A DNA stretch of 64,000 bases, from NCBI RefSeq assembly GCF_004339015.1, contig NZ_SMFQ01000003.1, positions 1,054,001-1,118,000 of the forward strand, in the 5' to 3' direction. The position numbers and the translations under genes were made by a program. The notes beneath the pieces are model-generated. The model did not search any database. It had not been told where the DNA came from and was given only the letters and a program-made list of their open reading frames with translations. Below, in pieces: positions 1-64,000 of this stretch. The stretch is from Cocleimonas flava (lineage in GTDB: Bacteria; Pseudomonadota; Gammaproteobacteria; Thiotrichales; Thiotrichaceae). Each line of letters starts with the position of its first letter. The first letter of the stretch is position 1.

Positions 1-21
1 AAGCTAACAAATATGTAGACA

Positions 22-52
22 TAAAAAAGCCGCCTGATAGACAAGGCGGCTT
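22..52 (-). terminator. Rho-independent terminator of the rplS operon
   Basis: A GC-rich hairpin has arms GCCGCCT at 29-35 and AGGCGGC at 44-50. On the minus strand it is followed by a T-run, seen as A at 23-28. It lies 18 nt past the rplS stop codon and so closes the rpsP-rimM-trmD-rplS transcript. Confidence 0.9.
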
Positions 53-69
53 CTTCAAAAAGTAAATAA

Positions 70-414
70 TTATACTTTTTCTTTGATTCTTGCTGCTTTA
101 CCAGTAAGACCACGTAAATAGTAAAGCTTTGCGCGACGCACATCACCTTTACGCTTCACTTCAATACCAGCGATAGTCTGACTATAAGTCTGGAAAACAC
201 GCTCAACACCTTCACCGTAAGAAATCTTACGAACAGTAAACGCAGAATTCAAACCACGGTTTCTAATTGCGATAACAACGCCTTCGAAAACCTGAATACG
301 CTCACGCTCCCCTTCTACAACCTTTACTGAAACAGCAACTGTATCTCCAGGGTTAAAATCAGGAACTTCTTTGCTCATTTGTGCGGCTTCAATTGCCTGA
401 ATAATCGTACTCAT
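70..414 (-). CDS. rplS: 50S ribosomal protein L19
   Basis: This 114-residue protein matches bacterial L19 in length and sequence, including the segment [16 protein letters not shown] and the C-terminal [16 protein letters not shown]19 sits at the 30S-50S interface of the ribosome. It is the last gene of the conserved rpsP-rimM-trmD-rplS operon, 23 nt after trmD, and is followed by a strong terminator. The start is the ATG giving [13 protein letters not shown], as usual for proteobacterial L19. Confidence 0.97.
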
Positions 415-437
415 TTATATACCTCTAAACCTATGTA

Positions 438-1172
438 TTATTTCTTCAAATATTCATCAAGTAATTTCTGATCTTCATCACTCAATGCTCTGTTTTCTAA
501 TAAATCAGGACGTTTTTCAAAAGTTCTTCCTAACGCCTGTTTTCTTCGCCAAATAGCAATCGCCTTATGATCACCACTCTTTAAAACTGCTGGCACATCC
601 AAGTCTTCTACAACCTCTGGCCTAGTGTAATGGCCATGGTCTAATAAATTATCGCTAAATGAATCCTGTTCTGCTGACTCATTGTGCCCTAACACCGATG
701 GTAGTAGACGAGTTATTCCGTCTATTACTACCATTGCACCAAGTTCACCACCACTTAAAACATAATCACCTATCGACCATTCCTCGTCGACTTCCAACTC
801 GATTACGCGTTCATCAATACCTTCATATCGACCACATAACAAAATCAGCGATTGCTCATTAACCGAAGTATCTAGCAACATTGATTGTTCTAACGGTTTA
901 CCTTGGGGACTCAAGTAAATTACTTTCGTCTTTTCAGGTGCACTTTTTTTAACTTCGCGAATTGTTTTCAACAAACAATCTGCTTTCATGACCATTCCTG
1001 GCCCACCACCATAAGGACGATCATCAACCGTTCGATGAACATCTTCTGTTTGATCCCGAGGGTTCCAACAGTGCAGCTCAATTAAATTACGTTTTTCTGC
1101 CCTTCCCGTTACACCAAACCCTGCAACAGTTTCAACCATTTCAGGCATCAGAGTAATCACGTCAAAGCGCAT
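438..1172 (-). CDS. trmD: tRNA (guanine37-N1)-methyltransferase
   Basis: TrmD methylates N1 of G37 next to the anticodon of certain tRNAs, using S-adenosylmethionine, and so prevents +1 frameshifting. The 244 residues fit the family. Visible hallmarks are the start [12 protein letters not shown], the segment [14 protein letters not shown], and the SPOUT trefoil-knot SAM site around [13 protein letters not shown] and [16 protein letters not shown]. It lies between rimM (6 nt away) and rplS, the standard operon order. Confidence 0.97.
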
Positions 1173-1178
1173 GGGAAC

Positions 1179-1706
1179 CTAAAACTCTGGATCCCAATCA
1201 ACAATCATCAAAGATTTTTCAAGGTCAATAGACTGTATAACATCACCCATTAAATAAGGCAGCATACGTTCTTTAACCTCTACACCGTCAGTATCTTTAA
1301 CAACAAAAACGTCATTACTGCCAGTATCGAAAAGCCAGTCAATTTGACCTAACTTTTCACCTTCTATTGTTTCTACTGAAAGACCTATCAGGTCTCGCCA
1401 GTAATACTCACCTTCGGATAGTTTCTTTAATTGATCCTTGTGGATTGCAATTTCAGAACCTACAAAAGCTTCAGCTTGATCGCGATATTGGGTATTTTCG
1501 AGCAAAGCGATAATATTCTTACCTTGCTTTTTACCATCAATAATCTTAATCGATTTCCAATCATCGCCTCTTCTCTTGATAAACCACTCTTTATATTCAG
1601 TGATTTGCTCACGAGGAGACGTATGAGAAAAAATCTTAACCCATCCTTTAATTCCATGTACTCCTGAGATTTCGCCCAGAGTGATGTAATCGCTAGATTG
1701 GCTCAT
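1179..1706 (-). CDS. rimM: 16S rRNA processing protein RimM
   Basis: RimM is a 30S maturation factor that binds S19 and helps assemble the 30S head. The 175 residues show the two expected parts: an N-terminal beta-barrel with ISGVHGIKGWVKIFS near residues 14-28, and a C-terminal PRC-barrel domain with YYWRDLIGLSVET and GSNDVFVVK. It lies 12 nt downstream of rpsP and 6 nt upstream of trmD, so all four genes are probably cotranscribed. Confidence 0.95.
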   Translation of the reverse strand: MSQSSDYITLGEISGVHGIKGWVKIFSHTSPREQITEYKEWFIKRRGDDWKSIKIIDGKKQGKNIIALLENTQYRDQAEAFVGSEIAIHKDQLKKLSEGEYYWRDLIGLSVETIEGEKLGQIDWLFDTGSNDVFVVKDTDGVEVKERMLPYLMGDVIQSIDLEKSLMIVDWDPEF

Positions 1707-1718
1707 ATAGCCTATCTA

Positions 1719-1970
1719 TTAAGCAGCAGCTTTAGCTGACTCTTTCAATAAAGTAGCAATACGTGTAGAAAGTTGTGCACCTTCTTTGATCCAATGATCA
1801 ACACGGTCTTGCTTAAGTTCTAAACGAACTTCCTGACCAGTAGCACGAGGATTAAAGAACCCTAGTCTTTCGATGTATCCACTGTCACGTGGTTTACGTG
1901 AATCAGTAACAACAATTTTGTAAAAAGGACGTTTCTTAGAACCGCCACGAGCCATACGGATTGTAACCAT
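1719..1970 (-). CDS. rpsP: 30S ribosomal protein S16
   Basis: The 83 residues match S16 along their length: [20 protein letters not shown] at the start, then [20 protein letters not shown]16 helps the 30S subunit assemble. It is the first gene of the operon with rimM, trmD and rplS. The 251-nt gap between it and ffh presumably holds the operon promoter, but I could not pick one with confidence. Confidence 0.97.
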
Positions 1971-2221
1971 AATCTTAAAATCTCAATAAAATGTTAAATA
2001 CTAAAAATATTTATTTACCTGTTTAAATAACCGACAAATAAGATACTCGAGCAACTAACTATATCACCCTAAGGCAACAGAAAAATAATCGCGCAATTCT
2101 ACGCTTTTAAATAAAAAAAGAAAGTATATTTTGTACTGATTCAAAGAAAGTTAACAGTTTTCTATATTACTGGTCATTTTACGCATAAAAAAGACCTCTA
2201 AAACTGAAAACTCACATCGCA

Positions 2222-3601
2222 TTACATACCGGGAAAACCACCGCCACCGCCCATTCCTGGAGGCATTTGACCTTTCATGCCACGCATCATTTTCTTCAAG
2301 CCACCGCCTTTAAATTTCTTCATCATTTTACTCATTTGCTTATGTTGCTTGAGTAAACGATTTACATCTTGAATTTGAAGACCGCAACCAGCTGCGATAC
2401 GTTTTTTGCGTGAACCCTTAATGACCGCAGGAAAACGTCTTTCCTTTGGTGTCATCGAATTGATGATAGCCACCATGCGATTAACTTCTTTATCGCCAGC
2501 ACCATCTTGAACAGCCTGAGTCATTTTACCCATGCCAGGCAACTTATCCATTAAGCCACCCATTCCGCCCATTTTCTGCATTTGAAGCATTTGATTACGC
2601 AAATCCTCCAAATCAAACCCCTTACCCTTATTTAGCTTTTTCGCTAATTGCTGGGCATCTTTATGATCAACTTTGCGCTGAGCTTCTTCTACCAAAGAAA
2701 GTACATCACCCATACCAAGAATACGTGATGCCATTCTTTCTGGGTGGAATGGCTCTAGCTCATCAATCTTTTCACCCATACCGATGAACTTGATTGGCTT
2801 ACCAGTCACTTCACGAACAGATAAAGCTGCACCACCACGCGCATCACCATCAGCTTTGGTCAACACAACACCTGTAAGCGGTAATGCATCTCCAAACGCT
2901 TTAGCCGTGTTAGCAGCATCTTGACCCGTCATCGCATCAACGACAAACAGCGTTTCTACCGGTTTAACCGCGGCATGGATTAATTGAATTTCATCCATCA
3001 TGTCTGCATCGACATGCAAACGACCAGCTGTATCCACTAACAATACATCGATATGATTACGCTTGGCATAATCTAAGGCAGCAATTGCAATATCCACAGG
3101 AGACTGTTCAATATCACTTTCAATGAAAGTTGCCTCAACCTGACCCGCGAGGGTTTGTAACTGCTTGATTGCCGCAGGTCGATAAACATCACAACTCACC
3201 ATTGCGACTGTTTTCTTTTCTCTTTCTTGCAGAAGCTTGGCTAATTTACCCGCGGTAGTCGTTTTACCTGCACCTTGCAAACCCGCCATTAATACAACAG
3301 CAGGTGGTTGAGCATTTAAATCAAGAGACTCGTTGGCCTCACCCATGATTTTGACAAGCTCGTCATTAACGACCTTAACCAGTGCCTGACCAGGAGACAA
3401 ACTCCCCTGCACTTCAACACCAATGGCGCGTTCTTTAACTTTATCAACAAAGGTTCTAACGACTGGCAACGCAACATCAGCTTCCAATAACGCCATGCGC
3501 ACTTCACGCATAGCCTCTTTAATATTATCTTCTGTTAGTCGCGCCTGACCTTTCAGCTTCTTGACTGTATGGGAAAGACGATCACTTAAATTCTCAAACA
3601 T
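2222..3601 (-). CDS. ffh: Signal recognition particle protein Ffh
   Basis: Ffh is the GTPase subunit of the signal recognition particle, which pairs with 4.5S RNA and targets nascent membrane proteins to FtsY and SecYEG. The 459 residues show the N domain, then the G domain with GLQGAGKTT near 107-115, DTAGR at 190-194 and TKADGDARGG near 248-257. The Met-rich M domain follows from about residue 300, with the RNA-binding segment PKERRFPAVIKGSRKKRIAAG broken here at its core. The tail is Met- and Gly-rich, as usual. It is transcribed divergently from ypjD. Confidence 0.97.
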   Translation of the reverse strand: MFENLSDRLSHTVKKLKGQARLTEDNIKEAMREVRMALLEADVALPVVRTFVDKVKERAIGVEVQGSLSPGQALVKVVNDELVKIMGEANESLDLNAQPPAVVLMAGLQGAGKTTTAGKLAKLLQEREKKTVAMVSCDVYRPAAIKQLQTLAGQVEATFIESDIEQSPVDIAIAALDYAKRNHIDVLLVDTAGRLHVDADMMDEIQLIHAAVKPVETLFVVDAMTGQDAANTAKAFGDALPLTGVVLTKADGDARGGAALSVREVTGKPIKFIGMGEKIDELEPFHPERMASRILGMGDVLSLVEEAQRKVDHKDAQQLAKKLNKGKGFDLEDLRNQMLQMQKMGGMGGLMDKLPGMGKMTQAVQDGAGDKEVNRMVAIINSMTPKERRFPAVIKGSRKKRIAAGCGLQIQDVNRLLKQHKQMSKMMKKFKGGGLKKMMRGMKGQMPPGMGGGGGFPGM

Positions 3602-3850
3602 TTATAAATACTCTTTTATGTTTTGTTCTTTTCTTTAAAATAGGCCTTTAGATTAGCCTTAAACAACTCTATAAATAAAAAGTTATTCTTTAATTAATTT
3701 TTTAAACGACAAGTAATCGCCTAGTATAACATTAGCTTTCATTACTCTATAATGAATATCTTAGTCGACACGCATTATAATTAGAGACGAACAAAATTTC
3801 ATCCCGGTTAATCAAAGATATTTTTAAAGAGATCAAACAGACGATAACTC

Positions 3851-4714
3851 ATGACAGCTAACTTATTGAACTTTGCGGCGATTATATTCTATTTAATCAG
3901 TTGGTACATGATAACTGCCTGTGTACGTGCCAGCATTGAAAACCCAGAGAACTGTAAGGAGAAAAGAAAATACTTTTTCTTAATATGGTTTGTGGCGTTA
4001 GCTATTCATATTACCAGCATTCATTTACCCGTAATGAACGGCGAACCCTTATCGTTTAGCTTTTTTACACTGTCATCCTATGTGATGTGGTTTATCAGTT
4101 TATTACTATTCATCACAACCATTAGCAGAAAGATTGAATCACTAGCGATCATCATATTACCGATCACTATACTTAGTATTCTTTTAAGTACCACCATTGG
4201 TTCAGGCTCCGAAAGAGTCGTGCACATGCACAGCGGTCTGGGCATTCACATTTTAATCTCGCTTTTGGCATACAGCGTATTAATGCTGGCATCATTCCAG
4301 TCGCTTCTACTGCATACCCAAAACAAACACTTACACAATCGTCAAAATAACGGCTTCATTCGCTCACTCCCATCACTGGAAGATATGGAGCACTTTCTAT
4401 TTAGGTTGATCACCATTGGCGTGATTTTGTTAACAATCAGTTTAATTTCTGGTTTTTATTATCTGGAAAACCTATTCGGCTCCAATGTGGCGCATAAAAC
4501 CATTTTGTCGATCATCTCATGGGTGATTTTTACTTCCCTGCTTGTTGGACGATGGAAATATGGCTGGCGCGGAAAAACAGCCGTGCGCTGGACACTCGCT
4601 GGCTTTCTTGTCTTGGCCTTAGCCTTTTTTGGCTCTAAATTCATTCAGGAATTTGTCATCGATAAAGACATCGCACAGATTGGCACCCCCCTACTTATAG
4701 ACAGAAATAGTTAA
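3851..4714 (+). CDS. ypjD: YpjD/CcsA-type inner membrane protein
   Basis: This 287-residue multi-spanning membrane protein belongs to the cytochrome c assembly (CcsA) superfamily in its YpjD branch, which is typically found next to ffh. The segment SGLGIHILISLLAYSVLML near residues 127-145 and the His-rich membrane region fit the family. The function of this branch is not settled; a link to cytochrome biogenesis is inferred only from homology. The last 15-20 residues (from about IDKDIAQIGTP) look like an extension past the usual end. That tail is partly encoded by a copy of the dispersed CACCCCCCTACTT element. corC follows 5 nt later. Confidence 0.85.
   Translation: MTANLLNFAAIIFYLISWYMITACVRASIENPENCKEKRKYFFLIWFVALAIHITSIHLPVMNGEPLSFSFFTLSSYVMWFISLLLFITTISRKIESLAIIILPITILSILLSTTIGSGSERVVHMHSGLGIHILISLLAYSVLMLASFQSLLLHTQNKHLHNRQNNGFIRSLPSLEDMEHFLFRLITIGVILLTISLISGFYYLENLFGSNVAHKTILSIISWVIFTSLLVGRWKYGWRGKTAVRWTLAGFLVLALAFFGSKFIQEFVIDKDIAQIGTPLLIDRNS
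4684..4696 (+). repeat. C6TACTT element core, inside the ypjD 3' end
   Basis: An exact copy of the 13-bp core CACCCCCCTACTT, continuing ATAGACA much like the copy at 34552-34578 (ATAGGCA). It lacks the downstream T-run and is read as part of the ypjD tail (GTPLL). Confidence 0.7.
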
Positions 4715-4719
4715 AGCCT

Positions 4720-6009
4720 GTGAACATCAATGAAACTCCGATAGGAGTATTATTTCTATTGCTCGTGATTTTGTTTCTCATGTCGGCATTCTTTTCCGGA
4801 ACAGAAACGGCATTAATGTCGTTAAATCGCTACAAGCTCAAGCACCTATCGAAAAAAAATAAAGGTGCGAAACTCGCGATGCAGTTACTGCAAAAGCCTG
4901 ATCGACTGATTGGCGTGATTTTAATTGGCAATAATCTGGTCAATATACTGATTACCCAGTTAGCCACCTATCTAGGGTTTCGTCTCGGCGGAAGTGCAGG
5001 CGTAGCAATCGCCACCGGCTTATTAACACTGGCATTATTAGTCTTCGCCGAAGTAACTCCCAAAACCATCGCAGCGTTGCGTTCAGAACAAATCGCCCTG
5101 CCCGCATCCTATATTTATGTGGTCATGCTGAAGTTTGCCTACCCACTGGTTTGGGTAATCAATATCATTGCAAATACCGTCGTGCGTCTTGTGGGGGTAG
5201 ACCCAAACGTCACCGACAATCAATCACTCAGCCCGGAAGAACTCAAAACCGTCGTCAACGAAGCCAGCGGATTAATCCCCGAAAACCATCAAGACATGCT
5301 AATGCGCGTGCTCGATATGGAATCAACCACTGTCGAAGACATCATGATTCCACGTACCGACATCAGCGGCATTGATCTTGCCGACGACTGGAATGATATT
5401 GAAGAACAAATTCTTCGCAGCAACTTTACCCGCCTCCTGATGTATCGAGGCAGCATTAATAATATCGTTGGCTTTTTACACTTACGTCGCATCTTGCCAC
5501 TATTTCACGAAGGTAAAATGGATCGTGAACGTTTTGAAAACCTCATATCTCCTGCCCACTTCACCCCAGAAGGTGTTCCTTTGACGCAGCAATTGATTAA
5601 CTTTCAAGACGAACGCAGACGTATGTCATTGGTGGTCGATGAATACGGAGACATTCAAGGGCTTGTCACGCTCGAAGATATTCTCGAAGAAATCGTTGGC
5701 CAATTCTCAACATCACCCGCCAACTTCGATTATGAAGCTAAAGTAAACGAAGACGGTTCAATCTGGATCGAAGGTGCGATGCATATCCGTGACATTAATC
5801 GTCAACTGAATATGGAATTACCTACCGACGGGGCAAAAACAATTAATGGACTAGTCACCGAAGAACTCGGCCAGATTCCCACCCCGGGAACCAGCATTCT
5901 GATTAACGACTACCCAATGGAAATCAGAAAAACACAGAATAATGTGATTAAAACACTGATTCTTTATCCACGCATAAATGATCACAAACGTACTGAAGAA
6001 ACAGAATAA
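4720..6009 (+). CDS. CNNM/CorC-family protein (DUF21-CBS-CorC_HlyC)
   Basis: This 429-residue membrane protein has the three-part build of the YfjD/CNNM family. The N-terminal DUF21 domain carries hydrophobic segments and the motif SAFFSGTETALMSLNRYKL (residues about 22-40). Two CBS domains follow at about 195-320, with MIPRTDISGID and LVVDEYGDIQGLVTLEDILE. A CorC_HlyC domain lies at about 340-425. Such proteins are implicated in divalent cation (Mg2+ or Co2+) homeostasis. The chosen start is GTG at 4720, directly after ypjD. The two genes are probably cotranscribed. Confidence 0.9.
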   Translation: MNINETPIGVLFLLLVILFLMSAFFSGTETALMSLNRYKLKHLSKKNKGAKLAMQLLQKPDRLIGVILIGNNLVNILITQLATYLGFRLGGSAGVAIATGLLTLALLVFAEVTPKTIAALRSEQIALPASYIYVVMLKFAYPLVWVINIIANTVVRLVGVDPNVTDNQSLSPEELKTVVNEASGLIPENHQDMLMRVLDMESTTVEDIMIPRTDISGIDLADDWNDIEEQILRSNFTRLLMYRGSINNIVGFLHLRRILPLFHEGKMDRERFENLISPAHFTPEGVPLTQQLINFQDERRRMSLVVDEYGDIQGLVTLEDILEEIVGQFSTSPANFDYEAKVNEDGSIWIEGAMHIRDINRQLNMELPTDGAKTINGLVTEELGQIPTPGTSILINDYPMEIRKTQNNVIKTLILYPRINDHKRTEETE

Positions 6010-6088
6010 TAAAACTACGATTTAAATCGACAACATTTACCCACAACATACACCTAAGAACACATACCAAAAAATAAGAGCAACACTC

Positions 6089-7462
6089 ATGGCAAAACCT
6101 AAGACTGAATACCATTGCACCTCCTGTGGCACCGTTCACATTAAATGGGAAGGTCAATGCGGCGAATGCAAGGAATGGAACACACTTGAAGAAAGCGCCG
6201 TACAAAGTAGCTCAGCTGCCGGTACTGTGGCAGCCAAAGGCAGTCGCTTTCAAAGTTATTCGGGTGATGTCGGACAAATAAAATCGATTAAAGATATCGA
6301 CCTGAAAGCCGTACCTAGAACCAAAACAGGCTTATCAGAACTGGATCGCACATTAGGCGGTGGATTAGTCCAGGGTTCCGTTACATTGATTGGTGGTGAT
6401 CCTGGTATTGGCAAATCAACCATCCTGATTCAAACACTCGCCAGCCTGACTGACTTGCGCACGCTCTACGTCACAGGTGAGGAATCCTTACAGCAAGTAT
6501 CGATGCGCGCCACGCGATTAGAACTCCCGACAGAGCCATTACGCCTTCTCACCGAAACCTGTGTCGAGCGTATTATCGAACACGCCATGCACGAAAAACC
6601 CGATGTGATGGTTATCGACTCGATTCAAACCATCCACACCGAAGAACTTAACTCTGCGCCAGGTGGTGTCAGTCAGGTGCGTGAAGCTACTGCAAGATTG
6701 ACTCGCTTTGCCAAACAAACCAACACCTCATTATTCATCGCAGGTCACGTCACCAAAGAAGGTACCCTCGCAGGACCACGCGTGTTAGAACACATGGTCG
6801 ATACGGTACTCTATTTTGAAGGAGACCCCGGTGGACGCTACAGAATTTTACGCGCCGTAAAAAATCGTTTTGGCGCAGTCAATGAACTCGGTGTTTTCGC
6901 GATGACCGAAAAAGGCTTGATTGGTGTAAACAACCCTTCCGCCATTTTCCTCTCACGTCACGAAGAACCAGTTGCAGGCAGTGTGATCATGGTTACTCGA
7001 GAAGGCACACGTCCACTGTTAGTTGAAGTACAGGCGCTCGTTGATGACAGCCACGGGCAACAAGCAAGACGAGTCGTCATCGGCCTAGAACAAAACCGCA
7101 TCAATATGTTACTTGCGGTTCTGCATCGCCACGGCGGTGTATCCATGTTCGATCAAGACGTCTTCATCAATGTCGTTGGTGGCATGAAAATTACTGAGAC
7201 TGGCGCCGACCTCGCAATGATACTTGCCGCGTTATCTAGCTTCCGCAATAAACCACACCCATCAGATTTAATCGTCTTCGGAGAAATCGGCCTAGCCGGA
7301 GAAATTCGTCCCGTACCGAATGGCGAAGAACGCCTCAAAGAAGCCGCCAAGCACGGCTACAAACGCGCGATTATTCCAAAAGGTAATATGCCGCAAAAGG
7401 GCATTCCGGGAATGAAAATCATGACTGCGCAACGCTTGGAAGATGCTTTGGATTATCTTTAG
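6089..7462 (+). CDS. radA: DNA repair protein RadA
   Basis: RadA is a RecA-like ATPase that drives branch migration and processing of recombination intermediates. The 457 residues show an N-terminal C4 zinc finger (Cys10, Cys13, Cys24, Cys27), Walker A GGDPGIGKST at about 102-111, the RadA signature KNRFG and a C-terminal Lon-protease-like domain with GEIGLAGEIRPV. Length and architecture are full. A half copy of the dispersed element lies just past the stop codon, where the FRG gene also ends. Confidence 0.97.
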   Translation: MAKPKTEYHCTSCGTVHIKWEGQCGECKEWNTLEESAVQSSSAAGTVAAKGSRFQSYSGDVGQIKSIKDIDLKAVPRTKTGLSELDRTLGGGLVQGSVTLIGGDPGIGKSTILIQTLASLTDLRTLYVTGEESLQQVSMRATRLELPTEPLRLLTETCVERIIEHAMHEKPDVMVIDSIQTIHTEELNSAPGGVSQVREATARLTRFAKQTNTSLFIAGHVTKEGTLAGPRVLEHMVDTVLYFEGDPGGRYRILRAVKNRFGAVNELGVFAMTEKGLIGVNNPSAIFLSRHEEPVAGSVIMVTREGTRPLLVEVQALVDDSHGQQARRVVIGLEQNRINMLLAVLHRHGGVSMFDQDVFINVVGGMKITETGADLAMILAALSSFRNKPHPSDLIVFGEIGLAGEIRPVPNGEERLKEAAKHGYKRAIIPKGNMPQKGIPGMKIMTAQRLEDALDYL

Positions 7463-7467
7463 AGGGG

Positions 7468-7482
7468 CTTTGGGGCACTTTT
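7468..7482 (+). repeat. Partial C6TACTT element (3' half)
   Basis: CTTTGGGGCACTTTT is identical to the 3' half of full copies such as 41051-41078, but the CACCCCCC half is missing. It sits between the radA stop and the convergent FRG-gene stop, so the junction of this accessory gene may have broken an element. Confidence 0.5.
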
Positions 7483-8578
7483 ACTTATTTAACAGTTTCG
7501 ATTCCATGCCATTAATATCTATAAGTCTCTTATTAAGCTCTATATTTGTTACAGAAGAAGGATCATGAACTAATTTATTTCTAAAACTCGTCAATTTTTT
7601 GAAATCTTTATATACCCTGCTATTTTCTGGATCATTATCCATTAAGACTATAAGTGCATGCTGATGCCTAAATACATTGGCTTCATATTTCTTAGCCAAA
7701 TCAATTATTTTATTTTGAAGTTTAGTCCATCGTTTTAAGAAATCACCGAGAGACTCAGATCCAATTACATTAACAGTTAAATGAGATTTGATTTCATCAC
7801 AAATAATTTTTAAACCGTCATTATCTGGATATAAAGCTGTTTCAGGAATTCGGTCAAAACCATTCCCCCAGAATGAATCAGTATTAGGAATTTCAAATTT
7901 TGCAATTAATCTACGATTAAGGTCTAACTCATCCTTTGAAAGATAGTCAGTTGTTATATCTTCTGTACCTATCAAGAATCCTTCTTGAAAATATGGTCTT
8001 AATGCGGAGGGGGGTGTAATACTAAGCAGCCTTATATTTACCAAATCATGCTCTGAATTAATTGATATCCTGTTAGTGTAATAAGGCAAACCAAAAACAT
8101 AAACATACGCCGTATTATTTCTATTATCTAATTGAGCGAAAGAACAAGCAACACGAAGGGACTGCGTAACATCTGATAGGGGAGTATCAGTCACCTCATA
8201 GTGCTGAAGTACACTCCATTGAATATACTTCTTTCTGTTTAATTCTTGATACCCCTCAATTTCTCTCGATTTAAATTCGTAACAAAGCATCTTGCTAGCA
8301 CTTTCAAGTAAATCAAAACGATATTCTAATTCTTCCTTAGATAAAGGGTCTCCTCTATAAATTGTTGGATAAAAAGTTGAAGAATCAGCTTTATTTTTAT
8401 AATCAGCCTTTTGCCCTCTATAAAACAATAAAAAGTCTTTGTTTTTATATGACAACTTAGCAACCTGTTTAACTAGCTCTTCATAAGATTTGACTTTGTA
8501 ACCAGCATCAACACCTACAGTTTTCACAGTTGTATGGGCCGATAACTCTATTGTTAAATTGCCGTGAATTTTTCTCAT
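7481..8578 (-). CDS. FRG-domain protein with C-terminal HEPN-like RNxxxH motif
   Basis: The N-terminal half is an FRG domain: LLFYRGQKADY near residues 51-60 carries the naming Phe/Tyr-Arg-Gly core. WSVLQHYEVTDTPLSDVTQ near 140-160 matches the family's LQHYG-x-PT-x-LLDxT block. The last 50 residues contain RNKLVH (333-338), the R-N-x3-H pattern of HEPN ribonuclease domains, inside a predicted helix pair. FRG proteins are of uncertain biochemistry and often occur in defence or toxin settings. The gene is visibly more AT-rich than radA and has no operon partner, which suggests acquisition. A nuclease role is inference from the motif only. Confidence 0.8.
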   Translation of the reverse strand: MRKIHGNLTIELSAHTTVKTVGVDAGYKVKSYEELVKQVAKLSYKNKDFLLFYRGQKADYKNKADSSTFYPTIYRGDPLSKEELEYRFDLLESASKMLCYEFKSREIEGYQELNRKKYIQWSVLQHYEVTDTPLSDVTQSLRVACSFAQLDNRNNTAYVYVFGLPYYTNRISINSEHDLVNIRLLSITPPSALRPYFQEGFLIGTEDITTDYLSKDELDLNRRLIAKFEIPNTDSFWGNGFDRIPETALYPDNDGLKIICDEIKSHLTVNVIGSESLGDFLKRWTKLQNKIIDLAKKYEANVFRHQHALIVLMDNDPENSRVYKDFKKLTSFRNKLVHDPSSVTNIELNKRLIDINGMESKLLNK

Positions 8579-8662
8579 TATTAAAGCCTGCTTTTAAGTT
8601 TTCTTAAATACGATCCATAAAATTAGATTATATATAACCTACAGTATAAATTTACAAGGTAA

Positions 8663-8732
8663 GAAATAATGGATCAGGATGAAGGTTGTTTCAGCGAAGA
8701 ATGAGCGAGTTTCCTTCAGCCCCATTATTTCC
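8663..8732. repeat. Long imperfect inverted repeat upstream of the FRG gene
   Basis: GAAATAATGG starts the left arm at 8663 and its exact complement CCATTATTTC ends the right arm near 8731. Inside, GATGAAGG at 8678-8685 pairs with CCTTCAGC at 8713-8720 with one mismatch. The arms enclose about 27 nt. Confidence 0.7.
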
Positions 8733-8780
8733 CCCCTTCACTTAAAACTATGATGTTTTAAAATTAACAGCATTTCTTTG

Positions 8781-8816
8781 GTTACTTTCTTTTTGCTGTA
8801 TTGAAAAGAAAGTAAC
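8781..8816. repeat. Perfect 13-bp inverted repeat
   Basis: GTTACTTTCTTTT at 8781-8793 is exactly complementary to AAAAGAAAGTAAC at 8804-8816, with a 10-nt loop. Similar TTACTTT-hairpins are common in gammaproteobacterial intergenic regions, as far as I recall. No T-run follows, so it is not a typical terminator. Confidence 0.75.
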
Positions 8817-8921
8817 TCGATGAGGTGAACCAATAAACGAGGAGAGCAATCAACCAACAAAGCAGCGAAAAAAAACCACTCAAGACCTAGTAACAAATTT
8901 AGCTTTCAAGATCGACCATCG

Positions 8922-9014
8922 TACGTCGACGATTCCTTACGGAATCTACGACGGACTTTCTTGGCTCTTGATGAGCCTAAGAAAGCCACCTCCCCACTTA
9001 CAGGCACTTTTTTA
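8922..9014 (+). repeat. Composite two-hairpin repeat, copy R1
   Basis: The first hairpin has arms of 12 nt around TTAC (GTCGACGATTCC with GGAATCTACGAC, 10 of 12 paired). The second pairs CTTTCTTGGCTC with GAGCC(T)AAGAAAG. A C6TACTT-type element with a T-run ends it at 8987-9013. It is related to R2 and R3 at 15.5-15.75 kb. Confidence 0.8.
8987..9013 (+). repeat. C6TACTT element, variant
   Basis: CACCTCCCCACTT, then ACAGGCAC and six T. It forms the 3' end of composite repeat R1. Confidence 0.7.
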
Positions 9015-9069
9015 TGCAATGATTATCTAATCTTTAATTTCATTACCGCTCAATCACCAAGCATTAACT

Positions 9070-9831
9070 CTATAACATAACACCAATAATCTGCTTAAGC
9101 GCCAGCACAGAAAGCAGCACCAGGATTACCCGATCAAACACGACTGCATTCATTCGTCTGCCAATCATTTCACCGACAGGCAAACCTGCAAACAATGGAA
9201 TAAAGGCAAGCAAACCTACGACAAAGGTTTGAACATTCATCAAGCCGTAGGCTATTAGTAATGGTATTTGAGCGACGCACATTGCGATGAAGAATACCGA
9301 TATCGTAAAAATAAACACCGACCGGTTTAACTTAATAGCGTTAAGAAAGGTAAGCGATACAGGGCCTGAGATACCGAGGGCTCCTTGCAACACTCCTCCA
9401 CTCAGACCTGCAAACCAGGCTAATTTTTTTGCACGTTCAAGCGGCAGTTGGAACACGGGCTTGGTCAGCCTTAATACGATATAGGCGATTACAATGAGCG
9501 CCATTAAGATATTCAGTTGATCTATTGGCACGTAGGCAAGCATCATCGTACCTAGTGCCGCGCCTAATAATCCGGCAATAGCGAAATTACGTGTGAATTT
9601 GGGTTCCAGATTGTAGTTTCGGTATTTATAAATCTGCAGTGTATTACTGAGGATGTTAGGAACAACCAGAATAGTGACCGCAAGACGTATATCATAGAAC
9701 GCGGTGATCACGGGTATGGCAACTATGGGCATTCCCACACCCGTTGCGCCTTTAAGGACTCCACCTAAAAATATGGCAAAAAATATTGCCATAACCCCAA
9801 AAGAGTCTGTATTTGAAAGATTAGAAAACAT
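9070..9831 (-). CDS. TauE/SafE-family sulfite/anion exporter
   Basis: This 253-residue integral membrane protein has about eight hydrophobic segments in two pseudo-repeated halves. Each half begins with a Gly-rich turn typical of TauE/SafE (GGVLKGATGVGMPIVAIP near 18-35; GGVLQGALGISGPVSLTF near 150-167). Relatives export sulfite, sulfoacetate or other organic anions across the inner membrane. The substrate cannot be read from the sequence. It stands alone, with AT-rich spacers and repeats on both sides. Confidence 0.88.
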   Translation of the reverse strand: MFSNLSNTDSFGVMAIFFAIFLGGVLKGATGVGMPIVAIPVITAFYDIRLAVTILVVPNILSNTLQIYKYRNYNLEPKFTRNFAIAGLLGAALGTMMLAYVPIDQLNILMALIVIAYIVLRLTKPVFQLPLERAKKLAWFAGLSGGVLQGALGISGPVSLTFLNAIKLNRSVFIFTISVFFIAMCVAQIPLLIAYGLMNVQTFVVGLLAFIPLFAGLPVGEMIGRRMNAVVFDRVILVLLSVLALKQIIGVML

Positions 9832-9940
9832 TTTATTTCACTAGATTCTCTTAACAACATATTCGTTTTGCAGCTAAAACAGATTGTTTTATTTTAGATA
9901 CAAATACTATCGTAGTAGCTATCCGTTGATTCCGTGGTTT

Positions 9941-9996
9941 TTTATATACATTTTTTTATTAACGTTTTTTATATACCGCTTTTTTATATACGGAAA
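9941..9996. repeat. TTTTTTATATAC short tandem-like repeats
   Basis: TTTTTTATATAC occurs three times within 56 bp (at about 9939, 9967 and 9983), with a degenerate TTTTTTTATTAAC between. It lies in the 5' region of the exporter gene. Confidence 0.5.
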
Positions 9997-10031
9997 GTAC
10001 GACCTTAATACGTAGAGCTTCGCTTTTTTGA

Positions 10032-10682
10032 TTATGCGATGAAAGTAGCAAGCTGAACGAGTCTGCCAGCATTTGCCGGTGACTCTGCCGCTATGAGCTC
10101 TGCATTCATGCCATCACTGGTCATAACCCTTTGTAAAGCCTGTTCTTCACTTAAACCAACGTCCACATGACGTTTCATCAATCGTCGCTTACATTCATCC
10201 ACAGAGACATTCAGATACCATGCTTCATCAAATACTAAATCTCGTAATTGACTCCAGGGATCAGCATCCAGAAGCAAATAATTTCCTTCGACCAGCACAA
10301 TCCGATGGGGTTTCAACAGCTTTATATCATCTTCAATAGGATCGCCGATGCGATGATCAAACGAGGGAAAGGAGCCCTCGCCCGAACGTTTAGCCTCAAT
10401 GAGCTCATTGGTGAATCTGGCCGAATTGAACGTAAAAGGCGCACCCCTTCGCATGTGAGCCTCTGCGGGGTCATCCATTTGATCCAACTCGCTTCGATAG
10501 TAATGGTAGCCATCAAGAGGAATGACGAGCAACAAATCCACTAGGCGTTTTTGTAATTCTGCAGCAAGCGTGCTTTTCCCACTACCTGGGCTACCTGCAA
10601 GCCCTATCCACAGCTGTTCTCCTTCGACCATTTTATTGGCTCTGTCTCCAAGCTCTGCTGCTAGCTCATCATATTCTTGCAT
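10032..10682 (-). CDS. Nucleoside/nucleotide kinase-family P-loop protein (uridine kinase/PRK-like)
   Basis: The Walker A motif GSPGSGKS (residues 30-37 from the chosen start) and the downstream VIPLDGYHYYRSELDQMDD resemble the uridine kinase/phosphoribulokinase family. VLVEGNYLLLD and RRLMKRHVDVG also fit. The substrate is unknown; the YggC/YFH7 group is the nearest I recognise. I start it at the ATG at 10682, which has AAGGAG about 10 nt upstream. The open frame runs on to 10844, but that extension only translates a dispersed repeat and a C-run. About 216 residues. Confidence 0.85.
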   Translation of the reverse strand: MQEYDELAAELGDRANKMVEGEQLWIGLAGSPGSGKSTLAAELQKRLVDLLLVIPLDGYHYYRSELDQMDDPAEAHMRRGAPFTFNSARFTNELIEAKRSGEGSFPSFDHRIGDPIEDDIKLLKPHRIVLVEGNYLLLDADPWSQLRDLVFDEAWYLNVSVDECKRRLMKRHVDVGLSEEQALQRVMTSDGMNAELIAAESPANAGRLVQLATFIA

Positions 10683-10797
10683 GTGTTCCAGACTCCTTTT
10701 TAATTGAAGAATAGTTGAAAAGCTTAAGAACACTGTTAAATTTTTTACGATTTTATTAATTAATAATAAAAATCCCCCCCCTTTTTTTAATAAAACA

Positions 10798-10825
10798 CAC
10801 CCCTCTGGTTTCAGGCGTTTTTTTT
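10798..10825 (+). repeat. C6TACTT element, divergent copy
   Basis: CACCCCTCTGGTTTCAGGCG followed by eight T. It lies in the divergent gap between the kinase gene and the deacylase gene, preceded by a run of eight C and seven T at about 10774-10788. Confidence 0.6.
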
Positions 10826-10872
10826 CTAAGCTATCATTCTGCAATCACTTAAACCAATGATAGATAAAACCA

Positions 10873-11421
10873 ATGGCCCATTCCGATAGACCCAACCCTG
10901 AAACAATTACTCTGGAAAACGGCAACTTAGCCGCAACGCCCGATCAAGTGATCGCCGCTATTGAAGCGTTAAACTTCGAACAGGAAACCAAAGTCCACGA
11001 ACCACTTTTTACTGTGGAACAATCCAAAAAAGTGACTTTCGACAAACCCGGTGCAAAAACCAAAAACCTATTCTTACGCAATAAAAAAGGTCGTATGGTT
11101 TTATTAGTGGTAGAACAAGATTGCATGATTGAGTTAAAAGAACTGCGCGACAAATTAGAACTCACTGGCGGACATTTATCGTTTGCCAGCACTGAACGTT
11201 TGGGTCAATATCTTGGCGTGGTGCCTGGTTCAGTATCACCGCTAGCGTTAATCAATGATCATTCAAACAGCGTACAAGTCTTTATTGAGAAGGCTTTAAT
11301 CGAACAGGGATGGATTTATATGCATCCTTGCAGAAATACCCACACTACAAGAATGCGTTGCGATGATTTGCTCACATTGCTTGAAAGCTGGGATCATCCG
11401 GCTGGGATAATAGAATTTTGA
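10873..11421 (+). CDS. YbaK/ProX-type aminoacyl-tRNA deacylase
   Basis: This 182-residue protein belongs to the prolyl-tRNA synthetase-associated editing superfamily, nearest to PrdX/ProXp-ala. That enzyme hydrolyses Ala-tRNA(Pro) in trans and keeps proline codons accurate. Diagnostic segments are TKNLFLRNKKGRMVLLVV near 55-72, LGVVPGSVSPLALIND near 118-133, and the late FIEKALIEQGWIYMHP block. It stands alone. The ATG start directly follows the repeat-bearing spacer shared with the kinase gene. Confidence 0.9.
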   Translation: MAHSDRPNPETITLENGNLAATPDQVIAAIEALNFEQETKVHEPLFTVEQSKKVTFDKPGAKTKNLFLRNKKGRMVLLVVEQDCMIELKELRDKLELTGGHLSFASTERLGQYLGVVPGSVSPLALINDHSNSVQVFIEKALIEQGWIYMHPCRNTHTTRMRCDDLLTLLESWDHPAGIIEF

Positions 11422-11536
11422 ATCAGCTGTTCTTGATTATCACTTTCCATTAATCGGTTCAAAAGGCGCAAACTTTTAATCACGGTATAATAAAGACTAA
11501 AATAATAACAAGGCGCTCGTCACGCCATAACTCGCT

Positions 11537-11830
11537 ATGCCATATATAGAAAAACACAAACTAACCGCAATCGGAATTTACATCATCGTTGTATTATTCG
11601 AATGGTTTAGCGGCGGACAACAAAATGGATTGGCAGCCGCAGCCGTTTTGGGATTACTGCTTGTATTGATTGTATTCAGCGGTGTTTTTGCGTTTCTGGG
11701 AAGTTTTGGCTTTATGGAATCTTTCGCTAGCGATCACCGCGAAGGGCTTTCGACAAACTCGGTTTCATTCCTGGGCTGGATACTGTTTCTTATCGGATGC
11801 GCTTTTTTCCTGTTTAACTGGAATACTTAA
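11537..11830 (+). CDS. Small inner-membrane protein, unknown function
   Basis: A 97-residue protein with three hydrophobic segments, at about 10-27, 33-58 and 76-95, and few charged residues outside the ends. A TATAAT box at about 11486-11491 lies 46 nt upstream. I do not recognise a family. A dispersed element starts 75 nt after its stop codon. Confidence 0.65.
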   Translation: MPYIEKHKLTAIGIYIIVVLFEWFSGGQQNGLAAAAVLGLLLVLIVFSGVFAFLGSFGFMESFASDHREGLSTNSVSFLGWILFLIGCAFFLFNWNT

Positions 11831-11904
11831 TCAGCGTTAATGTCTTAATTCGACGCATAAAGTGTTGAATCCACTCTTTTAAGTAAATACAAATTTAACA
11901 AACA

Positions 11905-11931
11905 CACCCCCCTACTTTGAGGCGTTTTTTT
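11905..11931 (+). repeat. C6TACTT element, exact core
   Basis: Exact core CACCCCCCTACTT, then TGAGGCG and seven T, downstream of a plus-strand gene. A degenerate T-rich stretch with repeated TTTTTACAGA-like words continues to about 12016. Confidence 0.9.
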
Positions 11932-12098
11932 ACAAAGCATTTTTACAGAGATTTTTTGCAGAGCCATTTTGAAGACCTTTTTTAAAGAACCTGTTTACAG
12001 AAAGTTTATATACAGCTCTTAATTCATAATTATTTATTTGCATTTGCGCTATTGATTAGCACGACATAAAGTGTCGCTTCATTATCTCGAATTTCATT

Positions 12099-12521
12099 AT
12101 GTCGAATATAAAAGCCGAATATAAAAACAGCCCACTGAAAAACATGCGATTACCTCCCTCAAAATTCTTTCTTTTTTTATTGTTTTTCAGCTTATGTTTG
12201 ATGGTATTGCTTAGCATTATTGGACATTATTACGAAGAACAAATAATACAAAGCATCGGCGAACAACAAGCGGCTAAAATGGCAAAGCTTATCTTCGTTG
12301 TTATCGGAGGCATGTTTGCTATTTCCAGCATGACTTTGTTTATCCGTAACTTTCCCGGGAAGATAATAAAAGTCATCAGGATTGAAAACCCGGAATTGGC
12401 GACGAAATTATCAGCGTTATTGAACCCCTTGCGCTTAGACCGTTTTGCATTCTTGTTTAATGTTTTTATTATTTTGGGCTTACTTTATATCGCTTATGCA
12501 ATCCAGAATGGAACTGTATAA
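12099..12521 (+). CDS. Predicted membrane protein, unknown function
   Basis: A 140-residue protein with three hydrophobic stretches, at about 24-45, 62-82 and 116-136, separated by basic and acidic loops. The start is the ATG giving MSNIKAEYKNSP. No family was recognised. Its neighbours are unrelated small genes and repeats. Confidence 0.6.
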   Translation: MSNIKAEYKNSPLKNMRLPPSKFFLFLLFFSLCLMVLLSIIGHYYEEQIIQSIGEQQAAKMAKLIFVVIGGMFAISSMTLFIRNFPGKIIKVIRIENPELATKLSALLNPLRLDRFAFLFNVFIILGLLYIAYAIQNGTV

Positions 12522-12603
12522 ATAGTATTTGGTAATAGCTTTTTTAGTTAGTGACTTTAAACGAAACTAGATGACAAACACCAGATAATGGCGCAATAAA
12601 AAA

Positions 12604-12664
12604 GACACCTCCCAACTTTTAAGCTGTTTACATGGGAGATGAAGCCCAAAAGCCGGAAGGTGTC
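12604..12664. repeat. Nested inverted repeat between convergent genes
   Basis: The outer arms are GACACCT at 12604-12610 and AGGTGTC at 12658-12664. Nested inside are CTCCCA at 12609-12614 and TGGGAG near 12634-12639. CACCTCCCAACTTTT in the left arm resembles a decayed C6TACTT element. It lies between the membrane protein gene and the convergent ankyrin gene. Confidence 0.55.
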
Positions 12665-12807
12665 ATATTTATTCAAACCTGAACAGGTACCCTTTAGACC
12701 CATTCAAATTTGAATAAAACGGAAAGTTACGTGGATTCACATAACCTTTAAAACTTGCTATCTACAAAATTTTTTTATCAGAGAAACGAAAAATCAATCT
12801 GTCACGA

Positions 12808-13452
12808 TTAATTTCTACCTCTGGAAATACGTTTAGCAACGTCAACCAAACCAACACGCTGTGCCACTTTGATGGCTGTCTCACCTGATTTATTTTTATG
12901 CGCCAAATCAAACTGTTTGGTTTCTATCAATTTATTGATGATTCTTTTATTTCGTCCTTCAAGCGCATGAAACAAGGCATTGTTACCAGAAGCATCAATC
13001 GCTGCTAAGTTGCCACCGCTTTTGAGAATCTGTTTGAACAGTGTCTCGTTTCCTTTTTTTGCCGCATAATGCAATGCTGATGCACCTTTGTTATCCTGCA
13101 TATTGATGTTTCTGCTTTTCTGAATCAGCAAAGATGCAATCTCCTGTTTATTCGTTTTGATCGAATAAATTAGAGGTGTGGTTCCGGTGTTATCTGCCAC
13201 ATCAACCTTGGAACCGTGCTTTATCAAGCTTTCAACTATAGCGACCGTGCTAGTGTCTACTGCATGCATTAATGGTGTCGTGTTATAAACGGAAACATCC
13301 AAATTAGGATTTACGCCATTTCGTACTAAAGACTCGACTAATGGCTTATTCTGCGTTTGAATTGCATTGAGCAATTCGTCTGCTTTTGTGAAAGCAGAAG
13401 CGTGAGTATTCAGCGCAAAGATCAGTGATGCTGCAAGCATTTTAATTTTCAT
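12808..13452 (-). CDS. Exported ankyrin-repeat protein
   Basis: After a signal peptide (MKIKMLAASLIFALNTHASA), the protein consists of about five ankyrin repeats, with recurring TPLMHAV, TPLIYSI, SALHYAAKKG, NALFHAL and ETAIKVAQRVG. It probably works in the periplasm through protein contacts; no partner is identifiable. I prefer the ATG at 13452, which has GGGGA about 8 nt upstream, over a TTG start 15 nt further out. About 214 residues. An 18-bp palindrome lies upstream. Confidence 0.85.
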   Translation of the reverse strand: MKIKMLAASLIFALNTHASAFTKADELLNAIQTQNKPLVESLVRNGVNPNLDVSVYNTTPLMHAVDTSTVAIVESLIKHGSKVDVADNTGTTPLIYSIKTNKQEIASLLIQKSRNINMQDNKGASALHYAAKKGNETLFKQILKSGGNLAAIDASGNNALFHALEGRNKRIINKLIETKQFDLAHKNKSGETAIKVAQRVGLVDVAKRISRGRN

Positions 13453-13523
13453 TTTATGATTCCCCAATCATGTTATTTGTCCATATTATGATCCTCCCAC
13501 AAACCACAATTAGATTCTTGAGT

Positions 13524-13541
13524 GCAATCACTAGTGATTGC
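13524..13541. promoter_or_regulatory. Perfect 18-bp palindrome, candidate operator
   Basis: GCAATCACTAGTGATTGC reads the same on both strands. It lies 72 nt upstream of the ankyrin start and about 195 nt upstream of the divergent hydrolase gene. No T-run follows, so an operator is more likely than a terminator. Confidence 0.5.
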
Positions 13542-13736
13542 TGACAAGTTAGTAGTTGCCTATTTACATTAGGTTCATTTTAATTTTTTATAGGTGGGAG
13601 ACTCTTGAAATCAGGGGTGTTTCTATTTTTCGATATTCTAAGTTTCATGTTATTTATCCGGTTTCAATGCGACGTAAACACAAGAATGATTAATGCTCTA
13701 CTGAAACGACTTTTTTAAGGTAACCTTGTTAATCAT

Positions 13737-14312
13737 ATGAATAACACCCACAGCACGCATAAAAATCAACCGTTACTGCTTCTCATCGATTTACAAAAAG
13801 CCATCGATCATCCCGATTGGGGCGAGCGCAATAATCTTGATGCTGAAGAAAACATAGCAACGCTTTTAGCGCACTGGCGAAACAACGATTTGCCCATCAT
13901 CCATATAAAACACACCTCTGTGGAACCCGATTCTCACTATCGGCCGCATCAGGAAGGGCATGATTTTAAAGCGGTTGCCCAGCCTGAAACACACGAAGAA
14001 GTTATCGAAAAACACACAAACAGTGCTTTTATAAATACACCTTTAGAGCAGATTTTACGTGCGAGAAATATTGAAGATGTCGTCATTATCGGTGTGATTA
14101 CCAATAACTCGGTAGAAGCGACAGCGCGTATGTCGGGTAATTTAGGATTTAATACAACGGTCGTTTCAGATGCGACTTTTACTTTCGGTAAAAAGGACTA
14201 TTCGGGAAAGTGGCACGATGCTCAGCAAATTCACGATATATCATTATCGAATATGGCTGGTGAATATGCGCAGATTATGAGCACCAAGGAATTACTTAGT
14301 TCTATGGATTAA
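13737..14312 (+). CDS. Isochorismatase-family hydrolase, Cys nucleophile replaced by Ser
   Basis: The 191 residues follow the cysteine hydrolase fold. They carry the Asp in LLLIDLQKAI near 13-22, the Lys in VIEKHTNSAF near 88-97, and the late block VIIGVITNNSVEATAR then MSGNLGFNTTVVSDATFTF. Where classic members have Cys in the GxxT-x-x-C-V motif, this one has Ser (TNNSVEAT). Similar Ser variants may form their own subgroup. Whether it is an active hydrolase is open. It stands alone. Confidence 0.8.
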   Translation: MNNTHSTHKNQPLLLLIDLQKAIDHPDWGERNNLDAEENIATLLAHWRNNDLPIIHIKHTSVEPDSHYRPHQEGHDFKAVAQPETHEEVIEKHTNSAFINTPLEQILRARNIEDVVIIGVITNNSVEATARMSGNLGFNTTVVSDATFTFGKKDYSGKWHDAQQIHDISLSNMAGEYAQIMSTKELLSSMD

Positions 14313-14349
14313 AAACGAATGCATTTTAGATGACGACCTGATTCAGTCA

Positions 14350-14514
14350 CTATTTTGCAGCGCTTCCAGACAGAAACATAAAAGGTATCGCTAACGGACC
14401 AAACACTAGGCCCATCACTGTCCAAAAAGCGGTATTTGCTCCTCGGTTTTTGGCTAAATAATGACAAACAACGCCACTTATTAAAAAGGGAATCGACCCT
14501 ATCAGGTAAAACAT
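14350..14514 (-). CDS. Small (54-residue) membrane protein
   Basis: A short frame encodes 54 residues beginning MFYLIGSIPFLISG. It has two hydrophobic segments (about 1-18 and 32-49) around a basic AKNRGANTAFW loop, and ends FMFLSGSAAK. The AKxRGxNxxFWxVMGLxFGPLA pattern recurs in small proteobacterial proteins I have seen called hypothetical. AGAGGTG lies just upstream of the ATG. It sits between the hydrolase gene and the LysR gene, 29 nt after the LysR stop codon, and may be cotranscribed with it. Confidence 0.65.
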   Translation of the reverse strand: MFYLIGSIPFLISGVVCHYLAKNRGANTAFWTVMGLVFGPLAIPFMFLSGSAAK

Positions 14515-14543
14515 AACACCTCTATTGCGTTTGATTTATGCAC

Positions 14544-15425
14544 TTAAACTGCTCGGAATAATCGCTTCAGGATATCACTTAACACCACGATATCGGGATC
14601 TTGTTTGCGTTTCGTTTGATAGGCAAAGCCAACAGGTAGCTTGAATGAAGCCCCGGGCCAGACACAGATTTCACCTCTATCAAGCATGGGTTGTGCTTCT
14701 TCTTCCATAATTAATGCCAAGCCCGCTCCTGACTTTATTAACTCATTCACATAAATTTCAGAGGTCGCTTCCGTATTCCATTCGGGTGATTTCTCGATGC
14801 CTTCAAACAACCTATCCAATATATCAAGATAAGGACATTGAGGCGCAGGATAGATCCAGGGCAGATTAGCGAGACTTTCGATATCTTCATTCAATAACTG
14901 ATCTTGCCATTTAATTGAACCAGCGATGTGAATAGTCGTTTCTGTTAGCTGGATACTTTCCAGATCTTTATCATCGTTTTGACCGAAGAAGAACGTCCCA
15001 TCCAGAGAGCCATTGGATAATTGCTCCATAAGTACGGGGGTGTTACCCGCCACAATATTCGCTTTAACACTGGGGTGATGGGTGCGCAATTCGTCGATGA
15101 GTTTACCCAGCTTTAAAAACACCGCGTCAGCATTCAAACCAATACGTAATTGCGTTGATACTTTGTTTTGCAGCATCTTGGCCTGCAAACGAATCTCGTC
15201 ACTCGACTCTAAAATCTGCAAGGCTTTAAGTTTTAGCGCTTCGCCATTTTCAGTCAGCTGCATACCTGTTGAAATTCGATTAAACAGTTTGATATCAAAC
15301 TCTTCTTCAAGCGCTTTTATATGCGCACTGAGTGCAGGCTGACTGATAAATAAACGATCAGCGGCTTGAGTGAGATTGCCAGTTTCGGCAATCGTGATAA
15401 ATGATTTTAGTTGATAAAGTTCCAT
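14544..15425 (-). CDS. LysR-family transcriptional regulator
   Basis: The 293 residues have an N-terminal winged helix-turn-helix (MELYQLKSFITIAETGNLTQ, then LFISQPALSAHIKALEEE to about residue 43). A periplasmic-binding-protein-like effector domain follows from about 90. Such regulators usually control a divergent neighbour, but here the divergent side carries only repeats for 430 nt. Its target may be the small membrane protein downstream or a distant gene. Confidence 0.9.
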   Translation of the reverse strand: MELYQLKSFITIAETGNLTQAADRLFISQPALSAHIKALEEEFDIKLFNRISTGMQLTENGEALKLKALQILESSDEIRLQAKMLQNKVSTQLRIGLNADAVFLKLGKLIDELRTHHPSVKANIVAGNTPVLMEQLSNGSLDGTFFFGQNDDKDLESIQLTETTIHIAGSIKWQDQLLNEDIESLANLPWIYPAPQCPYLDILDRLFEGIEKSPEWNTEATSEIYVNELIKSGAGLALIMEEEAQPMLDRGEICVWPGASFKLPVGFAYQTKRKQDPDIVVLSDILKRLFRAV

Positions 15426-15546
15426 TTGCTCATAGTGTCATCATTTTTTAAAGCGGACAATCGCATTTGCTGATCGGTGCGTTTTGAATTGCTTATTGAT
15501 GTCGCTATTAATAAAACAGTTATGCCCCTACCGTTATGCCCCAATA

Positions 15547-15606
15547 AATGTACATCGACGATTCCTTACGGAATCTACGATGGACTTTTCTGGCTCTTGG
15601 TGAGCT
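15547..15606 (+). repeat. Composite repeat, truncated copy R2
   Basis: This is nearly identical to 15657-15716: the loop reads TTAC here and TTGC there. It breaks off after TGAGC, halfway through the second hairpin, and lacks the C6TACTT end. Confidence 0.85.
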
Positions 15607-15656
15607 CTCATTCCGAAAAAATTCGAGTCAGAATATGCATTAGTCTTATATCAATC

Positions 15657-15752
15657 AATGTACATCGACGATTCCTTGCGGAATCTACGATGGACTTTTC
15701 TGGCTCTTGGTGAGCCTAGAAAAGCCACCCACCTACTTTGGGGGCATTTTTT
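15657..15752 (+). repeat. Composite two-hairpin repeat, full copy R3
   Basis: Hairpin 1 is GATTCC-TTGC-GGAATC. Hairpin 2 pairs CTTTTCTGGCTC with GAGCC(T)AGAAAAG. The element at 15726-15752 ends it. Compared with R1, two base pairs of hairpin 2 change on both arms so that pairing is kept. Confidence 0.85.
15726..15752 (+). repeat. C6TACTT element in R3
   Basis: CACCCACCTACTT, then TGGGGGCA and six T. It forms the 3' end of composite repeat R3. Confidence 0.8.
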
Positions 15753-15858
15753 AATTCTCTCTCCGAAGATTCCGTTTATACTTAACAGCTGACTGATACC
15801 ATTAGATCAAAACTAATGATTAGTATCGAATTAATAAAGATTTGAGAGAGCAGTATCC

Positions 15859-16704
15859 GTGAAATTAAGCGCAGAAGAATTTAACAAACTAGAACATAAG
15901 TCGATCACCCTATTGGGAATGTCGGGCGTGGGCAAAACCTTTTTGTCGAATATTTTACGCCAGAGCGGCTGGTTTCATTACTCCGGGGATTATCGTATTG
16001 GAACGCGTTACCTAAGCGAACCGATTCTGGATAATATTAAAATTCAGGCGATGCAGGTTCCTTTTCTGCGCGATCTATTGCGTTCGGATTCGATCTACAT
16101 CAACAATAATATGACCTTTGAAAACCTCGATGCCGTGTCGACTTTCTTAGGCAAAATTGGTGATCCTGAGTTAGGTGGTTTATCGCTGGAAGAATTCAAG
16201 CGCCGTCAAAACCTGTTCTATCATGCAGAGCATGCTGCAATGTCAGATGTGCCGGAATTCATGAGCAAAGCACGTCAAATTTATGGTTTGAATAACTTTA
16301 TCAACGATGCTGGCGGCAGCCTGTGCGAAATAGAAGATGACGCGCTACTTGATATGTTGGCAGACAACACCATAATTTTGTACATTCAGGCGAATAAAGA
16401 TGATGAAAAACGTCTTATCGATCGTGCCAATGCATCACCTAAACCGATGTATTACCGCGCCGAATACCTGGATGAACAACTTGCCATTTATATGGAAGAA
16501 AACCAGCTAGAATACGTAGCGATGATAGACCCAGATGAGTTCGTACGCTGGGTATTTCCACGCCTATTCTACAATCGCATTCCCCGCTATGAAGCGATTG
16601 CACAAAAGTACGGTTACACCATTAAAACGGAAGATTTATACCAGATTAAAACCGAATCTGATTTTTTAGAATTAGTGAAAAAAGCCATGACGGAGCAGGC
16701 TTAG
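15859..16704 (+). CDS. P-loop ATPase/kinase-like protein, upstream of metA
   Basis: The 281-residue protein has Walker A GMSGVGKT at residues 20-27, followed by a kinase-like core and a long helical C-terminal part. No further family motif is certain. It is separated from metA by 64 nt on the same strand. A linked role in methionine supply or another shared condition is possible but unproven. It starts at the GTG at 15859. Confidence 0.7.
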   Translation: MKLSAEEFNKLEHKSITLLGMSGVGKTFLSNILRQSGWFHYSGDYRIGTRYLSEPILDNIKIQAMQVPFLRDLLRSDSIYINNNMTFENLDAVSTFLGKIGDPELGGLSLEEFKRRQNLFYHAEHAAMSDVPEFMSKARQIYGLNNFINDAGGSLCEIEDDALLDMLADNTIILYIQANKDDEKRLIDRANASPKPMYYRAEYLDEQLAIYMEENQLEYVAMIDPDEFVRWVFPRLFYNRIPRYEAIAQKYGYTIKTEDLYQIKTESDFLELVKKAMTEQA

Positions 16705-16768
16705 CCTTTATTAATCTACCGCGTTTTAACGATACCCGGTTTTATAAAGTAGCTAGCCAACAACAAAA

Positions 16769-17866
16769 ATGCCATTAGTCGAACATAGTAAATTACCCAC
16801 GTTTCAACGCCTTCGCGATGAAGGACAAGTTGTACTGCGCCCCGGACAAGCATCTAAACAGGATATCCGCGCACTGCATATTGGTATTTTAAACATGATG
16901 CCTGATACGGCTATGCAGGCGACTGAACGTCAATTTTATCGTTTGATTGGTGAGAGCAACCCAATCGCACAATTTCATGTTCATCCATTTAGTTTGCCCG
17001 TTTTCGAACGAGGCAAAAAAGCACAAAAACACATTGATAAATACTACAACACCTTCGAAGAAATCAAAGAAGCGGGTATTGATGCACTGATCATAACCGG
17101 CGCAAATGTCTCTCAACCCAAGCTTCCACTAGAACCTTTTTGGGAGCCACTGAGCGAAGTATTTCAATGGGCGCATGAAAATGTAACATCGACACTATGC
17201 TCGTGTTTGGCAACCCATGCCGCGCTCGAACTGCAATACAATCAGGCTCGTTATGGTTTGGGTTATAAGCGCTGGGGTGTATTTAGTCATCGCGTTACAG
17301 ACAAAAATCATCCTTTGGTTAAGGGCATTAATACGCGTTTTGATGTGCCTCATTCACGCTTTAACCAAATCGACCGCTCTCAGTTTGAAGCGGCTGGTTT
17401 ACATGTTCTGGCTGAAAGCAAAGAAGCCGGCGTACAAATGGCGGTTAGCCCGGATGGGTTCCGTACCGTCTATTTTCAGGGACACCCTGAATACGACAGC
17501 ATTAGCTTATTGAAAGAATACAAACGTGAAGTCGGTCGTTTTGCTGAAGCAATGCGAGCAGGAGAACAGCTGGATTATCCCCCTTTTCCGCTGAATGTTT
17601 TTGACATCCACACGCAGGCGATATTGAATGAATTTCGTTATCGCTTGATTGAATCGATCAATAATAACAAGGAATTACCTGCTTTTCCTGAAGCATTAAT
17701 ACTCGATCATATTGATAATAGCTGGCACGATACTGCTGCGGCTATCCTCGCTAACTGGATGGGTTTGGTGTATCAGGTGACAAATGTCGATCGCAGATTG
17801 CCATTCATGGACAGTATCGATCCAGATAATCCGCTGTCACTTAAAAATATCTCTGACACTAAATAA
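16769..17866 (+). CDS. metA: Homoserine O-succinyltransferase/acetyltransferase (MetA type)
   Basis: MetA acylates homoserine in the first committed step of methionine synthesis. The 365 residues include LHIGILNMMPDTAMQATERQ broken as LHIGILNMMP at 36-45, ALIITGANV near 106-114, and the active-site region TLCSCLATHAAL. There the second Cys (about 146) aligns with the catalytic Cys of E. coli MetA. YFQGHPEYD supplies the His/Glu pair. It is about 55 residues longer than E. coli MetA, with an extra C-terminal segment. The acyl donor cannot be told from sequence alone. Confidence 0.9.
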   Translation: MPLVEHSKLPTFQRLRDEGQVVLRPGQASKQDIRALHIGILNMMPDTAMQATERQFYRLIGESNPIAQFHVHPFSLPVFERGKKAQKHIDKYYNTFEEIKEAGIDALIITGANVSQPKLPLEPFWEPLSEVFQWAHENVTSTLCSCLATHAALELQYNQARYGLGYKRWGVFSHRVTDKNHPLVKGINTRFDVPHSRFNQIDRSQFEAAGLHVLAESKEAGVQMAVSPDGFRTVYFQGHPEYDSISLLKEYKREVGRFAEAMRAGEQLDYPPFPLNVFDIHTQAILNEFRYRLIESINNNKELPAFPEALILDHIDNSWHDTAAAILANWMGLVYQVTNVDRRLPFMDSIDPDNPLSLKNISDTK

Positions 17867-17985
17867 TCTATAGGCTACGCTTTATTCTTTAGCCTTTTCG
17901 AACCTAATTTTCATATCTATCTGCCTATCGTTTTTCTGTATTTTCTGGATTACATTTTGCACCTAGTTTTATAAGAGTAATTGTT

Positions 17986-19188
17986 GTGAACGCTGTACCT
18001 TTTAAAGCAAACCATACCGCCAAATGGCACTTGATCATTCTCGTCTCTTTAATGTCCATGGTTGGCCCCTTTAGTATCGATACCTACCTGCCTGCTTTTG
18101 AAAGCATGGAAGCTGATTTAGGTGTAAACAGGATTTTGATGACCAAAACCCTGGGCGCTTATCTGATGGCTTTTGGTGCTTCGACATTGGTTTGGGGTGC
18201 AATCACCGACTGGATTGGGCGCAAACCGGTGATGATTATTTCACTCGGTAGTTACTTTATTTCATCAGCAGCTTGCGCATTAGCCAGTGATTTCGACCAT
18301 TTATTATGGTTAAGAGTATTTCAAGGCTTAGGGGTTGGCGGCGCACTTATCGCTGGTCGTGCCATGGTACGCGATGTACTTGATACCAAAGATGCACAAA
18401 AGGCGATGGCCTATGTGATGATGTTATTTTCTGCCGCGCCTGCACTCGCACCAGTAATTGGTGGGTGGCTGCACGATTTCTTTGGCTGGCGTTCTATATT
18501 CTGGTTTCTAGCCATTTACGGCATTGTGGTAATGGCTTATGCCGTGATAGTTGCGCGCGAATCTCTGCCTCATGAAAACAGAAGCTCAATACGAATTCAG
18601 GAAGTTAGCCGTGTTTATTTAAGAACTTTACAAAGCCCTCGCTATTTACGTTTGGTTTTTATTCTCGCGTTTGCCTTCGCTAGCTTCTTTGTGTTTATTG
18701 CCGGAGCACCGACACTATTATTTGATGTATTAGGCTTAGAAGCGAGCAGTTTTTACGTGTTGTTTGTGCCGATGGTTTCAGGAATTATGCTCGGCGCGGT
18801 AGTGTCCAATCGTCTGATTCACTTTTTAAGCTCAATACAAATACTGACTATTTTCATTACCTTGATGCTGGCAATATCCATTTTTAACTGGAGTTTAAAT
18901 TACTTCGCTGAGATATCCATAGTGCGCGTGATCGCCCCTCTCGCGCTGTATTCATTCGGTCTTGCCGTCATCATGCCTGTTTTAACCATCGAAATTATCA
19001 ATTGTTTTCCAAATAATCGTGGCTCTGCAACCGCAATGCAGAGTTTTATTCAAATGGTTTTCAATGGTATTACCGCGAGCTTTATCGTCGCCAGTCTGGG
19101 AACAGTACTGAGCAACTTTATTATCACGCAAATCGTATTAATACTGGCTGCGGTGGCGCTCTGGTTGTACGAACTCAGAGTGAGATAA
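17986..19188 (+). CDS. Bcr/CflA-family drug efflux MFS transporter
   Basis: This 400-residue major facilitator has about 12 membrane segments. The Bcr/CflA hallmarks are MVGPFSIDTYLPAF near 25-38, WGAITDWIGRKPVMI near 69-83, and FQGLGVGGALIAGRAMVRD near 112-130. It probably exports drugs or other small molecules by proton antiport. The GTG start at 17986 has only a weak ribosome site (AAGAG). It follows metA by 119 nt and probably has its own promoter. Confidence 0.9.
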   Translation: MNAVPFKANHTAKWHLIILVSLMSMVGPFSIDTYLPAFESMEADLGVNRILMTKTLGAYLMAFGASTLVWGAITDWIGRKPVMIISLGSYFISSAACALASDFDHLLWLRVFQGLGVGGALIAGRAMVRDVLDTKDAQKAMAYVMMLFSAAPALAPVIGGWLHDFFGWRSIFWFLAIYGIVVMAYAVIVARESLPHENRSSIRIQEVSRVYLRTLQSPRYLRLVFILAFAFASFFVFIAGAPTLLFDVLGLEASSFYVLFVPMVSGIMLGAVVSNRLIHFLSSIQILTIFITLMLAISIFNWSLNYFAEISIVRVIAPLALYSFGLAVIMPVLTIEIINCFPNNRGSATAMQSFIQMVFNGITASFIVASLGTVLSNFIITQIVLILAAVALWLYELRVR

Positions 19189-19364
19189 CATCGAACATGA
19201 CACCTCACGTTTGAATGATAACTCGTTTTTCAATCGTTAAAACGTAAATTGAAAACATACGGAGTTAGTCACTTTGCTTTCATTCATTGTCATCTTAAAA
19301 TAATCAAAAATTTCATTTCCAGTTCACAAAATTTTTACAGTCATCAGCATACTCTGCGTAGGCG

Positions 19365-19380
19365 GTACGAAGATTCGTAC
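19365..19380. promoter_or_regulatory. Inverted repeat upstream of the fasciclin gene
   Basis: GTACGAAGATTCGTAC is two 7-bp arms around GA. It lies 24 nt before the chosen start codon, close enough to be an operator or a 5'-UTR hairpin. Confidence 0.45.
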
Positions 19381-19404
19381 ACTAACTATACGGAGATACA
19401 TGAA

Positions 19405-20046
19405 ATGAAAAACAAGTTAAAGTCAGGTTCAAAATCAAAGATAAATGCCAAACTATTAACAGCAGCAATTGCGACCCTATTTGTATCCGTGCCAATGATG
19501 GCATCAGCGAGTGATTGTGACTATTCGAAAAAAATGAAGTCTGCACAATCCAAGCAACATTCGATGCAAGGACAATACAACCACGCAGTAAATAAAAGCC
19601 CAATGGCTCAAGGTAGTTTTATTAAAGTCGGTGCACACAGCCCAAAAGCAGACATTGTTGATACTGCAGTTAAAGCAGGAAGCTTTAACACCTTAGTTAC
19701 AGCGGTTAAGGCAGCTGGATTGGTAGACACGCTTAAAGGTAAAGGACCATTTACGGTCTTCGCCCCAACCGATGAAGCCTTTGCAAAAATACCAGCAGAC
19801 GTACTGAATGGCTTACTCGCAGACAAAGAGGCATTAAGAAAAATGCTGCTTTATCACGTAGTCGCCGGAAAGGTAACAGCCGACCAAGTAGTTAAAGTGA
19901 AATCAGCGGCAACTGTTCAAGGTTCAGATGTGATGGTTGATGCGTCTAATGGCGTTATGATCAACAACGCGAAAGTAGTCAAAACCGACATCATGACGAG
20001 TAATGGTGTAATTCACGTCATTGACACGGTATTAATGCCAAAATAA
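19405..20046 (+). CDS. Secreted fasciclin (FAS1) domain protein
   Basis: From the ATG at 19405 (GGAG 9 nt upstream) the protein has 213 residues. A signal peptide ends near MMASASDC, a linker follows, and one FAS1 domain covers about residues 75-213. Its two conserved blocks are [17 protein letters not shown] and [10 protein letters not shown], closing with [16 protein letters not shown]1 domains mediate adhesion or matrix contacts. The open frame extends 52 codons further upstream, but that part is not protein-like. Confidence 0.92.
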
Positions 20047-20066
20047 AACGCATCAAGCTCTACACA

Positions 20067-20106
20067 AAAGGCTCTCTTGAATTTATTTCTCGAGGGCCTT
20101 TTTTAT
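20067..20106 (+). terminator. Rho-independent terminator after the fasciclin gene
   Basis: AAGGCTCTC pairs with GAGGGCCTT across a loop of about 15 nt, followed by a T-run at 20099-20104. It starts 20 nt past the stop codon. Confidence 0.8.
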
Positions 20107-20115
20107 GAGAGTAAT

Positions 20116-20976
20116 TTAACAGCGACTATCCTTAAAGTTCATCCAGCCTAAACCTTCATTTGTAGTCGCTCTTGGGCGATATTCTGCACCTACATAACCC
20201 GTATATCCCAATTCATATAACCAGCTTAATAATCGGCCATAACACACTTCACCTTCATCGGGTTCGTGTCGTGATGGCACTGCGGCAATCTGAACATGTT
20301 GAATATATTCAAGATATTGCTCGAGTTTCTTCATCAAATTTCCTTGCGCGACTTGAATGTGATAACAATCGAACATGATTTTGATATTAGAACGACTTAA
20401 GCAGGCAACGGTTTCTACAGCCGTTTCAATATCTGAAAGATAATAGCCCGGTATATCCTGACGGTTTATAGGTTCTATCAATATACCGATGTCGTGATCA
20501 GCCGCGAGGTCTGCCGCGTAATTTAAGTTACTCAAATAGACATCAAAACAGGATTCCAAATAACCATTAGACACCCCCCCACTTTGGAGCACTTTTTCTG
20601 GTATCTTGCCCGACATCACATGGACGTGTTGTGCGTTTATCTGTGCAGCGTAATCAACAGCTTGCTTAATGTATTGACGAGCTTCGTTTTCTCTTTCTGG
20701 AATAGCGCATACGCCAAAGTCGCCTGCGCTAAGATCGCCTGGTAATGTATTTAAACTCAACATTGGCAAACCTGTCTCTTCCAAGGCTTGCTTGACGTCT
20801 TCTGCGGGAGTTTCAAACGGCCAGTGACATTCCACTGCATCAAAACCTGCGTTAGCAGCAGCATGAATACCTTCTACCAAGCTGAGTTCCTGCCAAAGAA
20901 AGCCAAGATTTGCTGATAGCTTATTGGAAGGATTAATGGACTGATTTATTGATTGATGTGTAGTTGTCTTAATCAA
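20116..20976 (-). CDS. Hydroxypyruvate isomerase-like TIM-barrel protein
   Basis: The 286 residues resemble Hyi of the xylose isomerase-like TIM barrel superfamily. Visible segments are SANLGFLWQELSLVEG near 21-36, GFDAVECHWPFE, INAQHVHVMSGKIPE, ILIEPINRQDIPGYYL, IKIMFDCYHIQ and HVQIAAVPSRHEPDEGEV. Hyi interconverts hydroxypyruvate and tartronate semialdehyde, but the true substrate is unproven. A copy of the dispersed element sits in frame and encodes EKVLQSGGV in a loop near residues 126-135. Confidence 0.8.
   Translation of the reverse strand: MIKTTTHQSINQSINPSNKLSANLGFLWQELSLVEGIHAAANAGFDAVECHWPFETPAEDVKQALEETGLPMLSLNTLPGDLSAGDFGVCAIPERENEARQYIKQAVDYAAQINAQHVHVMSGKIPEKVLQSGGVSNGYLESCFDVYLSNLNYAADLAADHDIGILIEPINRQDIPGYYLSDIETAVETVACLSRSNIKIMFDCYHIQVAQGNLMKKLEQYLEYIQHVQIAAVPSRHEPDEGEVCYGRLLSWLYELGYTGYVGAEYRPRATTNEGLGWMNFKDSRC
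20572..20597 (+). repeat. C6TACTT element inside the Hyi-like gene
   Basis: CACCCCCCCACTT, then TGGAGCAC and five T. It lies wholly inside the coding region and in the opposite direction to it. On the coding strand it reads KVLQSGGV without disturbing the frame. Confidence 0.85.
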
Positions 20977-20988
20977 GTGAGAATCCTA

Positions 20989-22209
20989 TTAACTTGTTTG
21001 TGTTTTCCATGGGTGACTCTTACCCAACTTTAATTTTAAAACGACACCAACTAATAACAACAATGATGCCCATGCAATAACCGCAGGAACCATATCGTGA
21101 CTGTGCGAAATCTGCCCCTGAACATCAATGTTAAACGCTGAAATGAGGTAATCAACAAGAAATCCTGTGATTAAAGCAACAATCGTTACCCCAGATAAAT
21201 AAGCAATCAATGAGCGTCTACCCAGCTCTTTGCCAATTACGCCAAGCGTTGAGATATTGGTCGCCGGACCCGCCATTAAAAACACCATCGCTGTACCCGG
21301 AGAAACTCCTGCAAGCAACAAACCTGCTGCGATAGGTGTCGAAGCGGTTGCACACACGTACATCGGAATGCCGACGACTAGCATCAACAACATTGCAGGT
21401 AAGCCACTTCCCCATTCTGCGAGGAAAGTTACCGGCACAAAGGTTTGTACCAGCGCCGCAAATACCAAACCAATCACCAACCAGAACAACACCTTATCAA
21501 ACAGTTCTGTAAATGAGTAAACAACACCATTCCACGCTTTGTGTATAAAACTGTCTGGATGAGATTCCATGGGGATCTCATTAGAAGATCCATTTGATGA
21601 ATCACAGCATGACTTTATTTCTTTTGGCGGTTTTGAAGCTTCATCGCTACTGCTACAACATGAAGTTGTTTTTTCTACAGGTTTAGATACTGCCTCGCTG
21701 CCACCGCAACATGACACTTTTGCAACTACCTTTTCTGATTTTTCTGATCCACAACAGCTAGCTTCCGCTGAACTCGTAGTAGCGATAGAAGCCGCCATAT
21801 GAGATTCGTTTTCTTCTGCCTTACCCACCAAAAGACCCGCTGTGATAGCTGATATTATCGCTGCTATAGGTCTGACAATTGCCATAAATGGGCCCAGTAA
21901 AGCGTAAGAAACACTCACTGAATCGATCCCTGTTTCAGGTGTTGCAACCAAAAAAGAAACGGTTGCCGATTTTGAAGCACCTGCACGACGTAATCCCAAT
22001 GCAGCAGGAATGACACCACAAGAACACAATGGCAATGGCGCACCAAACAACGCTGCTTTGACGATCGATGGCGCACTATTTCCACTCAGATGCTTTTGCA
22101 ATAAAGATGTCGGTATCAGCGCTTTAATCAAGCCACCAATCACTAAACCCAAAACTAACCACGGGGCTGCTTCTAAGCATAATTCTAATAAATTGTTTAA
22201 AAATTCCAT
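20989..22209 (-). CDS. SO_0444-type Cu/Zn efflux permease
   Basis: This 406-residue permease has two membrane halves: PLPLCSCGVIPAALGLRRAG and SFLVATPETGIDSVSVSYAL early, VGIPMYVCATASTPIAAGLL late. Between them lies a Cys-rich cytosolic loop (about 145-210) with four CC pairs that probably bind metal. This is the build of the SO_0444 family, related to ArsP/DUF318 permeases. Its neighbour is a ZntR-like regulator ending 39 nt upstream on the same strand, so the pair is very likely a metal-induced efflux operon. Confidence 0.88.
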   Translation of the reverse strand: MEFLNNLLELCLEAAPWLVLGLVIGGLIKALIPTSLLQKHLSGNSAPSIVKAALFGAPLPLCSCGVIPAALGLRRAGASKSATVSFLVATPETGIDSVSVSYALLGPFMAIVRPIAAIISAITAGLLVGKAEENESHMAASIATTSSAEASCCGSEKSEKVVAKVSCCGGSEAVSKPVEKTTSCCSSSDEASKPPKEIKSCCDSSNGSSNEIPMESHPDSFIHKAWNGVVYSFTELFDKVLFWLVIGLVFAALVQTFVPVTFLAEWGSGLPAMLLMLVVGIPMYVCATASTPIAAGLLLAGVSPGTAMVFLMAGPATNISTLGVIGKELGRRSLIAYLSGVTIVALITGFLVDYLISAFNIDVQGQISHSHDMVPAVIAWASLLLLVGVVLKLKLGKSHPWKTQTS

Positions 22210-22248
22210 AACCTATCCTTGTTCCTCAAACTAAGCTTAAGCAAAACG

Positions 22249-22653
22249 TTAGTCGTCGGTATTGTCTAATGCGTTTAAAATCGTACACGAGGTTGCAGGT
22301 TCTGCCCCACCACAACACGCATCAGTAATTTTATGTAATGCATCACGCATTTTATTTAACTCATTGATTTTACTTTCTATCTGCTCTAGTTTTTGCTCTG
22401 CGATAGTTTTAACTTCAGAACAACTATGTTGATCCCTTTCGACACGCAAAGTGAGTAACTCTGAAATCTCATTCAATGAGAAACCCACTGACTTCGCCTG
22501 TTGGATAAAGTGCAACTGCTTGAGAGATTCCTGATCGTATTCACGATAACCCGACTCGGTTCTTCCTACAGGCGCTATCAAACCCTGCTTCTCATAGAAA
22601 CGTAGTGTCTCAACTTGAAACCCTGTGTTTTTCGAAAGCTCACCAATTCGCAT
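22249..22653 (-). CDS. MerR-family metal-responsive regulator (ZntR-like)
   Basis: The 134 residues have the MerR helix-turn-helix (MRIGELSKNTGFQVETLRFY), a coiled dimerisation helix and a C-terminal metal loop. Cys in QHSCSEVK, the pair in DACCGGAEP and Cys in TSCTIL match the Zn ligand pattern of ZntR. It probably activates its own operon with the downstream permease, through the promoter at 22685-22716. Zn2+ is the likeliest inducer; Cu or Cd cannot be excluded. Confidence 0.9.
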   Translation of the reverse strand: MRIGELSKNTGFQVETLRFYEKQGLIAPVGRTESGYREYDQESLKQLHFIQQAKSVGFSLNEISELLTLRVERDQHSCSEVKTIAEQKLEQIESKINELNKMRDALHKITDACCGGAEPATSCTILNALDNTDD

Positions 22654-22684
22654 TTTAATAACCTTAATTACTATTTATGTTTTT

Positions 22685-22716
22685 AGTATAAACCCTAAAG
22701 TCTACTTTAGGGTCAA
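22685..22716 (-). promoter_or_regulatory. MerR-type promoter with 20-bp spacer and operator dyad
   Basis: On the minus strand, -35 TTGACC (22711-22716) and -10 TATACT (22685-22690) are 20 bp apart. The long spacer is filled by the dyad ACCCTAAAG-4 nt-CTTTAGGGT (22692-22713). This is the classical layout of promoters untwisted by MerR-family activators. Confidence 0.88.
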
Positions 22717-22888
22717 GCGTAGACTTGAAATAAGCATTTATTAGATACAGATCAATTTACTGCATGGAATTCAATTAGTAATTCCCCTATCGAATAAGTG
22801 CAGCCACATACAATTAGCTTAAATATTTGGAGAAAAACAGATGGTTTGGGATGTTAACTTAGGATGAGATATAGTTTTTTTTACTATC

Positions 22889-22916
22889 AAAAAACGGGCT
22901 GAAAGGTGGGGGGGTG
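22889..22916 (-). repeat. C6TACTT element, variant
   Basis: Read on the minus strand: CACCCCCCCACCTTT, then CAGCCCG and six T. It lies between two minus-strand genes, so it could follow the binding-protein gene. Confidence 0.7.
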
Positions 22917-23007
22917 CCTTTTTCATTCAGAATAATAGCTCGTTTGAATGAGTCATTAGAACAGACTCTATATTCAACGTTCTAAAGTCATTTACTAAAA
23001 TCAAATA

Positions 23008-23730
23008 TTACAAATAGTTTTCAACGAGTTCTTTATAAAGTTCAATATCACTCTCATAAACGGCAGATTCATATTTTTCGACAAAATCAGAATCAACGAA
23101 GGGGGAAAAAACCGTGAATATTTGTATGGGTGGTTCAGGCAAATTAAGCACCTTGAATTTATCCTCCATACCCAGTTTGGTTATTTCACTGGTGAGTGAG
23201 ATATAACAGGGTAAATAGACCGCATCTAAACGGTTAAACGCTAATTTTTGAAGGTTCTTTCCTGGCGACTCTACGCCCGGCAAAGGTTCTAGATCAACCG
23301 CATTTCTGGTTAACATCGGGGAGACAAAAGAATTCTGGATAGTACCAATCTTGAATCCTGTTAAATCAGCTTCTGATGACACCTGATTTAATGCAGAGGA
23401 TGAATTTACCACTATGCCTGATTTGATTTCTGAATATGGGAGTTTGGGGTATTGAAAGATTAATTCTCTTTTTGGATTTTTTGCCAAAAACAGAGCAGCA
23501 TCCAGTGACGCCTCTTCCAGACGTTGCACTAAGCGGCTTAATGGATACTCTTCAAACACATAGTCTGTCAGGCCCATACGCTTTGCGACGATTTTGAAAT
23601 AATCAATGGCTGCGCCTTTCGGCTCGTGATTTTCATCCAGAAACATATGTGGATGTAAATTAACAATACCAAGCTTTAATGTCTCCGCCTGAAGACTTGT
23701 CGATAGCACCAAAGACAAACCGAATAACAA
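23008..23730 (-). CDS. Periplasmic solute-binding-like protein, start uncertain
   Basis: The protein resembles family 3 periplasmic binding proteins. It has a hydrophobic leader ending LQAE, then LKLGIVNLHPHMFLDENHEP, GAAIDYFKIVAKRMGL, LDAALFLAKNPKRE and FKIGTIQNSFVSP. At about 240 residues it fits a stand-alone binding or sensory protein. The only available start here is TTG with no ribosome site. The same frame stays open, without ATG or GTG, back to about 23907 and adds a basic YKLPRLFLTLITR stretch that would complete a normal signal peptide. The true start may have been lost. Confidence 0.65.
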   Translation of the reverse strand: MLFGLSLVLSTSLQAETLKLGIVNLHPHMFLDENHEPKGAAIDYFKIVAKRMGLTDYVFEEYPLSRLVQRLEEASLDAALFLAKNPKRELIFQYPKLPYSEIKSGIVVNSSSALNQVSSEADLTGFKIGTIQNSFVSPMLTRNAVDLEPLPGVESPGKNLQKLAFNRLDAVYLPCYISLTSEITKLGMEDKFKVLNLPEPPIQIFTVFSPFVDSDFVEKYESAVYESDIELYKELVENYL

Positions 23731-24445
23731 ACGTGTAATAAGCGTTAAAAATAATCGCGGTAATTTATAGGCAACAGCTGAAATATCGACAGATTCTCTG
23801 CGGATTAATTTTGTGGAATAGTTGTACAGATTGATAAAAACACCCTCTCCTAGTAGCTTAAAATAACTTTTAAAATTGAGGCTTAGATGTGCTTTTTTGG
23901 GCCATAGTTAAATGTAAGCGATAATATTTTTTATTTTCTCCCACTTATTATTATTTTTATTATTTTGTGAAGAAGTTATACCTATCACAATCGACTTTAT
24001 AAAACGCCTTGTTTATATGGCTCCTTATAAAATGACATCATACTGATAGACATACAGTTTATACCTATTCACTATACTAGAAATATAATTGCAGACAAAT
24101 TATTTTTATTTATCATGAGCTTTATTAATTTAATTAATTGATTGTCAATAAAACCTCTTGTAAATCATAAATCGTTAGCGAGAATCTGATTTCTATTCAG
24201 AGACTCTCTTCATTCACAACGCTTTTTACGACGCTTTTTACAAGACTGTTTGCATTTTCAATATTCTCTGATCAAACCGTAAATTACCGTTAGTCAATCA
24301 AATTGGTATGAACTTCATATAAAGATTCTAATACCAACGTTAAGTAATGCCAGACGGTTTAGCGTTTTTAACCTACACTTATGGCGTTTAAAATTGTTAT
24401 GGGCAAACATTCATTCCGCCCCACATATATTCAAAGGAGAACAAA
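23731..24445. other. 715-nt gene-free, AT-rich stretch
   Basis: The first 180 nt continue the open frame of the binding protein without a start codon. Further on are two direct copies of ACGCTTTTTACR at 24219-24242. I see no gene or clear promoter beyond the ribosome site AAAGGAG before 24446. Confidence 0.5.
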
Positions 24446-25363
24446 ATGGACGCTATTGATACGATTAAGATATTAGGTAGTCTTCTTGGCAACGGTGCAT
24501 TATCAAAAGGCTCAGGAGGAAATGTCTTAGGCAGTATCCTTGGTTCAGCGTTAGGTGGAGCACAAAACCAGCAAACACAGGGCGGCGGCGCACTAGGTGA
24601 TATTCTGGGTGGTCTAATTGGTGGAAACCAACGCACTACTAGCGGCGGCGGTATGGCTGATATTCTGGGTGGTTTACTCGGTGGTCAACAACAGCAACAA
24701 CAAGGCGGTGGTCTTGGTGATTTATTAGGAAGTCTAACTGGTGGTGGACAAAGTGGCGGCGGACTAGGAGACTTACTAGGCAGCTTGGCAGGTAGTCGCC
24801 AACAGCAGGCACCACAAAGCGGTGGCATGGGCGATTTACTTGGTGGATTACTCGGCGGCGGTCAAAGCGGTGGCATGGGTGGCGCTGGTGGACTAGGTGG
24901 TCTTCTTGGTGGAGCGCTCACTAAATACGCTCAAAACCAGAACAGCACTGCCCCTAACCCGGGTGTCGATGATAGTGACCTTTTGCCAATGGGTATTGAT
25001 CAACGAGAAGCAACAGATCAGGCAACCCTTATCATTCGTGCAATGATCAATGCAGCTAAGTCAGATGGTAGCATCGATGAAGCTGAGCAGGAAAAAGTGA
25101 TCAATAAATTGGGCGATGTGACTCAGGCAGAAGCTGACTTCGTACGTAATGAATTCCGTCAGCCACTTGATGCAGCAGCATTTGTACGTTCAATCCCACG
25201 TGGCATGGAACAACAAATCTACGCTGTATCGTTGATGGCGATTGATCTGGACCACAATAAAGAAGCTAAATATCTTGATGAATTAGCACGTGGTCTTAAT
25301 ATTCAACCTCAACTTGCTAATCAGATCCACGAGCAGTTAGGTGCTCCAAAGTTATATGCATAA
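24446..25363 (+). CDS. DUF533 (YebE-like, TerB fold) protein with Gly-rich repeats
   Basis: The C-terminal part (about 185-300) is a DUF533/TerB-like helical domain: ATLIIRAMINAAKSDGSIDEAEQ, split here at its core AAKSDGSIDE, then MAIDLDHNKEAKYLDELA. The N-terminal 160 residues are low-complexity, with recurring LGDLLGSLxGG and ILGGLLGG units separated by Gln-rich spacers. Such proteins may sit at the inner membrane, and their role is unknown. AAAGGAGAAC directly precedes the ATG. A strong terminator follows. Confidence 0.85.
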   Translation: MDAIDTIKILGSLLGNGALSKGSGGNVLGSILGSALGGAQNQQTQGGGALGDILGGLIGGNQRTTSGGGMADILGGLLGGQQQQQQGGGLGDLLGSLTGGGQSGGGLGDLLGSLAGSRQQQAPQSGGMGDLLGGLLGGGQSGGMGGAGGLGGLLGGALTKYAQNQNSTAPNPGVDDSDLLPMGIDQREATDQATLIIRAMINAAKSDGSIDEAEQEKVINKLGDVTQAEADFVRNEFRQPLDAAAFVRSIPRGMEQQIYAVSLMAIDLDHNKEAKYLDELARGLNIQPQLANQIHEQLGAPKLYA

Positions 25364-25392
25364 GCAAGTAGTGTATTCGTAAGAATTACTCA

Positions 25393-25428
25393 ACAAAAAA
25401 AAGCGACTCATCGAGTCGCTTTTTTTTG
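25393..25428. terminator. Bidirectional Rho-independent terminator
   Basis: GCGACTC-ATC-GAGTCGC is flanked by A-run and T-run of eight each. It sits between the convergent genes ending at 25363 and 25449, so it can serve both. Confidence 0.93.
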
Positions 25429-25448
25429 TTTGTGAATCAGCTAATTAA

Positions 25449-25889
25449 TCAATTTAGCAAAGCTTTGGACTTCTTCTCTTTATATTCTGCCCAATCCGTA
25501 AAGCCAAAAGGAGTCTTTTGTTGACCCGTAATTCTGCGTTTAAGTGCTATCAACTGGATATTCAATTCCGATGAAGATTTAACAAAATGAACCTGCTTAC
25601 CGCTATCTACATGTCCTTTAAAATAGATCATGGCGTTATTTTTATAAGCGATATGATCAATATAGAATGTGACTTGTTTTCCCTGATGTTCAATCTGAAT
25701 ACCTGCTTCATAATCATCATCCAGAGATTTGTGTAGATCATTAATCCAAACTACAACGTCTGTGTTATTAATGTTTTTAATTAATTTAGCACTGATTAAA
25801 ATCTGACAATTAGAAACCGCTTCCTGACTTTTTAATCGGATCGTATTAATAATATCTTCTTTTTCAAAAATTCTACAAGTAGCATCCAT
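25449..25889 (-). CDS. Hypothetical cytoplasmic protein
   Basis: A 146-residue protein without signal or membrane segments. The middle (residues 55-95) alternates in a way that suggests beta strands (AGIQIEHQGKQVTFYIDHIA). The C-terminal FGFTDWAEYKEKKSKA is likely helical. I do not recognise a family. It converges with the DUF533 gene across a shared terminator. Confidence 0.6.
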   Translation of the reverse strand: MDATCRIFEKEDIINTIRLKSQEAVSNCQILISAKLIKNINNTDVVVWINDLHKSLDDDYEAGIQIEHQGKQVTFYIDHIAYKNNAMIYFKGHVDSGKQVHFVKSSSELNIQLIALKRRITGQQKTPFGFTDWAEYKEKKSKALLN

Positions 25890-26402
25890 GCCATCATCCT
25901 TACTTATTATTCTTCCTATCTAAGTAAGTGAAACAAAACCACGCTAAGTTCATAATTTTTATTAGAAAATTAGTTTGTTTACCCTGTAGCACCATAACAT
26001 AGCGTAAAAATGCACTAGTTAGGCATTCATTCTTTTAAATTGCTGCCTGTTATTCCTATACATTTCTCCATTGGCTAGTTACTTGCTCTATTTTATAGCA
26101 TTTAATCCTGAGTCTTTTAACCTGCTCTTAAGTCTAATTATTTCTGATACCCAAGCTACTAAACATAATACGCTATAGCTCTAATTCATTGAGAAGATTG
26201 GTAATTTCTACCTAAATTGCTAAAAAATGGTATAAAAAGTCCTCTTTTTATCCAGCTTTATATTAAATCGTTTGTGGCAATCTCAGGCCATTGCCGATAG
26301 CTCATTGAATATATTAAATTTCCCATGCTACAATCGCGCCTTTTTTCGCTGAGCTGGCTAATCACATAGCGCTAATCGATTGTTCTCATTGAAGGTATTC
26401 CC
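25890..26402. other. 513-nt gene-free region upstream of nhaD
   Basis: The last 130 nt hold a dyad and a sigma70-like promoter for nhaD. The leader between promoter and start is about 65 nt. The rest is AT-rich without recognisable features. Confidence 0.5.
26276..26334 (+). promoter_or_regulatory. Candidate nhaD promoter with upstream dyad
   Basis: -35 TTGAAT (26305-26310) and -10 TACAAT (26329-26334) are 18 bp apart. GGCAAT at 26276-26281 and ATTGCC at 26290-26295 form a dyad just upstream, a possible activator site. Confidence 0.5.
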
Positions 26403-27824
26403 TTGTTCTCTCTCACAAAATTATCACTCATAACCCTTTTATTACTATCCTGTATCAACCCGGCATTTGCATCATCCGCTGCCAGTATGATTCCGCATGA
26501 TTTCACAACAAAAACATTAAGTTGGGTGGCTATTGCAATCTTTGTTATAGCGTATACCTTTGTAATTCTGGAAGATGTGATTCACCTAAGGAAATCAAAG
26601 CCTGTCATTGTGGCAGCCGGTTTAATCTGGATCATTGTTGCAATGTCTTACGCGGGCATCGGACGCTCTGATCAAGTCGATGCTTTTCTTAGCCATAACG
26701 TTCTGGAATACGCTTACCTGTTCTTATTCCTGCTGGTGGCGATGACCTACATCAATACCATGGAAGAACGTGGTGTGTTTGATGCGCTCCGAGGTTGGTT
26801 AATCTCCAAAGGTTTCACCCTTAAAGGTATTTACTGGATTACCGGCGCACTGGCTTTTGTAATCTCGCCGTTAGCAGATAACTTAACAACGGCATTATTG
26901 ATGGCCGCGGTAGTTATATCAGTCTCGGGGGGTCGCTCAGCGATCATGGCAGACAAAACTTTAAAAGGTTTTGTGGTATTAGCCTGTATCAATATTGTGG
27001 TAGCAGCGAATGCAGGCGGCGCATTTAGCCCGTTTGGTGATATCACCACCTTAATGGTGTGGCAAGCAGGTAAAGTGCCTTTCGGTGGCTTCCTCGGTCT
27101 AATGCCAGCTGCCTTGGTAAACTGGTTGATTCCGGCAGTCATTCTTTCTTTCTTTTTACCTAATGCCAAACCTGAGCCTAAAAAAGAAGAAACGCGCCTC
27201 AAATACGGTGCATTTGTCGTCGTTGGTTTATTCATCTTCACAATCGCGCTTGCCGTTACCTTCCATAATGCGTTCCATCTTCCTCCGATGCTGGGCATGA
27301 TGACTGGCTTAGGATTTTTGCAGTTGTATGGTCATCACCTTAAAAACACCGATAAATCACACGTTGATGATAATCGCATTGGTCGTTTTGATATCTACAA
27401 CCAGTTACAACGCTCGGAGTGGGACACCTTGATGTTTTTCTATGGCGTTATCTTATGTGTGGGTGGTTTAGGCGCATTGGGCTATCTTGCGCAAGTTTCA
27501 GGTCTACTTTATGGCGTTTTAGGACCTACCTATGCCAATATTCTAGTGGGTGTGATGTCAGCGATTGTAGATAACATTCCGGTAATGTTTGCCGTGCTCA
27601 GCATGAACCCTGAACTAACACAAGGTCAGTGGTTATTGGTGACATTAACCGCTGGTGTTGGTGGATCATTACTTTCTGTTGGGTCTGCAGCAGGTGTTGC
27701 ACTTATGGGTCAAGCACGTGGCATATACACGTTTATGTCACACCTTAAATGGGCATGGGCAATTGCTTTGGGATATATCGCCAGTATTGGCGTTCACATG
27801 GTTATTTATGATCTTTCGTTTTAA
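26403..27824 (+). CDS. nhaD: NhaD-type Na+/H+ antiporter
   Basis: This 473-residue antiporter has a cleavable-looking leader and about 12 membrane segments. NhaD features include LEYAYLFLFLLVAMTYINTM, ISPLADNLTTALLMAAVV, NAGGAFSPFGDITTLMVW and the late VGVMSAIVDNIPVMFAVLSM. NhaD exports Na+ or Li+ in exchange for protons and is typical of marine and halophilic bacteria. It starts at a TTG with GAAGG 8 nt upstream. Confidence 0.93.
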   Translation: MFSLTKLSLITLLLLSCINPAFASSAASMIPHDFTTKTLSWVAIAIFVIAYTFVILEDVIHLRKSKPVIVAAGLIWIIVAMSYAGIGRSDQVDAFLSHNVLEYAYLFLFLLVAMTYINTMEERGVFDALRGWLISKGFTLKGIYWITGALAFVISPLADNLTTALLMAAVVISVSGGRSAIMADKTLKGFVVLACINIVVAANAGGAFSPFGDITTLMVWQAGKVPFGGFLGLMPAALVNWLIPAVILSFFLPNAKPEPKKEETRLKYGAFVVVGLFIFTIALAVTFHNAFHLPPMLGMMTGLGFLQLYGHHLKNTDKSHVDDNRIGRFDIYNQLQRSEWDTLMFFYGVILCVGGLGALGYLAQVSGLLYGVLGPTYANILVGVMSAIVDNIPVMFAVLSMNPELTQGQWLLVTLTAGVGGSLLSVGSAAGVALMGQARGIYTFMSHLKWAWAIALGYIASIGVHMVIYDLSF

Positions 27825-27853
27825 TAGTTGGGTATAGATAAAAGTAGTAAACC

Positions 27854-27880
27854 CACCCCCCTACTTTAAGCGACATTTTT
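27854..27880 (+). repeat. C6TACTT element, exact core
   Basis: Exact core, then TAAGCGACA and five T. It lies 29 nt past the nhaD stop, between convergent genes. Confidence 0.85.
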
Positions 27881-27947
27881 GTAACAAAATAAAATCACAG
27901 CGCTAAACGAGAACCTCTACAGTAATCGTATAGCGCTGTTTATTTTT

Positions 27948-28679
27948 TTATTTCCGTGCATCTTTTATATACATAACCGAGCCATCATTCCTCATTTCTA
28001 TATCAAATAACTCGCTGGCTCTTATCAAATCACCTAGCTTTCTGTAGCCATAGTTTATGGATGAGAAGGAGCTGTTATTGGAAATATAGTGACCGACGTG
28101 ACTCATGTGTGCCCAACCATCATCTTCTGATGATTGCTCAACAGCGGTTCTTAATAACTTCACCAGTGCGTTATCACGTCTAAGTTCAGCTTTACTTTTC
28201 TTGGCCTTTTTAGTGGAGGTATTGTCTGTTTTCTCTTTTTCTTCTTGGGCTAGATTTTCTGTGAAGATAAATGGCGAACATGCATCAACGAATGGCTGCG
28301 GCGTTTTCTTTTCACCAAAACCATAGACAGGTAGGCCACTCTCAAGGATTCTTAGCACCAATGGGGTAAAGTCACTGTCGCTAGTCATCAACGCAAACGC
28401 ATCGATACTGCCACTGTAGAGCAAATCCATCGCGTCGATAATCATCGCAGAGTCAGTCGCGTTTTTACCTTTGGTATAAGCAAATTGCTGCATCGGCCTT
28501 ATGGCATTTGGATGTAAACGATTAATCCAGCCAGATAACGATGAGTTGTTCCAGTCCCCATGTGCATGTCGCACATTGACCATACCGTACTTCGCTAGTT
28601 CTTCTAAAACCCCTTCTATTGAATTGTGACTTACATTATCGCAATCGATAAGTAATGCTATTCTTTTTCTTTCTGACAC
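27948..28679 (-). CDS. NYN-domain nuclease-like protein with LOTUS/OST-HTH domain
   Basis: The N-terminal NYN (PIN-like) domain shows its acidic residues in IALLIDCDNVSHN, KNATDSAMIIDAMDL and LMTSDSDFTPLVLRI. The C-terminal 75 residues form an OST-HTH/LOTUS domain (LVKLLRTAVEQSSEDDGW through YRKLGDLIRASELFDI). A charged linker lies between. Such proteins are thought to bind and cut RNA. I start it at the GTG at 28679, preceded by GGGAG with 5-nt spacing. A start 21 nt further out is less likely. About 243 residues. Confidence 0.88.
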   Translation of the reverse strand: MSERKRIALLIDCDNVSHNSIEGVLEELAKYGMVNVRHAHGDWNNSSLSGWINRLHPNAIRPMQQFAYTKGKNATDSAMIIDAMDLLYSGSIDAFALMTSDSDFTPLVLRILESGLPVYGFGEKKTPQPFVDACSPFIFTENLAQEEKEKTDNTSTKKAKKSKAELRRDNALVKLLRTAVEQSSEDDGWAHMSHVGHYISNNSSFSSINYGYRKLGDLIRASELFDIEMRNDGSVMYIKDARK

Positions 28680-28843
28680 AAAAACTCCCAGTGTACACAC
28701 TCTAATGATTAAACATGACGCACAAACAGTCAGTTTGTTACGTCATCTGATTGTAAACACATCCCCACTGCTTTTGAAAGACAACTCGTTTTTAGTTAGT
28801 AAAAACGTGTTGAATTTATACAGAGTCAGAGGCTTGTTTCATC

Positions 28844-30685
28844 CTAATCATTAGAATTTTCATTCTTTTGATTGTTTTTCTTATGCTCATTGTTGTCATC
28901 AGAAGACGAATCGTCTCCTTCATACACCACAATTTCTACTGGCTTATGGTAGATCAAATTACTAACATCCACGGTATCACCATATTTTTCTTTGATTGCC
29001 TTGATGGCTCTAGCGCGCTTGTCGAAGAAGTGTGCAGCACCGATTTTCTTATATAAACCAGAACGTTTCAGTGCATCTTCTACTTTGAATTTAATCCGTG
29101 AAATATAGAATTCGATGCCCGCTTCAGCTAACCGTTCAGACATATGGCTCAGCATTTCTTCACCCGTTGCATCAATCTGATCAACCGCTTCCAGATCTAA
29201 CACCAGTACTTTCAGCTCAGGTTTATCTGCGACTGCATTCAACATTTTACGTTCGAGATAACCAGCATTGGCAAAATACAAATCGCCGTCATATCGATAG
29301 AAGGCAACCGTCTTACTGGTTTTAAGCGCATTCAATCTGGCATCACGATAAACACCTTCTTCGGTGAGTGACACCTCGGCAAAATGAGGTGTCATGGTGC
29401 GGTATAAATAGAACAACAGTGATAAACCGATACCAATAAAGATGCCCCATTCAAGATGCGGTGCAAAATAAAGCGTAGAAGCAAACACCGCCAGCGTGAC
29501 AAAACCATCGTGCGGATTGACTGTCCATGCGTGTTTGAAAGGCTGTAATTGAATCAGGCCGATAACCGCGATAATGATTACGGCTGCCAGCGTAGCAACC
29601 GGCAAATGGTATAAAAGTGGTGTTAAGAACAACAAGGTAATACCAACAATAATACCGGACACGATTGCGGCAAAACCCGTTTTTGCACCGGCATCAAAAG
29701 CCACTGCCGTACGTGAGAAAGAACCAGAAACCGCATAACCCTGGGTTACACCAGCGACCAGATTTGCCAGACCTTTACCAACCATTTCCTGATCAGCTGA
29801 TAAATGCTGGCGCGTTTTAGAAGCCACCGCTTTTGCAATAGAAAATGCTTCAACAAAGCTCAATAAAGCAATCATAAATGCAGGTAAAAGTAAGTTAGAT
29901 AAATGATCTGGATTGATTGATGGCGCTTTAAAAGCGGGTAAACCACTGTTAACTTCAGCGACAATTTTACCGCCCATGCCTTCAAAACCAATCGCCCATG
30001 AGACTAAAATCGAGATCACTACCGTGAATAAAATACCGGGTAATCGTGGTGTGAATTTCTTGAATCCGAGTAACAATAATAAAGAAAACGCACCCATCAT
30101 TAAGGTCGGCATATGTGTTTCATTGGGAATCGCTTTCAATAGATTCCACAGGGTTTCGTACAAATGACTACCCGATTCGACATCGATACCAAGTAATTTG
30201 CCTAGTTGTAAACTACTTATCACTATCGCAGCCGCATTGGTAAAACCAATCACCACCGGATGCGACAGGAAATCCACCATCACGCCCAGGCGCAATAAAC
30301 CTAGAACAACTTGCATAATGCCCGCAAGAATCGCAATCATCGCGGCATAGGCAATATATTGTTCGGGCTCTAATCCCAGTGGGATCAGTGCAGCTGCAGT
30401 CATCAATGAGATGATAGCCACCGGGCCATTTTGTAATTGCCGAGATGAGCCAAATAAAGCCGCTACTATAGGCACCAGGAATGCAGCATATAAACCCATT
30501 TGCGGTGGCAAACCGGCTAACTGCGCATACGCCATGGACTGGGGTATCAACACTAGGGCAACGGTAATGCCAGCGATTATATCTGCCCTTAATATCTCTG
30601 GTTTCTTCAGTTCAAAGATCCAGTCCAGAAACGGCACAAAACGCTTCTTACCATCGTTTACTAACTGTATTAAATAATCGTTCAT
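28844..30685 (-). CDS. SulP-family anion transporter with STAS domain
   Basis: This 613-residue transporter has an SLC26/SulP membrane part. The signature GITVALVLIPQSMAYAQLAG lies near 39-58 and VSGSFSRTAVAFDAGAKTG near 319-337. A cytosolic STAS domain lies at about 440-555, with LVLDLEAVDQIDATGEEML. Substrates in this family include sulfate, bicarbonate and other anions. The last 30 residues are a low-complexity Asp/Asn/Lys tail. It is monocistronic. Confidence 0.92.
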   Translation of the reverse strand: MNDYLIQLVNDGKKRFVPFLDWIFELKKPEILRADIIAGITVALVLIPQSMAYAQLAGLPPQMGLYAAFLVPIVAALFGSSRQLQNGPVAIISLMTAAALIPLGLEPEQYIAYAAMIAILAGIMQVVLGLLRLGVMVDFLSHPVVIGFTNAAAIVISSLQLGKLLGIDVESGSHLYETLWNLLKAIPNETHMPTLMMGAFSLLLLLGFKKFTPRLPGILFTVVISILVSWAIGFEGMGGKIVAEVNSGLPAFKAPSINPDHLSNLLLPAFMIALLSFVEAFSIAKAVASKTRQHLSADQEMVGKGLANLVAGVTQGYAVSGSFSRTAVAFDAGAKTGFAAIVSGIIVGITLLFLTPLLYHLPVATLAAVIIIAVIGLIQLQPFKHAWTVNPHDGFVTLAVFASTLYFAPHLEWGIFIGIGLSLLFYLYRTMTPHFAEVSLTEEGVYRDARLNALKTSKTVAFYRYDGDLYFANAGYLERKMLNAVADKPELKVLVLDLEAVDQIDATGEEMLSHMSERLAEAGIEFYISRIKFKVEDALKRSGLYKKIGAAHFFDKRARAIKAIKEKYGDTVDVSNLIYHKPVEIVVYEGDDSSSDDNNEHKKNNQKNENSND

Positions 30686-30720
30686 TATTCCCCTATACGG
30701 TCTCTTTTATTATCTTTGCT

Positions 30721-30767
30721 GTACTTTAGTTAGTACTTTAATTAGCACTTTAAATAGTACTTTTTTT
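30721..30767. repeat. 12-bp tandem array, four units
   Basis: GTACTTTAGTTA, GTACTTTAATTA, GCACTTTAAATA and GTACTTTTTTT follow one another directly in the 5' region of the sulP gene. Confidence 0.85.
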
Positions 30768-30926
30768 GAGTGAGTCAAAAACTATGATTCATAGTATTTC
30801 ATTATAATCATAAAGATAGCAGAATCTGATTAACAGTTTTCTATAATCTATTTTATTTATGGATTAATTAATCATATTTAAGGCTATTCAAAACAATAGC
30901 ATCACATTTAAGTATCACATAAGAGG

Positions 30927-30952
30927 AAAAAGTGCCCCAATGTACGGGGGTG
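30927..30952 (-). repeat. C6TACTT element, variant
   Basis: On the minus strand: CACCCCCGTACATTGGGGCA, then C and five T. It lies in a divergent gap where no transcript should end. Confidence 0.75.
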
Positions 30953-31006
30953 GCTTAATAGCTAAACGATAAAAATCCTTATTGTCTATCAGGTCTTAAC
31001 AATGTC

Positions 31007-31432
31007 TTTGCGAAACTTATCGCTGTCGTTAATGACAGTCATGAACTGGCAGGAAGTAAAAACATTCGTTTAGCCGAGTTAAAAAATGAAAAGTTTATTA
31101 TTTATTAATAGAGATCAAGCACTTGGACTATTTGATGAAACCCTCTCACTATGCAAGGAATCCGGTTTTTCACCCAATATCATTAGCCAGCCCCCGATAC
31201 ATGCAAACCTTAGTCACAGAAACAGCGGCAGGTATAGGTGTAGCGATTGCCCCCCTTTTGTATGAGTAAGTTATATAGCCAAGGCTGTCACTTTCTTAAC
31301 TTAGAAAAAATAAATATGAAAATTCCATTATAGCTTCAATATAATAAAAATAACCACGCCGCAACAATCAAAGCATTTGTGGATATAGCTTTAAATGCTA
31401 AGGTCGAAATACAACAAAGCATGAAACATTAA
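31007..31432 (+). pseudogene. LysR-family regulator remnant (effector domain only)
   Basis: Pieces of a LysR effector domain are readable in successive frames. They are LIAVVNDSHELAGSKNIRL then ELKNEKFIIY; after a stop, INRDQALGLFDETLSL and CKESGFSPNIISQ; after a frameshift, MQTLVTETAAGIGVAIAPLL; and finally AATIKAFVDIALNAKVEI. At least two stops and two frameshifts interrupt it, and the DNA-binding domain is gone. It looks like an old, decaying regulator gene. Confidence 0.8.
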
Positions 31433-31470
31433 GGCTTAAAAATTCAATAACCAACTAAGAGTTAAGTAAT

Positions 31471-32214
31471 ATGAAATCAGGCTTATCTATTCAAACAACT
31501 ATCATTTCAAGTTTATTTGCAGTTTCGATATTCTTTATTTTTGCAAGTACACCTGCTTCTGCAGAAACTCATAACATATCTAATACTTCAAACACATCTG
31601 CAACAAAATCCGACTCTATTAATAGATCGATAGATTTATTTGGGCTTAAATTAGGTCAATCCATTACTGAGGTAAAAAGTATTCTGACAAATACCTTCAA
31701 AATCAAAAAAGAAATGATTAAAGAAGGCCGTTGGTTTCAACCAGAAATTGAAGGTTTAGATGTTGATGCTTTAACTATTAGTAATATCGAGCTACCGTTA
31801 CAATTTAAACCTGATAGTCCCCCTATTTCAGTCAAATTAGAAAAACTTGAAATATTATTTACCTTGAAGCTCCCGATATCTGAGCCCAGAAGATCTGCAT
31901 CAAAATTTATTGTGTTCTGGTTTGAGAAAACCCCTGAGGTACAAGCCTTGGTTAAGGATTACGCATTAAATAAACTGGGTAAGCCTTTAATTGATAATGA
32001 AGACGGTTATCAGTGGTGTAATTATATAAGCGAGGACAAACAGTCTTGTATCACCAGTTGTGATTTATCTAAGCCTGATCAATTTTGTCCACCCAATCCG
32101 TCCATTGGCTTGATGGAAGCTTCGTCTAAAATTTATTCACTCGCTATTACAGATTACTCTATGGATACTAATACAGGAAATGCTTTGAAGGTATTGAAAT
32201 CTAAATCAAAATAA
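31471..32214 (+). CDS. Exported hypothetical protein
   Basis: A 247-residue protein with a clear signal peptide (hydrophobic to about residue 27, then ASTPASAETHN). After it comes a domain beginning RSIDLFGLKLGQSITEVKS, a pattern seen in small periplasmic proteins whose first strand and helix read FGLxLGxSxxEV. Four Cys near residues 190-210 (CNY, SCITSCD, QFC) could form disulfides. Function unknown. Confidence 0.65.
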   Translation: MKSGLSIQTTIISSLFAVSIFFIFASTPASAETHNISNTSNTSATKSDSINRSIDLFGLKLGQSITEVKSILTNTFKIKKEMIKEGRWFQPEIEGLDVDALTISNIELPLQFKPDSPPISVKLEKLEILFTLKLPISEPRRSASKFIVFWFEKTPEVQALVKDYALNKLGKPLIDNEDGYQWCNYISEDKQSCITSCDLSKPDQFCPPNPSIGLMEASSKIYSLAITDYSMDTNTGNALKVLKSKSK

Positions 32215-32262
32215 TTAGTTTAACCCTAAACTTAGCTTGTTCAATTCATCTGCAGAAGAATT

Positions 32263-32289
32263 AAAAAAATGCCCGTAAGTAGGGGGGTG
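32263..32289 (-). repeat. C6TACTT element, exact core
   Basis: On the minus strand: exact core, then ACGGGCA and seven T. It lies between two plus-strand genes, so it points against local transcription. Confidence 0.9.
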
Positions 32290-32490
32290 TAAAAAAACCG
32301 TCATTATTATTCTTTTTACGAGGCTAATGTGCGTTTAACCATTCATGAACAATAATTAATGTAAAAGACCCATTTTTGTGTCCAATTCAACGCCAAAATA
32401 GTATCTAATCTTTCATTACAAAATCATCAATAATCGCCGAATAAAGGTCTGATTATTTCAAAACTTATATACCCTGTTTAAAGGTAAATC

Positions 32491-33141
32491 ATGACAACAT
32501 TAAAAGAACAAACCGACGCTAAGATTGAAGAGTCTCGCCGAGCTAACCCTGAGTTTATGAAAGGCGTCGAAGATGTTATTAAGCAGGCAAAAGACTTCCA
32601 ACAAGGTAGCAACGCTGTTGAAACGGGTACGCAAGCACCTGGTTTCGAATTACCAGATCCAGAAGGTAAATTAATATCGTTGCCTGATTTACTGGCAAAA
32701 GGCCCTGCCGTAGTGACTTTTTATCGTGGTAGTTGGTGTCCTTACTGCAATTTACAGCTTAGAGCTTTGCAAGCACGTTTAGCTGATATTCATGCGCTAG
32801 GTGCTGAATTAGTTGCTATTAGCCCACAAGTACCTGATGGGTCGATGACAGAGAATGCGATTAGTGAAATGGACTTCATCGTACTCTCTGACCAAAACGC
32901 CAAGGTAGCTGCTGAATATGGTGTGGCTTGGGAAGTTCCAGAATTTCTTGTGGAGCATATGAAAGTAGACCGTCAGCTTGATCTCGAAGAAATCAATAAT
33001 GGAAATGGCAGCATACTTCCAATTCCTGCCACTTTTGTTTTAGATACTGATGGTGTCATTACATGGCGCTTTGTCGATGTTGATTACCGCACGCGCTCTG
33101 AGCCTGAAGATATTATCAAGGCGCTACAGAAGTTGTCTTAA
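32491..33141 (+). CDS. Peroxiredoxin-like (AhpC/TSA) protein
   Basis: The 216 residues form a thioredoxin-fold AhpC/TSA protein. Key features are PGFELPDPEGKLISLPDLL, then VVTFYRGSWCPYCNLQLRAL with Cys at both ends of the CPYC motif, and the late IPATFVLDTDGVITWRFVD. It probably reduces peroxides using thiols. It is followed 46-60 nt later by a thioredoxin-like gene on the same strand, which could supply electrons. Confidence 0.88.
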   Translation: MTTLKEQTDAKIEESRRANPEFMKGVEDVIKQAKDFQQGSNAVETGTQAPGFELPDPEGKLISLPDLLAKGPAVVTFYRGSWCPYCNLQLRALQARLADIHALGAELVAISPQVPDGSMTENAISEMDFIVLSDQNAKVAAEYGVAWEVPEFLVEHMKVDRQLDLEEINNGNGSILPIPATFVLDTDGVITWRFVDVDYRTRSEPEDIIKALQKLS

Positions 33142-33202
33142 GCGATTCTTACGACCTCATTAGAATACAGGTTTAATAGTTACCTCATTGATCGCCAACC
33201 CT

Positions 33203-33532
33203 ATGAAACAAATTACCGATATTACACTGATAGAAAGCCAATCTGCTCAAAGCGCTTTGTTTATTCTCTTTGGTGGTCCATCTTGCGGCGTTTGCAAAAG
33301 TATTCGCCCACAACTTGAGTCTATGCTGAAAGAACACTTCCCTGAAATTCAAAGCGCTTATATTGACTGCGAAACATCACCTGAAATCTGCGCGCAATTC
33401 AGTGTATTTAGTCTGCCAGTGGTGAAAGTATTTATTGAAGGTAAGCTAGTCGCGGAAGAGTTTGGTGCTTTTAGTCTTTCTCAACTACGCGATAAATTAG
33501 AAAGATACTATTCTATGTGGCTTAGCCAATAA
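33203..33532 (+). CDS. Thioredoxin-family protein
   Basis: A small thioredoxin fold of about 109 residues with redox motif CGVC (GGPSCGVCKSIRPQL), and later the cis-Pro region FSVFSLPVVKVFIEGK. I choose the ATG at 33203 (MKQITDITLI) over the TTG 15 nt before it, though neither has a strong ribosome site. It lies next to the peroxiredoxin-like gene. The 3' end lies inside a 17-bp tandem array. Confidence 0.85.
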   Translation: MKQITDITLIESQSAQSALFILFGGPSCGVCKSIRPQLESMLKEHFPEIQSAYIDCETSPEICAQFSVFSLPVVKVFIEGKLVAEEFGAFSLSQLRDKLERYYSMWLSQ

Positions 33533-33568
33533 TGTGGCTTGGCGAATAGTATGGCTTAGCGAATAGTC
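33518..33568. repeat. 17-bp tandem array overlapping a stop codon
   Basis: Three units: TGGCTTAGCCAATAATG, TGGCTTGGCGAATAGTA and TGGCTTAGCGAATAGTC. The thioredoxin stop codon is in the first unit, so the last codons (WLSQ) are part of the array. Confidence 0.85.
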
Positions 33569-33644
33569 GTTGATGACAATCAAGTGCGCTAAGTTTATAT
33601 TACCCGTTATTTTAGCCAGCTAATTTCAAAATAAGGATACTCAA

Positions 33645-33893
33645 ATGACAGACACTCAATCGCGACCGCCATTACCGGATAGACTTTCGGGGAATCCTCG
33701 CAGCCCTCATCATGTAGAAGAAATCTTCCAGCACGAGATAGGCATTTTATTTAACAAAAAAGAACGCAACGATGTTGAAGAATACTGCATTAGTGAAGGC
33801 TGGATAAAAGTGGCTTCGCCTAAAGCTCTGGATCGTCGTGGACAACCACTATTGATTACATTGAAAGGAACGGTTGAAGCCTTTTATCGTTGA
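33645..33893 (+). CDS. DUF3297-family small protein
   Basis: The 82 residues match DUF3297: PLPDRLSGNPRSPHHVEEIF, GILFNKKERNDVEEYC and the C-terminal TLKGTVEAFYR. The function of this family is unknown. AAGGA lies a few nt before the ATG. Confidence 0.85.
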   Translation: MTDTQSRPPLPDRLSGNPRSPHHVEEIFQHEIGILFNKKERNDVEEYCISEGWIKVASPKALDRRGQPLLITLKGTVEAFYR

Positions 33894-34004
33894 GTTTTCC
33901 TCCCGCTTTCGGTCTTGATATCCCTATCTATAAGACATCCTCGTAGCCAAAATAAGTAATAAGTGCAGAAATAAGTAGAAGTTATAAGTAGAAGTAATCA
34001 ATAA

Positions 34005-34544
34005 ATGTTTGAAGTTTTCATTTTAGCCATTGCCCTGAGCATGGACGCTTTCGCCGTTTCTATCGGCCTTGGTTCTAAACACTTAACAAAAACAAAATCA
34101 CTTTCGATTAGAGCTGCGATCTACTTTGGTGTGTTTCAAGGCATTATGCCTTTGATAGGGTTTATCGGCGGCAAAAGTGTTTTCGGATGGATCAATCATT
34201 ATGCGCACTGGATCGCTTTTTTACTGCTGATTCTGATTGGTGGAAAAATGATTTATGACTCACTCACTGATGGCATCGAAGAATTTATCTCCGATATTAC
34301 GCACAAAGTTCTACTCGCTCTGGCTATCGCAACAAGCATCGATGCCATGGCAGCGGGCTTCACCCTAACGCTGCTTGAAGTCAATCCTTTCCTCGCTTGC
34401 ATAATTATTGGCTTCACCACGTTTCTCTTTAGTGGGCTTGGTGTCTTTATTGGCGCCAAGAGTGGCACCTGGTTAGAAAGTAAGGCAGAGCTTGTTGGTG
34501 GTACTGTCCTTATTTTAATCGGTTTTAAAATACTACTCTTTTAG
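34005..34544 (+). CDS. mntP: Manganese efflux pump MntP
   Basis: This 179-residue membrane protein has six hydrophobic segments in two repeats. Each begins with the family's Asp motif: [14 protein letters not shown] near 10-23 and [13 protein letters not shown] near 108-120. MntP exports Mn2+. I looked for a yybP-ykoY manganese riboswitch in the 110-nt leader and saw none. Confidence 0.92.
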
Positions 34545-34551
34545 ATGACGT

Positions 34552-34578
34552 AAAAAAGTGCCTATAAGTAGGGGGGTG
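34552..34578 (-). repeat. C6TACTT element, exact core
   Basis: On the minus strand: exact core, then ATAGGCAC and six T. It starts 8 nt past the mntP stop. Confidence 0.9.
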
Positions 34579-34743
34579 CCTTAAATCATAAGAAAGAGAA
34601 TCGCAGTAGAAATCATTAGGCTAATCATTAAGGGGATGTATAGGCTGGTTTTTCAGCACCATTAAATGTTATGTTTGTCGCCATGATTATCGCTAGATAA
34701 GTCTTTATAAACGCGAAATCATTCCAGAAAAACGAGTGCACTT

Positions 34744-35229
34744 ATGAACAAAGGAACCTTAACTTTTTTCTGCGGGAAAATGGGCGCAGGAAAATCTACC
34801 CAATCGATTGCGATTGCACAACAAAGTAATGCCATCCTACTTTCTGAAGATGAATGGTTAAGCTCACTATTCCCAAATAAAATTTCGACTCTAGAAGATT
34901 ATATAAAATACTCAAATCGACTGAAGCCACAGATTAAAAAGCTTGTTCAAGCGCTATTAAATACAGGAACAGATGTGGTTATGGACTTCCCTGCGAATAC
35001 CGTTTCTCAAAGAGATTGGTTTCGCCGTATTTTTGAAGAAGTGGATGCTCAGCACAGAATGATTTACATCGACCTACCCGATGAAGTCTGTTTAAAACAC
35101 ATAGAAAAAAGACGTTTACAACAGCCTGAAAGGGCGCAAACTGATACTGAAGAGATGTTTCATCGAGTGACTCAATATTTTGAAGCCCCAGATTCGTCAG
35201 AAGGCTTTACTGTTGAAGTCAGTCAATAG
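34744..35229 (+). CDS. AAA/zeta-like P-loop kinase
   Basis: A 161-residue P-loop protein with Walker A GKMGAGKST at about 11-19, an acidic ILLSEDEWLSSLFP segment, and VVMDFPANTVSQRDWFRRI. The late R-rich KRRLQQPERAQTDTEEMFHR resembles small-molecule kinases of the zeta/AAA_33 group. Substrate unknown. The methyltransferase gene starts 79 nt downstream. Confidence 0.75.
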   Translation: MNKGTLTFFCGKMGAGKSTQSIAIAQQSNAILLSEDEWLSSLFPNKISTLEDYIKYSNRLKPQIKKLVQALLNTGTDVVMDFPANTVSQRDWFRRIFEEVDAQHRMIYIDLPDEVCLKHIEKRRLQQPERAQTDTEEMFHRVTQYFEAPDSSEGFTVEVSQ

Positions 35230-35308
35230 AAAATATCAGGAACACTTAAAAGCTTAGCCAAAAGGACTTGGCAAAGAATCAATAATTTATCAATCGTCAG
35301 GAAATCAG

Positions 35309-35956
35309 ATGAGCAAAGATTTTTTTAAACAAAAAGCGGGCATTTACGAGACAGATGAAAAGCGTGTTTCCAATGTCGATAATATCGCCAATACCGTGCT
35401 TGAAAATGTCAGCCTGAATCAGACTATGCATTTGATGGATTTTGGCGCTGGTACTGGCCTACTGCTTGAACGCATTGCACCGTATGTTAAAAAAATAACG
35501 GCAATCGATATTTCGAAGTCGATGATTGAGCAGCTCGAAAAAAAGCAAGACAGTCTTGAGTGTGAAATAGATATTCGACAGATTGATTTAGTTACAGAAA
35601 ATATCAGCGATTCATTCGATGGCATCATATCGTCGATGACGATGCATCATGTGGATGATATTGAGGCAATGTTCTCCAAATTCTATAACTTATTAGAAGA
35701 TGGTGGAGTCATTGCCATCGCAGATCTTGATGAAGAAGACGGCAGCTTCCACACGGAAGATACAGGCGTTTATCACTTTGGTTTCAAACGCGATGTCATT
35801 GCAAATGCCGCCAAACAAGCAGGCTTCCAAGACGTTGCAGTCATTGATGCGAGCGTGATGCACAAACCTTATGGTGATTTCCCGATCTTTTTACTGACCG
35901 CCGGAAAACCACCCTGCATAGCTTTAGGCATCTCGTTATATAGATTAAGTGATTAG
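35309..35956 (+). CDS. Class I SAM-dependent methyltransferase
   Basis: The 215 residues carry the Rossmann-type SAM site: LMDFGAGTGLLLERI near 43-57, ITAIDISKSMIEQLEKK, and FDGIISSMTMHHVDD near 108-122. A C-terminal ADLDEEDGSFH segment follows. It resembles UbiE/Coq5-like small-molecule methyltransferases, with no substrate implied. Confidence 0.88.
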   Translation: MSKDFFKQKAGIYETDEKRVSNVDNIANTVLENVSLNQTMHLMDFGAGTGLLLERIAPYVKKITAIDISKSMIEQLEKKQDSLECEIDIRQIDLVTENISDSFDGIISSMTMHHVDDIEAMFSKFYNLLEDGGVIAIADLDEEDGSFHTEDTGVYHFGFKRDVIANAAKQAGFQDVAVIDASVMHKPYGDFPIFLLTAGKPPCIALGISLYRLSD

Positions 35957-35964
35957 CTTTTCAA

Positions 35965-36495
35965 CTAAATGACTTCTTCAATAATACTTACCAATAACGC
36001 TTTGATTTCTTTGGTTTCCGGAGCTCTCGGATCTGGCTCTCTAAAGCTAAGATAAACCGTTTCTGGCTCGTCATGCAAAACATAGATAGCAATCGCATAA
36101 GGGCATAACACGATGTTGTGTGGATTTGCACCTACCAAGGCGTGTGATAAATTCGCCTTACAAAACAGTAATATTTCGGCATCATCATAGACAGGGGTAG
36201 TTACACCAGCGATTTCAGCGGTGTTTTCTAACATGGTTTTAGCATGCGATGTGTAACTGATTACTAAACCTTCCGCCGATATGGCAGCCAGTAAATCTTC
36301 TTTAGCATCAGCAAAACTGGATTCTGTACTGAAAACATTGGCAAATTCAGGGTACTTAGCCTTCTCGCCTGATGCAGACTCGGTTTTTGATGGCGTTGCC
36401 GCATTTACAGCTGCATCACCGTTTAGGTTTTTAAATAACTCCGATGCTGCGATACCGCACACAACAAACAAAACCAAGATGAATATTTTTTTCAT
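35965..36495 (-). CDS. DUF302-domain protein with membrane leader
   Basis: A 176-residue protein with an N-terminal hydrophobic leader (MKKIFILVLFVVCGIAASEL). A linker and a DUF302 domain follow from about residue 60 (DAKEDLLAAISAEGLVISY, AEILLFCKANLSHALVGANP, LCPYAIAIYVL). DUF302 proteins are often periplasmic and of unknown function. Confidence 0.85.
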   Translation of the reverse strand: MKKIFILVLFVVCGIAASELFKNLNGDAAVNAATPSKTESASGEKAKYPEFANVFSTESSFADAKEDLLAAISAEGLVISYTSHAKTMLENTAEIAGVTTPVYDDAEILLFCKANLSHALVGANPHNIVLCPYAIAIYVLHDEPETVYLSFREPDPRAPETKEIKALLVSIIEEVI

Positions 36496-36585
36496 TTAAC
36501 TACCCTATTCCAACATAAATCATGTTTTTCTATCAATTTATAAGTATAAACCTAACGCATCCAGGCTGTTTAAACATTTTTTTGA

Positions 36586-36612
36586 CACCCCCCACCTTTG
36601 GGGCTTTTTTTT
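36586..36612 (+). repeat. C6TACTT element, variant
   Basis: CACCCCCCACCTTT, then GGGGC and eight T. It lies in a divergent gap between the DUF302 gene and the APC permease gene. Confidence 0.8.
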
Positions 36613-36746
36613 AAATCGAATACCTATATAACTATTGATAATTAGTGATAACTAGCGAGAACAGCTAACAATTCATTAAATGATATATATCACTGATCCG
36701 CCGCTTATAACTTTTCAGCCTGAATAATTAAGCGCAAGATAGAATT

Positions 36747-38102
36747 ATGAAGAAGGTAGAGAAAATTCAACTTAAGCGCTGTTTGAGTTTAAGCGAAATC
36801 GTTATCTATGGCGTTGGACTAATACTAGGCGCTGGCATCTATGTGCTGATTGGTTCTGCGGCAGGTATTGCAGGCAATATGTTGTGGTTGTCTTTCACCT
36901 TGGCGGCAATTGTGGCGAGTTTTACGGCGATGAGTTATGCCGAACTCGCCGCTATTTTCCCCGAGGCCGGGGCTGAATATATCTATGCCAAAAATGCGTT
37001 TGGCTGGGATAAGATGGCGTGGGTGTTTGGCTTTATCGCTATTGTGATTGGCTTTACAACTGCAAGTGCGGTAGCCCTTGGTTTTGCGCGTTACCTCTCC
37101 TATTTCATCCCGATGAATCAGGTGATACTGGCCATTGGTTTGTTAGTGCTAATGACTGGCATCAATTTCTGGGGTATCAAAGAATCCGCACGTTTTAATG
37201 CATTAGCGACCACGATCGAAGTCGGCGGTTTGGTATTGCTGATTGCCATTGGTGGTTACTTCATCTTCAAGGGTGATATCCCGTTAGCAAACCTGACTGA
37301 ATTCCCCCCTCTACAGGAAGGTAGTCCTATAAGCTGGTTACCTGTGGTGTCTGCCAGTGCCTTGATTTTCTTCGCTTATATGGGTTTTGAAGATATAGCG
37401 AATATTGCCGAAGAAGCAGAAAACCCGGCGCAAACCTTACCCAAAGCTTTTATTTATGCCTTATTAATTTCAACCATCATTTATATTTTGGTGGCAGTTG
37501 TTTCTGTGAGCGTTATCCCCTTTTCTGAGTTGGCTAAAGCTGAGCAACCTTTGTCGATGATCATGTCAAAATTAATCGGTGGTTTCAGCCCTGAACTCAT
37601 CGCTTTGATCGCATTATTCGCCACGGCAAACACCGTGTTAATTACACTCATTGTGTGTGCCAGAATGATGTATGGCATGGCAAAATCAAACTCTTTTCCT
37701 CGGATCTTAGCCAGCGTGCATAAGACCCGTCAAACGCCTTATGTTGCGATCATAGTGACAGGTTTTATTTCAATTATCTTTTTATTTTTCAAAAAGGTAG
37801 AAGTCCTTGCTGCGATTTCAGATGTCGGTATTTTTATTCTATTCTTCATCGTTAATCTTAGTAATATTGTGTTGCGATATCGTCGACCCGATATCCACCG
37901 AGTGTGGCGAGCACCTTTCAATATTGGACGTTTACCGGTGCTCTCAGTGCTCGGTGTTCTGAGCTGCCTTTTCATGCTGGTCAATATCAATCACCCTGTT
38001 CATCTTGGCGATAAAACCTACTCAGCGCAGTTGGTAGGTATGTGTATATTTGCCTTGGCTATTCCCTTGTCATTTGTCTTTAACCGTAGACCCAAAGTCT
38101 AA
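36747..38102 (+). CDS. APC-family amino acid permease
   Basis: This 451-residue permease has about 12 membrane segments. The early GVGLILGAGIYVLIGSAAG near 20-38 is the APC substrate-binding helix 1, and FFAYMGFEDIANIAEEAENP near 210-229 is the helix 6 block. It probably imports amino acids or amines. The substrate is not readable. Confidence 0.9.
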   Translation: MKKVEKIQLKRCLSLSEIVIYGVGLILGAGIYVLIGSAAGIAGNMLWLSFTLAAIVASFTAMSYAELAAIFPEAGAEYIYAKNAFGWDKMAWVFGFIAIVIGFTTASAVALGFARYLSYFIPMNQVILAIGLLVLMTGINFWGIKESARFNALATTIEVGGLVLLIAIGGYFIFKGDIPLANLTEFPPLQEGSPISWLPVVSASALIFFAYMGFEDIANIAEEAENPAQTLPKAFIYALLISTIIYILVAVVSVSVIPFSELAKAEQPLSMIMSKLIGGFSPELIALIALFATANTVLITLIVCARMMYGMAKSNSFPRILASVHKTRQTPYVAIIVTGFISIIFLFFKKVEVLAAISDVGIFILFFIVNLSNIVLRYRRPDIHRVWRAPFNIGRLPVLSVLGVLSCLFMLVNINHPVHLGDKTYSAQLVGMCIFALAIPLSFVFNRRPKV

Positions 38103-38192
38103 AAACGTATTTATCTGTTTTTTGATTTTTGTCTGGATGCTCAGAATAGTCTGCTGATAAACTAAAATCATAAATAATAAGAGGACTTAAGA

Positions 38193-38585
38193 ATGCCTTC
38201 AAAACTAAGAGAGTGGTTCGACGAATTAGGTCATTTAAATCATTTAGACAAGAAAGATATTACCTTGCAGAGAGCCTTTGCAGTGGTGATTTATCATGTT
38301 ATCAACGCCGACAAAGTAGAGACTGAAAAAGAGAAAAAACGCTTCAGTAGCTTCTTTAAAAACGATTTTTCTCTGGATAATCTAGAAATCGATCAATTGC
38401 ATCGGGAAGCTTCACAATTCGATAAAGATTTCGACACGTATCTGGATGTCTTAAAAGAGAAAATTGGCGCTTATCCAGAAGTTGAATTGAAATTGATGCA
38501 AACCTTAAATTCCATCATGGTGACTGAGGGTTTTAATGAAAAAGAATTTTTAGAATTTGAAAAGATTCGGGATGCTTTGTTTTAA
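38193..38585 (+). CDS. TerB-like helical protein
   Basis: A 130-residue all-helical acidic protein. ALQRAFAVVIYHVINADK-like and KEFLEFEKIRDALF segments recall the tellurite resistance TerB fold. The match is weak, so this is a fold guess. AGAGGAC precedes the ATG by 8 nt. Confidence 0.6.
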   Translation: MPSKLREWFDELGHLNHLDKKDITLQRAFAVVIYHVINADKVETEKEKKRFSSFFKNDFSLDNLEIDQLHREASQFDKDFDTYLDVLKEKIGAYPEVELKLMQTLNSIMVTEGFNEKEFLEFEKIRDALF

Positions 38586-38754
38586 ATATTGTTTTAAATA
38601 TTTTTTTAAAATATTTAAATTAACTTTAACTGAATTTAATTGCCTTTAAGCCCCTTTTTAGCGCGTTTATTCAGTTCTATTCATTATCAGTTAAGTCACG
38701 AAGAGTTAATATCAGGCAATCCAATCCAATGACAAAAATAAGGATTCCGTTGCG

Positions 38755-40137
38755 ATGAAATACTGGTTTGACAAAAGTGCTACAAAAAATAATATCGTTA
38801 TTCTCACGAGTAAAGCACTTGTAGTAGCATCTGCGGATGAAGCCTCTCAAGATAATGTTGAAACTCAATTAAAAGCCAATAGTCATCCCAAAACGATATT
38901 TGGCCCAAAAGGTTTTAAAATTATTTCATTTGTCGCGATTAAGGATTTAAAAAGTATCAGTGTCGATGGCAACCTGGAAATAAGTTATCAAACGCCGAAA
39001 CAACTGATCACAGAAAATATTAGCTTTGATAGTGCCAAATCAAAATTAGAGTGCATGGGTTACATTAAAAAGCTTACGCTTAAAAACGACGCATCCAGTG
39101 AAAGCAATAAATCGTCAGAGGCTAAAAGTACCCCGGAAGCAAGCCCAGAAAGAGATAAAGATGGAATACCAACATCTACCGCATTCACAGTAAAAACCAA
39201 TAAAGAAGTCAAAAAGAAGCCTAGATTCAATATCAACTTTCAACCGCTTATATTGCCATTAATTAGTCTAGCTATGGCAATTGGAGCCGCCTTCCTCCTC
39301 TACCCCAAGTTAAACGTCATTGCATATGCGCTCGGTGGTATTTGGGCATTGGCTAGCTTGTTTTTCTTATATCTTGGCTTCAAAAAACCATCAGAAGATG
39401 ATGAAACTTATGTTGAACCGGCAAAAGATGATGAAGCAAATCAATCAGCACTGGCAAAACTATCAGAGAAGATATTCAGCGTATTAAAACCAGCCTATGT
39501 TTTAGGACTAGCCGCTATCGCCGTTGGCGCGCTATATTTTGTTATACCTGATGAACTACGCGGACCTTCATCACTTTATCAAGCCGTTCAAACGCGATTA
39601 ACCAGCGGTGCAGATGGGTCATCTATTCAGAGTTATTTAGACAAAGGCGCTGATATCAATTACATGGCTGAGGATGGCTCGACACCACTTATTACGGCAT
39701 TAAATTTCAGTGAAGAGAATTTAGCAATCGAGCTAATTAACAGAGGTGCTGCCTTAAGCACCCAATTCGTGGGTCAAACACCCTTGGATTTAGCGATTGA
39801 AGCTTCTTTAGATAAAGCCGTAAAAAGCATGCTTAATAAAGAAATGGTCACCAGCAACCCACAAGATTTATTGATACGTGGCATTTCAAGCGGATTAAAC
39901 TACGAAAACCTTAAGATCATTGCTGATTCGGGCATGGATATGAATCATATGGATGAGGAAGGTTTAACCGCATTGGGAATCGCACTTCTATTCGGGGCAG
40001 AACCAAAGGTTGTGAAATTACTTCTGGACCGTGGCGCATCTATTGACATTAAAGTCGGCGACATTACCCCTTTAGAATTTGCAAAATTACGCGGATATAC
40101 CGAAATCACTGCGATGCTGGAACAACATAGCTCTTAA
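38755..40137 (+). CDS. Membrane-anchored ankyrin-repeat protein
   Basis: The 460 residues fall into three parts. An N-terminal PH-like/beta region (1-120) starts MKYWFDKSATKNNIVI. Three membrane segments follow at about 162-180, 186-206 and 245-263. The C-terminal part has ankyrin repeats (DGSTPLITALNFSEENLA, GQTPLDLAIEASLDK, GLTALGIALLFG, ITPLEFAKLRGYTEI). The repeats are probably the partner-binding part. It is unrelated in layout to the exported ankyrin protein at 13 kb. Confidence 0.8.
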   Translation: MKYWFDKSATKNNIVILTSKALVVASADEASQDNVETQLKANSHPKTIFGPKGFKIISFVAIKDLKSISVDGNLEISYQTPKQLITENISFDSAKSKLECMGYIKKLTLKNDASSESNKSSEAKSTPEASPERDKDGIPTSTAFTVKTNKEVKKKPRFNINFQPLILPLISLAMAIGAAFLLYPKLNVIAYALGGIWALASLFFLYLGFKKPSEDDETYVEPAKDDEANQSALAKLSEKIFSVLKPAYVLGLAAIAVGALYFVIPDELRGPSSLYQAVQTRLTSGADGSSIQSYLDKGADINYMAEDGSTPLITALNFSEENLAIELINRGAALSTQFVGQTPLDLAIEASLDKAVKSMLNKEMVTSNPQDLLIRGISSGLNYENLKIIADSGMDMNHMDEEGLTALGIALLFGAEPKVVKLLLDRGASIDIKVGDITPLEFAKLRGYTEITAMLEQHSS

Positions 40138-40179
40138 TCTAGTTCTTACGCTAGTTAATAACCCAGATATTCATTACGT

Positions 40180-40207
40180 AAAAAAAGTGCCCCAAAGGTG
40201 GGGGGTG
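40180..40207 (-). repeat. C6TACTT element, variant
   Basis: On the minus strand: CACCCCCCACCTTT, then GGGGCAC and seven T. It lies downstream of the HAD gene and between convergent genes. Confidence 0.8.
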
Positions 40208-40214
40208 CCTTTGT

Positions 40215-40243
40215 ATTTAATTTAATTTAATTTAATTTAATTA
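40215..40243. repeat. 5-bp tandem array (ATTTA)
   Basis: About six uninterrupted copies of ATTTA just before the 3' end of the HAD gene. Confidence 0.8.
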
Positions 40244-40255
40244 TTACTAGTTAAA

Positions 40256-41017
40256 CTAAACCTTAGCAGCAGTCAGAAATGATTCTAAACCAATGACTTC
40301 TATACCATTTTGTCGCGCTATCTGCTGTTGACTGGAAGTATTGTAACCCCAATCCACCAATTGCAGTTTGACTGACGATAAGGCGGGATTTTCTTGAACA
40401 CCTAATAAAGTTGGCAAGCGGTCCTCGACAAAGATAATCTCTCTTTCGGGATATTTTTCAACCAGCTTTTCTAGCACCGCCTGTTTTGATAGTTTTCTAT
40501 CTAAACCAAACAATCGATCATCAGCCAATTCGATATGATTGCCTTGCAGGGTTTTCTTTACGAAGCGCTCTTGTTTGGTGGTGATGATTAACCAGTCTTC
40601 CTTATTCAAGTTTCTTAATTTATCTGCAACGCCATCAAACAAAGGATTCTTTGATAACCACTGCGTTTCGTCCTGTTCAATCAAATTATCGCGGATTCTG
40701 CCAAACAGCATTTGTAACGCATCTTTATTGAAGTCATTTTCTGTCAGTAGATTTTGCATTTGCGCATGATAATTACTGCATTCCACATCCAAATCGATAT
40801 TTTGATGGAGTAAACGCATAATCAAAGGCGCTTCGTATCCAACTTCCAGACATGGGCGCATTTTCACAAACGCTTCAATACGGGCTTCTGTAATGGCTTC
40901 ATCTTGCATATCAGGCCATAGCGCTTGAGCTGCCATCCATGAAGTACCAGCTGTTTCAATTGCGCTGTGGCAAATGACCCCGTCAAAATCGAGGGCGTAA
41001 AGTGTATTTGAATTCAT
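40256..41017 (-). CDS. HAD-family hydrolase
   Basis: The HAD motif I YALDFDGVICHSA lies at residues 5-17 from the start chosen here (ATG at 41017). The later DWLIITTKQ is motif II and IIFVEDRLPTLLG is motif IV. It probably dephosphorylates a small metabolite. The frame is open 18 codons further upstream, but that stretch reads through a dispersed element, so I exclude it. About 253 residues. Confidence 0.85.
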   Translation of the reverse strand: MNSNTLYALDFDGVICHSAIETAGTSWMAAQALWPDMQDEAITEARIEAFVKMRPCLEVGYEAPLIMRLLHQNIDLDVECSNYHAQMQNLLTENDFNKDALQMLFGRIRDNLIEQDETQWLSKNPLFDGVADKLRNLNKEDWLIITTKQERFVKKTLQGNHIELADDRLFGLDRKLSKQAVLEKLVEKYPEREIIFVEDRLPTLLGVQENPALSSVKLQLVDWGYNTSSQQQIARQNGIEVIGLESFLTAAKV

Positions 41018-41050
41018 ACTAATAATTATAGAGTGGTCGATAGATAATGA

Positions 41051-41078
41051 CACCCCCCTACTTTGGGGCACTTTTTTT
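41051..41078 (+). repeat. C6TACTT element, exact core (model copy)
   Basis: Exact core, then TGGGGCAC and seven T. It lies just upstream of the HAD start and downstream of no plus-strand gene. Confidence 0.9.
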
Positions 41079-41247
41079 ATTTTAGAAACAGAAGTATTGT
41101 TTACATTGTAAGAATTCGCTGGTGAACTGAATAACCACGTGATTTAACAACGAATTGATCAAACAGCTAATTGATTAAACAAATGAGAGTCTTTTTTGTT
41201 AATCTGGTCAGTAACCTACTCATTAGAAACCCTATGAAAGTGACTCA

Positions 41248-43647
41248 ATGATAAAAAACACAACCACAAAAATGTTTATTCATTCCTTTTTGCTGTTTGG
41301 ACTCATTTTATTACTATCATCTTGTAAAACTGACACAGAAACACAGACTATTCCCAGAGTGGTCGCTGAGAAACAAACTTACGATTTTCAGCAACACGTT
41401 AAACCCATCATCGAACACAAATGTATCTCTTGTCATGCCTGCTATGACGCTCCCTGTCAGTTAAAAATGCAATCTGCAGAAGGAGTTGATCGTGGCGCTA
41501 GCAAAATTAAAGTCTATGATGGCGGACGCTTAGAAAATGAATCACCTACCCGTTTATTTGTTGATGCTCAAACCACTGAAGAATGGCGTAACAAAGGGTT
41601 TATTTCTGTTTTGGAAAAAAGCATATCTGCAGACAAGACACAAAATAATTCGTTATTGCGCAATATGATTGAGCTTGGTCAGAAGAACCCACTACCTGCG
41701 AATAAGCAAATACCAGATTCGATCGAACTAGGCTTAAAACGCAAGAATTTTTGCCCAACGACAGGTGAGTTTTCAGAGTACGCCGATGATAATCCACATG
41801 GGGGAATGCCTCTGGCAGTGACAGGGCTCTCTAAAAAAGAAACGAATATCCTGACCACCTGGCTTGATGAAGGCGCCAAAGTTACGCCTTTATCCATAAA
41901 AATTTCTGAATCTGAAAAAGCATTGATCCAGCAATGGGAGACATGGCTTAACAGTGACGACAAACGTACTAAATTAGTGGCGCGTTATGTATACGAGCAT
42001 TTATACCTTGGCCACTTATATTTGCAAACAGATGACACAGAGACTGATACTACTAATCAAACCACGCAGTTTTATACCTTAGAACGCTCTTACACACCCA
42101 GTGGTGAAGCCGTTATACCGGTGAAAACAGTGAGGCCGTTTGATGATCCCGAAAAGCCTTTTTACTATCGATTGACTCCGATTACAGAAACCATCGTGCA
42201 TAAAACGCACATTATCTACCCATTTGATCAACAGCGTTTACAGCAGTATCAAGACTTGTTTCTTCAAGCTGAGTGGACGGTAAATAAGCTCCCTGGTTAC
42301 AGTTATCAGGAGAAGTCGAACCCCTTTATCACCTATCAAGCGATACCCGCCAAACTCAGGTATCAGTTTTTATTGAATGATGCCGAATATTTTGTACGTA
42401 ACTTCATTCGAGGTCCCGTTTGCCGCGGTCAAATAGCCACCAACGTTATTCGCGATCAATTCTGGGTGATGTTTGAAAACCCCAAATACGAGATTTATAC
42501 CAATAATGACGAATACCAAAACTCAGTAAATTCATATCTGGGTTTACCGGGTGAAAAAACATCTCTTAGTGACTTAGGCACAGAATGGTTTAAATACAGT
42601 GAAAAGCGCAATAAGTATCTGAATACCCGGGAAAAACAATACCGCAAAACCTATCCTGAAGGTGCGACGACACAACATATCTGGAATGGAGATAAAACCA
42701 ACGAAAATGCATTCTTGAGTATTTTTCGACACCATGACAGCGCATCGGTAACGACAGGCTGGTTAGGTGAAATACCGCTAACCACATGGATGATGGACTA
42801 CCCTTTATTTGAGCGCACCTATTATGAATTGGTTGCCAGTTTCGATGTCTTTGGCAATGTTTCTCATCAGGCACAAACGCGTCTTTATTTTGATTTAATT
42901 CGCAATGGCGCAGAAGTGAATTTTTTACGATTACTTCCTCCAGAATCCCGCGAAAAAACCTACGAGAGTTGGTATCAGTCAGCGGCGAAAATTAAAACAG
43001 AAATCACCTATCATGAACTTGATGATAAATCACCGACGGCCATTCGTTACAAGACTAAAGATACTTACTCAGAAGTTTTGCAGTCACTATTAGATCAATA
43101 CCCTCGATTAACCCAAAAACAGGATACGATTAACCGCTGTGATACAGCGTGTAGAGATGCGTTAAGTAAAAAATCAACAACAGATAAAATCAATTTAAGT
43201 TTGTCTCAAATTGCAGCAAAGCCAGCCAAAAAACTGGCTGCTATTGAATGGCTACCAGAGGTGAGCTTTGTTCGGGTAGAACTGCCTGATCAACAAGTGC
43301 AAAGCTATTCACTATTAAGAAATCGACGCCACAGCAGCGTGTCATTCATGCTTGGTGAGGAATTACGTTATCAGGAAGAATTAGATACGTTAACCATTTT
43401 ACCCAAGCTCATTGGTAGCTATCCAAATTTGATGTTCAATCTCAAAAGCACCGAGATTGATGCGTTCGTCGCACAACTCGAAAAAGTAGGCTCGGAAAAA
43501 GCCTTCAATCAACTGATAGAAAAATGGGGAGTGCGACGCATGAGCCCTGATTTCTGGAATGTGTTACACGGATTCACCGAGAACATGCTAACAGAGCAAC
43601 CCTTAGAGTCAGGCATTTATGATATTAATCGCTATGGTCGATGGTAA
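41248..43647 (+). CDS. cti: Periplasmic fatty acid cis/trans isomerase
   Basis: Cti converts cis unsaturated membrane fatty acids to trans, stiffening the membrane under solvent or heat stress. The 799 residues fit the family. A lipoprotein-type leader ends LLSSC (Cys26), and the c-type heme motif CISCH lies at about 59-63, with further CHACYDAPC. The large Cti domain follows, with FIRGPVCRGQIATNVIRDQFW near 388-408, split at GPVCRGQIA, and a closing YDINRYGRW. It is transcribed alone. Confidence 0.93.
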   Translation: MIKNTTTKMFIHSFLLFGLILLLSSCKTDTETQTIPRVVAEKQTYDFQQHVKPIIEHKCISCHACYDAPCQLKMQSAEGVDRGASKIKVYDGGRLENESPTRLFVDAQTTEEWRNKGFISVLEKSISADKTQNNSLLRNMIELGQKNPLPANKQIPDSIELGLKRKNFCPTTGEFSEYADDNPHGGMPLAVTGLSKKETNILTTWLDEGAKVTPLSIKISESEKALIQQWETWLNSDDKRTKLVARYVYEHLYLGHLYLQTDDTETDTTNQTTQFYTLERSYTPSGEAVIPVKTVRPFDDPEKPFYYRLTPITETIVHKTHIIYPFDQQRLQQYQDLFLQAEWTVNKLPGYSYQEKSNPFITYQAIPAKLRYQFLLNDAEYFVRNFIRGPVCRGQIATNVIRDQFWVMFENPKYEIYTNNDEYQNSVNSYLGLPGEKTSLSDLGTEWFKYSEKRNKYLNTREKQYRKTYPEGATTQHIWNGDKTNENAFLSIFRHHDSASVTTGWLGEIPLTTWMMDYPLFERTYYELVASFDVFGNVSHQAQTRLYFDLIRNGAEVNFLRLLPPESREKTYESWYQSAAKIKTEITYHELDDKSPTAIRYKTKDTYSEVLQSLLDQYPRLTQKQDTINRCDTACRDALSKKSTTDKINLSLSQIAAKPAKKLAAIEWLPEVSFVRVELPDQQVQSYSLLRNRRHSSVSFMLGEELRYQEELDTLTILPKLIGSYPNLMFNLKSTEIDAFVAQLEKVGSEKAFNQLIEKWGVRRMSPDFWNVLHGFTENMLTEQPLESGIYDINRYGRW

Positions 43648-43654
43648 CGAGTGC

Positions 43655-45514
43655 CTAAGATTTACTCCCTTTTTTACTCTTTTTAGCCTCAACCTCTTCG
43701 CCTTTTTTATCGGGAACATAGCTAATCACAACACTGAAATCATCTGCATCCAGATCTTTATCCCACGGATATAATTGCACGTGCCCTGCTTCATCCAGAG
43801 CCGCTATTAGCATCGTTCCTTCTGGTTTGTCTTCTAACACATTATCGATACCGTACTTTTCTGTCAGCGGGGTACTTTCAAACTGCCAGCCATGCGCAAA
43901 CGAATCTCTAAATTCTTCATAAGAGATTTGACCATCAAACAAACAATCACCACGAATTGATTGACTAGGCACTTTCCTCGAGTCTTTTTCCTTGCCATCC
44001 CCTTCTCGTACAATATTTTTCCAACCCATTTCATAGACATTATGATGACCGAGTTCCGGCGCAAAGCGACTACAAATCAAGGTGTTATATGCTTCATTGG
44101 GGGTTACAGCGACCAGTTTGGTAATATTAGATAATTCCAGAACCTCTTCGGTGGTTTCAGATAATATTTCGCCATAATGGGTGGGTATATTTTGCATTCT
44201 GGCAGCTTTCAAATGTTTCCAGCGGGTATCAATCAACATCACTGGAACATCGTTTTTCTGTAATTCAGCGGCCAAGCCTGTACTCCAGAGTGAAGCTCCA
44301 ACAATCAAGATTCCATCAGGGTGTGCCGAAGCCAGATTCAATTTACGCGCAATCCAGCCAATGCTTAGACCGTGCATGGTGACGGTTAAAATGATCAGAG
44401 CAAAAACCAGAGGCAACAAGAGTTCTGCACCTTCATACCCTTTTTGCGCCAGTTGAGAACCAAATAAACCTGCAACCGCTGCGGCAACAATGCCTCGTGG
44501 AGCAATCCACATAATCAATAATCTTTCTTGTTTACTAATATCTGTGCCAATGGTTGAAATATAAATAGCCAAGGGTCTAAATACAAATATCACCAGCGCC
44601 AGTAACACCCAGCTTTGCCAACCCAAACGTTGTAAAATTTCAGGCTGGATATCGGCGGTAAGAACAATGAAAGTCGAAGACACAAGCAAGATGGTGACAT
44701 ATTCTTTGAAGCGTTTCAGTTCATGCAAGGTGCTCAAATTCTGATTCGCAAGCGTGATTCCAAGTATCGTGGTTGCCAATAGACCTGATTCGCTTTGTAC
44801 TCTATTAGCGATGGTATAAACCAAAACAACAGCGATTAAAATCAACGGTGACTTTAAGTATTCGGGCACACTTCCCTGTCGAAAAGCTCGCGCGATAAAC
44901 AAACCAATGCCAACACCCAAAGCGACGGAAACGACAAGGCTAATTGCCAGTCCACCCAGAATACCTGTAGCTAAGGTATCACCTTCCGATTGCACGTAAT
45001 AGCCATAAATCAGCACCACTAGCAACGCACCAATGGGATCGTTAACGATGCCTTCCCAGCGTAATAGTGCCGCTGGTTTTTTCCTGAGATTTGCCTGTTT
45101 TAACAAAGGCATGATGACGGTAGGCCCAGTGACAATGATAATGGCACCAAACATTAACGCCACCGTCCATGACAAGCCGACCAGATAATGTGCAGCCAGA
45201 CTACCAAACAGAAAGGTTAAAACGACATTCCACGTGACTAGACGATATATAACATGGGTGTTCGCCTTTAATTCATGCCAACGTAAATTCAAGCCACCTT
45301 CGAATAAAATAACGGCAACACTCAATGAAATCATGGGTTGCAGTAAATCACCAAAATCTTCACTGGGTTTCAGCCAGCCAGTCAAAGGCCCCATGATGAA
45401 GCCTGCAATTATCAACAAAATCAGCGCAGGAATTTTTAAGCGCCAACCTATCCATTGCAGAGCAATTCCTACGATAAGTATAGAAGCGATAATTTCAGCG
45501 AGATGATGATGCAT
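43655..45514 (-). CDS. CPA-type cation:proton antiporter with TrkA-N domain
   Basis: This 619-residue protein has an antiporter domain of about 12 membrane helices: LIIAGFIMGPLTGWLKP near 34-50, FGAIIIVTGPTVIMPLLKQ near 121-139, and IMWIAPRGIVAAAVAGLFG near 342-360. A cytosolic Rossmann-like TrkA-N region follows (ILIVGASLWSTGLAAELQ near 407-424). It probably exchanges Na+ or K+ for protons. The last 12 residues are Lys-rich. It converges with cti. Confidence 0.9.
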   Translation of the reverse strand: MHHHLAEIIASILIVGIALQWIGWRLKIPALILLIIAGFIMGPLTGWLKPSEDFGDLLQPMISLSVAVILFEGGLNLRWHELKANTHVIYRLVTWNVVLTFLFGSLAAHYLVGLSWTVALMFGAIIIVTGPTVIMPLLKQANLRKKPAALLRWEGIVNDPIGALLVVLIYGYYVQSEGDTLATGILGGLAISLVVSVALGVGIGLFIARAFRQGSVPEYLKSPLILIAVVLVYTIANRVQSESGLLATTILGITLANQNLSTLHELKRFKEYVTILLVSSTFIVLTADIQPEILQRLGWQSWVLLALVIFVFRPLAIYISTIGTDISKQERLLIMWIAPRGIVAAAVAGLFGSQLAQKGYEGAELLLPLVFALIILTVTMHGLSIGWIARKLNLASAHPDGILIVGASLWSTGLAAELQKNDVPVMLIDTRWKHLKAARMQNIPTHYGEILSETTEEVLELSNITKLVAVTPNEAYNTLICSRFAPELGHHNVYEMGWKNIVREGDGKEKDSRKVPSQSIRGDCLFDGQISYEEFRDSFAHGWQFESTPLTEKYGIDNVLEDKPEGTMLIAALDEAGHVQLYPWDKDLDADDFSVVISYVPDKKGEEVEAKKSKKGSKS

Positions 45515-45574
45515 AGAGTTAAGTTAACTGATTATAGCGAAGCTGTGATAGTAGCCGCTTAGTGCTTTTATGAT

Positions 45575-45600
45575 AAAAAACCCCTCAAAGTGGGGGGGTG
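45575..45600 (-). repeat. C6TACTT element, variant
   Basis: On the minus strand: CACCCCCCCACTT, then TGAGGGG and six T. It lies between two minus-strand genes, downstream of the MscS gene. Confidence 0.8.
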
Positions 45601-45685
45601 TATTTTCAATGATCTACATACTGATCTTACAAAATGCTATTATTTTTTTATCTTGTAGACGTATCTCGTCCACTAAAGAAATGCT

Positions 45686-47086
45686 TTACTCGTTAGGTGC
45701 TTGTTCACTCAACAGGTTTTGCTGATCGCCTTCAGCAAACTCCTCTTCTATTTGATCGATAGCGGTATCATCTGGCTTTAAATCAACCGTTTCATCACTA
45801 ATACGTTTAGCTTTAGTTGCAGGTTTTATTGTTTGTTTTTTCTTGGTTGATGATGCGCTGGTATTGTCTGTCATCCGCACCTGATAAATTGGTTCTGGCA
45901 TAATGATATCGGCATCATCGAAGGCCTGTTTTGATTTCTTAATCGCTTCACTGCGGACCTTGGAAAAACTGAAATGATCCTGATCGACCCAGCCATATAT
46001 GCGCAAAAGAACATTAAAGTCACCTAATTCTTCGATTAACGCCATTGGCTTAGGATCATCAAGAACGCCTTCTATTTGAATCAGGGTATTAACCGCTAGT
46101 TGTTGTGCTTCAGTTAAATCCTGAGCTGCATCGACACCGATATCAAATGTAAAACGCCTTTCCGAATTTCGGGTAAAGTTTACAATCACCGCTTTATACA
46201 CTTCAGAATTTGGTATGCGTAAATGATTTCCATCAGCTGTAATCAAGATGGTCGCTCGAGAAGTTAAGCGCGCAACGCTCCCCTGATTACCATTGATATC
46301 CACAAAATCTTTAACCTGAAACGGATTTCTCAAGCTTAATAAAATACTGGCAATATAGTTTTCAACAGTGTCACGAACGGCAAAACCAATGGCCAAACCA
46401 AAGATACCTGCGGCCCCCATAATGGTGCCCAGTAAAGCTGTCGCATCGAGTAGAGACAATGCCAACACCAACCCAATGACGATAAAAATCAGGTGAGTAA
46501 TCTGACCTAAGAGATTGGCAATAAAGGCATTTTTGGTGAAGTAGCTATATAACTTTTCCCGGCGAGATATCCACCGTCCAATAAACCACATTATGATGAA
46601 AACCGTAAACGCCAAGACTAATAATGGCAATGCGGTGATAATTTTATTACCTAATGCGGTACTTTTATTCCAGGTGGTTTCCAGACGTTTTTCAACGCTT
46701 TGGGTGACGGTAATCTCATTTTCAACTTCGACAACGCCTTCAACTTTTTTTGCAAGGCTATTGGCTTTTGCCTCAACCGTAGAAGAAGAAACTTCACCGC
46801 TGAGTGTTACTACACCTTTATTGACGTCTATGTTTAATTTATCGAGCGTTTCCAGTTCTGCAAAAATTTCACTTAAACGGCTGCGGATTTTTCTATCACT
46901 GACACGGGTATCATCAGTAGTTATGACTTTAGTACTGGTTTCTTCCTCACTACTCGTCGCTTTTGCACCACCCAGTAAATCATTGATAGCATCCGCGTGT
47001 ATTGAGCTTGCTGAAAATGTTAAGCCTAGAAATATAACGATCAACAAAATACAGCGAGATAAAAAGGAATGTGTGGTTTCTGTCAT
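45686..47086 (-). CDS. Mechanosensitive channel (MscS family) with periplasmic BON domain
   Basis: The 466 residues begin with a signal peptide, then a BON domain at about 60-125 (DVNKGVVTLSGEVSSSTVEA, VEGVVEVENEITV). Membrane helices lie at about 140-240. The MscS pore/beta domain follows, with GLAIGFAVRDTVENYIASI and VKDFVDINGNQGSVARLTS. The acidic/Lys-rich tail is disordered. BON domains bind membranes or polysaccharide. The channel would release solutes under hypo-osmotic shock. Confidence 0.9.
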   Translation of the reverse strand: MTETTHSFLSRCILLIVIFLGLTFSASSIHADAINDLLGGAKATSSEEETSTKVITTDDTRVSDRKIRSRLSEIFAELETLDKLNIDVNKGVVTLSGEVSSSTVEAKANSLAKKVEGVVEVENEITVTQSVEKRLETTWNKSTALGNKIITALPLLVLAFTVFIIMWFIGRWISRREKLYSYFTKNAFIANLLGQITHLIFIVIGLVLALSLLDATALLGTIMGAAGIFGLAIGFAVRDTVENYIASILLSLRNPFQVKDFVDINGNQGSVARLTSRATILITADGNHLRIPNSEVYKAVIVNFTRNSERRFTFDIGVDAAQDLTEAQQLAVNTLIQIEGVLDDPKPMALIEELGDFNVLLRIYGWVDQDHFSFSKVRSEAIKKSKQAFDDADIIMPEPIYQVRMTDNTSASSTKKKQTIKPATKAKRISDETVDLKPDDTAIDQIEEEFAEGDQQNLLSEQAPNE

Positions 47087-47171
47087 ATAAGAAGCTAGTT
47101 ATAAAAGAAGATCATTATAAAAGATCAGTTAATAATGTTTGTGATAAGCGTTAACTGTAATTGGTAAAAGC

Positions 47172-47198
47172 CCCCTACTCGTGTCATACAAGTAGGGG
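47172..47198. repeat. Inverted pair of element-like cores
   Basis: CCCCTACT at 47172-47179 and its exact complement AGTAGGGG at 47191-47198 enclose 11 nt. Both arms match the heart of the C6TACTT core, so this may be two cores meeting head to head. No T-run follows, so termination is unlikely to be efficient. Confidence 0.6.
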
Positions 47199-47256
47199 AT
47201 TAATTGTTGTAAAAAATTATAACTATTTTGTATTGGTCTACTAGTTATTGGTCGAT

Positions 47257-47958
47257 TTACATGCCACCTTTTTCATAATCTTTAACTTTGCGATTGAAAA
47301 CACTCCGTTTTATTACTTTATTCTTATTGTAATTATTACGCGGTACATATCGGGCACGATGCACGCTATGGTTTAGATAAGGCTTATCTCTTGATTTTAC
47401 TTTTACTTTTACGCGTTCCTTATGATTCAAACGATAGTTTTTAGGAACACGTTTAGTACGCTTCCAAGACTTACGACCTGGGTAGTAGTAATACCCGGAT
47501 TTTGCATTGTAATAAACCCTTGATCCCGGGTAATAGTAATAATCGTAAGTGCTTTTTACCTTAACCTTAGTGCGATTCTTGTATTTGTTTTTATCACGGT
47601 AATAACGCTGGTCACGATTATATCTGCGTGGTACATATTTCTTGCGGTGTTCACTATGCCTAGCATAAGGACGGTCTTTCGACTTGATTCGAATCTTTAC
47701 ACGATCTCTACGATCAAGGTGATAACTACGAGGAAGTGACCTGACTTTTCGCCAGCGGTTTTTATAAGGGTAAAAATAATAACCCGTTGAAATATTCAGA
47801 TAGATTCTGGATTGTGGGTAATAGTAGTAATCGTAAGGCTGATAATAAGACGAGCCATAAGAAGGCGATCGGACCGTTGTGTCATCACACGCTGTTACTC
47901 CAAACAACAGAATAACTGCCAGTAATGTAGTACTAAGAGATTTAAACCACTTATTCAT
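47257..47958 (-). CDS. Tyr/Arg-rich lipoprotein with two tandem modules
   Basis: A 233-residue lipoprotein (lipobox near FGVTACDD, Cys24). It consists of two copies of a module of about 73 residues that runs YDYYYYPxSRxY, SGYYYYP, then W, LPxxYxL, RVKxxxKS, PYxxHxxHRxxYVPR. The second copy starts at about residue 139 after a basic linker. It is strongly basic. GGAGG stands 5 nt before the ATG. A one-module relative is encoded 280 nt upstream, so the modules look like a duplication. Function unknown. Confidence 0.75.
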   Translation of the reverse strand: MNKWFKSLSTTLLAVILLFGVTACDDTTVRSPSYGSSYYQPYDYYYYPQSRIYLNISTGYYFYPYKNRWRKVRSLPRSYHLDRRDRVKIRIKSKDRPYARHSEHRKKYVPRRYNRDQRYYRDKNKYKNRTKVKVKSTYDYYYYPGSRVYYNAKSGYYYYPGRKSWKRTKRVPKNYRLNHKERVKVKVKSRDKPYLNHSVHRARYVPRNNYNKNKVIKRSVFNRKVKDYEKGGM

Positions 47959-48009
47959 ACTTCCTCCAACTTCGAATTTGATAAACGAGACTGTAACATC
48001 GATTAAACT

Positions 48010-48050
48010 TGTTCTCTTCTACATGTTCTCTTCTACTTGTCTCCTCTAAT
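48010..48050. repeat. 14-bp tandem array, three units
   Basis: TGTTCTCTTCTACA, TGTTCTCTTCTACT and a decayed TGTCTCCTCTAAT lie upstream of the two-module lipoprotein gene. Confidence 0.75.
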
Positions 48051-48237
48051 AGCTTAGATGAAAATGTAATTGATTTGTAATTTACTTTTTATAAATAACT
48101 GTAACGCCTAACGATTCAAGTGTGAAATCGATAATTTCTTCACAACATCTAACTAACCCGACTCTCTACAAAATCGGATTAGTCTATGAAAAGATGACAT
48201 ATAAATGACAAATAAAAGTCGAATAAAAGATCTAGTT

Positions 48238-48720
48238 TTAACGCCTACGGTAGTTTTTGTACCTGTTAAGATTGGCATTACGTTCAATTCTATCTCTTCT
48301 AGGATCAACCCGTACCCTTGAACGTGGAACATATTGTTTGCGATGAACATTATGGAATCTATACGGTGGTTGATTCGTTTTTAATCTAACCGTTACGCGA
48401 TTTACTGGGTTTAAACGAAAATGAGGGGGTAACGTCCTAACCTTAATCCAGTTAGTTCCATCCGGGTAATAGTAATAACCCGTTGAAATACTGAAATAAA
48501 CTCGAGAATAAGGGTAATAATAATAGTCGTATGGATAATAATAAGGAGCAGGCGCAGCGGCTGTCACGACGGTGCTACCGCTACCATTACTACAACCAGT
48601 CACAGCGCCAAGCATCGTCGCAGCGATTAAACCACCGCCCATAAGCTTAACCACCGTGGTCGTTATTTTAGTATTTTTGGTATTAGATATGGGTTTATCA
48701 AGAAATTGTTTTTTCATCAT
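48238..48720 (-). CDS. Tyr-rich lipoprotein with one module (paralog)
   Basis: A 160-residue lipoprotein with the lipobox LGAVTGCSNG (Cys43). It has a single copy of the module found twice in the neighbouring gene: YDYYYYPYSRVYFSISTGYY, WIKVRTLPPHFRLNP, RVTVRLKTNQPPYRFHNVHR, KQYVPRSRVR. The tail is basic. AGAGGA precedes the tandem ATGATG start. Both genes are on the same strand, which supports an old duplication. Function unknown. Confidence 0.75.
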   Translation of the reverse strand: MMKKQFLDKPISNTKNTKITTTVVKLMGGGLIAATMLGAVTGCSNGSGSTVVTAAAPAPYYYPYDYYYYPYSRVYFSISTGYYYYPDGTNWIKVRTLPPHFRLNPVNRVTVRLKTNQPPYRFHNVHRKQYVPRSRVRVDPRRDRIERNANLNRYKNYRRR

Positions 48721-48844
48721 TAAATCCTCTACTTTTCAGACCTACAATCGGGTACTGAATAATTAAAGGATAGCGCCACTAAAGGTTTTAAAAAATGACA
48801 AATGTCTATAATCGGTAGATTAGTCTGTTGCAAAATTATTGCTT

Positions 48845-49747
48845 CTATTCAGTACTCTGCCACCAATTTGCAATGACCTGACTGACTTTATGATTGATAA
48901 GATAGCCGTAGGAACGGTGACAATTTAAACCTGACTCATCATGAAAATAGTTATAAACACCTTCTGACTGGTCTTCAATGGCTTCTAATATTCCGTAATC
49001 GACCATTCTTTTATAATCATTAGCCAGAAAGCGATCAAGCGCAATCAAGTCGCCGTCTGCAGCGATATTTATCCAATAGCGAATATTGCTAGGGTATTTA
49101 TGCTCGCCAGACATGTGATTACCCATTAAACGGGATTGCACATAATTCATTCCCAATGGACTGCCCAGGGTTAAAAACAAATCAACCTTGCCCGGCAAAT
49201 GTTCCAGATTAGACAATGCCCACAGTGTGTCATAACTAATGATGGTGCCCATACTATGGCCAATGAGTAATACCTTATGACCCTTTTCTAATAATGGCCT
49301 AAGTTCTTCTTTAAGTTGTTCGCGAATATGACTCGCTATTTTGTCTTCATTTTCAAAATAACGATTCGTGTCTAGCGCTGTCTCTTTTAATTTACCCCGC
49401 AACAAGCGTAGTAAAACTGGCGAACTGTCCACCGTGTTGTACATAAACATATCAAGACGATGTCGCCAGGCATTTGCCTGTTCTATATCCAGATCACTGG
49501 GGCCGCCCTTCTCCAGCATTTTCTCAACCCAGGGTCTATGTGTTTCGATATCTTCGCGGCTTTGATAATAAGTGTAATTCCAGTTGATGAATTTGAAATA
49601 TTCATCGTGTGCAGCTAGATCTTCAGCCACATCTGGTTCCACTCTTCTGACGCCTTCGACCAATGTTTGCCAAAGCAAATTCTGATGAAGATCAGCAGGA
49701 GGTTTAGGATTCTTCCCCGGTACAAAAACAATATGTCGCTTACTCAT
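48845..49747 (-). CDS. Alpha/beta-hydrolase-fold protein
   Basis: A 300-residue protein with the nucleophile elbow GHSMG (VLLIGHSMGTIISYDTLW near 160-177). A beta strand at the start (HIVFVPGKNPKPP) and a C-terminal His-rich segment (CHRSYGYLINHKV) follow the hydrolase pattern. It has no signal peptide, so it is probably cytosolic. The substrate is unknown. Confidence 0.8.
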   Translation of the reverse strand: MSKRHIVFVPGKNPKPPADLHQNLLWQTLVEGVRRVEPDVAEDLAAHDEYFKFINWNYTYYQSREDIETHRPWVEKMLEKGGPSDLDIEQANAWRHRLDMFMYNTVDSSPVLLRLLRGKLKETALDTNRYFENEDKIASHIREQLKEELRPLLEKGHKVLLIGHSMGTIISYDTLWALSNLEHLPGKVDLFLTLGSPLGMNYVQSRLMGNHMSGEHKYPSNIRYWINIAADGDLIALDRFLANDYKRMVDYGILEAIEDQSEGVYNYFHDESGLNCHRSYGYLINHKVSQVIANWWQSTE

Positions 49748-50109
49748 TCATAACCAACTACATTTAAAATTATTATTAAATTGCCCATACCTATCTGTCA
49801 TTTAATTTTCTGGCTTAAATCGATAGGTCATTAAAATAGATCATTAAAAATAGATCATTAAAAATAGATCATTAAAAATAGATCATTAAAAATAGATCAT
49901 CAAAAACGGTGATTAAAAACAGTATAGAACCAGATTAATAAAAAAGGCAGAAAATCAATCGATCTCAGGATTAAATGGCTCAGAAATACTTATAAACTGT
50001 TTGAGTTTTAAAAACGACCTGAGCGTTTAAGCAGATTCTGATTTGTTTAACTTGAAAAAATTAAATACGTTAAATACGTAATAAAGGTCGAACACTAAAC
50101 CACAAAACC
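49748..50109. other. Gene-free stretch with a tandem array
   Basis: Apart from the 14-bp array at 49824-49906 I see no gene, promoter or terminator. Confidence 0.6.
49824..49906. repeat. 14-bp tandem array, six units
   Basis: TAGATCATTAAAAA occurs four times in exact head-to-tail order. It is flanked by one diverged unit on each side (TAGGTCATTAAAA and TAGATCATCAAAAA). Confidence 0.95.
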
Positions 50110-51099
50110 TTATTTACAAATATCCAGGTCTTTCTCAGGTAAGGTTTTTGCCATATCTTCAGTTTTCTTAGCCAATGCATAAATATCATTCACATCCGCT
50201 TGCGCCGGTTTGTTATCAAAAGACGTTAACTGTTCTACGATTTCGTTGGTGTTATCTCGATACGCCTGAGATATCTGGCGCTGCTTCTCACACTGATCAA
50301 TAGCAAATTTAGGGATGAGGCTTAAGGCGCCATCTATCTGGCTAATCCCGAGCTGATGCTTACTAGGATTAGTAATCATGCCATCTTTAGACAAAGCTTC
50401 CTGTAAATTTTTACCACTCTCATTGAGCATTACTGAGCCTGCAAGAATGTATTCTTTGCGCGAAGGTTCTAATACTGAAATAGCATTTGAGATAGATGCC
50501 GAAATGATACGTGAAGCCTGTGTGATTTCATTTTTTTGTTGGCGAATACTATTGTCATTACTGTTGCGGGTGTAAATCTCAATTGTTTCTGGTTTGGCTA
50601 GTTGCTCCAGTGACTCTTTGAAGGGTTTGATATTATTATTTCTAAAAACCAATTCGAGAGAATCATAAATAGCTAACACATCTTCGTTGATACTCGCAGC
50701 GGCGTGATTACTCCATAAATTTACATCGCTATCACTCGCCTGACTACTCAAAAACGTCGATGTATTGCGATAACTAATCGTAGCCGCATTAATTTTACCC
50801 AGCGCAATCAGTGCTTCGATTTTGTTAATGGCAGGGTGATCTTCTGATACAAAACCAAAATCCTGACCATGCCAGGTTTTTATTTCATTTGGATCATTGT
50901 GTTTTTCTGTGTTGTTATTGCTCTGATCTGTAGTCGAATTAACAGATGTGGATAGTAAAGATTGAGGCTTGGCGGTGTGACTATCAGAGTCTGCGCTACT
51001 ATCATCATTGTTGCAGGCACTTATCAAAAGTGCAGACAGGAATATGCCCAAAATATGGCCATTCTTTATTCCTTTAATTTTTTTATTATTAATTAACAT
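50110..51099 (-). CDS. Lipoprotein of unknown function
   Basis: About 329 residues from the ATG at 51099, with the lipobox LLISACNN (Cys29) and a disordered Ser/Asp/Asn region after it. A helical domain follows (HPAINKIEALIALGKINAA, NNIKPFKESLEQLAKPE, KDGMITNPSKHQLGISQIDG). It vaguely recalls YfdX-type stress proteins, but I am not confident. A TTG start 18 nt upstream is possible. Neither start has a clear ribosome site. Confidence 0.65.
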   Translation of the reverse strand: MLINNKKIKGIKNGHILGIFLSALLISACNNDDSSADSDSHTAKPQSLLSTSVNSTTDQSNNNTEKHNDPNEIKTWHGQDFGFVSEDHPAINKIEALIALGKINAATISYRNTSTFLSSQASDSDVNLWSNHAAASINEDVLAIYDSLELVFRNNNIKPFKESLEQLAKPETIEIYTRNSNDNSIRQQKNEITQASRIISASISNAISVLEPSRKEYILAGSVMLNESGKNLQEALSKDGMITNPSKHQLGISQIDGALSLIPKFAIDQCEKQRQISQAYRDNTNEIVEQLTSFDNKPAQADVNDIYALAKKTEDMAKTLPEKDLDICK

Positions 51100-51264
51100 C
51101 TGCTGAAGTTTTACCAAAATCCCTGTGATTTTTTATATTTGTCGTACAATATAATCTTAGTGATTGATTTCAGTGGATTTGTTCACAGAATGTTGTTTTT
51201 TTTCGACTAAACCTCAAATTAATTAAATAATTCAATAATTAAGCAAGGGAGCGATATGAAATAC

Positions 51265-51290
51265 CACCCCCCTACTTACAGCTGTTTTTT
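51265..51290 (+). repeat. C6TACTT element, exact core
   Basis: Exact core, then ACAGCTG and six T. It lies between two minus-strand genes, in the opposite direction to both. Confidence 0.9.
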
Positions 51291-51321
51291 CTATAGGTAT
51301 CTGAATTTGATAATAAATTAT

Positions 51322-51798
51322 CTATTCAACGCCAAGTAATTCAACGTCGAAAATCAAGGTAGCATTAGGCGGAATAACGCGCCCGGCACCACGTGCGCCA
51401 TAACCCATTTCTGGTGGAATAATAAGGGTTCGTTTTCCGCCAACTTTCATTCCTTCAACACCTTGATCCCAGCCTTTGATAACGCGACCGCCGCCTAAAG
51501 GAAACTGAAATGGTTGACCACGATCTACAGAGCTATCGAATTTCGTGCCATGATTATCAGAAGCGTCAGGCTCGAATAACCAGCCAGTGTAATGAACAGA
51601 AACTGTTTGCCCTGCGGTAGCGACTGACCCATCACCCACGACAACATCTATTTTTTGAAAGCTGGCAGAGCTATTAGCTGTAGATGCTTTTTGCGTAACA
51701 ACCTGTTTGATTTCATCCGTTTTAGTGCCACCACAACCGATAAGTAGCACACTAATAGCTAGAGCTGAGATAAGCCCTTTTTGTGAATTAAGCTTCAT
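51322..51798 (-). CDS. FKBP-type peptidyl-prolyl isomerase lipoprotein
   Basis: A 158-residue lipoprotein (lipobox LLIGCGGT, Cys22) with one FKBP domain at about 50-158. It shows [52 protein letters not shown] and [13 protein letters not shown]. It helps fold proteins in the periplasm. Length is typical for a single-domain FKBP with an anchor. Confidence 0.92.
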
Positions 51799-52118
51799 TT
51801 GATCCCCTTTTATATCAAAATATCCATTAAATTAATTCCCGAGATTATGCCCATAATTACTTATTTTTACAGTATTTATATACTTAATCTATTTTTACAA
51901 TCCGACAGCGCGAATACACCCTGTATTTATGAGCTGAAAATAACCGAGCGGGAAATATAGAAAAACAGCTTAGAAAAGAGGTTTTGAAATGAGTTAGAAA
52001 AGGATTAGAAAAGGATTAGAAAAGGATTAGAAAAGAGGCGTATCAAAAATAAAATACACCTCTTTGTTTTAAGTAAACCTCAATGAGTGTTTGTATTGCA
52101 GTGTTTGTATTACATCTT
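51799..52118. other. Gene-free stretch between FKBP and the M23 gene
   Basis: It holds an 11-bp tandem array (51991-52034) and nothing else I can support. Confidence 0.55.
51991..52034. repeat. 11-bp tandem array, four units
   Basis: GAGTTAGAAAA is followed by three exact copies of GGATTAGAAAA. Confidence 0.9.
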
Positions 52119-53117
52119 TTACTTGAGGCTTAACTTTCTGAAACGTCTGATTAACAGTAATCCCAATAATGAAATCAAACCCATAGTATTCAGGCTTCCT
52201 CCGCCAGAACTACTCGACTCCGAATCCGAATCCGAATCCGTTGTATTTGAATCCGCTTTTACAGAAATAGTAAATACAGCCTCATCATTACAACCATTGC
52301 TATCCGTAACGGTGTAGTTGAAAAAATCCGTTCCCACAAAATCTATTGCGGGCGTATAAGTAAAGGTACCGTCGCCGTTATTGGTAATCGTCTGACCATT
52401 AGCCGATGTCGTATCAGCTGTTGATACGGTTAATGTATCACCATCAGTATCGGTGTCATTCGCCAATACACTGGCAGTTGTTAGAATAGTATTTACCAAT
52501 GTGTCATCGGCATCATCAACGGCAACACATGTTTCTGCCGGGCTTAACTTAGGTGAATTAGTGATTAGATAGGGCTCTGGATCAACATAGCCCAGGTAAT
52601 CAGTACATGCGGTCGAAGGTGTATAACCTTCCAGACTTGGCGATGAATTACTAATACCAAAATGTAAGTGTGGAAGCGCACTGCCACCCGATGTATAGGC
52701 GCCAACTTCTGCTATTTTTTGTCCACCGGTTACCGTATCCCCCACGTTAACGGTGAAGTTTTTGATATGACCATATAAGGCGTAAAAGAAAGTATCGTCT
52801 GATTTGGTATATTTAATGACAACCACACCACCTGGCGTACCATCATCGCCCCCATAAAAAGGGATTGATGTAGAAGTGCTTTCCACCACACCTAAACCGA
52901 CGGCATAGACGGGACTTCCTTCTGCCAGATTATAATCGTTTGCTAGATGGCATCGGTTTCCGAAATTTACATTTGCATCGCCGAAACCAATATAACTCGA
53001 TTCTGCGTGAGTTTTATCACTGGGATAATAAAATCCAGAACTGGTGCGTAGTGTTGCTGCTGCGTATGCAACAACAGGTATCAACAATAGAGCTAAACTG
53101 ATGTGCTTCTTTTTCAT
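52119..53117 (-). CDS. Secreted M23-type peptidase with Ig-like domain and GlyGly-CTERM tail
   Basis: After a signal peptide (residues 1-18), the M23/LytM metallopeptidase domain carries HLANDY (HxxxD, near 57-62) and LPHLHFGIS (HxH, near 147-155), the zinc ligands. A cadherin/VCBS-like domain follows at about 205-285 (VLANDTDTDGDTLTV, GDGTFTYTPAIDFVGTD). The end is SSSSGGGS, a hydrophobic helix and RRFRK, which is the GlyGly-CTERM signal processed by rhombosortase. It probably cuts peptidoglycan or peptides outside the cell. AGGATAAG precedes the ATG. Confidence 0.85.
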   Translation of the reverse strand: MKKKHISLALLLIPVVAYAAATLRTSSGFYYPSDKTHAESSYIGFGDANVNFGNRCHLANDYNLAEGSPVYAVGLGVVESTSTSIPFYGGDDGTPGGVVVIKYTKSDDTFFYALYGHIKNFTVNVGDTVTGGQKIAEVGAYTSGGSALPHLHFGISNSSPSLEGYTPSTACTDYLGYVDPEPYLITNSPKLSPAETCVAVDDADDTLVNTILTTASVLANDTDTDGDTLTVSTADTTSANGQTITNNGDGTFTYTPAIDFVGTDFFNYTVTDSNGCNDEAVFTISVKADSNTTDSDSDSESSSSGGGSLNTMGLISLLGLLLIRRFRKLSLK

Positions 53118-53323
53118 CTTATCCTCACGTTAAAATATAAAGGTAAGAACGCCTCAAGATTGAGATTTAGTTGCTGATTAAAGTGTATCTTTTCTTAATA
53201 GCGCCCAGTTTTTATAGATTTAGAATTATTATATTGTTCGGGCATTATATATTAACCACAAGCTTCTTGCAGGCTAGGTTTTTTCGAAGCGAGTTTTTTC
53301 ACATAACGATCAATGACTTCCCC

Positions 53324-53671
53324 TTAATCTTCTTCCATATCCTCTAAAAATTCAGCCAAATACTGAATTTTATCGGGTACGCCTTCCCATTCTTCGGCGT
53401 CTTCAGGCGCAGGAATCATGCCTTCGATCACCGGCCATTCGGCGGATAGATCTGCGTTTATTTTTATAAATTTCAATTGATCATCGGGTAAGTCGACTTC
53501 ATCAAAAATAGCATCGATCGGGCATTCGGGCACACACAAGGCACAGTCGATGCATTCCTCTGGATCTATCACCAACATTTCGGGGCCTTCGTGAAAACAC
53601 TCAACCGGACAAACATCGACACAGTCAGTGTATTTGCATTTGATGCAATCTTCTGTCACTACAAACGTCAT
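53324..53671 (-). CDS. fdxA: 7Fe ferredoxin FdxA
   Basis: A 115-residue ferredoxin with the pattern [18 protein letters not shown] near residues 9-26, giving a 3Fe-4S cluster site, and [12 protein letters not shown] near 41-52, giving a 4Fe-4S site. An acidic C-terminal tail ends LEDMEED. It carries electrons between redox enzymes. Length is slightly above the usual 107. It stands alone. Confidence 0.95.
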
Positions 53672-53719
53672 TATTCGATTCCTTCTAGATGTTTAAAGTT
53701 CTTACTTAAATGGCTTATA

Positions 53720-53747
53720 CACCCCCCTACTTTGAGGCGTTTTTTTT
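53720..53747 (+). repeat. C6TACTT element, exact core
   Basis: Exact core, then TGAGGCG and eight T. It lies upstream of fdxA and downstream of the SLC13 gene, opposite to both. Confidence 0.9.
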
Positions 53748-53805
53748 AATGACAAAAGCCATGATTACCCAATAACGTATTCAGAATAACCGTTACAGCT
53801 TAAGT

Positions 53806-55587
53806 CTATAGCGGCCAGGCCAATAAAATCAATGGAATAGTAATGACAATAATCAGAATTTCAAGCGGCAAGCCCATGCGCCAGTAATCACCAAATTGAT
53901 AGCCACCCGGCCCCATCACCAGCGTATTGGATTGATGCCCGACGGGAGTCAAAAACGCACAAGACGCCCCGACGGCGACTGCCATCAAAAACCCATCGAT
54001 ATTTACTCCCATGGTTTGTGCCGCGGCAACCGAAATTGGCGCCATAACCAAGGCAGTGGCGGCATTATTCACCACACTGGAAAGTAACATGGTGATGATT
54101 AAAATCAGCGTCAAAACAATGATTGGAGAATCCGTACCCACAAGATCCAGCATGGTTTCTGCAATTAGCTTGGTAGTATGGGTTGAATCCAGAGCATTGC
54201 CGACGGGAATCATCGCCGCCAATAACACCAGCACCGCCCAATCTATCTGCTCATAGACTTCACGCACGCGAACAATACCGGTTAACACGTAAACCATCAC
54301 GGCAAGTATAAAAGCGATCGGTAAGGAAACCAGATTGGTCATCGCCAAAATAATCGCACCGACAAAAGTCGTCATTGCCAATACCACCTTTCGACTTCTA
54401 TCCAGCTCTATCGCACGTGGCGCTAATGGCAATAAACCGATCTGGGTGAATTGTTCATCGATGGTTTCTTCGTGCCCTTGTATCAGCAACACATCTCCTG
54501 ACTTGAATACCAGTTGACGGAGTCGACTCACCACGCTTTCGCCGTCTCGTGCCAAACCAACCAGCGCGATAGAACGTCCCGATAAACGTCTGAAGTAACG
54601 GATATCTCGCCCTACCAGAGGAGACCCGTGCGTAATCACCCCTTCCATAAGAATGGTTGTATGCTCGTCTGGCTCGTCGTAGATATGCGTCGCGCTATTG
54701 AGTAACTCAAAATCGTGGTTATCCAGCAGCGGCTTGATTTCTATTGGATCAGCACGGATGATAAAAATATCATCTTCGGCAATTTTATAGGTCAAATTTA
54801 CATTGCGCGCATAGGTTGACGGTGTCGCCACGCCGAGGATTTCAGTTCTATCCTGCCCTTTGAACATGGGTAAATCTTTCAGTCTGGAGCCAATGTACTT
54901 GCTGTCTTTTTTTACCTGAATTTCGGTGAGATAAGAATTTATTTCAAATAGATTTATCGACGCGTTTTTAGTCATTCGACCAGAAGGAATTAAACGCCAA
55001 CCAATAAATACAATAAACAACACACCTGCTATAGCAACCGGAACACCGACAGGTGAAAAATCGAACATGGCGTATTCTTCGCCTGTTACTTTTGCCCGAT
55101 AAGCCGCGATAATAATATTCGGTGGCGTACCAATCAGTGTGGTCAATCCACCCAGAATACTGCCAAACGCAAGCGGCATGAGTAAACGCGCAGGTGGAAT
55201 ATCATATTCCTTCGCTGCCACCATCGTAATCGGTAGCATCAACGCCAGTGCCCCCACATTATTCATAAATGCAGAAAGTACCGTAACAACCGCGGTTATT
55301 GTGGCGAGTAAGGAAAAAGGAGTAAATCTGATGAGTTTCATCTTCTCGGTAATTAAGCTCACCACCCCAGCGTTCTGTAAACCTTGTGACAAAATCAGCA
55401 CCGCCGCTACCGTAACCACAGCCGAATGGCCAAAGCCGGTAAATGCCTCCTCTTCAGGAATCACACCAAACAGAACTGCCACGATCAAACAGAACATGGC
55501 AACTAAATCATAACGCCAACGCCCCCAGGCAAAAAGAAGCAGTGCGACTACTAAAATGCCGCTTATTATCATTTGATCAAATGTCAT
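53806..55587 (-). CDS. SLC13/DASS-type permease with two TrkA-C domains
   Basis: This 593-residue permease has a split membrane part: FTGFGHSAVVTVAAVLILSQ near 50-69, LGGLTTLIGTPPNIIIAAY near 144-162, and LTPVGHQSNTLVMGPGGYQF late. Two cytosolic TrkA-C domains lie between, at about 210-370 (DIFIIRADPIEIK, SGDVLLIQGHEETIDEQF). Members carry dicarboxylates, sulfate or other anions, often with Na+. The substrate is not readable. Confidence 0.9.
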   Translation of the reverse strand: MTFDQMIISGILVVALLLFAWGRWRYDLVAMFCLIVAVLFGVIPEEEAFTGFGHSAVVTVAAVLILSQGLQNAGVVSLITEKMKLIRFTPFSLLATITAVVTVLSAFMNNVGALALMLPITMVAAKEYDIPPARLLMPLAFGSILGGLTTLIGTPPNIIIAAYRAKVTGEEYAMFDFSPVGVPVAIAGVLFIVFIGWRLIPSGRMTKNASINLFEINSYLTEIQVKKDSKYIGSRLKDLPMFKGQDRTEILGVATPSTYARNVNLTYKIAEDDIFIIRADPIEIKPLLDNHDFELLNSATHIYDEPDEHTTILMEGVITHGSPLVGRDIRYFRRLSGRSIALVGLARDGESVVSRLRQLVFKSGDVLLIQGHEETIDEQFTQIGLLPLAPRAIELDRSRKVVLAMTTFVGAIILAMTNLVSLPIAFILAVMVYVLTGIVRVREVYEQIDWAVLVLLAAMIPVGNALDSTHTTKLIAETMLDLVGTDSPIIVLTLILIITMLLSSVVNNAATALVMAPISVAAAQTMGVNIDGFLMAVAVGASCAFLTPVGHQSNTLVMGPGGYQFGDYWRMGLPLEILIIVITIPLILLAWPL

Positions 55588-55765
55588 AAAACTCCGTATC
55601 TTTTTTTTAGATGTATAGATTTCCCATACTAATGAGTTTAGTCATATTAATAAAAGAAGATGAAATTAATATTAATAATCAAACAGAGATTTTGCGAGCG
55701 GACTTAATACAGCGCAATATACAGGACAATAAATAGCGCTAACCGTTATGAATTTTTTATATTGG

Positions 55766-55792
55766 CACCCCCCTACTTTGAGGGCTTTTTTT
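55766..55792 (+). repeat. C6TACTT element, exact core
   Basis: Exact core, then TGAGGGC and seven T. It sits in a fully divergent gap, so it cannot terminate either neighbouring gene. Confidence 0.9.
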
Positions 55793-55810
55793 ACAGAATG
55801 ACTGGCTAGA

Positions 55811-55868
55811 TCAATAAAAACATCAATAAAGACATTAGTAAAAACATCAGTAAAAACATCAGCAAATG
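55811..55868. repeat. 12-bp tandem array, about five units
   Basis: Units TCAATAAAAACA, TCAATAAAGACA, TTAGTAAAAACA, TCAGTAAAAACA and a decayed TCAGCAAATG follow one another. Confidence 0.85.
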
Positions 55869-56058
55869 TAACCCCGTTCTATTGTTATTTCCCTATGATT
55901 TTTTTTCGTGATTTATTTCACAGAATCAGCAGAAAAAACATTCTATTCTGTTTAACTGGGTTGATTCCATTATCTCAGCGTTAACCCGCATGAAAATATT
56001 CCAATATTTTCTAGTGTGAGAAAGCCCCATAAACACAATATTTTGAGTGGAGACCATC

Positions 56059-59000
56059 ATGACCGCAAACTCGTTTGCTAATTCTGCGACACCCCAATCG
56101 CCAATCTGTAAATTATTCTTCATCGTCTTTTTCAGTTTATTTAGCCTAGCGACGAGTGTTTCTGCAAATGCAGAAGATAAAGCGATCATCGTTTTTGATG
56201 CATCGGGCAGTATGTGGGGGCAATTAGATGGTAAAACAAAAATAGAGATAGCCAAGAAAACACTGTCAGATGTGGTAACAAACTGGGATGACGAAAAACA
56301 GCTGGGCTTACTTGCCTACGGACACCGCAGAAAAGGCGATTGTTCAGACATAGAAACGCTGGTTCCTGTTGGCAAAAACAATAAAGCGGCGATGATTTCT
56401 AAGGTGAACAAAATTAATCCCAAGGGAAAAACCCCGATTAGTGCCTCCATTAAAATGGCTGCTAATGAATTAAAATTCACCGAAGATGATGCCACCGTCA
56501 TCCTCATCAGTGATGGCAAAGAAACCTGTAATGCCGACCCGTGTGAAACAGCGGCTGAATTGGAAAAGCTCGGGGTTAATTTTACCGCGCACGTTATTGG
56601 TTTTGGTGTCGACAAACAAACCAGCGAACAACTTCAATGTATTGCGGAAAATACCGGCGGCCTGTACTTCCCAGCGGATAGCGCAGAACAACTCAGCGTT
56701 GCCTTAAAGCAAATTGTAGTCAAAGCCAAAGTCATATCAATACGTGCGATAGATGAGAAAACCGGTGAGGTCTTCCCAAAAATAATCGACTGGAAACTCA
56801 TCAATCAATACACCGAAGAAGTCATCAGTCTAGAAGGCTCAGGCGCTGGTGTAGAAATACTCTTAGCAGGCGATGAAACAGACAATAATAGTAAAAATAT
56901 CGTCACGACAGAAAAATCCATCACTGCCGGAAAATGGCTAGTCAGTGGAACAAGTGGAAATTATTCAGGCGAAGCGTCCGTCAACATCGAAGATAACGAT
57001 CAAAAGATCAGCATAAACTTCAATAAAAAATTACCCAAAGTTGTGATTAATGCGGCAAATGAAGCAATCACAGGCACAGAATTAGATGTTAGCTGGGAAG
57101 CACCCAAAGACTTAAAAGGCTTAATCAACCTGCAACTCAGCGAGGACGAACCGAAATACCACGCCAGCCCGTTAAAACACACAAAAGGCATTAGTGAAAC
57201 CACACTACGGTTACCCTCTGTCGCTGGTGAATACGTACTGCGCTTCTATGACAACCAGGACAGAATGGTATTGGCAGAACATCCGATTACTTTAAAAGAA
57301 GCGGAGATAGTCATCAACGCGCCAGAAGAAATTGGCACCGGAACCGAGCTTGAGCTTTCGTGGATAGCACCCAAAGAAGCCAAAGCAAAAATCAATCTGG
57401 AAGCGGCGGATGACAAACCGAAATTCCACCGCAATCCGCACCTCTATGTCAAAAATAAGAAAAAAGAAGGAGTCATGCGCATGCCTGCAACCGCAGGCGA
57501 TTATGTACTGCGTTGGTATAACCAAAGTGATCGAAAACTAGTCACCGAAAAACCGATCACACTTGTCGAATCCACCATTACCTTGAATGCTCCGGATCAG
57601 GCAGGAACAGGCAGCGAGTTGGAACTATCCTGGGAAGCACCTAAAACAACAGAGGCCAAAATCAATCTGGAGCTGGAAGGCGATAAACCAAGGTTCCACA
57701 GCAATCCGCATCTTTCTGTTGATGACAGGAAAAAACAAAGAATTATGCGAATGCCAGCAACCGCCGGAAATTACATACTGCGCTGGTATAACCGTAGCGA
57801 TCAGAAAATCGTTCTGGAAAAACCGATTACATTAGTAGAGTCAGTGATTACCATCAATGCGCCTGATCAGGCTGAAACTGGCACCGAAATCGATCTATCG
57901 TGGGAAGCTCCGAAATCAACCCAGGCTGTTATCAATTTACAACTGGCAGATGAAAAACCCAAATACCACAGTCGTCCTTATCTTAATACCAAGGGTAAAA
58001 CATCCGCCACCATGCGCATGCCGGCAATTGAAGGTGACTATGTACTGCGTTGGTATAACATTAGTGATCAAAAGATTGTCGCTGAGCACCCGATTAAATT
58101 AACAGCAGCAGCGATCACTATCACAGCACCTGATGAAGCCGGGGTTGGAACCGAAATCGATTTATCATGGGAAGCGCCAAAATCATCCAGAGCCGTTATC
58201 AATTTACGATTGGCAGATGAAAAGCCCAGCTATAACAGTCGCCCCTACCTTTATACAAAAGGTAAAACATCGGCCAGTATGCGCATGCCTTCAGAACCCG
58301 GAGAGTATGTACTGCGTTGGTATAACGAGAGTGACCAACAGATTGTCACTGAACGTCCCATTAAACTAACGCCAGTAGCAATCACCATCACAGCACCAGA
58401 TGAAGCACAAGCGGGAACCGAAATCGATCTATCGTGGGAAGCGCCTAAAACATCCAAAGCAGTGATCAATTTACAACTGGCGGATGAAAAACCGAACTAC
58501 AACAGTCGTCCCTATCTATATACCAAAGGGAAAACATCCGCCACAATGCGCATGCCATCTCAAGCCGGAGAGTATGTATTGCGCTGGTATAACGAGAGTG
58601 ACCAACAGATTCTCGCTGAACGTCCACTCAAAGTAACACCGGTGGAAATCACCATCACAGCACCTGATGAAGCACAAGCAGGAACCGAAATCGATCTATC
58701 GTGGGTGGCGCCTAAAACATCCAAAGCAGTTATCAATTTACAACTGGCAGATGAAAAGCCCAGCTACAACAGTCGTCCCTATCTTTATACCAAAGGGAAA
58801 ACATCAGCCAGTATGCGTATGCCTTCAGAAGCCGGAGAGTATGTATTGCGCTGGTATAACGAAAGTGATCAACAGATTCTCACTGAACGCCCATTAAAAG
58901 TAACACCAGTTGAAATCACCCTAAGCGCCGATGACGAAGCCATCGCAGGCACAGAAATCGAAGTAGCCTGGGATGCGCCAAAAGGTCTGGATGCTTTCAT

Positions 59001-59454
59001 CAATGTTCAATTGGCCGATGAGAAACCAAACTACAACGCAAAAAATTACATCTATACCAAAAAGAATACTTCGGACTATCTACGACTCCCCTCAGAAGCG
59101 GGAGATTATGTATTGCGCTGGTATAACAAAAATCATAGAACCCCAATCGCAGAACGCCCGATAAAACTCATCGCGCCAGACATCACAATCAACGTACCCG
59201 ATGAGATAAAGGCAGACACAGAAATAGAAATATCCTGGGAAGCACCAAAAGGATTAAATAATCCGTTTATCAATATCCAGCCAGAAGGTGAAAAGCCAAA
59301 CTACAATACAAAAAAATATATCTATACCAAAAACAAGCAATCAGACTACATGAAAATGCCCGCAAAGCCTGGTGTATACGTGCTGCGCTGGTATAACCAC
59401 GGCGTAACCAAACCCATCATAGAAAAGAAAATTACAGTTAATTCGAATGAATAA
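56059..59454 (+). CDS. Exported VWA protein with nine 89-residue repeats
   Basis: From the ATG at 56059 (GGAG 6 nt upstream) the protein has 1131 residues. A signal peptide ends near SANAED. A von Willebrand factor A domain covers about 40-220, with the metal site residues in VFDASGSMWG, GKTPISASI and LISDGKETC. A bridging domain spans about 225-327. Nine beta-rich repeats of about 89 residues follow from residue 328. Each runs GTEIDLSWEAPK, INLQLADEKP, YLYTKGKTSA, MRMPS, GEYVLRWYNESDQ and IKLTP. It is probably a surface or periplasmic binding protein. It stands alone. Confidence 0.88.
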   Translation: MTANSFANSATPQSPICKLFFIVFFSLFSLATSVSANAEDKAIIVFDASGSMWGQLDGKTKIEIAKKTLSDVVTNWDDEKQLGLLAYGHRRKGDCSDIETLVPVGKNNKAAMISKVNKINPKGKTPISASIKMAANELKFTEDDATVILISDGKETCNADPCETAAELEKLGVNFTAHVIGFGVDKQTSEQLQCIAENTGGLYFPADSAEQLSVALKQIVVKAKVISIRAIDEKTGEVFPKIIDWKLINQYTEEVISLEGSGAGVEILLAGDETDNNSKNIVTTEKSITAGKWLVSGTSGNYSGEASVNIEDNDQKISINFNKKLPKVVINAANEAITGTELDVSWEAPKDLKGLINLQLSEDEPKYHASPLKHTKGISETTLRLPSVAGEYVLRFYDNQDRMVLAEHPITLKEAEIVINAPEEIGTGTELELSWIAPKEAKAKINLEAADDKPKFHRNPHLYVKNKKKEGVMRMPATAGDYVLRWYNQSDRKLVTEKPITLVESTITLNAPDQAGTGSELELSWEAPKTTEAKINLELEGDKPRFHSNPHLSVDDRKKQRIMRMPATAGNYILRWYNRSDQKIVLEKPITLVESVITINAPDQAETGTEIDLSWEAPKSTQAVINLQLADEKPKYHSRPYLNTKGKTSATMRMPAIEGDYVLRWYNISDQKIVAEHPIKLTAAAITITAPDEAGVGTEIDLSWEAPKSSRAVINLRLADEKPSYNSRPYLYTKGKTSASMRMPSEPGEYVLRWYNESDQQIVTERPIKLTPVAITITAPDEAQAGTEIDLSWEAPKTSKAVINLQLADEKPNYNSRPYLYTKGKTSATMRMPSQAGEYVLRWYNESDQQILAERPLKVTPVEITITAPDEAQAGTEIDLSWVAPKTSKAVINLQLADEKPSYNSRPYLYTKGKTSASMRMPSEAGEYVLRWYNESDQQILTERPLKVTPVEITLSADDEAIAGTEIEVAWDAPKGLDAFINVQLADEKPNYNAKNYIYTKKNTSDYLRLPSEAGDYVLRWYNKNHRTPIAERPIKLIAPDITINVPDEIKADTEIEISWEAPKGLNNPFINIQPEGEKPNYNTKKYIYTKNKQSDYMKMPAKPGVYVLRWYNHGVTKPIIEKKITVNSNE
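57040..59442 (+). repeat. Nine-unit tandem coding repeat, about 267 bp each
   Basis: Each unit encodes about 89 residues. Units 5-7 (about 58110-58920) are nearly identical in DNA, while units 1 and 9 at the ends are the most diverged. That is the usual pattern of recent expansion in the middle of an array. Confidence 0.92.
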
Positions 59455-59591
59455 AAGGAAATGACGAACGGTTCAGTTTCAATTCAGCGACACCCTGTAG
59501 AATTGACCACGACTTCAGATAAACAGCCACAGACGTAATAATAATAATATGGCCGGGCTAACAATAATAATAAAGTTATGTGGGGTCAAAA

Positions 59592-59633
59592 TACCACCCG
59601 GTTGAGGGTTTCCTCAATCGGGTATTTTTTTAC
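59592..59633 (+). terminator. Rho-independent terminator after the VWA gene
   Basis: CGGTTGAGG pairs with CCTCAATCG across GTTT. The stem is extended by ATACC/GGTAT and followed by seven T. It lies 138 nt past the stop codon. Confidence 0.85.
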
Positions 59634-59653
59634 AAATAAAAACAGTTTTCTTC

Positions 59654-59682
59654 TTGCGTAATTTCTAAAGCTTTAATAGAAT
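59654..59682 (+). promoter_or_regulatory. Promoter of tRNA-Thr
   Basis: -35 TTGCGT (59654-59659) and -10 TAGAAT (59677-59682) are 17 bp apart. The following GCACCGCG is a GC-rich discriminator, as in promoters under stringent control. Confidence 0.75.
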
Positions 59683-59692
59683 GCACCGCGTC

Positions 59693-59768
<76 letters not shown>

Positions 59769-59780
59769 TTTATATCAAAG

Positions 59781-59812
59781 GCTTGTAGCGTTATTCGTTA
59801 CAGGCTTTTTTT
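59781..59812 (+). terminator. Rho-independent terminator of tRNA-Thr
   Basis: GCTTGTAGCG pairs with CGTTACAGGC (two G-U pairs) across TTATT, followed by seven T. It starts 12 nt after the tRNA CCA. Confidence 0.85.
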
Positions 59813-60045
59813 ATGCCTGTTATTTATAGCGATCTATCACTCAAGAAGCTTTACCAAACAGTAAGTTAGAAGCGATTAGCGTAGTTTTATACGCTCGCTT
59901 TGTAAACTCGTCATAACCTAATACAAAGTTATTCCAAGCTTATAATGGGGTTTGACAGCCCATCCTGTGGGTTTTCATCAAAATACTCCAACATTATCCT
60001 GGCTGACTATTTTACCTACAACATGTCAACTTTGATTTAACCCAG

Positions 60046-61254
60046 TTATAGCTCTGGCGTTAATTGAGGAAAATAAAATGCCTCTGCATGTTCAGGTATT
60101 TCCCAGCGTAATGGTGACTTGCTACTTGTTTCGCTTAACAAACCATCCTTTTTTAACTGGCTTAATAAACGTCTCGCACTGCGTTCTGGCATTGCACATA
60201 ATTCCACTGCCTGAGCACGTTCAAGTTCACCCTGAATAAATGCAGTATGTAGCACTAAAGCAGCATTTGTTTTTAAACTCTCTGTCATGTTAGGCACGCG
60301 AAAGTCATTTCGGGCTTGAATATACGCATCAATACGCTTACGCAAAAGACTAAGATCAAGTAAGTGACTAATATATGAAACCTGATCAATCGCTGTGGCC
60401 AGCATGTAATCACAAAAACCAAGCAAGCCTTTTTCAGTCAAGACACCACGACCATCAAGATCACCCTGACGAGGTGCATCAGCAGTTGCCAGCAAGGCTT
60501 TATAATTAACTGAACTCTTAGCCAAACCTCTGCTCAAAAACCATGCACCATAACTATCTAAACCTACCGCTTTTAATACAGCATCGGTTAACAATCTCCC
60601 TACACGCCCATTACCATCTATGAAAGGATGAATCCAAGTAAAGCGGTGATGCGCAGCCATTACAGCAATCAACTTACGATCACCCTGGTATTTTTTGGAG
60701 TGGTAGATATCACAAAAACCCTCCATTAAATCATTAACATCTTCATGGTCTGGGGCAATATGTCGACCTACATCTACTTTGCATGTTCGCCATTCACCAG
60801 GTACTACCTTATCAACAACATCCCCCTTCTCATTTTTAATCAACCATAAGCTTTCGGGTATTTGTTGATAAAAGCGCATGTGTAATTCTTTGATAAACGC
60901 CGTACTGTAAATTGTATCTACATCAGGGCTTTTCTCACGTAACCATTGTTGTACCGAAATATGGGCTAATGACTCCTTCTGTAAATCACGTTTTATCGGA
61001 TCATCACTATATTCTTCTCGTTGTGCCGCCCTAATTTCATGAGGCCGAGTAGCATTACCCTCAATCAAGTTAGAATAAAACGAGTTAATCACTGACATAT
61101 ATTGCGATAACGTAGCAAGAGTAATTGGGGATATTTGCCCCATCAATCCCGCAGACAGTTTATTTAACTCTACAGCCTGATCAGGCAGTGATGATTTACC
61201 TAGTGCGTTATCACTAGGTAAATAGGGCGTTAACGCTGAAATAGATGTACTCAT
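60046..61254 (-). CDS. Class II Fic-family protein with C-terminal winged helix
   Basis: This 402-residue Fic protein has the complete active motif HPFIDGNGRVGRLL near 205-218. The N-terminal inhibitory helix carries FYSNLIEGN near 56-64, fitting the (S/T)xxxE(G/N) rule, so it regulates itself (class II). The C-terminal 70 residues form a DNA-binding-like winged helix (AVELCAMPERSARRLLSQL). Fic enzymes AMP-modify proteins. The target is unknown. Paired boxes upstream suggest it controls its own gene. Confidence 0.92.
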   Translation of the reverse strand: MSTSISALTPYLPSDNALGKSSLPDQAVELNKLSAGLMGQISPITLATLSQYMSVINSFYSNLIEGNATRPHEIRAAQREEYSDDPIKRDLQKESLAHISVQQWLREKSPDVDTIYSTAFIKELHMRFYQQIPESLWLIKNEKGDVVDKVVPGEWRTCKVDVGRHIAPDHEDVNDLMEGFCDIYHSKKYQGDRKLIAVMAAHHRFTWIHPFIDGNGRVGRLLTDAVLKAVGLDSYGAWFLSRGLAKSSVNYKALLATADAPRQGDLDGRGVLTEKGLLGFCDYMLATAIDQVSYISHLLDLSLLRKRIDAYIQARNDFRVPNMTESLKTNAALVLHTAFIQGELERAQAVELCAMPERSARRLLSQLKKDGLLSETSSKSPLRWEIPEHAEAFYFPQLTPEL

Positions 61255-61313
61255 AGTTTATATTTCACTCTTTTAAATCAACTCTGGCTTTTTATTACTA
61301 TGCACCATAAAAA

Positions 61314-61420
61314 TGGCCGGATTATTGGCCACTATAAATATAACATAAGTAGCTGTTTTATAAAACAATACAAATATATTATTAAGAATAATAAGATAGT
61401 TTTGGCCGTTTCATTGGCCA
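61314..61420. promoter_or_regulatory. Paired TGGCC boxes, candidate Fic operator
   Basis: TGGCC-7 nt-TGGCCA occurs at 61314-61331 and again at 61403-61420, always with the same spacing, 60-165 nt upstream of the fic start. Both copies have the boxes in the same direction, as expected for a tandem-binding regulator. Confidence 0.55.
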
Positions 61421-61508
61421 GATAGAATACAGTGTAAGCGCTACTGATTAGAACTATTAGCGTAATTCTATAAGTTTGCTTTCATCTCGTTTTAATCTTA
61501 TCAAAAGC

Positions 61509-61535
61509 CACCCCCCTACTTTGAAGCCATTTTTT
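61509..61535 (+). repeat. C6TACTT element, exact core
   Basis: Exact core, then TGAAGCCA and six T, preceded by AAAAGC as in composite repeats R1 and R3. Divergent gap. Confidence 0.9.
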
Positions 61536-61740
61536 ATTAAGACTTATTTAAACAAATGAATACATCTCTTTGGGGATTCTTTTCTATCAAAATGATTTTT
61601 AGAGAGTAAATCGAAGCCCGATATAAAAATCTGCCTCTCATTGCGCATTTAAAAAACAACTCATACAAAATACATCATGAGTATTCAGAAACTTCTCTTC
61701 AATCGTAAAATAAAAAACTTGATTATTTTTTTACGTCAAC

Positions 61741-61763
61741 TTGTCCACAATATCTGTGGATAA
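61741..61763. promoter_or_regulatory. Two inverted DnaA-like boxes
   Basis: TTGTCCACA (61741-61749) has one difference from the DnaA box TTATNCACA. TGTGGATAA (61755-61763) is the exact reverse complement of TTATCCACA. They face each other across ATATC in a very AT-rich stretch. Confidence 0.6.
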
Positions 61764-62216
61764 GTCTGTGTATATCACTGTGCATTATGTCGTCAAGCCT
61801 TGCTACACACAGGCGCTTTACTAATTGCTTAATTTTTAACCACTTACTATTAATCTATAATATTCAATAACTTACAGAGACTTATTAAGCAAGAAAAGCA
61901 AAAATAGAGCGGATGTTACATTTTTATGACATTTTAATGCTTGCTTTTTTACTTGTGTATAAATCGGAAAAAATACAAATTTAAACTGCGATTTCGCTAA
62001 GTCATTGTTAAGTTTAGATTAAGGCAGTTTGGTGCAGAGAAAATTGAAATAGTTATCAATGATTTATCGAAATAGAAATCATTTTAATCAGAGATGTTTA
62101 CAAAGCACAGATTATAATTATCGATGAGAAAATATATCTGCTGAACGTGGAATTTGAATTTATCTAGAGTGCGACCGTTTTTACACATATTTTTAAAACT
62201 CTATTTATAAGCAACT

Positions 62217-62250
62217 TTATAAACTGAGTTATAAACTGAGTAATAAATAG
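62217..62250. repeat. 12-bp tandem array
   Basis: Two exact copies of TTATAAACTGAG are followed by a partial TAATAAATAG. Confidence 0.75.
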
Positions 62251-62341
62251 AAAGACGCTGAACTCTTTGATTTATTATCGATCAGATAATGGGCATCTTA
62301 TTTTTCAGGTTGTTAGTGGTGCTGGCCTTTTTATATCCAAC

Positions 62342-62417
62342 TCTTTATACATTGATGATTCTTTATACGTTGGTGCACCTTCAAACGTTAATGACACTTT
62401 TAATAGTTGATGACTCC
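62342..62417. repeat. Imperfect tandem repeats of about 19 bp
   Basis: Four loosely similar units run CTTTATACATTGATGATT, CTTTATACGTTGGTGCACC, TTCAAACGTTAATGACACT and TTTAATAGTTGATGACTCC. Confidence 0.5.
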
Positions 62418-62450
62418 TTACAAAAACAACCATAAAATAGATTCCACATA

Positions 62451-62873
62451 ATGCAGAACTTAATCGATAAACTCCCCTTTAACCCTGAATGGTTAATAGC
62501 ACTTGCTGTTGCCTCTCTGGTGTTATTCTTACTATCCCTGATTTTTATTCCATGGTTAATCACACGCTTACCCAGCGATTACTTTACCGATGAAACACGT
62601 CATATTTCGAAAACCCGAGACACACACCCATTAATTTATTATTCGATACGACTTACGAAAAACATACTCGGAGGGTTCTTAATCATTGCAGGCATATTTA
62701 TGCTAATGCTTCCAGGACAGGGAATTTTAACTATTTTAGTCGGCGTCGTATTCGCTGACTTCCCGGGGAAATTTAGATTATTACGCAAAATCGCACAACA
62801 GCCCCCCGTTTTCAAAACGATGAACTGGATACGTCAAAAAACGAATAAAGAACCACTGCAAGAACCAATCTAG
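62451..62873 (+). CDS. PGPGW-type small membrane protein
   Basis: A 140-residue protein with membrane segments at about 14-38 and 73-97. After them comes MLMLPGQGILTILVGVVFAD near 83-102, close to the LxLPGxGxLTxLxGL pattern of putative transmembrane proteins named PGPGW. Basic residues follow (KFRLLRKIAQQ). Function unknown. It stands alone in a repeat-rich area. Confidence 0.75.
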   Translation: MQNLIDKLPFNPEWLIALAVASLVLFLLSLIFIPWLITRLPSDYFTDETRHISKTRDTHPLIYYSIRLTKNILGGFLIIAGIFMLMLPGQGILTILVGVVFADFPGKFRLLRKIAQQPPVFKTMNWIRQKTNKEPLQEPI

Positions 62874-62904
62874 AAAAAAAGTAGGCATGGCTTTAATGTA
62901 ATGT

Positions 62905-62932
62905 CACCCCCCTACTTTGGGGCGGTTTTTTT
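62905..62932 (+). repeat. C6TACTT element, exact core
   Basis: Exact core, then TGGGGCGG and seven T, 31 nt past the membrane protein stop. Confidence 0.9.
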
Positions 62933-62971
62933 ATATGCCCTTCTGGCCAGTACAGCTAAATAACGAAATTG

Positions 62972-63394
62972 TTATTTCAAGTGCTTGCCCAAACATAGAT
63001 CCTCAACCGTATAGTCACGGATAGTGCGATCATAAGTTGCAATGACAACATTCATATATTGGCCTACAACTTTGATAGCTTTTGCCGTTTCGGCCCATTT
63101 CACGAGCAATCTTTTAGTGTCTTCACACCAATCTTTAGCGCTGATAGACCAGTATTTATTTGGATAAAGCCTTACGCGAATAAAACCTTTATCCAACAAC
63201 TGAAAGATGATCTCTTCTCTGGCTTTTTTCTCAGTCCATAACTTCTCATTATGCTTTTGGTAACAGTCTTCAATCTCTTTACGACTTAAACCAAAATCCT
63301 CAGGGTTTTTAGTCACCAGCGATATATGGGATTCTGTTCCAAGTTCTCTAATTTCACCATTAGGAAACAGCCAATAAGCATTACTGTAAGTCAT
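62972..63394 (-). CDS. Hypothetical protein coupled to the metallophosphoesterase
   Basis: About 140 residues from the ATG at 63394 (MTYSNAYWLFPNGEIREL). The longer open frame reaches 63457, but the ATG inside gives a 14-nt overlap with the upstream gene, the usual sign of translational coupling. LLDKGFIRVRLYPNKYWSIS and QYMNVVIATYDRTI look like a small alpha/beta fold. I do not recognise the family. Confidence 0.7.
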   Translation of the reverse strand: MTYSNAYWLFPNGEIRELGTESHISLVTKNPEDFGLSRKEIEDCYQKHNEKLWTEKKAREEIIFQLLDKGFIRVRLYPNKYWSISAKDWCEDTKRLLVKWAETAKAIKVVGQYMNVVIATYDRTIRDYTVEDLCLGKHLK

Positions 63395-64000
63395 TACTGT
63401 TTTCAACACAGTCAACCTGCACAAACTGACTATTCGATAGACTTGTATCACCCGCATTCCAGCGATAACACACTAATTTCTCTTTATTAGCGACACTGTA
63501 GTCGAGACAAGCAACATTACTTTTAAGTTTTTCAGGTTCACCAGTAAACCAATAATGCCCCACAAAAACAGGCTTATTAGTTGCTACATACTCAGGATCA
63601 ATAGTGGCTTCAGGCAAGACTATGTCAGGGATATTATGTAACTGATTTTTAGGAACTTGCGAATAATCACGATAGGTTTTAGCACCTTCTTTCCACCACT
63701 TGATTCTCGTCCTTGTTCGTACTTTCCCACGTTTATCCGAGAATTGAAAACCATCTGGCAGAGATATTTCTATACCTTTAAGAAGTATTTCGATAGCATC
63801 ATATTCAGCGCTATCCTTTTCACTGGCTTTAATGAACAGATCATTTGATAAGGTATTGTCTGGATTAAGGTGAGGCTTAATCTCCTCTAGTGTATCTTCA
63901 TGCCAACATGCATGAATAGCACGAAAACCATCCAGCTCAAGGTAGATCGGCAGTGTTTTAAACCAGTTAATAACCTCAGTAGTTGTTTCCTCTCCTAATG
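63381..64000 (-). CDS. Metallophosphoesterase, 5' part outside the window
   Basis: The frame stays open from 63381 to the right edge, giving at least the last 206 residues. YLELDGFRAIHACWHEDTLE has the His of a phosphoesterase motif. VFVGHYWFTGEPEKL carries the late GH motif, followed by NVACLDYSVANKEKLVCYRW as in Ser/Thr phosphatase-like enzymes. The N-terminal metal-binding GDxHG part must lie past 64000. It is followed by an overlapping gene of unknown function. Confidence 0.8.
   Translation of the reverse strand, partial: LGEETTTEVINWFKTLPIYLELDGFRAIHACWHEDTLEEIKPHLNPDNTLSNDLFIKASEKDSAEYDAIEILLKGIEISLPDGFQFSDKRGKVRTRTRIKWWKEGAKTYRDYSQVPKNQLHNIPDIVLPEATIDPEYVATNKPVFVGHYWFTGEPEKLKSNVACLDYSVANKEKLVCYRWNAGDTSLSNSQFVQVDCVENSNDLQ

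Follow-up and report, generated by a model that had tools for sequence, protein, structure and literature searches.

A C-rich, T-tailed repeat of Cocleimonas as a candidate DNA uptake signal with species-specific dialects, and the copy of it lodged in an isomerase gene

A repeat of about 26 nt, composed of a C-rich core (CACCCCCCYACTTW), a spacer and a T-run, is spread genome-wide in the marine sulfur bacterium Cocleimonas flava and is abundant, in the form of species-specific dialects, in 9 of 12 genomes of its genus. Its many copies, clade limits, dialects, core with 3' T-tracts, non-coding preference, opposed pairs and apparent origin in place suggest a Cocleimonas-specific signal working like the DNA uptake sequences called USS and DUS, a reading that is judged to have an even chance of being correct. 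Given slightly less credence is the wider proposal that Cocleimonas has independently evolved a third self-DNA uptake system, whose C6/T-tract motif would have split into several dialects among the species of one genus, with no more than strays, or none at all, in three congeners. An earlier note on a 64-kb stretch of this genome (the window) had drawn attention to a copy lying within a TIM-barrel enzyme gene, which it took for an in-frame insertion and for an argument that the element moves; that copy is better read as a conserved signal accommodated by a permissive loop.

In what follows, G000 denotes the genome under study and G001-G011 the other genomes of the genus. Strict copies from G000 and G007 have a T3 at positions 11-13 and the T-run at positions 21-26 of the core alignment, joined by a spacer (G/A-rich in the copies of G000, in those of G007 mostly resembling TAGG or AAGG), and they are preceded by a weaker A/T-rich sequence upstream of the core; two T-tracts are plain in the versions of G002 and G009 as well. 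Genome-wide in G000, the core has two subtypes, in which positions 13 and 14 are coupled: the usual base after ACTTT is G (97 of 139), and after ACTTA it is T or C (88 of 99).

The abundance of the repeat in G000 is far above that of its controls. A strict pattern run over the whole genome gave 346 forward and 122 reverse matches (the latter inflated by overlapping T-run ends), as against 0 and 0 for the backward control. In 70 unmasked pieces totalling 1.353 Mb, a search for copies with a T-run and no more than one core mismatch found 282, of which 236 have no core mismatch, compared with 3 in the reversed sequence; extrapolation to the whole genome gives about 936 copies, or about 1 per 4.8 kb. 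The sampled copies are predominantly intergenic (256 of 282, or 91%, with 20 inside ORFs and 6 at piece edges), while intergenic DNA makes up 14.6% of the sampled sequence by a simple ORF call. Within the window, 25 sequences match the 14-nt core when three mismatches are allowed, against 3.07 expected, and none of 100 shuffles reached 25; the copies described are listed below together with the enzyme gene.

Repeat copies and the isomerase gene in the 64-kb window
Feature	Position	Strand	Remarks
TIM-barrel sugar isomerase gene, 286 aa	ORF 20116..20976	-	hydroxypyruvate-isomerase-like
Repeat copy inside enzyme gene	20572..20597	+	full sequence CACCCCCCCACTTTGGAGCACTTTTT; core CACCCCCCCACTTT, spacer GGAGCAC, T5
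Repeat copy	8987..9013	+	imperfect core; at end of ~65-nt second repeat
Repeat copy	11905..11931	+	exact core
Repeat copy	15726..15752	+	1 core mismatch; at end of ~65-nt second repeat
Repeat copy	22890..22916	-	imperfect core; partner in G007
Repeat copy	27854..27880	+	exact core
Repeat copy	30926..30952	-	imperfect core
Repeat copy	32263..32289	-	A-type core (CACCCCCCTACTTA)
Repeat copy	34552..34578	-	A-type core
Repeat copy	36586..36612	+	variant core CACCCCCCACCTTT
Repeat copy	40181..40207	-	variant core; partner in G007
Repeat copy	41051..41077	+	exact core
Repeat copy	45574..45600	-	same sequence in G007; flanks nearly identical too
Repeat copy	51265..51291	+	A-type core
Repeat copy	53720..53746	+	core kept in G007 within diverged flanks
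Repeat copy	55766..55792	+	core kept in G007 within diverged flanks
Repeat copy	61509..61535	+	exact core
Repeat copy	62905..62931	+	exact core

The dialects fall into two main types. Cores of the CACCCCC(C) type, each with its own spacers, occur in G003, G006, G007, G008 and G011, and the versions of G003, G006, G008 and G011 have their own upstream bases too; G002 (core ACCCATCCCCCCTGTTTTTTATATATTTTT), G009 (a similar form) and G010 (CCACCCCCCCTGTTTTTCGATGATTTGTA) carry a type, CCCCCC[TC][GT]TTTTT, that has an additional T-rich tract. The whole-genome patterns gave strays in G001 (9 and 3 matches) and G004 (2 and 3) and none in G005, and k-mer surveys of 40-80 kb each from G001, G004, G005, G014, G015 and G022 returned no such C-run motif among their top words. 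Outside the genus, the CACCCCCCYACTT type had 0 matches in 45 genomes, 1 among 368 other genomes of the class and no more than 3 in any of 51 other genomes of the family, and the CCCCCC[TC][GT]TTTTT type, for which the search was limited to the family, had no more than 5 in any of these 51; one viral contig matched the G000 form. In samples of G002 (L239, L240, L241), a CTGTCCTCTGTC-type minirepeat lies directly upstream of several elements.

Between G000 and G007, the core stands out as conserved against diverged flanks. Ten paired non-coding copies, aligned without gaps, are identical at 131/140 core and 57/60 T-run positions, as compared with 42/70 in the spacer, 38/50 at 1-5 nt upstream, 127/250 at 6-30 nt upstream and 129/300 downstream, a contrast that is somewhat overstated because small indels depress the outer figures and the pairs were found via their cores. 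Among the 38 copies on contig 7 of G007, 16 had usable anchors in G000, and by eye 11 of these had a partner there, ten of them being the non-coding pairs just described, and 5 had none, the latter counting against the uptake reading. Clean empty sites were not visible among the intergenic regions of the two genomes, the flanks of which are too diverged.

Conservation of this kind would also be expected of a DNA-protein binding site with another role, in nucleoid organisation, replication, segregation or recombination (in the manner of the polar Chi and KOPS sites), an explanation to which a low probability is assigned and which the strand distribution initially seemed to favor. The lagging strand carries the C-rich sequence in 179 copies and the leading strand in 61 (44 were dropped for weak skew), copy orientation flips where GC skew flips, and 34 of 36 strict cores within 304 kb lie on one strand; in G011 and G003, the contigs mostly agree with local skew. 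Like KOPS and Chi, the repeat is thus oriented with replication and G-rich on the leading strand. Nevertheless, the base frequencies of intergenic DNA predict a ratio of 1.57:1 for the full consensus and 2.47:1 for the core only, as against the observed 2.93:1, and C-rich words outside the elements, which may include decayed copies, are skewed likewise (596:199 overall and 79:36 for CCCCC). Because these base-composition and C-rich-word controls predict most of the bias, it is regarded as mostly compositional, and in G006, where 7 copies from two contigs were compared, just 3 agreed with local skew; a replication-polar function, the first impression gained from the strand bias, was set aside on these grounds. 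The repeat is, moreover, longer than KOPS and Chi, and it resembles neither in its 91% intergenic location or in its change of dialect from one congener to the next.

A further candidate is a bidirectional intrinsic terminator, or another intergenic signal acting at the RNA level, that would be kept since it ends transcripts; this is considered improbable, with a small but appreciable chance. Copies are densest between convergent genes (2.72 per kb, vs 1.43 in tandem and 0.77 in divergent intergenic regions), which suits a terminator and counts against the uptake reading. The T-run also suits a terminator, and the pairs within 120 bp, which among 284 copies comprise 12 tail-to-tail, 4 head-to-head and 1 direct, would make long stem-loops when tail-to-tail. 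Folding of the G-rich strand gives a mean energy of -7.4 kcal/mol, a value that comes without a shuffle control, but the T-run strand of single copies gives a mean of -3.8, no better than that obtained when spacers are re-dealt among copies, a control of low power because the spacers are alike. A hairpin is accordingly unsupported as a conserved feature of single copies on the T-run strand. In tandem regions, 64 copies have the same orientation as the genes and 77 the opposite, so that their direction is independent of transcription, and the arrangement of hairpin and T-run co-oriented with the upstream gene that marks intrinsic terminators was not found. The 20 of 282 copies inside ORFs likewise argue against a terminator, which needs no strictly conserved C-rich core.

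The copy in the isomerase gene bears chiefly on a third alternative, namely that the repeat is a short non-autonomous mobile element of the REP/MITE kind that was inserted in frame, which is hardly probable. The 286-aa protein scored best with the NCBIfam model for 2-oxo-tetronate isomerase (NF043033), at 283.7 bits, below the cut-off of 325. As the earlier note had stated, a full copy with its T-run lies inside the gene and encodes KVLQSGGV right after HVMSGKIPE; sequence and ORF agree on this. The copy is antisense to the ORF, and the protein reads ...HVMSGKIPE-KVLQSGGV-SNGYLE. The loop, defined as the residues between VHVMSG and NL, was measured by regular expression in 80 of 93 loci (L031-L123) and is 26 residues long in G000 and G007, the two records of the latter being the only ones of the 80 with this length; the 78 others have 10-17 residues. 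Twelve of the 13 loci that the expression missed were aligned and proved to be the gene itself, ten shorter versions and one that is not orthologous, the thirteenth being a fragment outside the comparison. In the congeners G011 and G008, which are more distant than G007, the loop has 17 residues. The claim that the loop is longer than in relatives therefore stands, but the gain is not the approximately 8 residues that had been proposed: within the genus it amounts to 9 residues, whose 27 nt nearly equal the 26 nt of the element, and relative to the commonest lengths, 13 and 14, to about 12-13.

Recency of the insertion, by contrast, does not survive the comparison. The G007 orthologue, with 93.6% DNA identity, shares the long loop and retains the repeat there in damaged form (CCCCCCCCCACTTTCGGGCACTTTTT), from which it follows that the gain predates the split of G000 and G007. 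An alignment of orthologues had been proposed as the means of placing the insertion exactly at the element; a 9-residue gap against G011 and G008 does appear, but it is placed differently under four mafft settings, overlapping the element and never coinciding with it. An element-length insertion may have occurred at this site, yet this is no demonstration of a mobile element, given that the gain is old, that its gap is not exactly placeable and that loop length varies in any case (10-17 residues); no direct flanking duplication was seen by eye around the copy. The length match and the two core subtypes are the features that could point to copying, and they count to that extent against the uptake reading.

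REP elements with RAYT (Y1) transposases are comparable to the repeat in being short, intergenic and present in many copies. Y1 genes do occur in the repeat-bearing G002, G007, G009 and G010, but no Y1 match was found in the repeat-bearing G000, G003, G006, G008 and G011 (G003, G008 and G011 being less than 90% complete), and G001, G004 and G005, in which the repeat is absent or nearly so, each have one or more. From this distribution, REP/RAYT mobilisation was judged unlikely, and single copies also differ from REP elements in that their T-run strand forms no strong hairpin. Elements lie within about 3 kb of the Y1 genes in G002, G007 and G009, a spacing that falls within their ordinary density.

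Other genic copies argue likewise against mobility. Six out of the 20, chosen for their recognisable relatives, were compared with orthologues in G007, G011, G012, G015 and G022 where these were found and spanned the site, so that with the enzyme copy 7 of the 20 were examined. Four, in proteins taken from their sequence patterns to be PhoB-, LpxD-, PrlC- and DacB-like, were made by codon substitution in a conserved stretch with length unchanged; these copies are present in G000 and G007, intact or with one mismatch, and absent from the other orthologues that span the site. The remaining two, in presumed RecB- and MidA-like proteins, lie in hypervariable loops that differ in length between species, and the MidA-like protein has a copy of the core in G011 also. 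Most of the genic copies examined thus appear to have formed in place, since four of six arose by substitution without a change of length. In general, a repeat within a gene need not be an insertion.

Turning to uptake, known uptake sequences were confined to Pasteurellaceae and Neisseriaceae according to a 2006 paper (PMC1626085), and searches of the open-licence literature found no paper containing cccccctacttt and none joining DNA uptake sequences with Thiotrichales. Judged by its core, the element lies outside the known USS and DUS families, whose cores differ (AAGTGCGGT, ACAAGCGGT and GCCGTCTGAA are not matched by the consensus). Here too, as is characteristic of both families, a short motif is strongly over-represented in its host clade. 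With the Pasteurellaceae USS the repeat shares a short asymmetric core, AT- or T-rich tracts on the 3' side, many copies, a non-coding preference, opposed pairs, subclade-specific types and genic copies that arise by mutation (PMC1626085), and in both the AT-rich tracts lie on one side of the core about 12 nt apart. The Cocleimonas core is, in contrast, C6-based and not AAGTGCGGT or ACAAGCGGT, and the repeat, known from sequence alone, is sparser, strand-skewed and split into several dialects in one genus. The DUS of Neisseriaceae resemble it in having dialects that differ between related species and members without an obvious one (PMC3630211), and differ in their unrelated sequence and in being without flanking motifs (PMC1626085).

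Such uptake would proceed as follows: a protein at the tip of the type IV pilus would recognise the C-rich core and the T-tracts, about a helical turn apart, on outside DNA, and kin DNA carrying the element would be preferentially imported and recombined. Copies would accumulate by mutation and biased uptake and then stay conserved, settling mainly between genes and, in a few cases, within genes at sites that can accommodate the encoded peptide, the enzyme loop among them. The competence machinery is represented in G000 by ComEC, DprA and GspH-type pilins, and across the genus by ComEC in 11 of 12 genomes, DprA in 11 of 12 and GspH-type pilins in 12 of 12; the genomes without a ComEC match (G003) and without a DprA match (G010) both bear the repeat and are incomplete assemblies (89 and 92%, respectively). 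These genes are not discriminating, being equally present in G001, G004 and G005. Against the uptake reading also stand the density, set against about 1 per kb for USS and DUS, and the lagging-strand bias, mostly compositional as it is, since no general orientation bias is reported for the known USS and DUS.

If a third, unrelated case of uptake sequences with dialects in one genus is real, it would provide a new test bed for the co-evolution of receptor and motif, and would also test whether uptake itself drives such motifs or some other function maintains them. Should the repeat prove to be a terminator or a protein-binding site instead, the conserved core and the dialects would still need explaining.

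Several other repeats were observed alongside. In the window, a second repeat of about 65 nt (with ATTCCTT[AG]CGGAATCTACGA) lies at 8913-9013, 15542-15605 and 15650-15753, and in the sampled pieces 4 of 6 copies of it run straight into element-like sequence. Rfam, at the gathering threshold, had a tRNA as its sole match in the window. In samples of G009 (L288-L291), a word set around CCCCACACTCGTGGGGA recurs about 40 times in 36 kb and may represent a CRISPR array. Lastly, a 14-nt tandem repeat (AAAATAGATCATTA) lies between ORFs at 49833-49920 of the window, and about eight tandem units of 267-270 nt at 57071-59454 fall within a 1135-aa ORF (56047-59454) for a repeat-domain protein.
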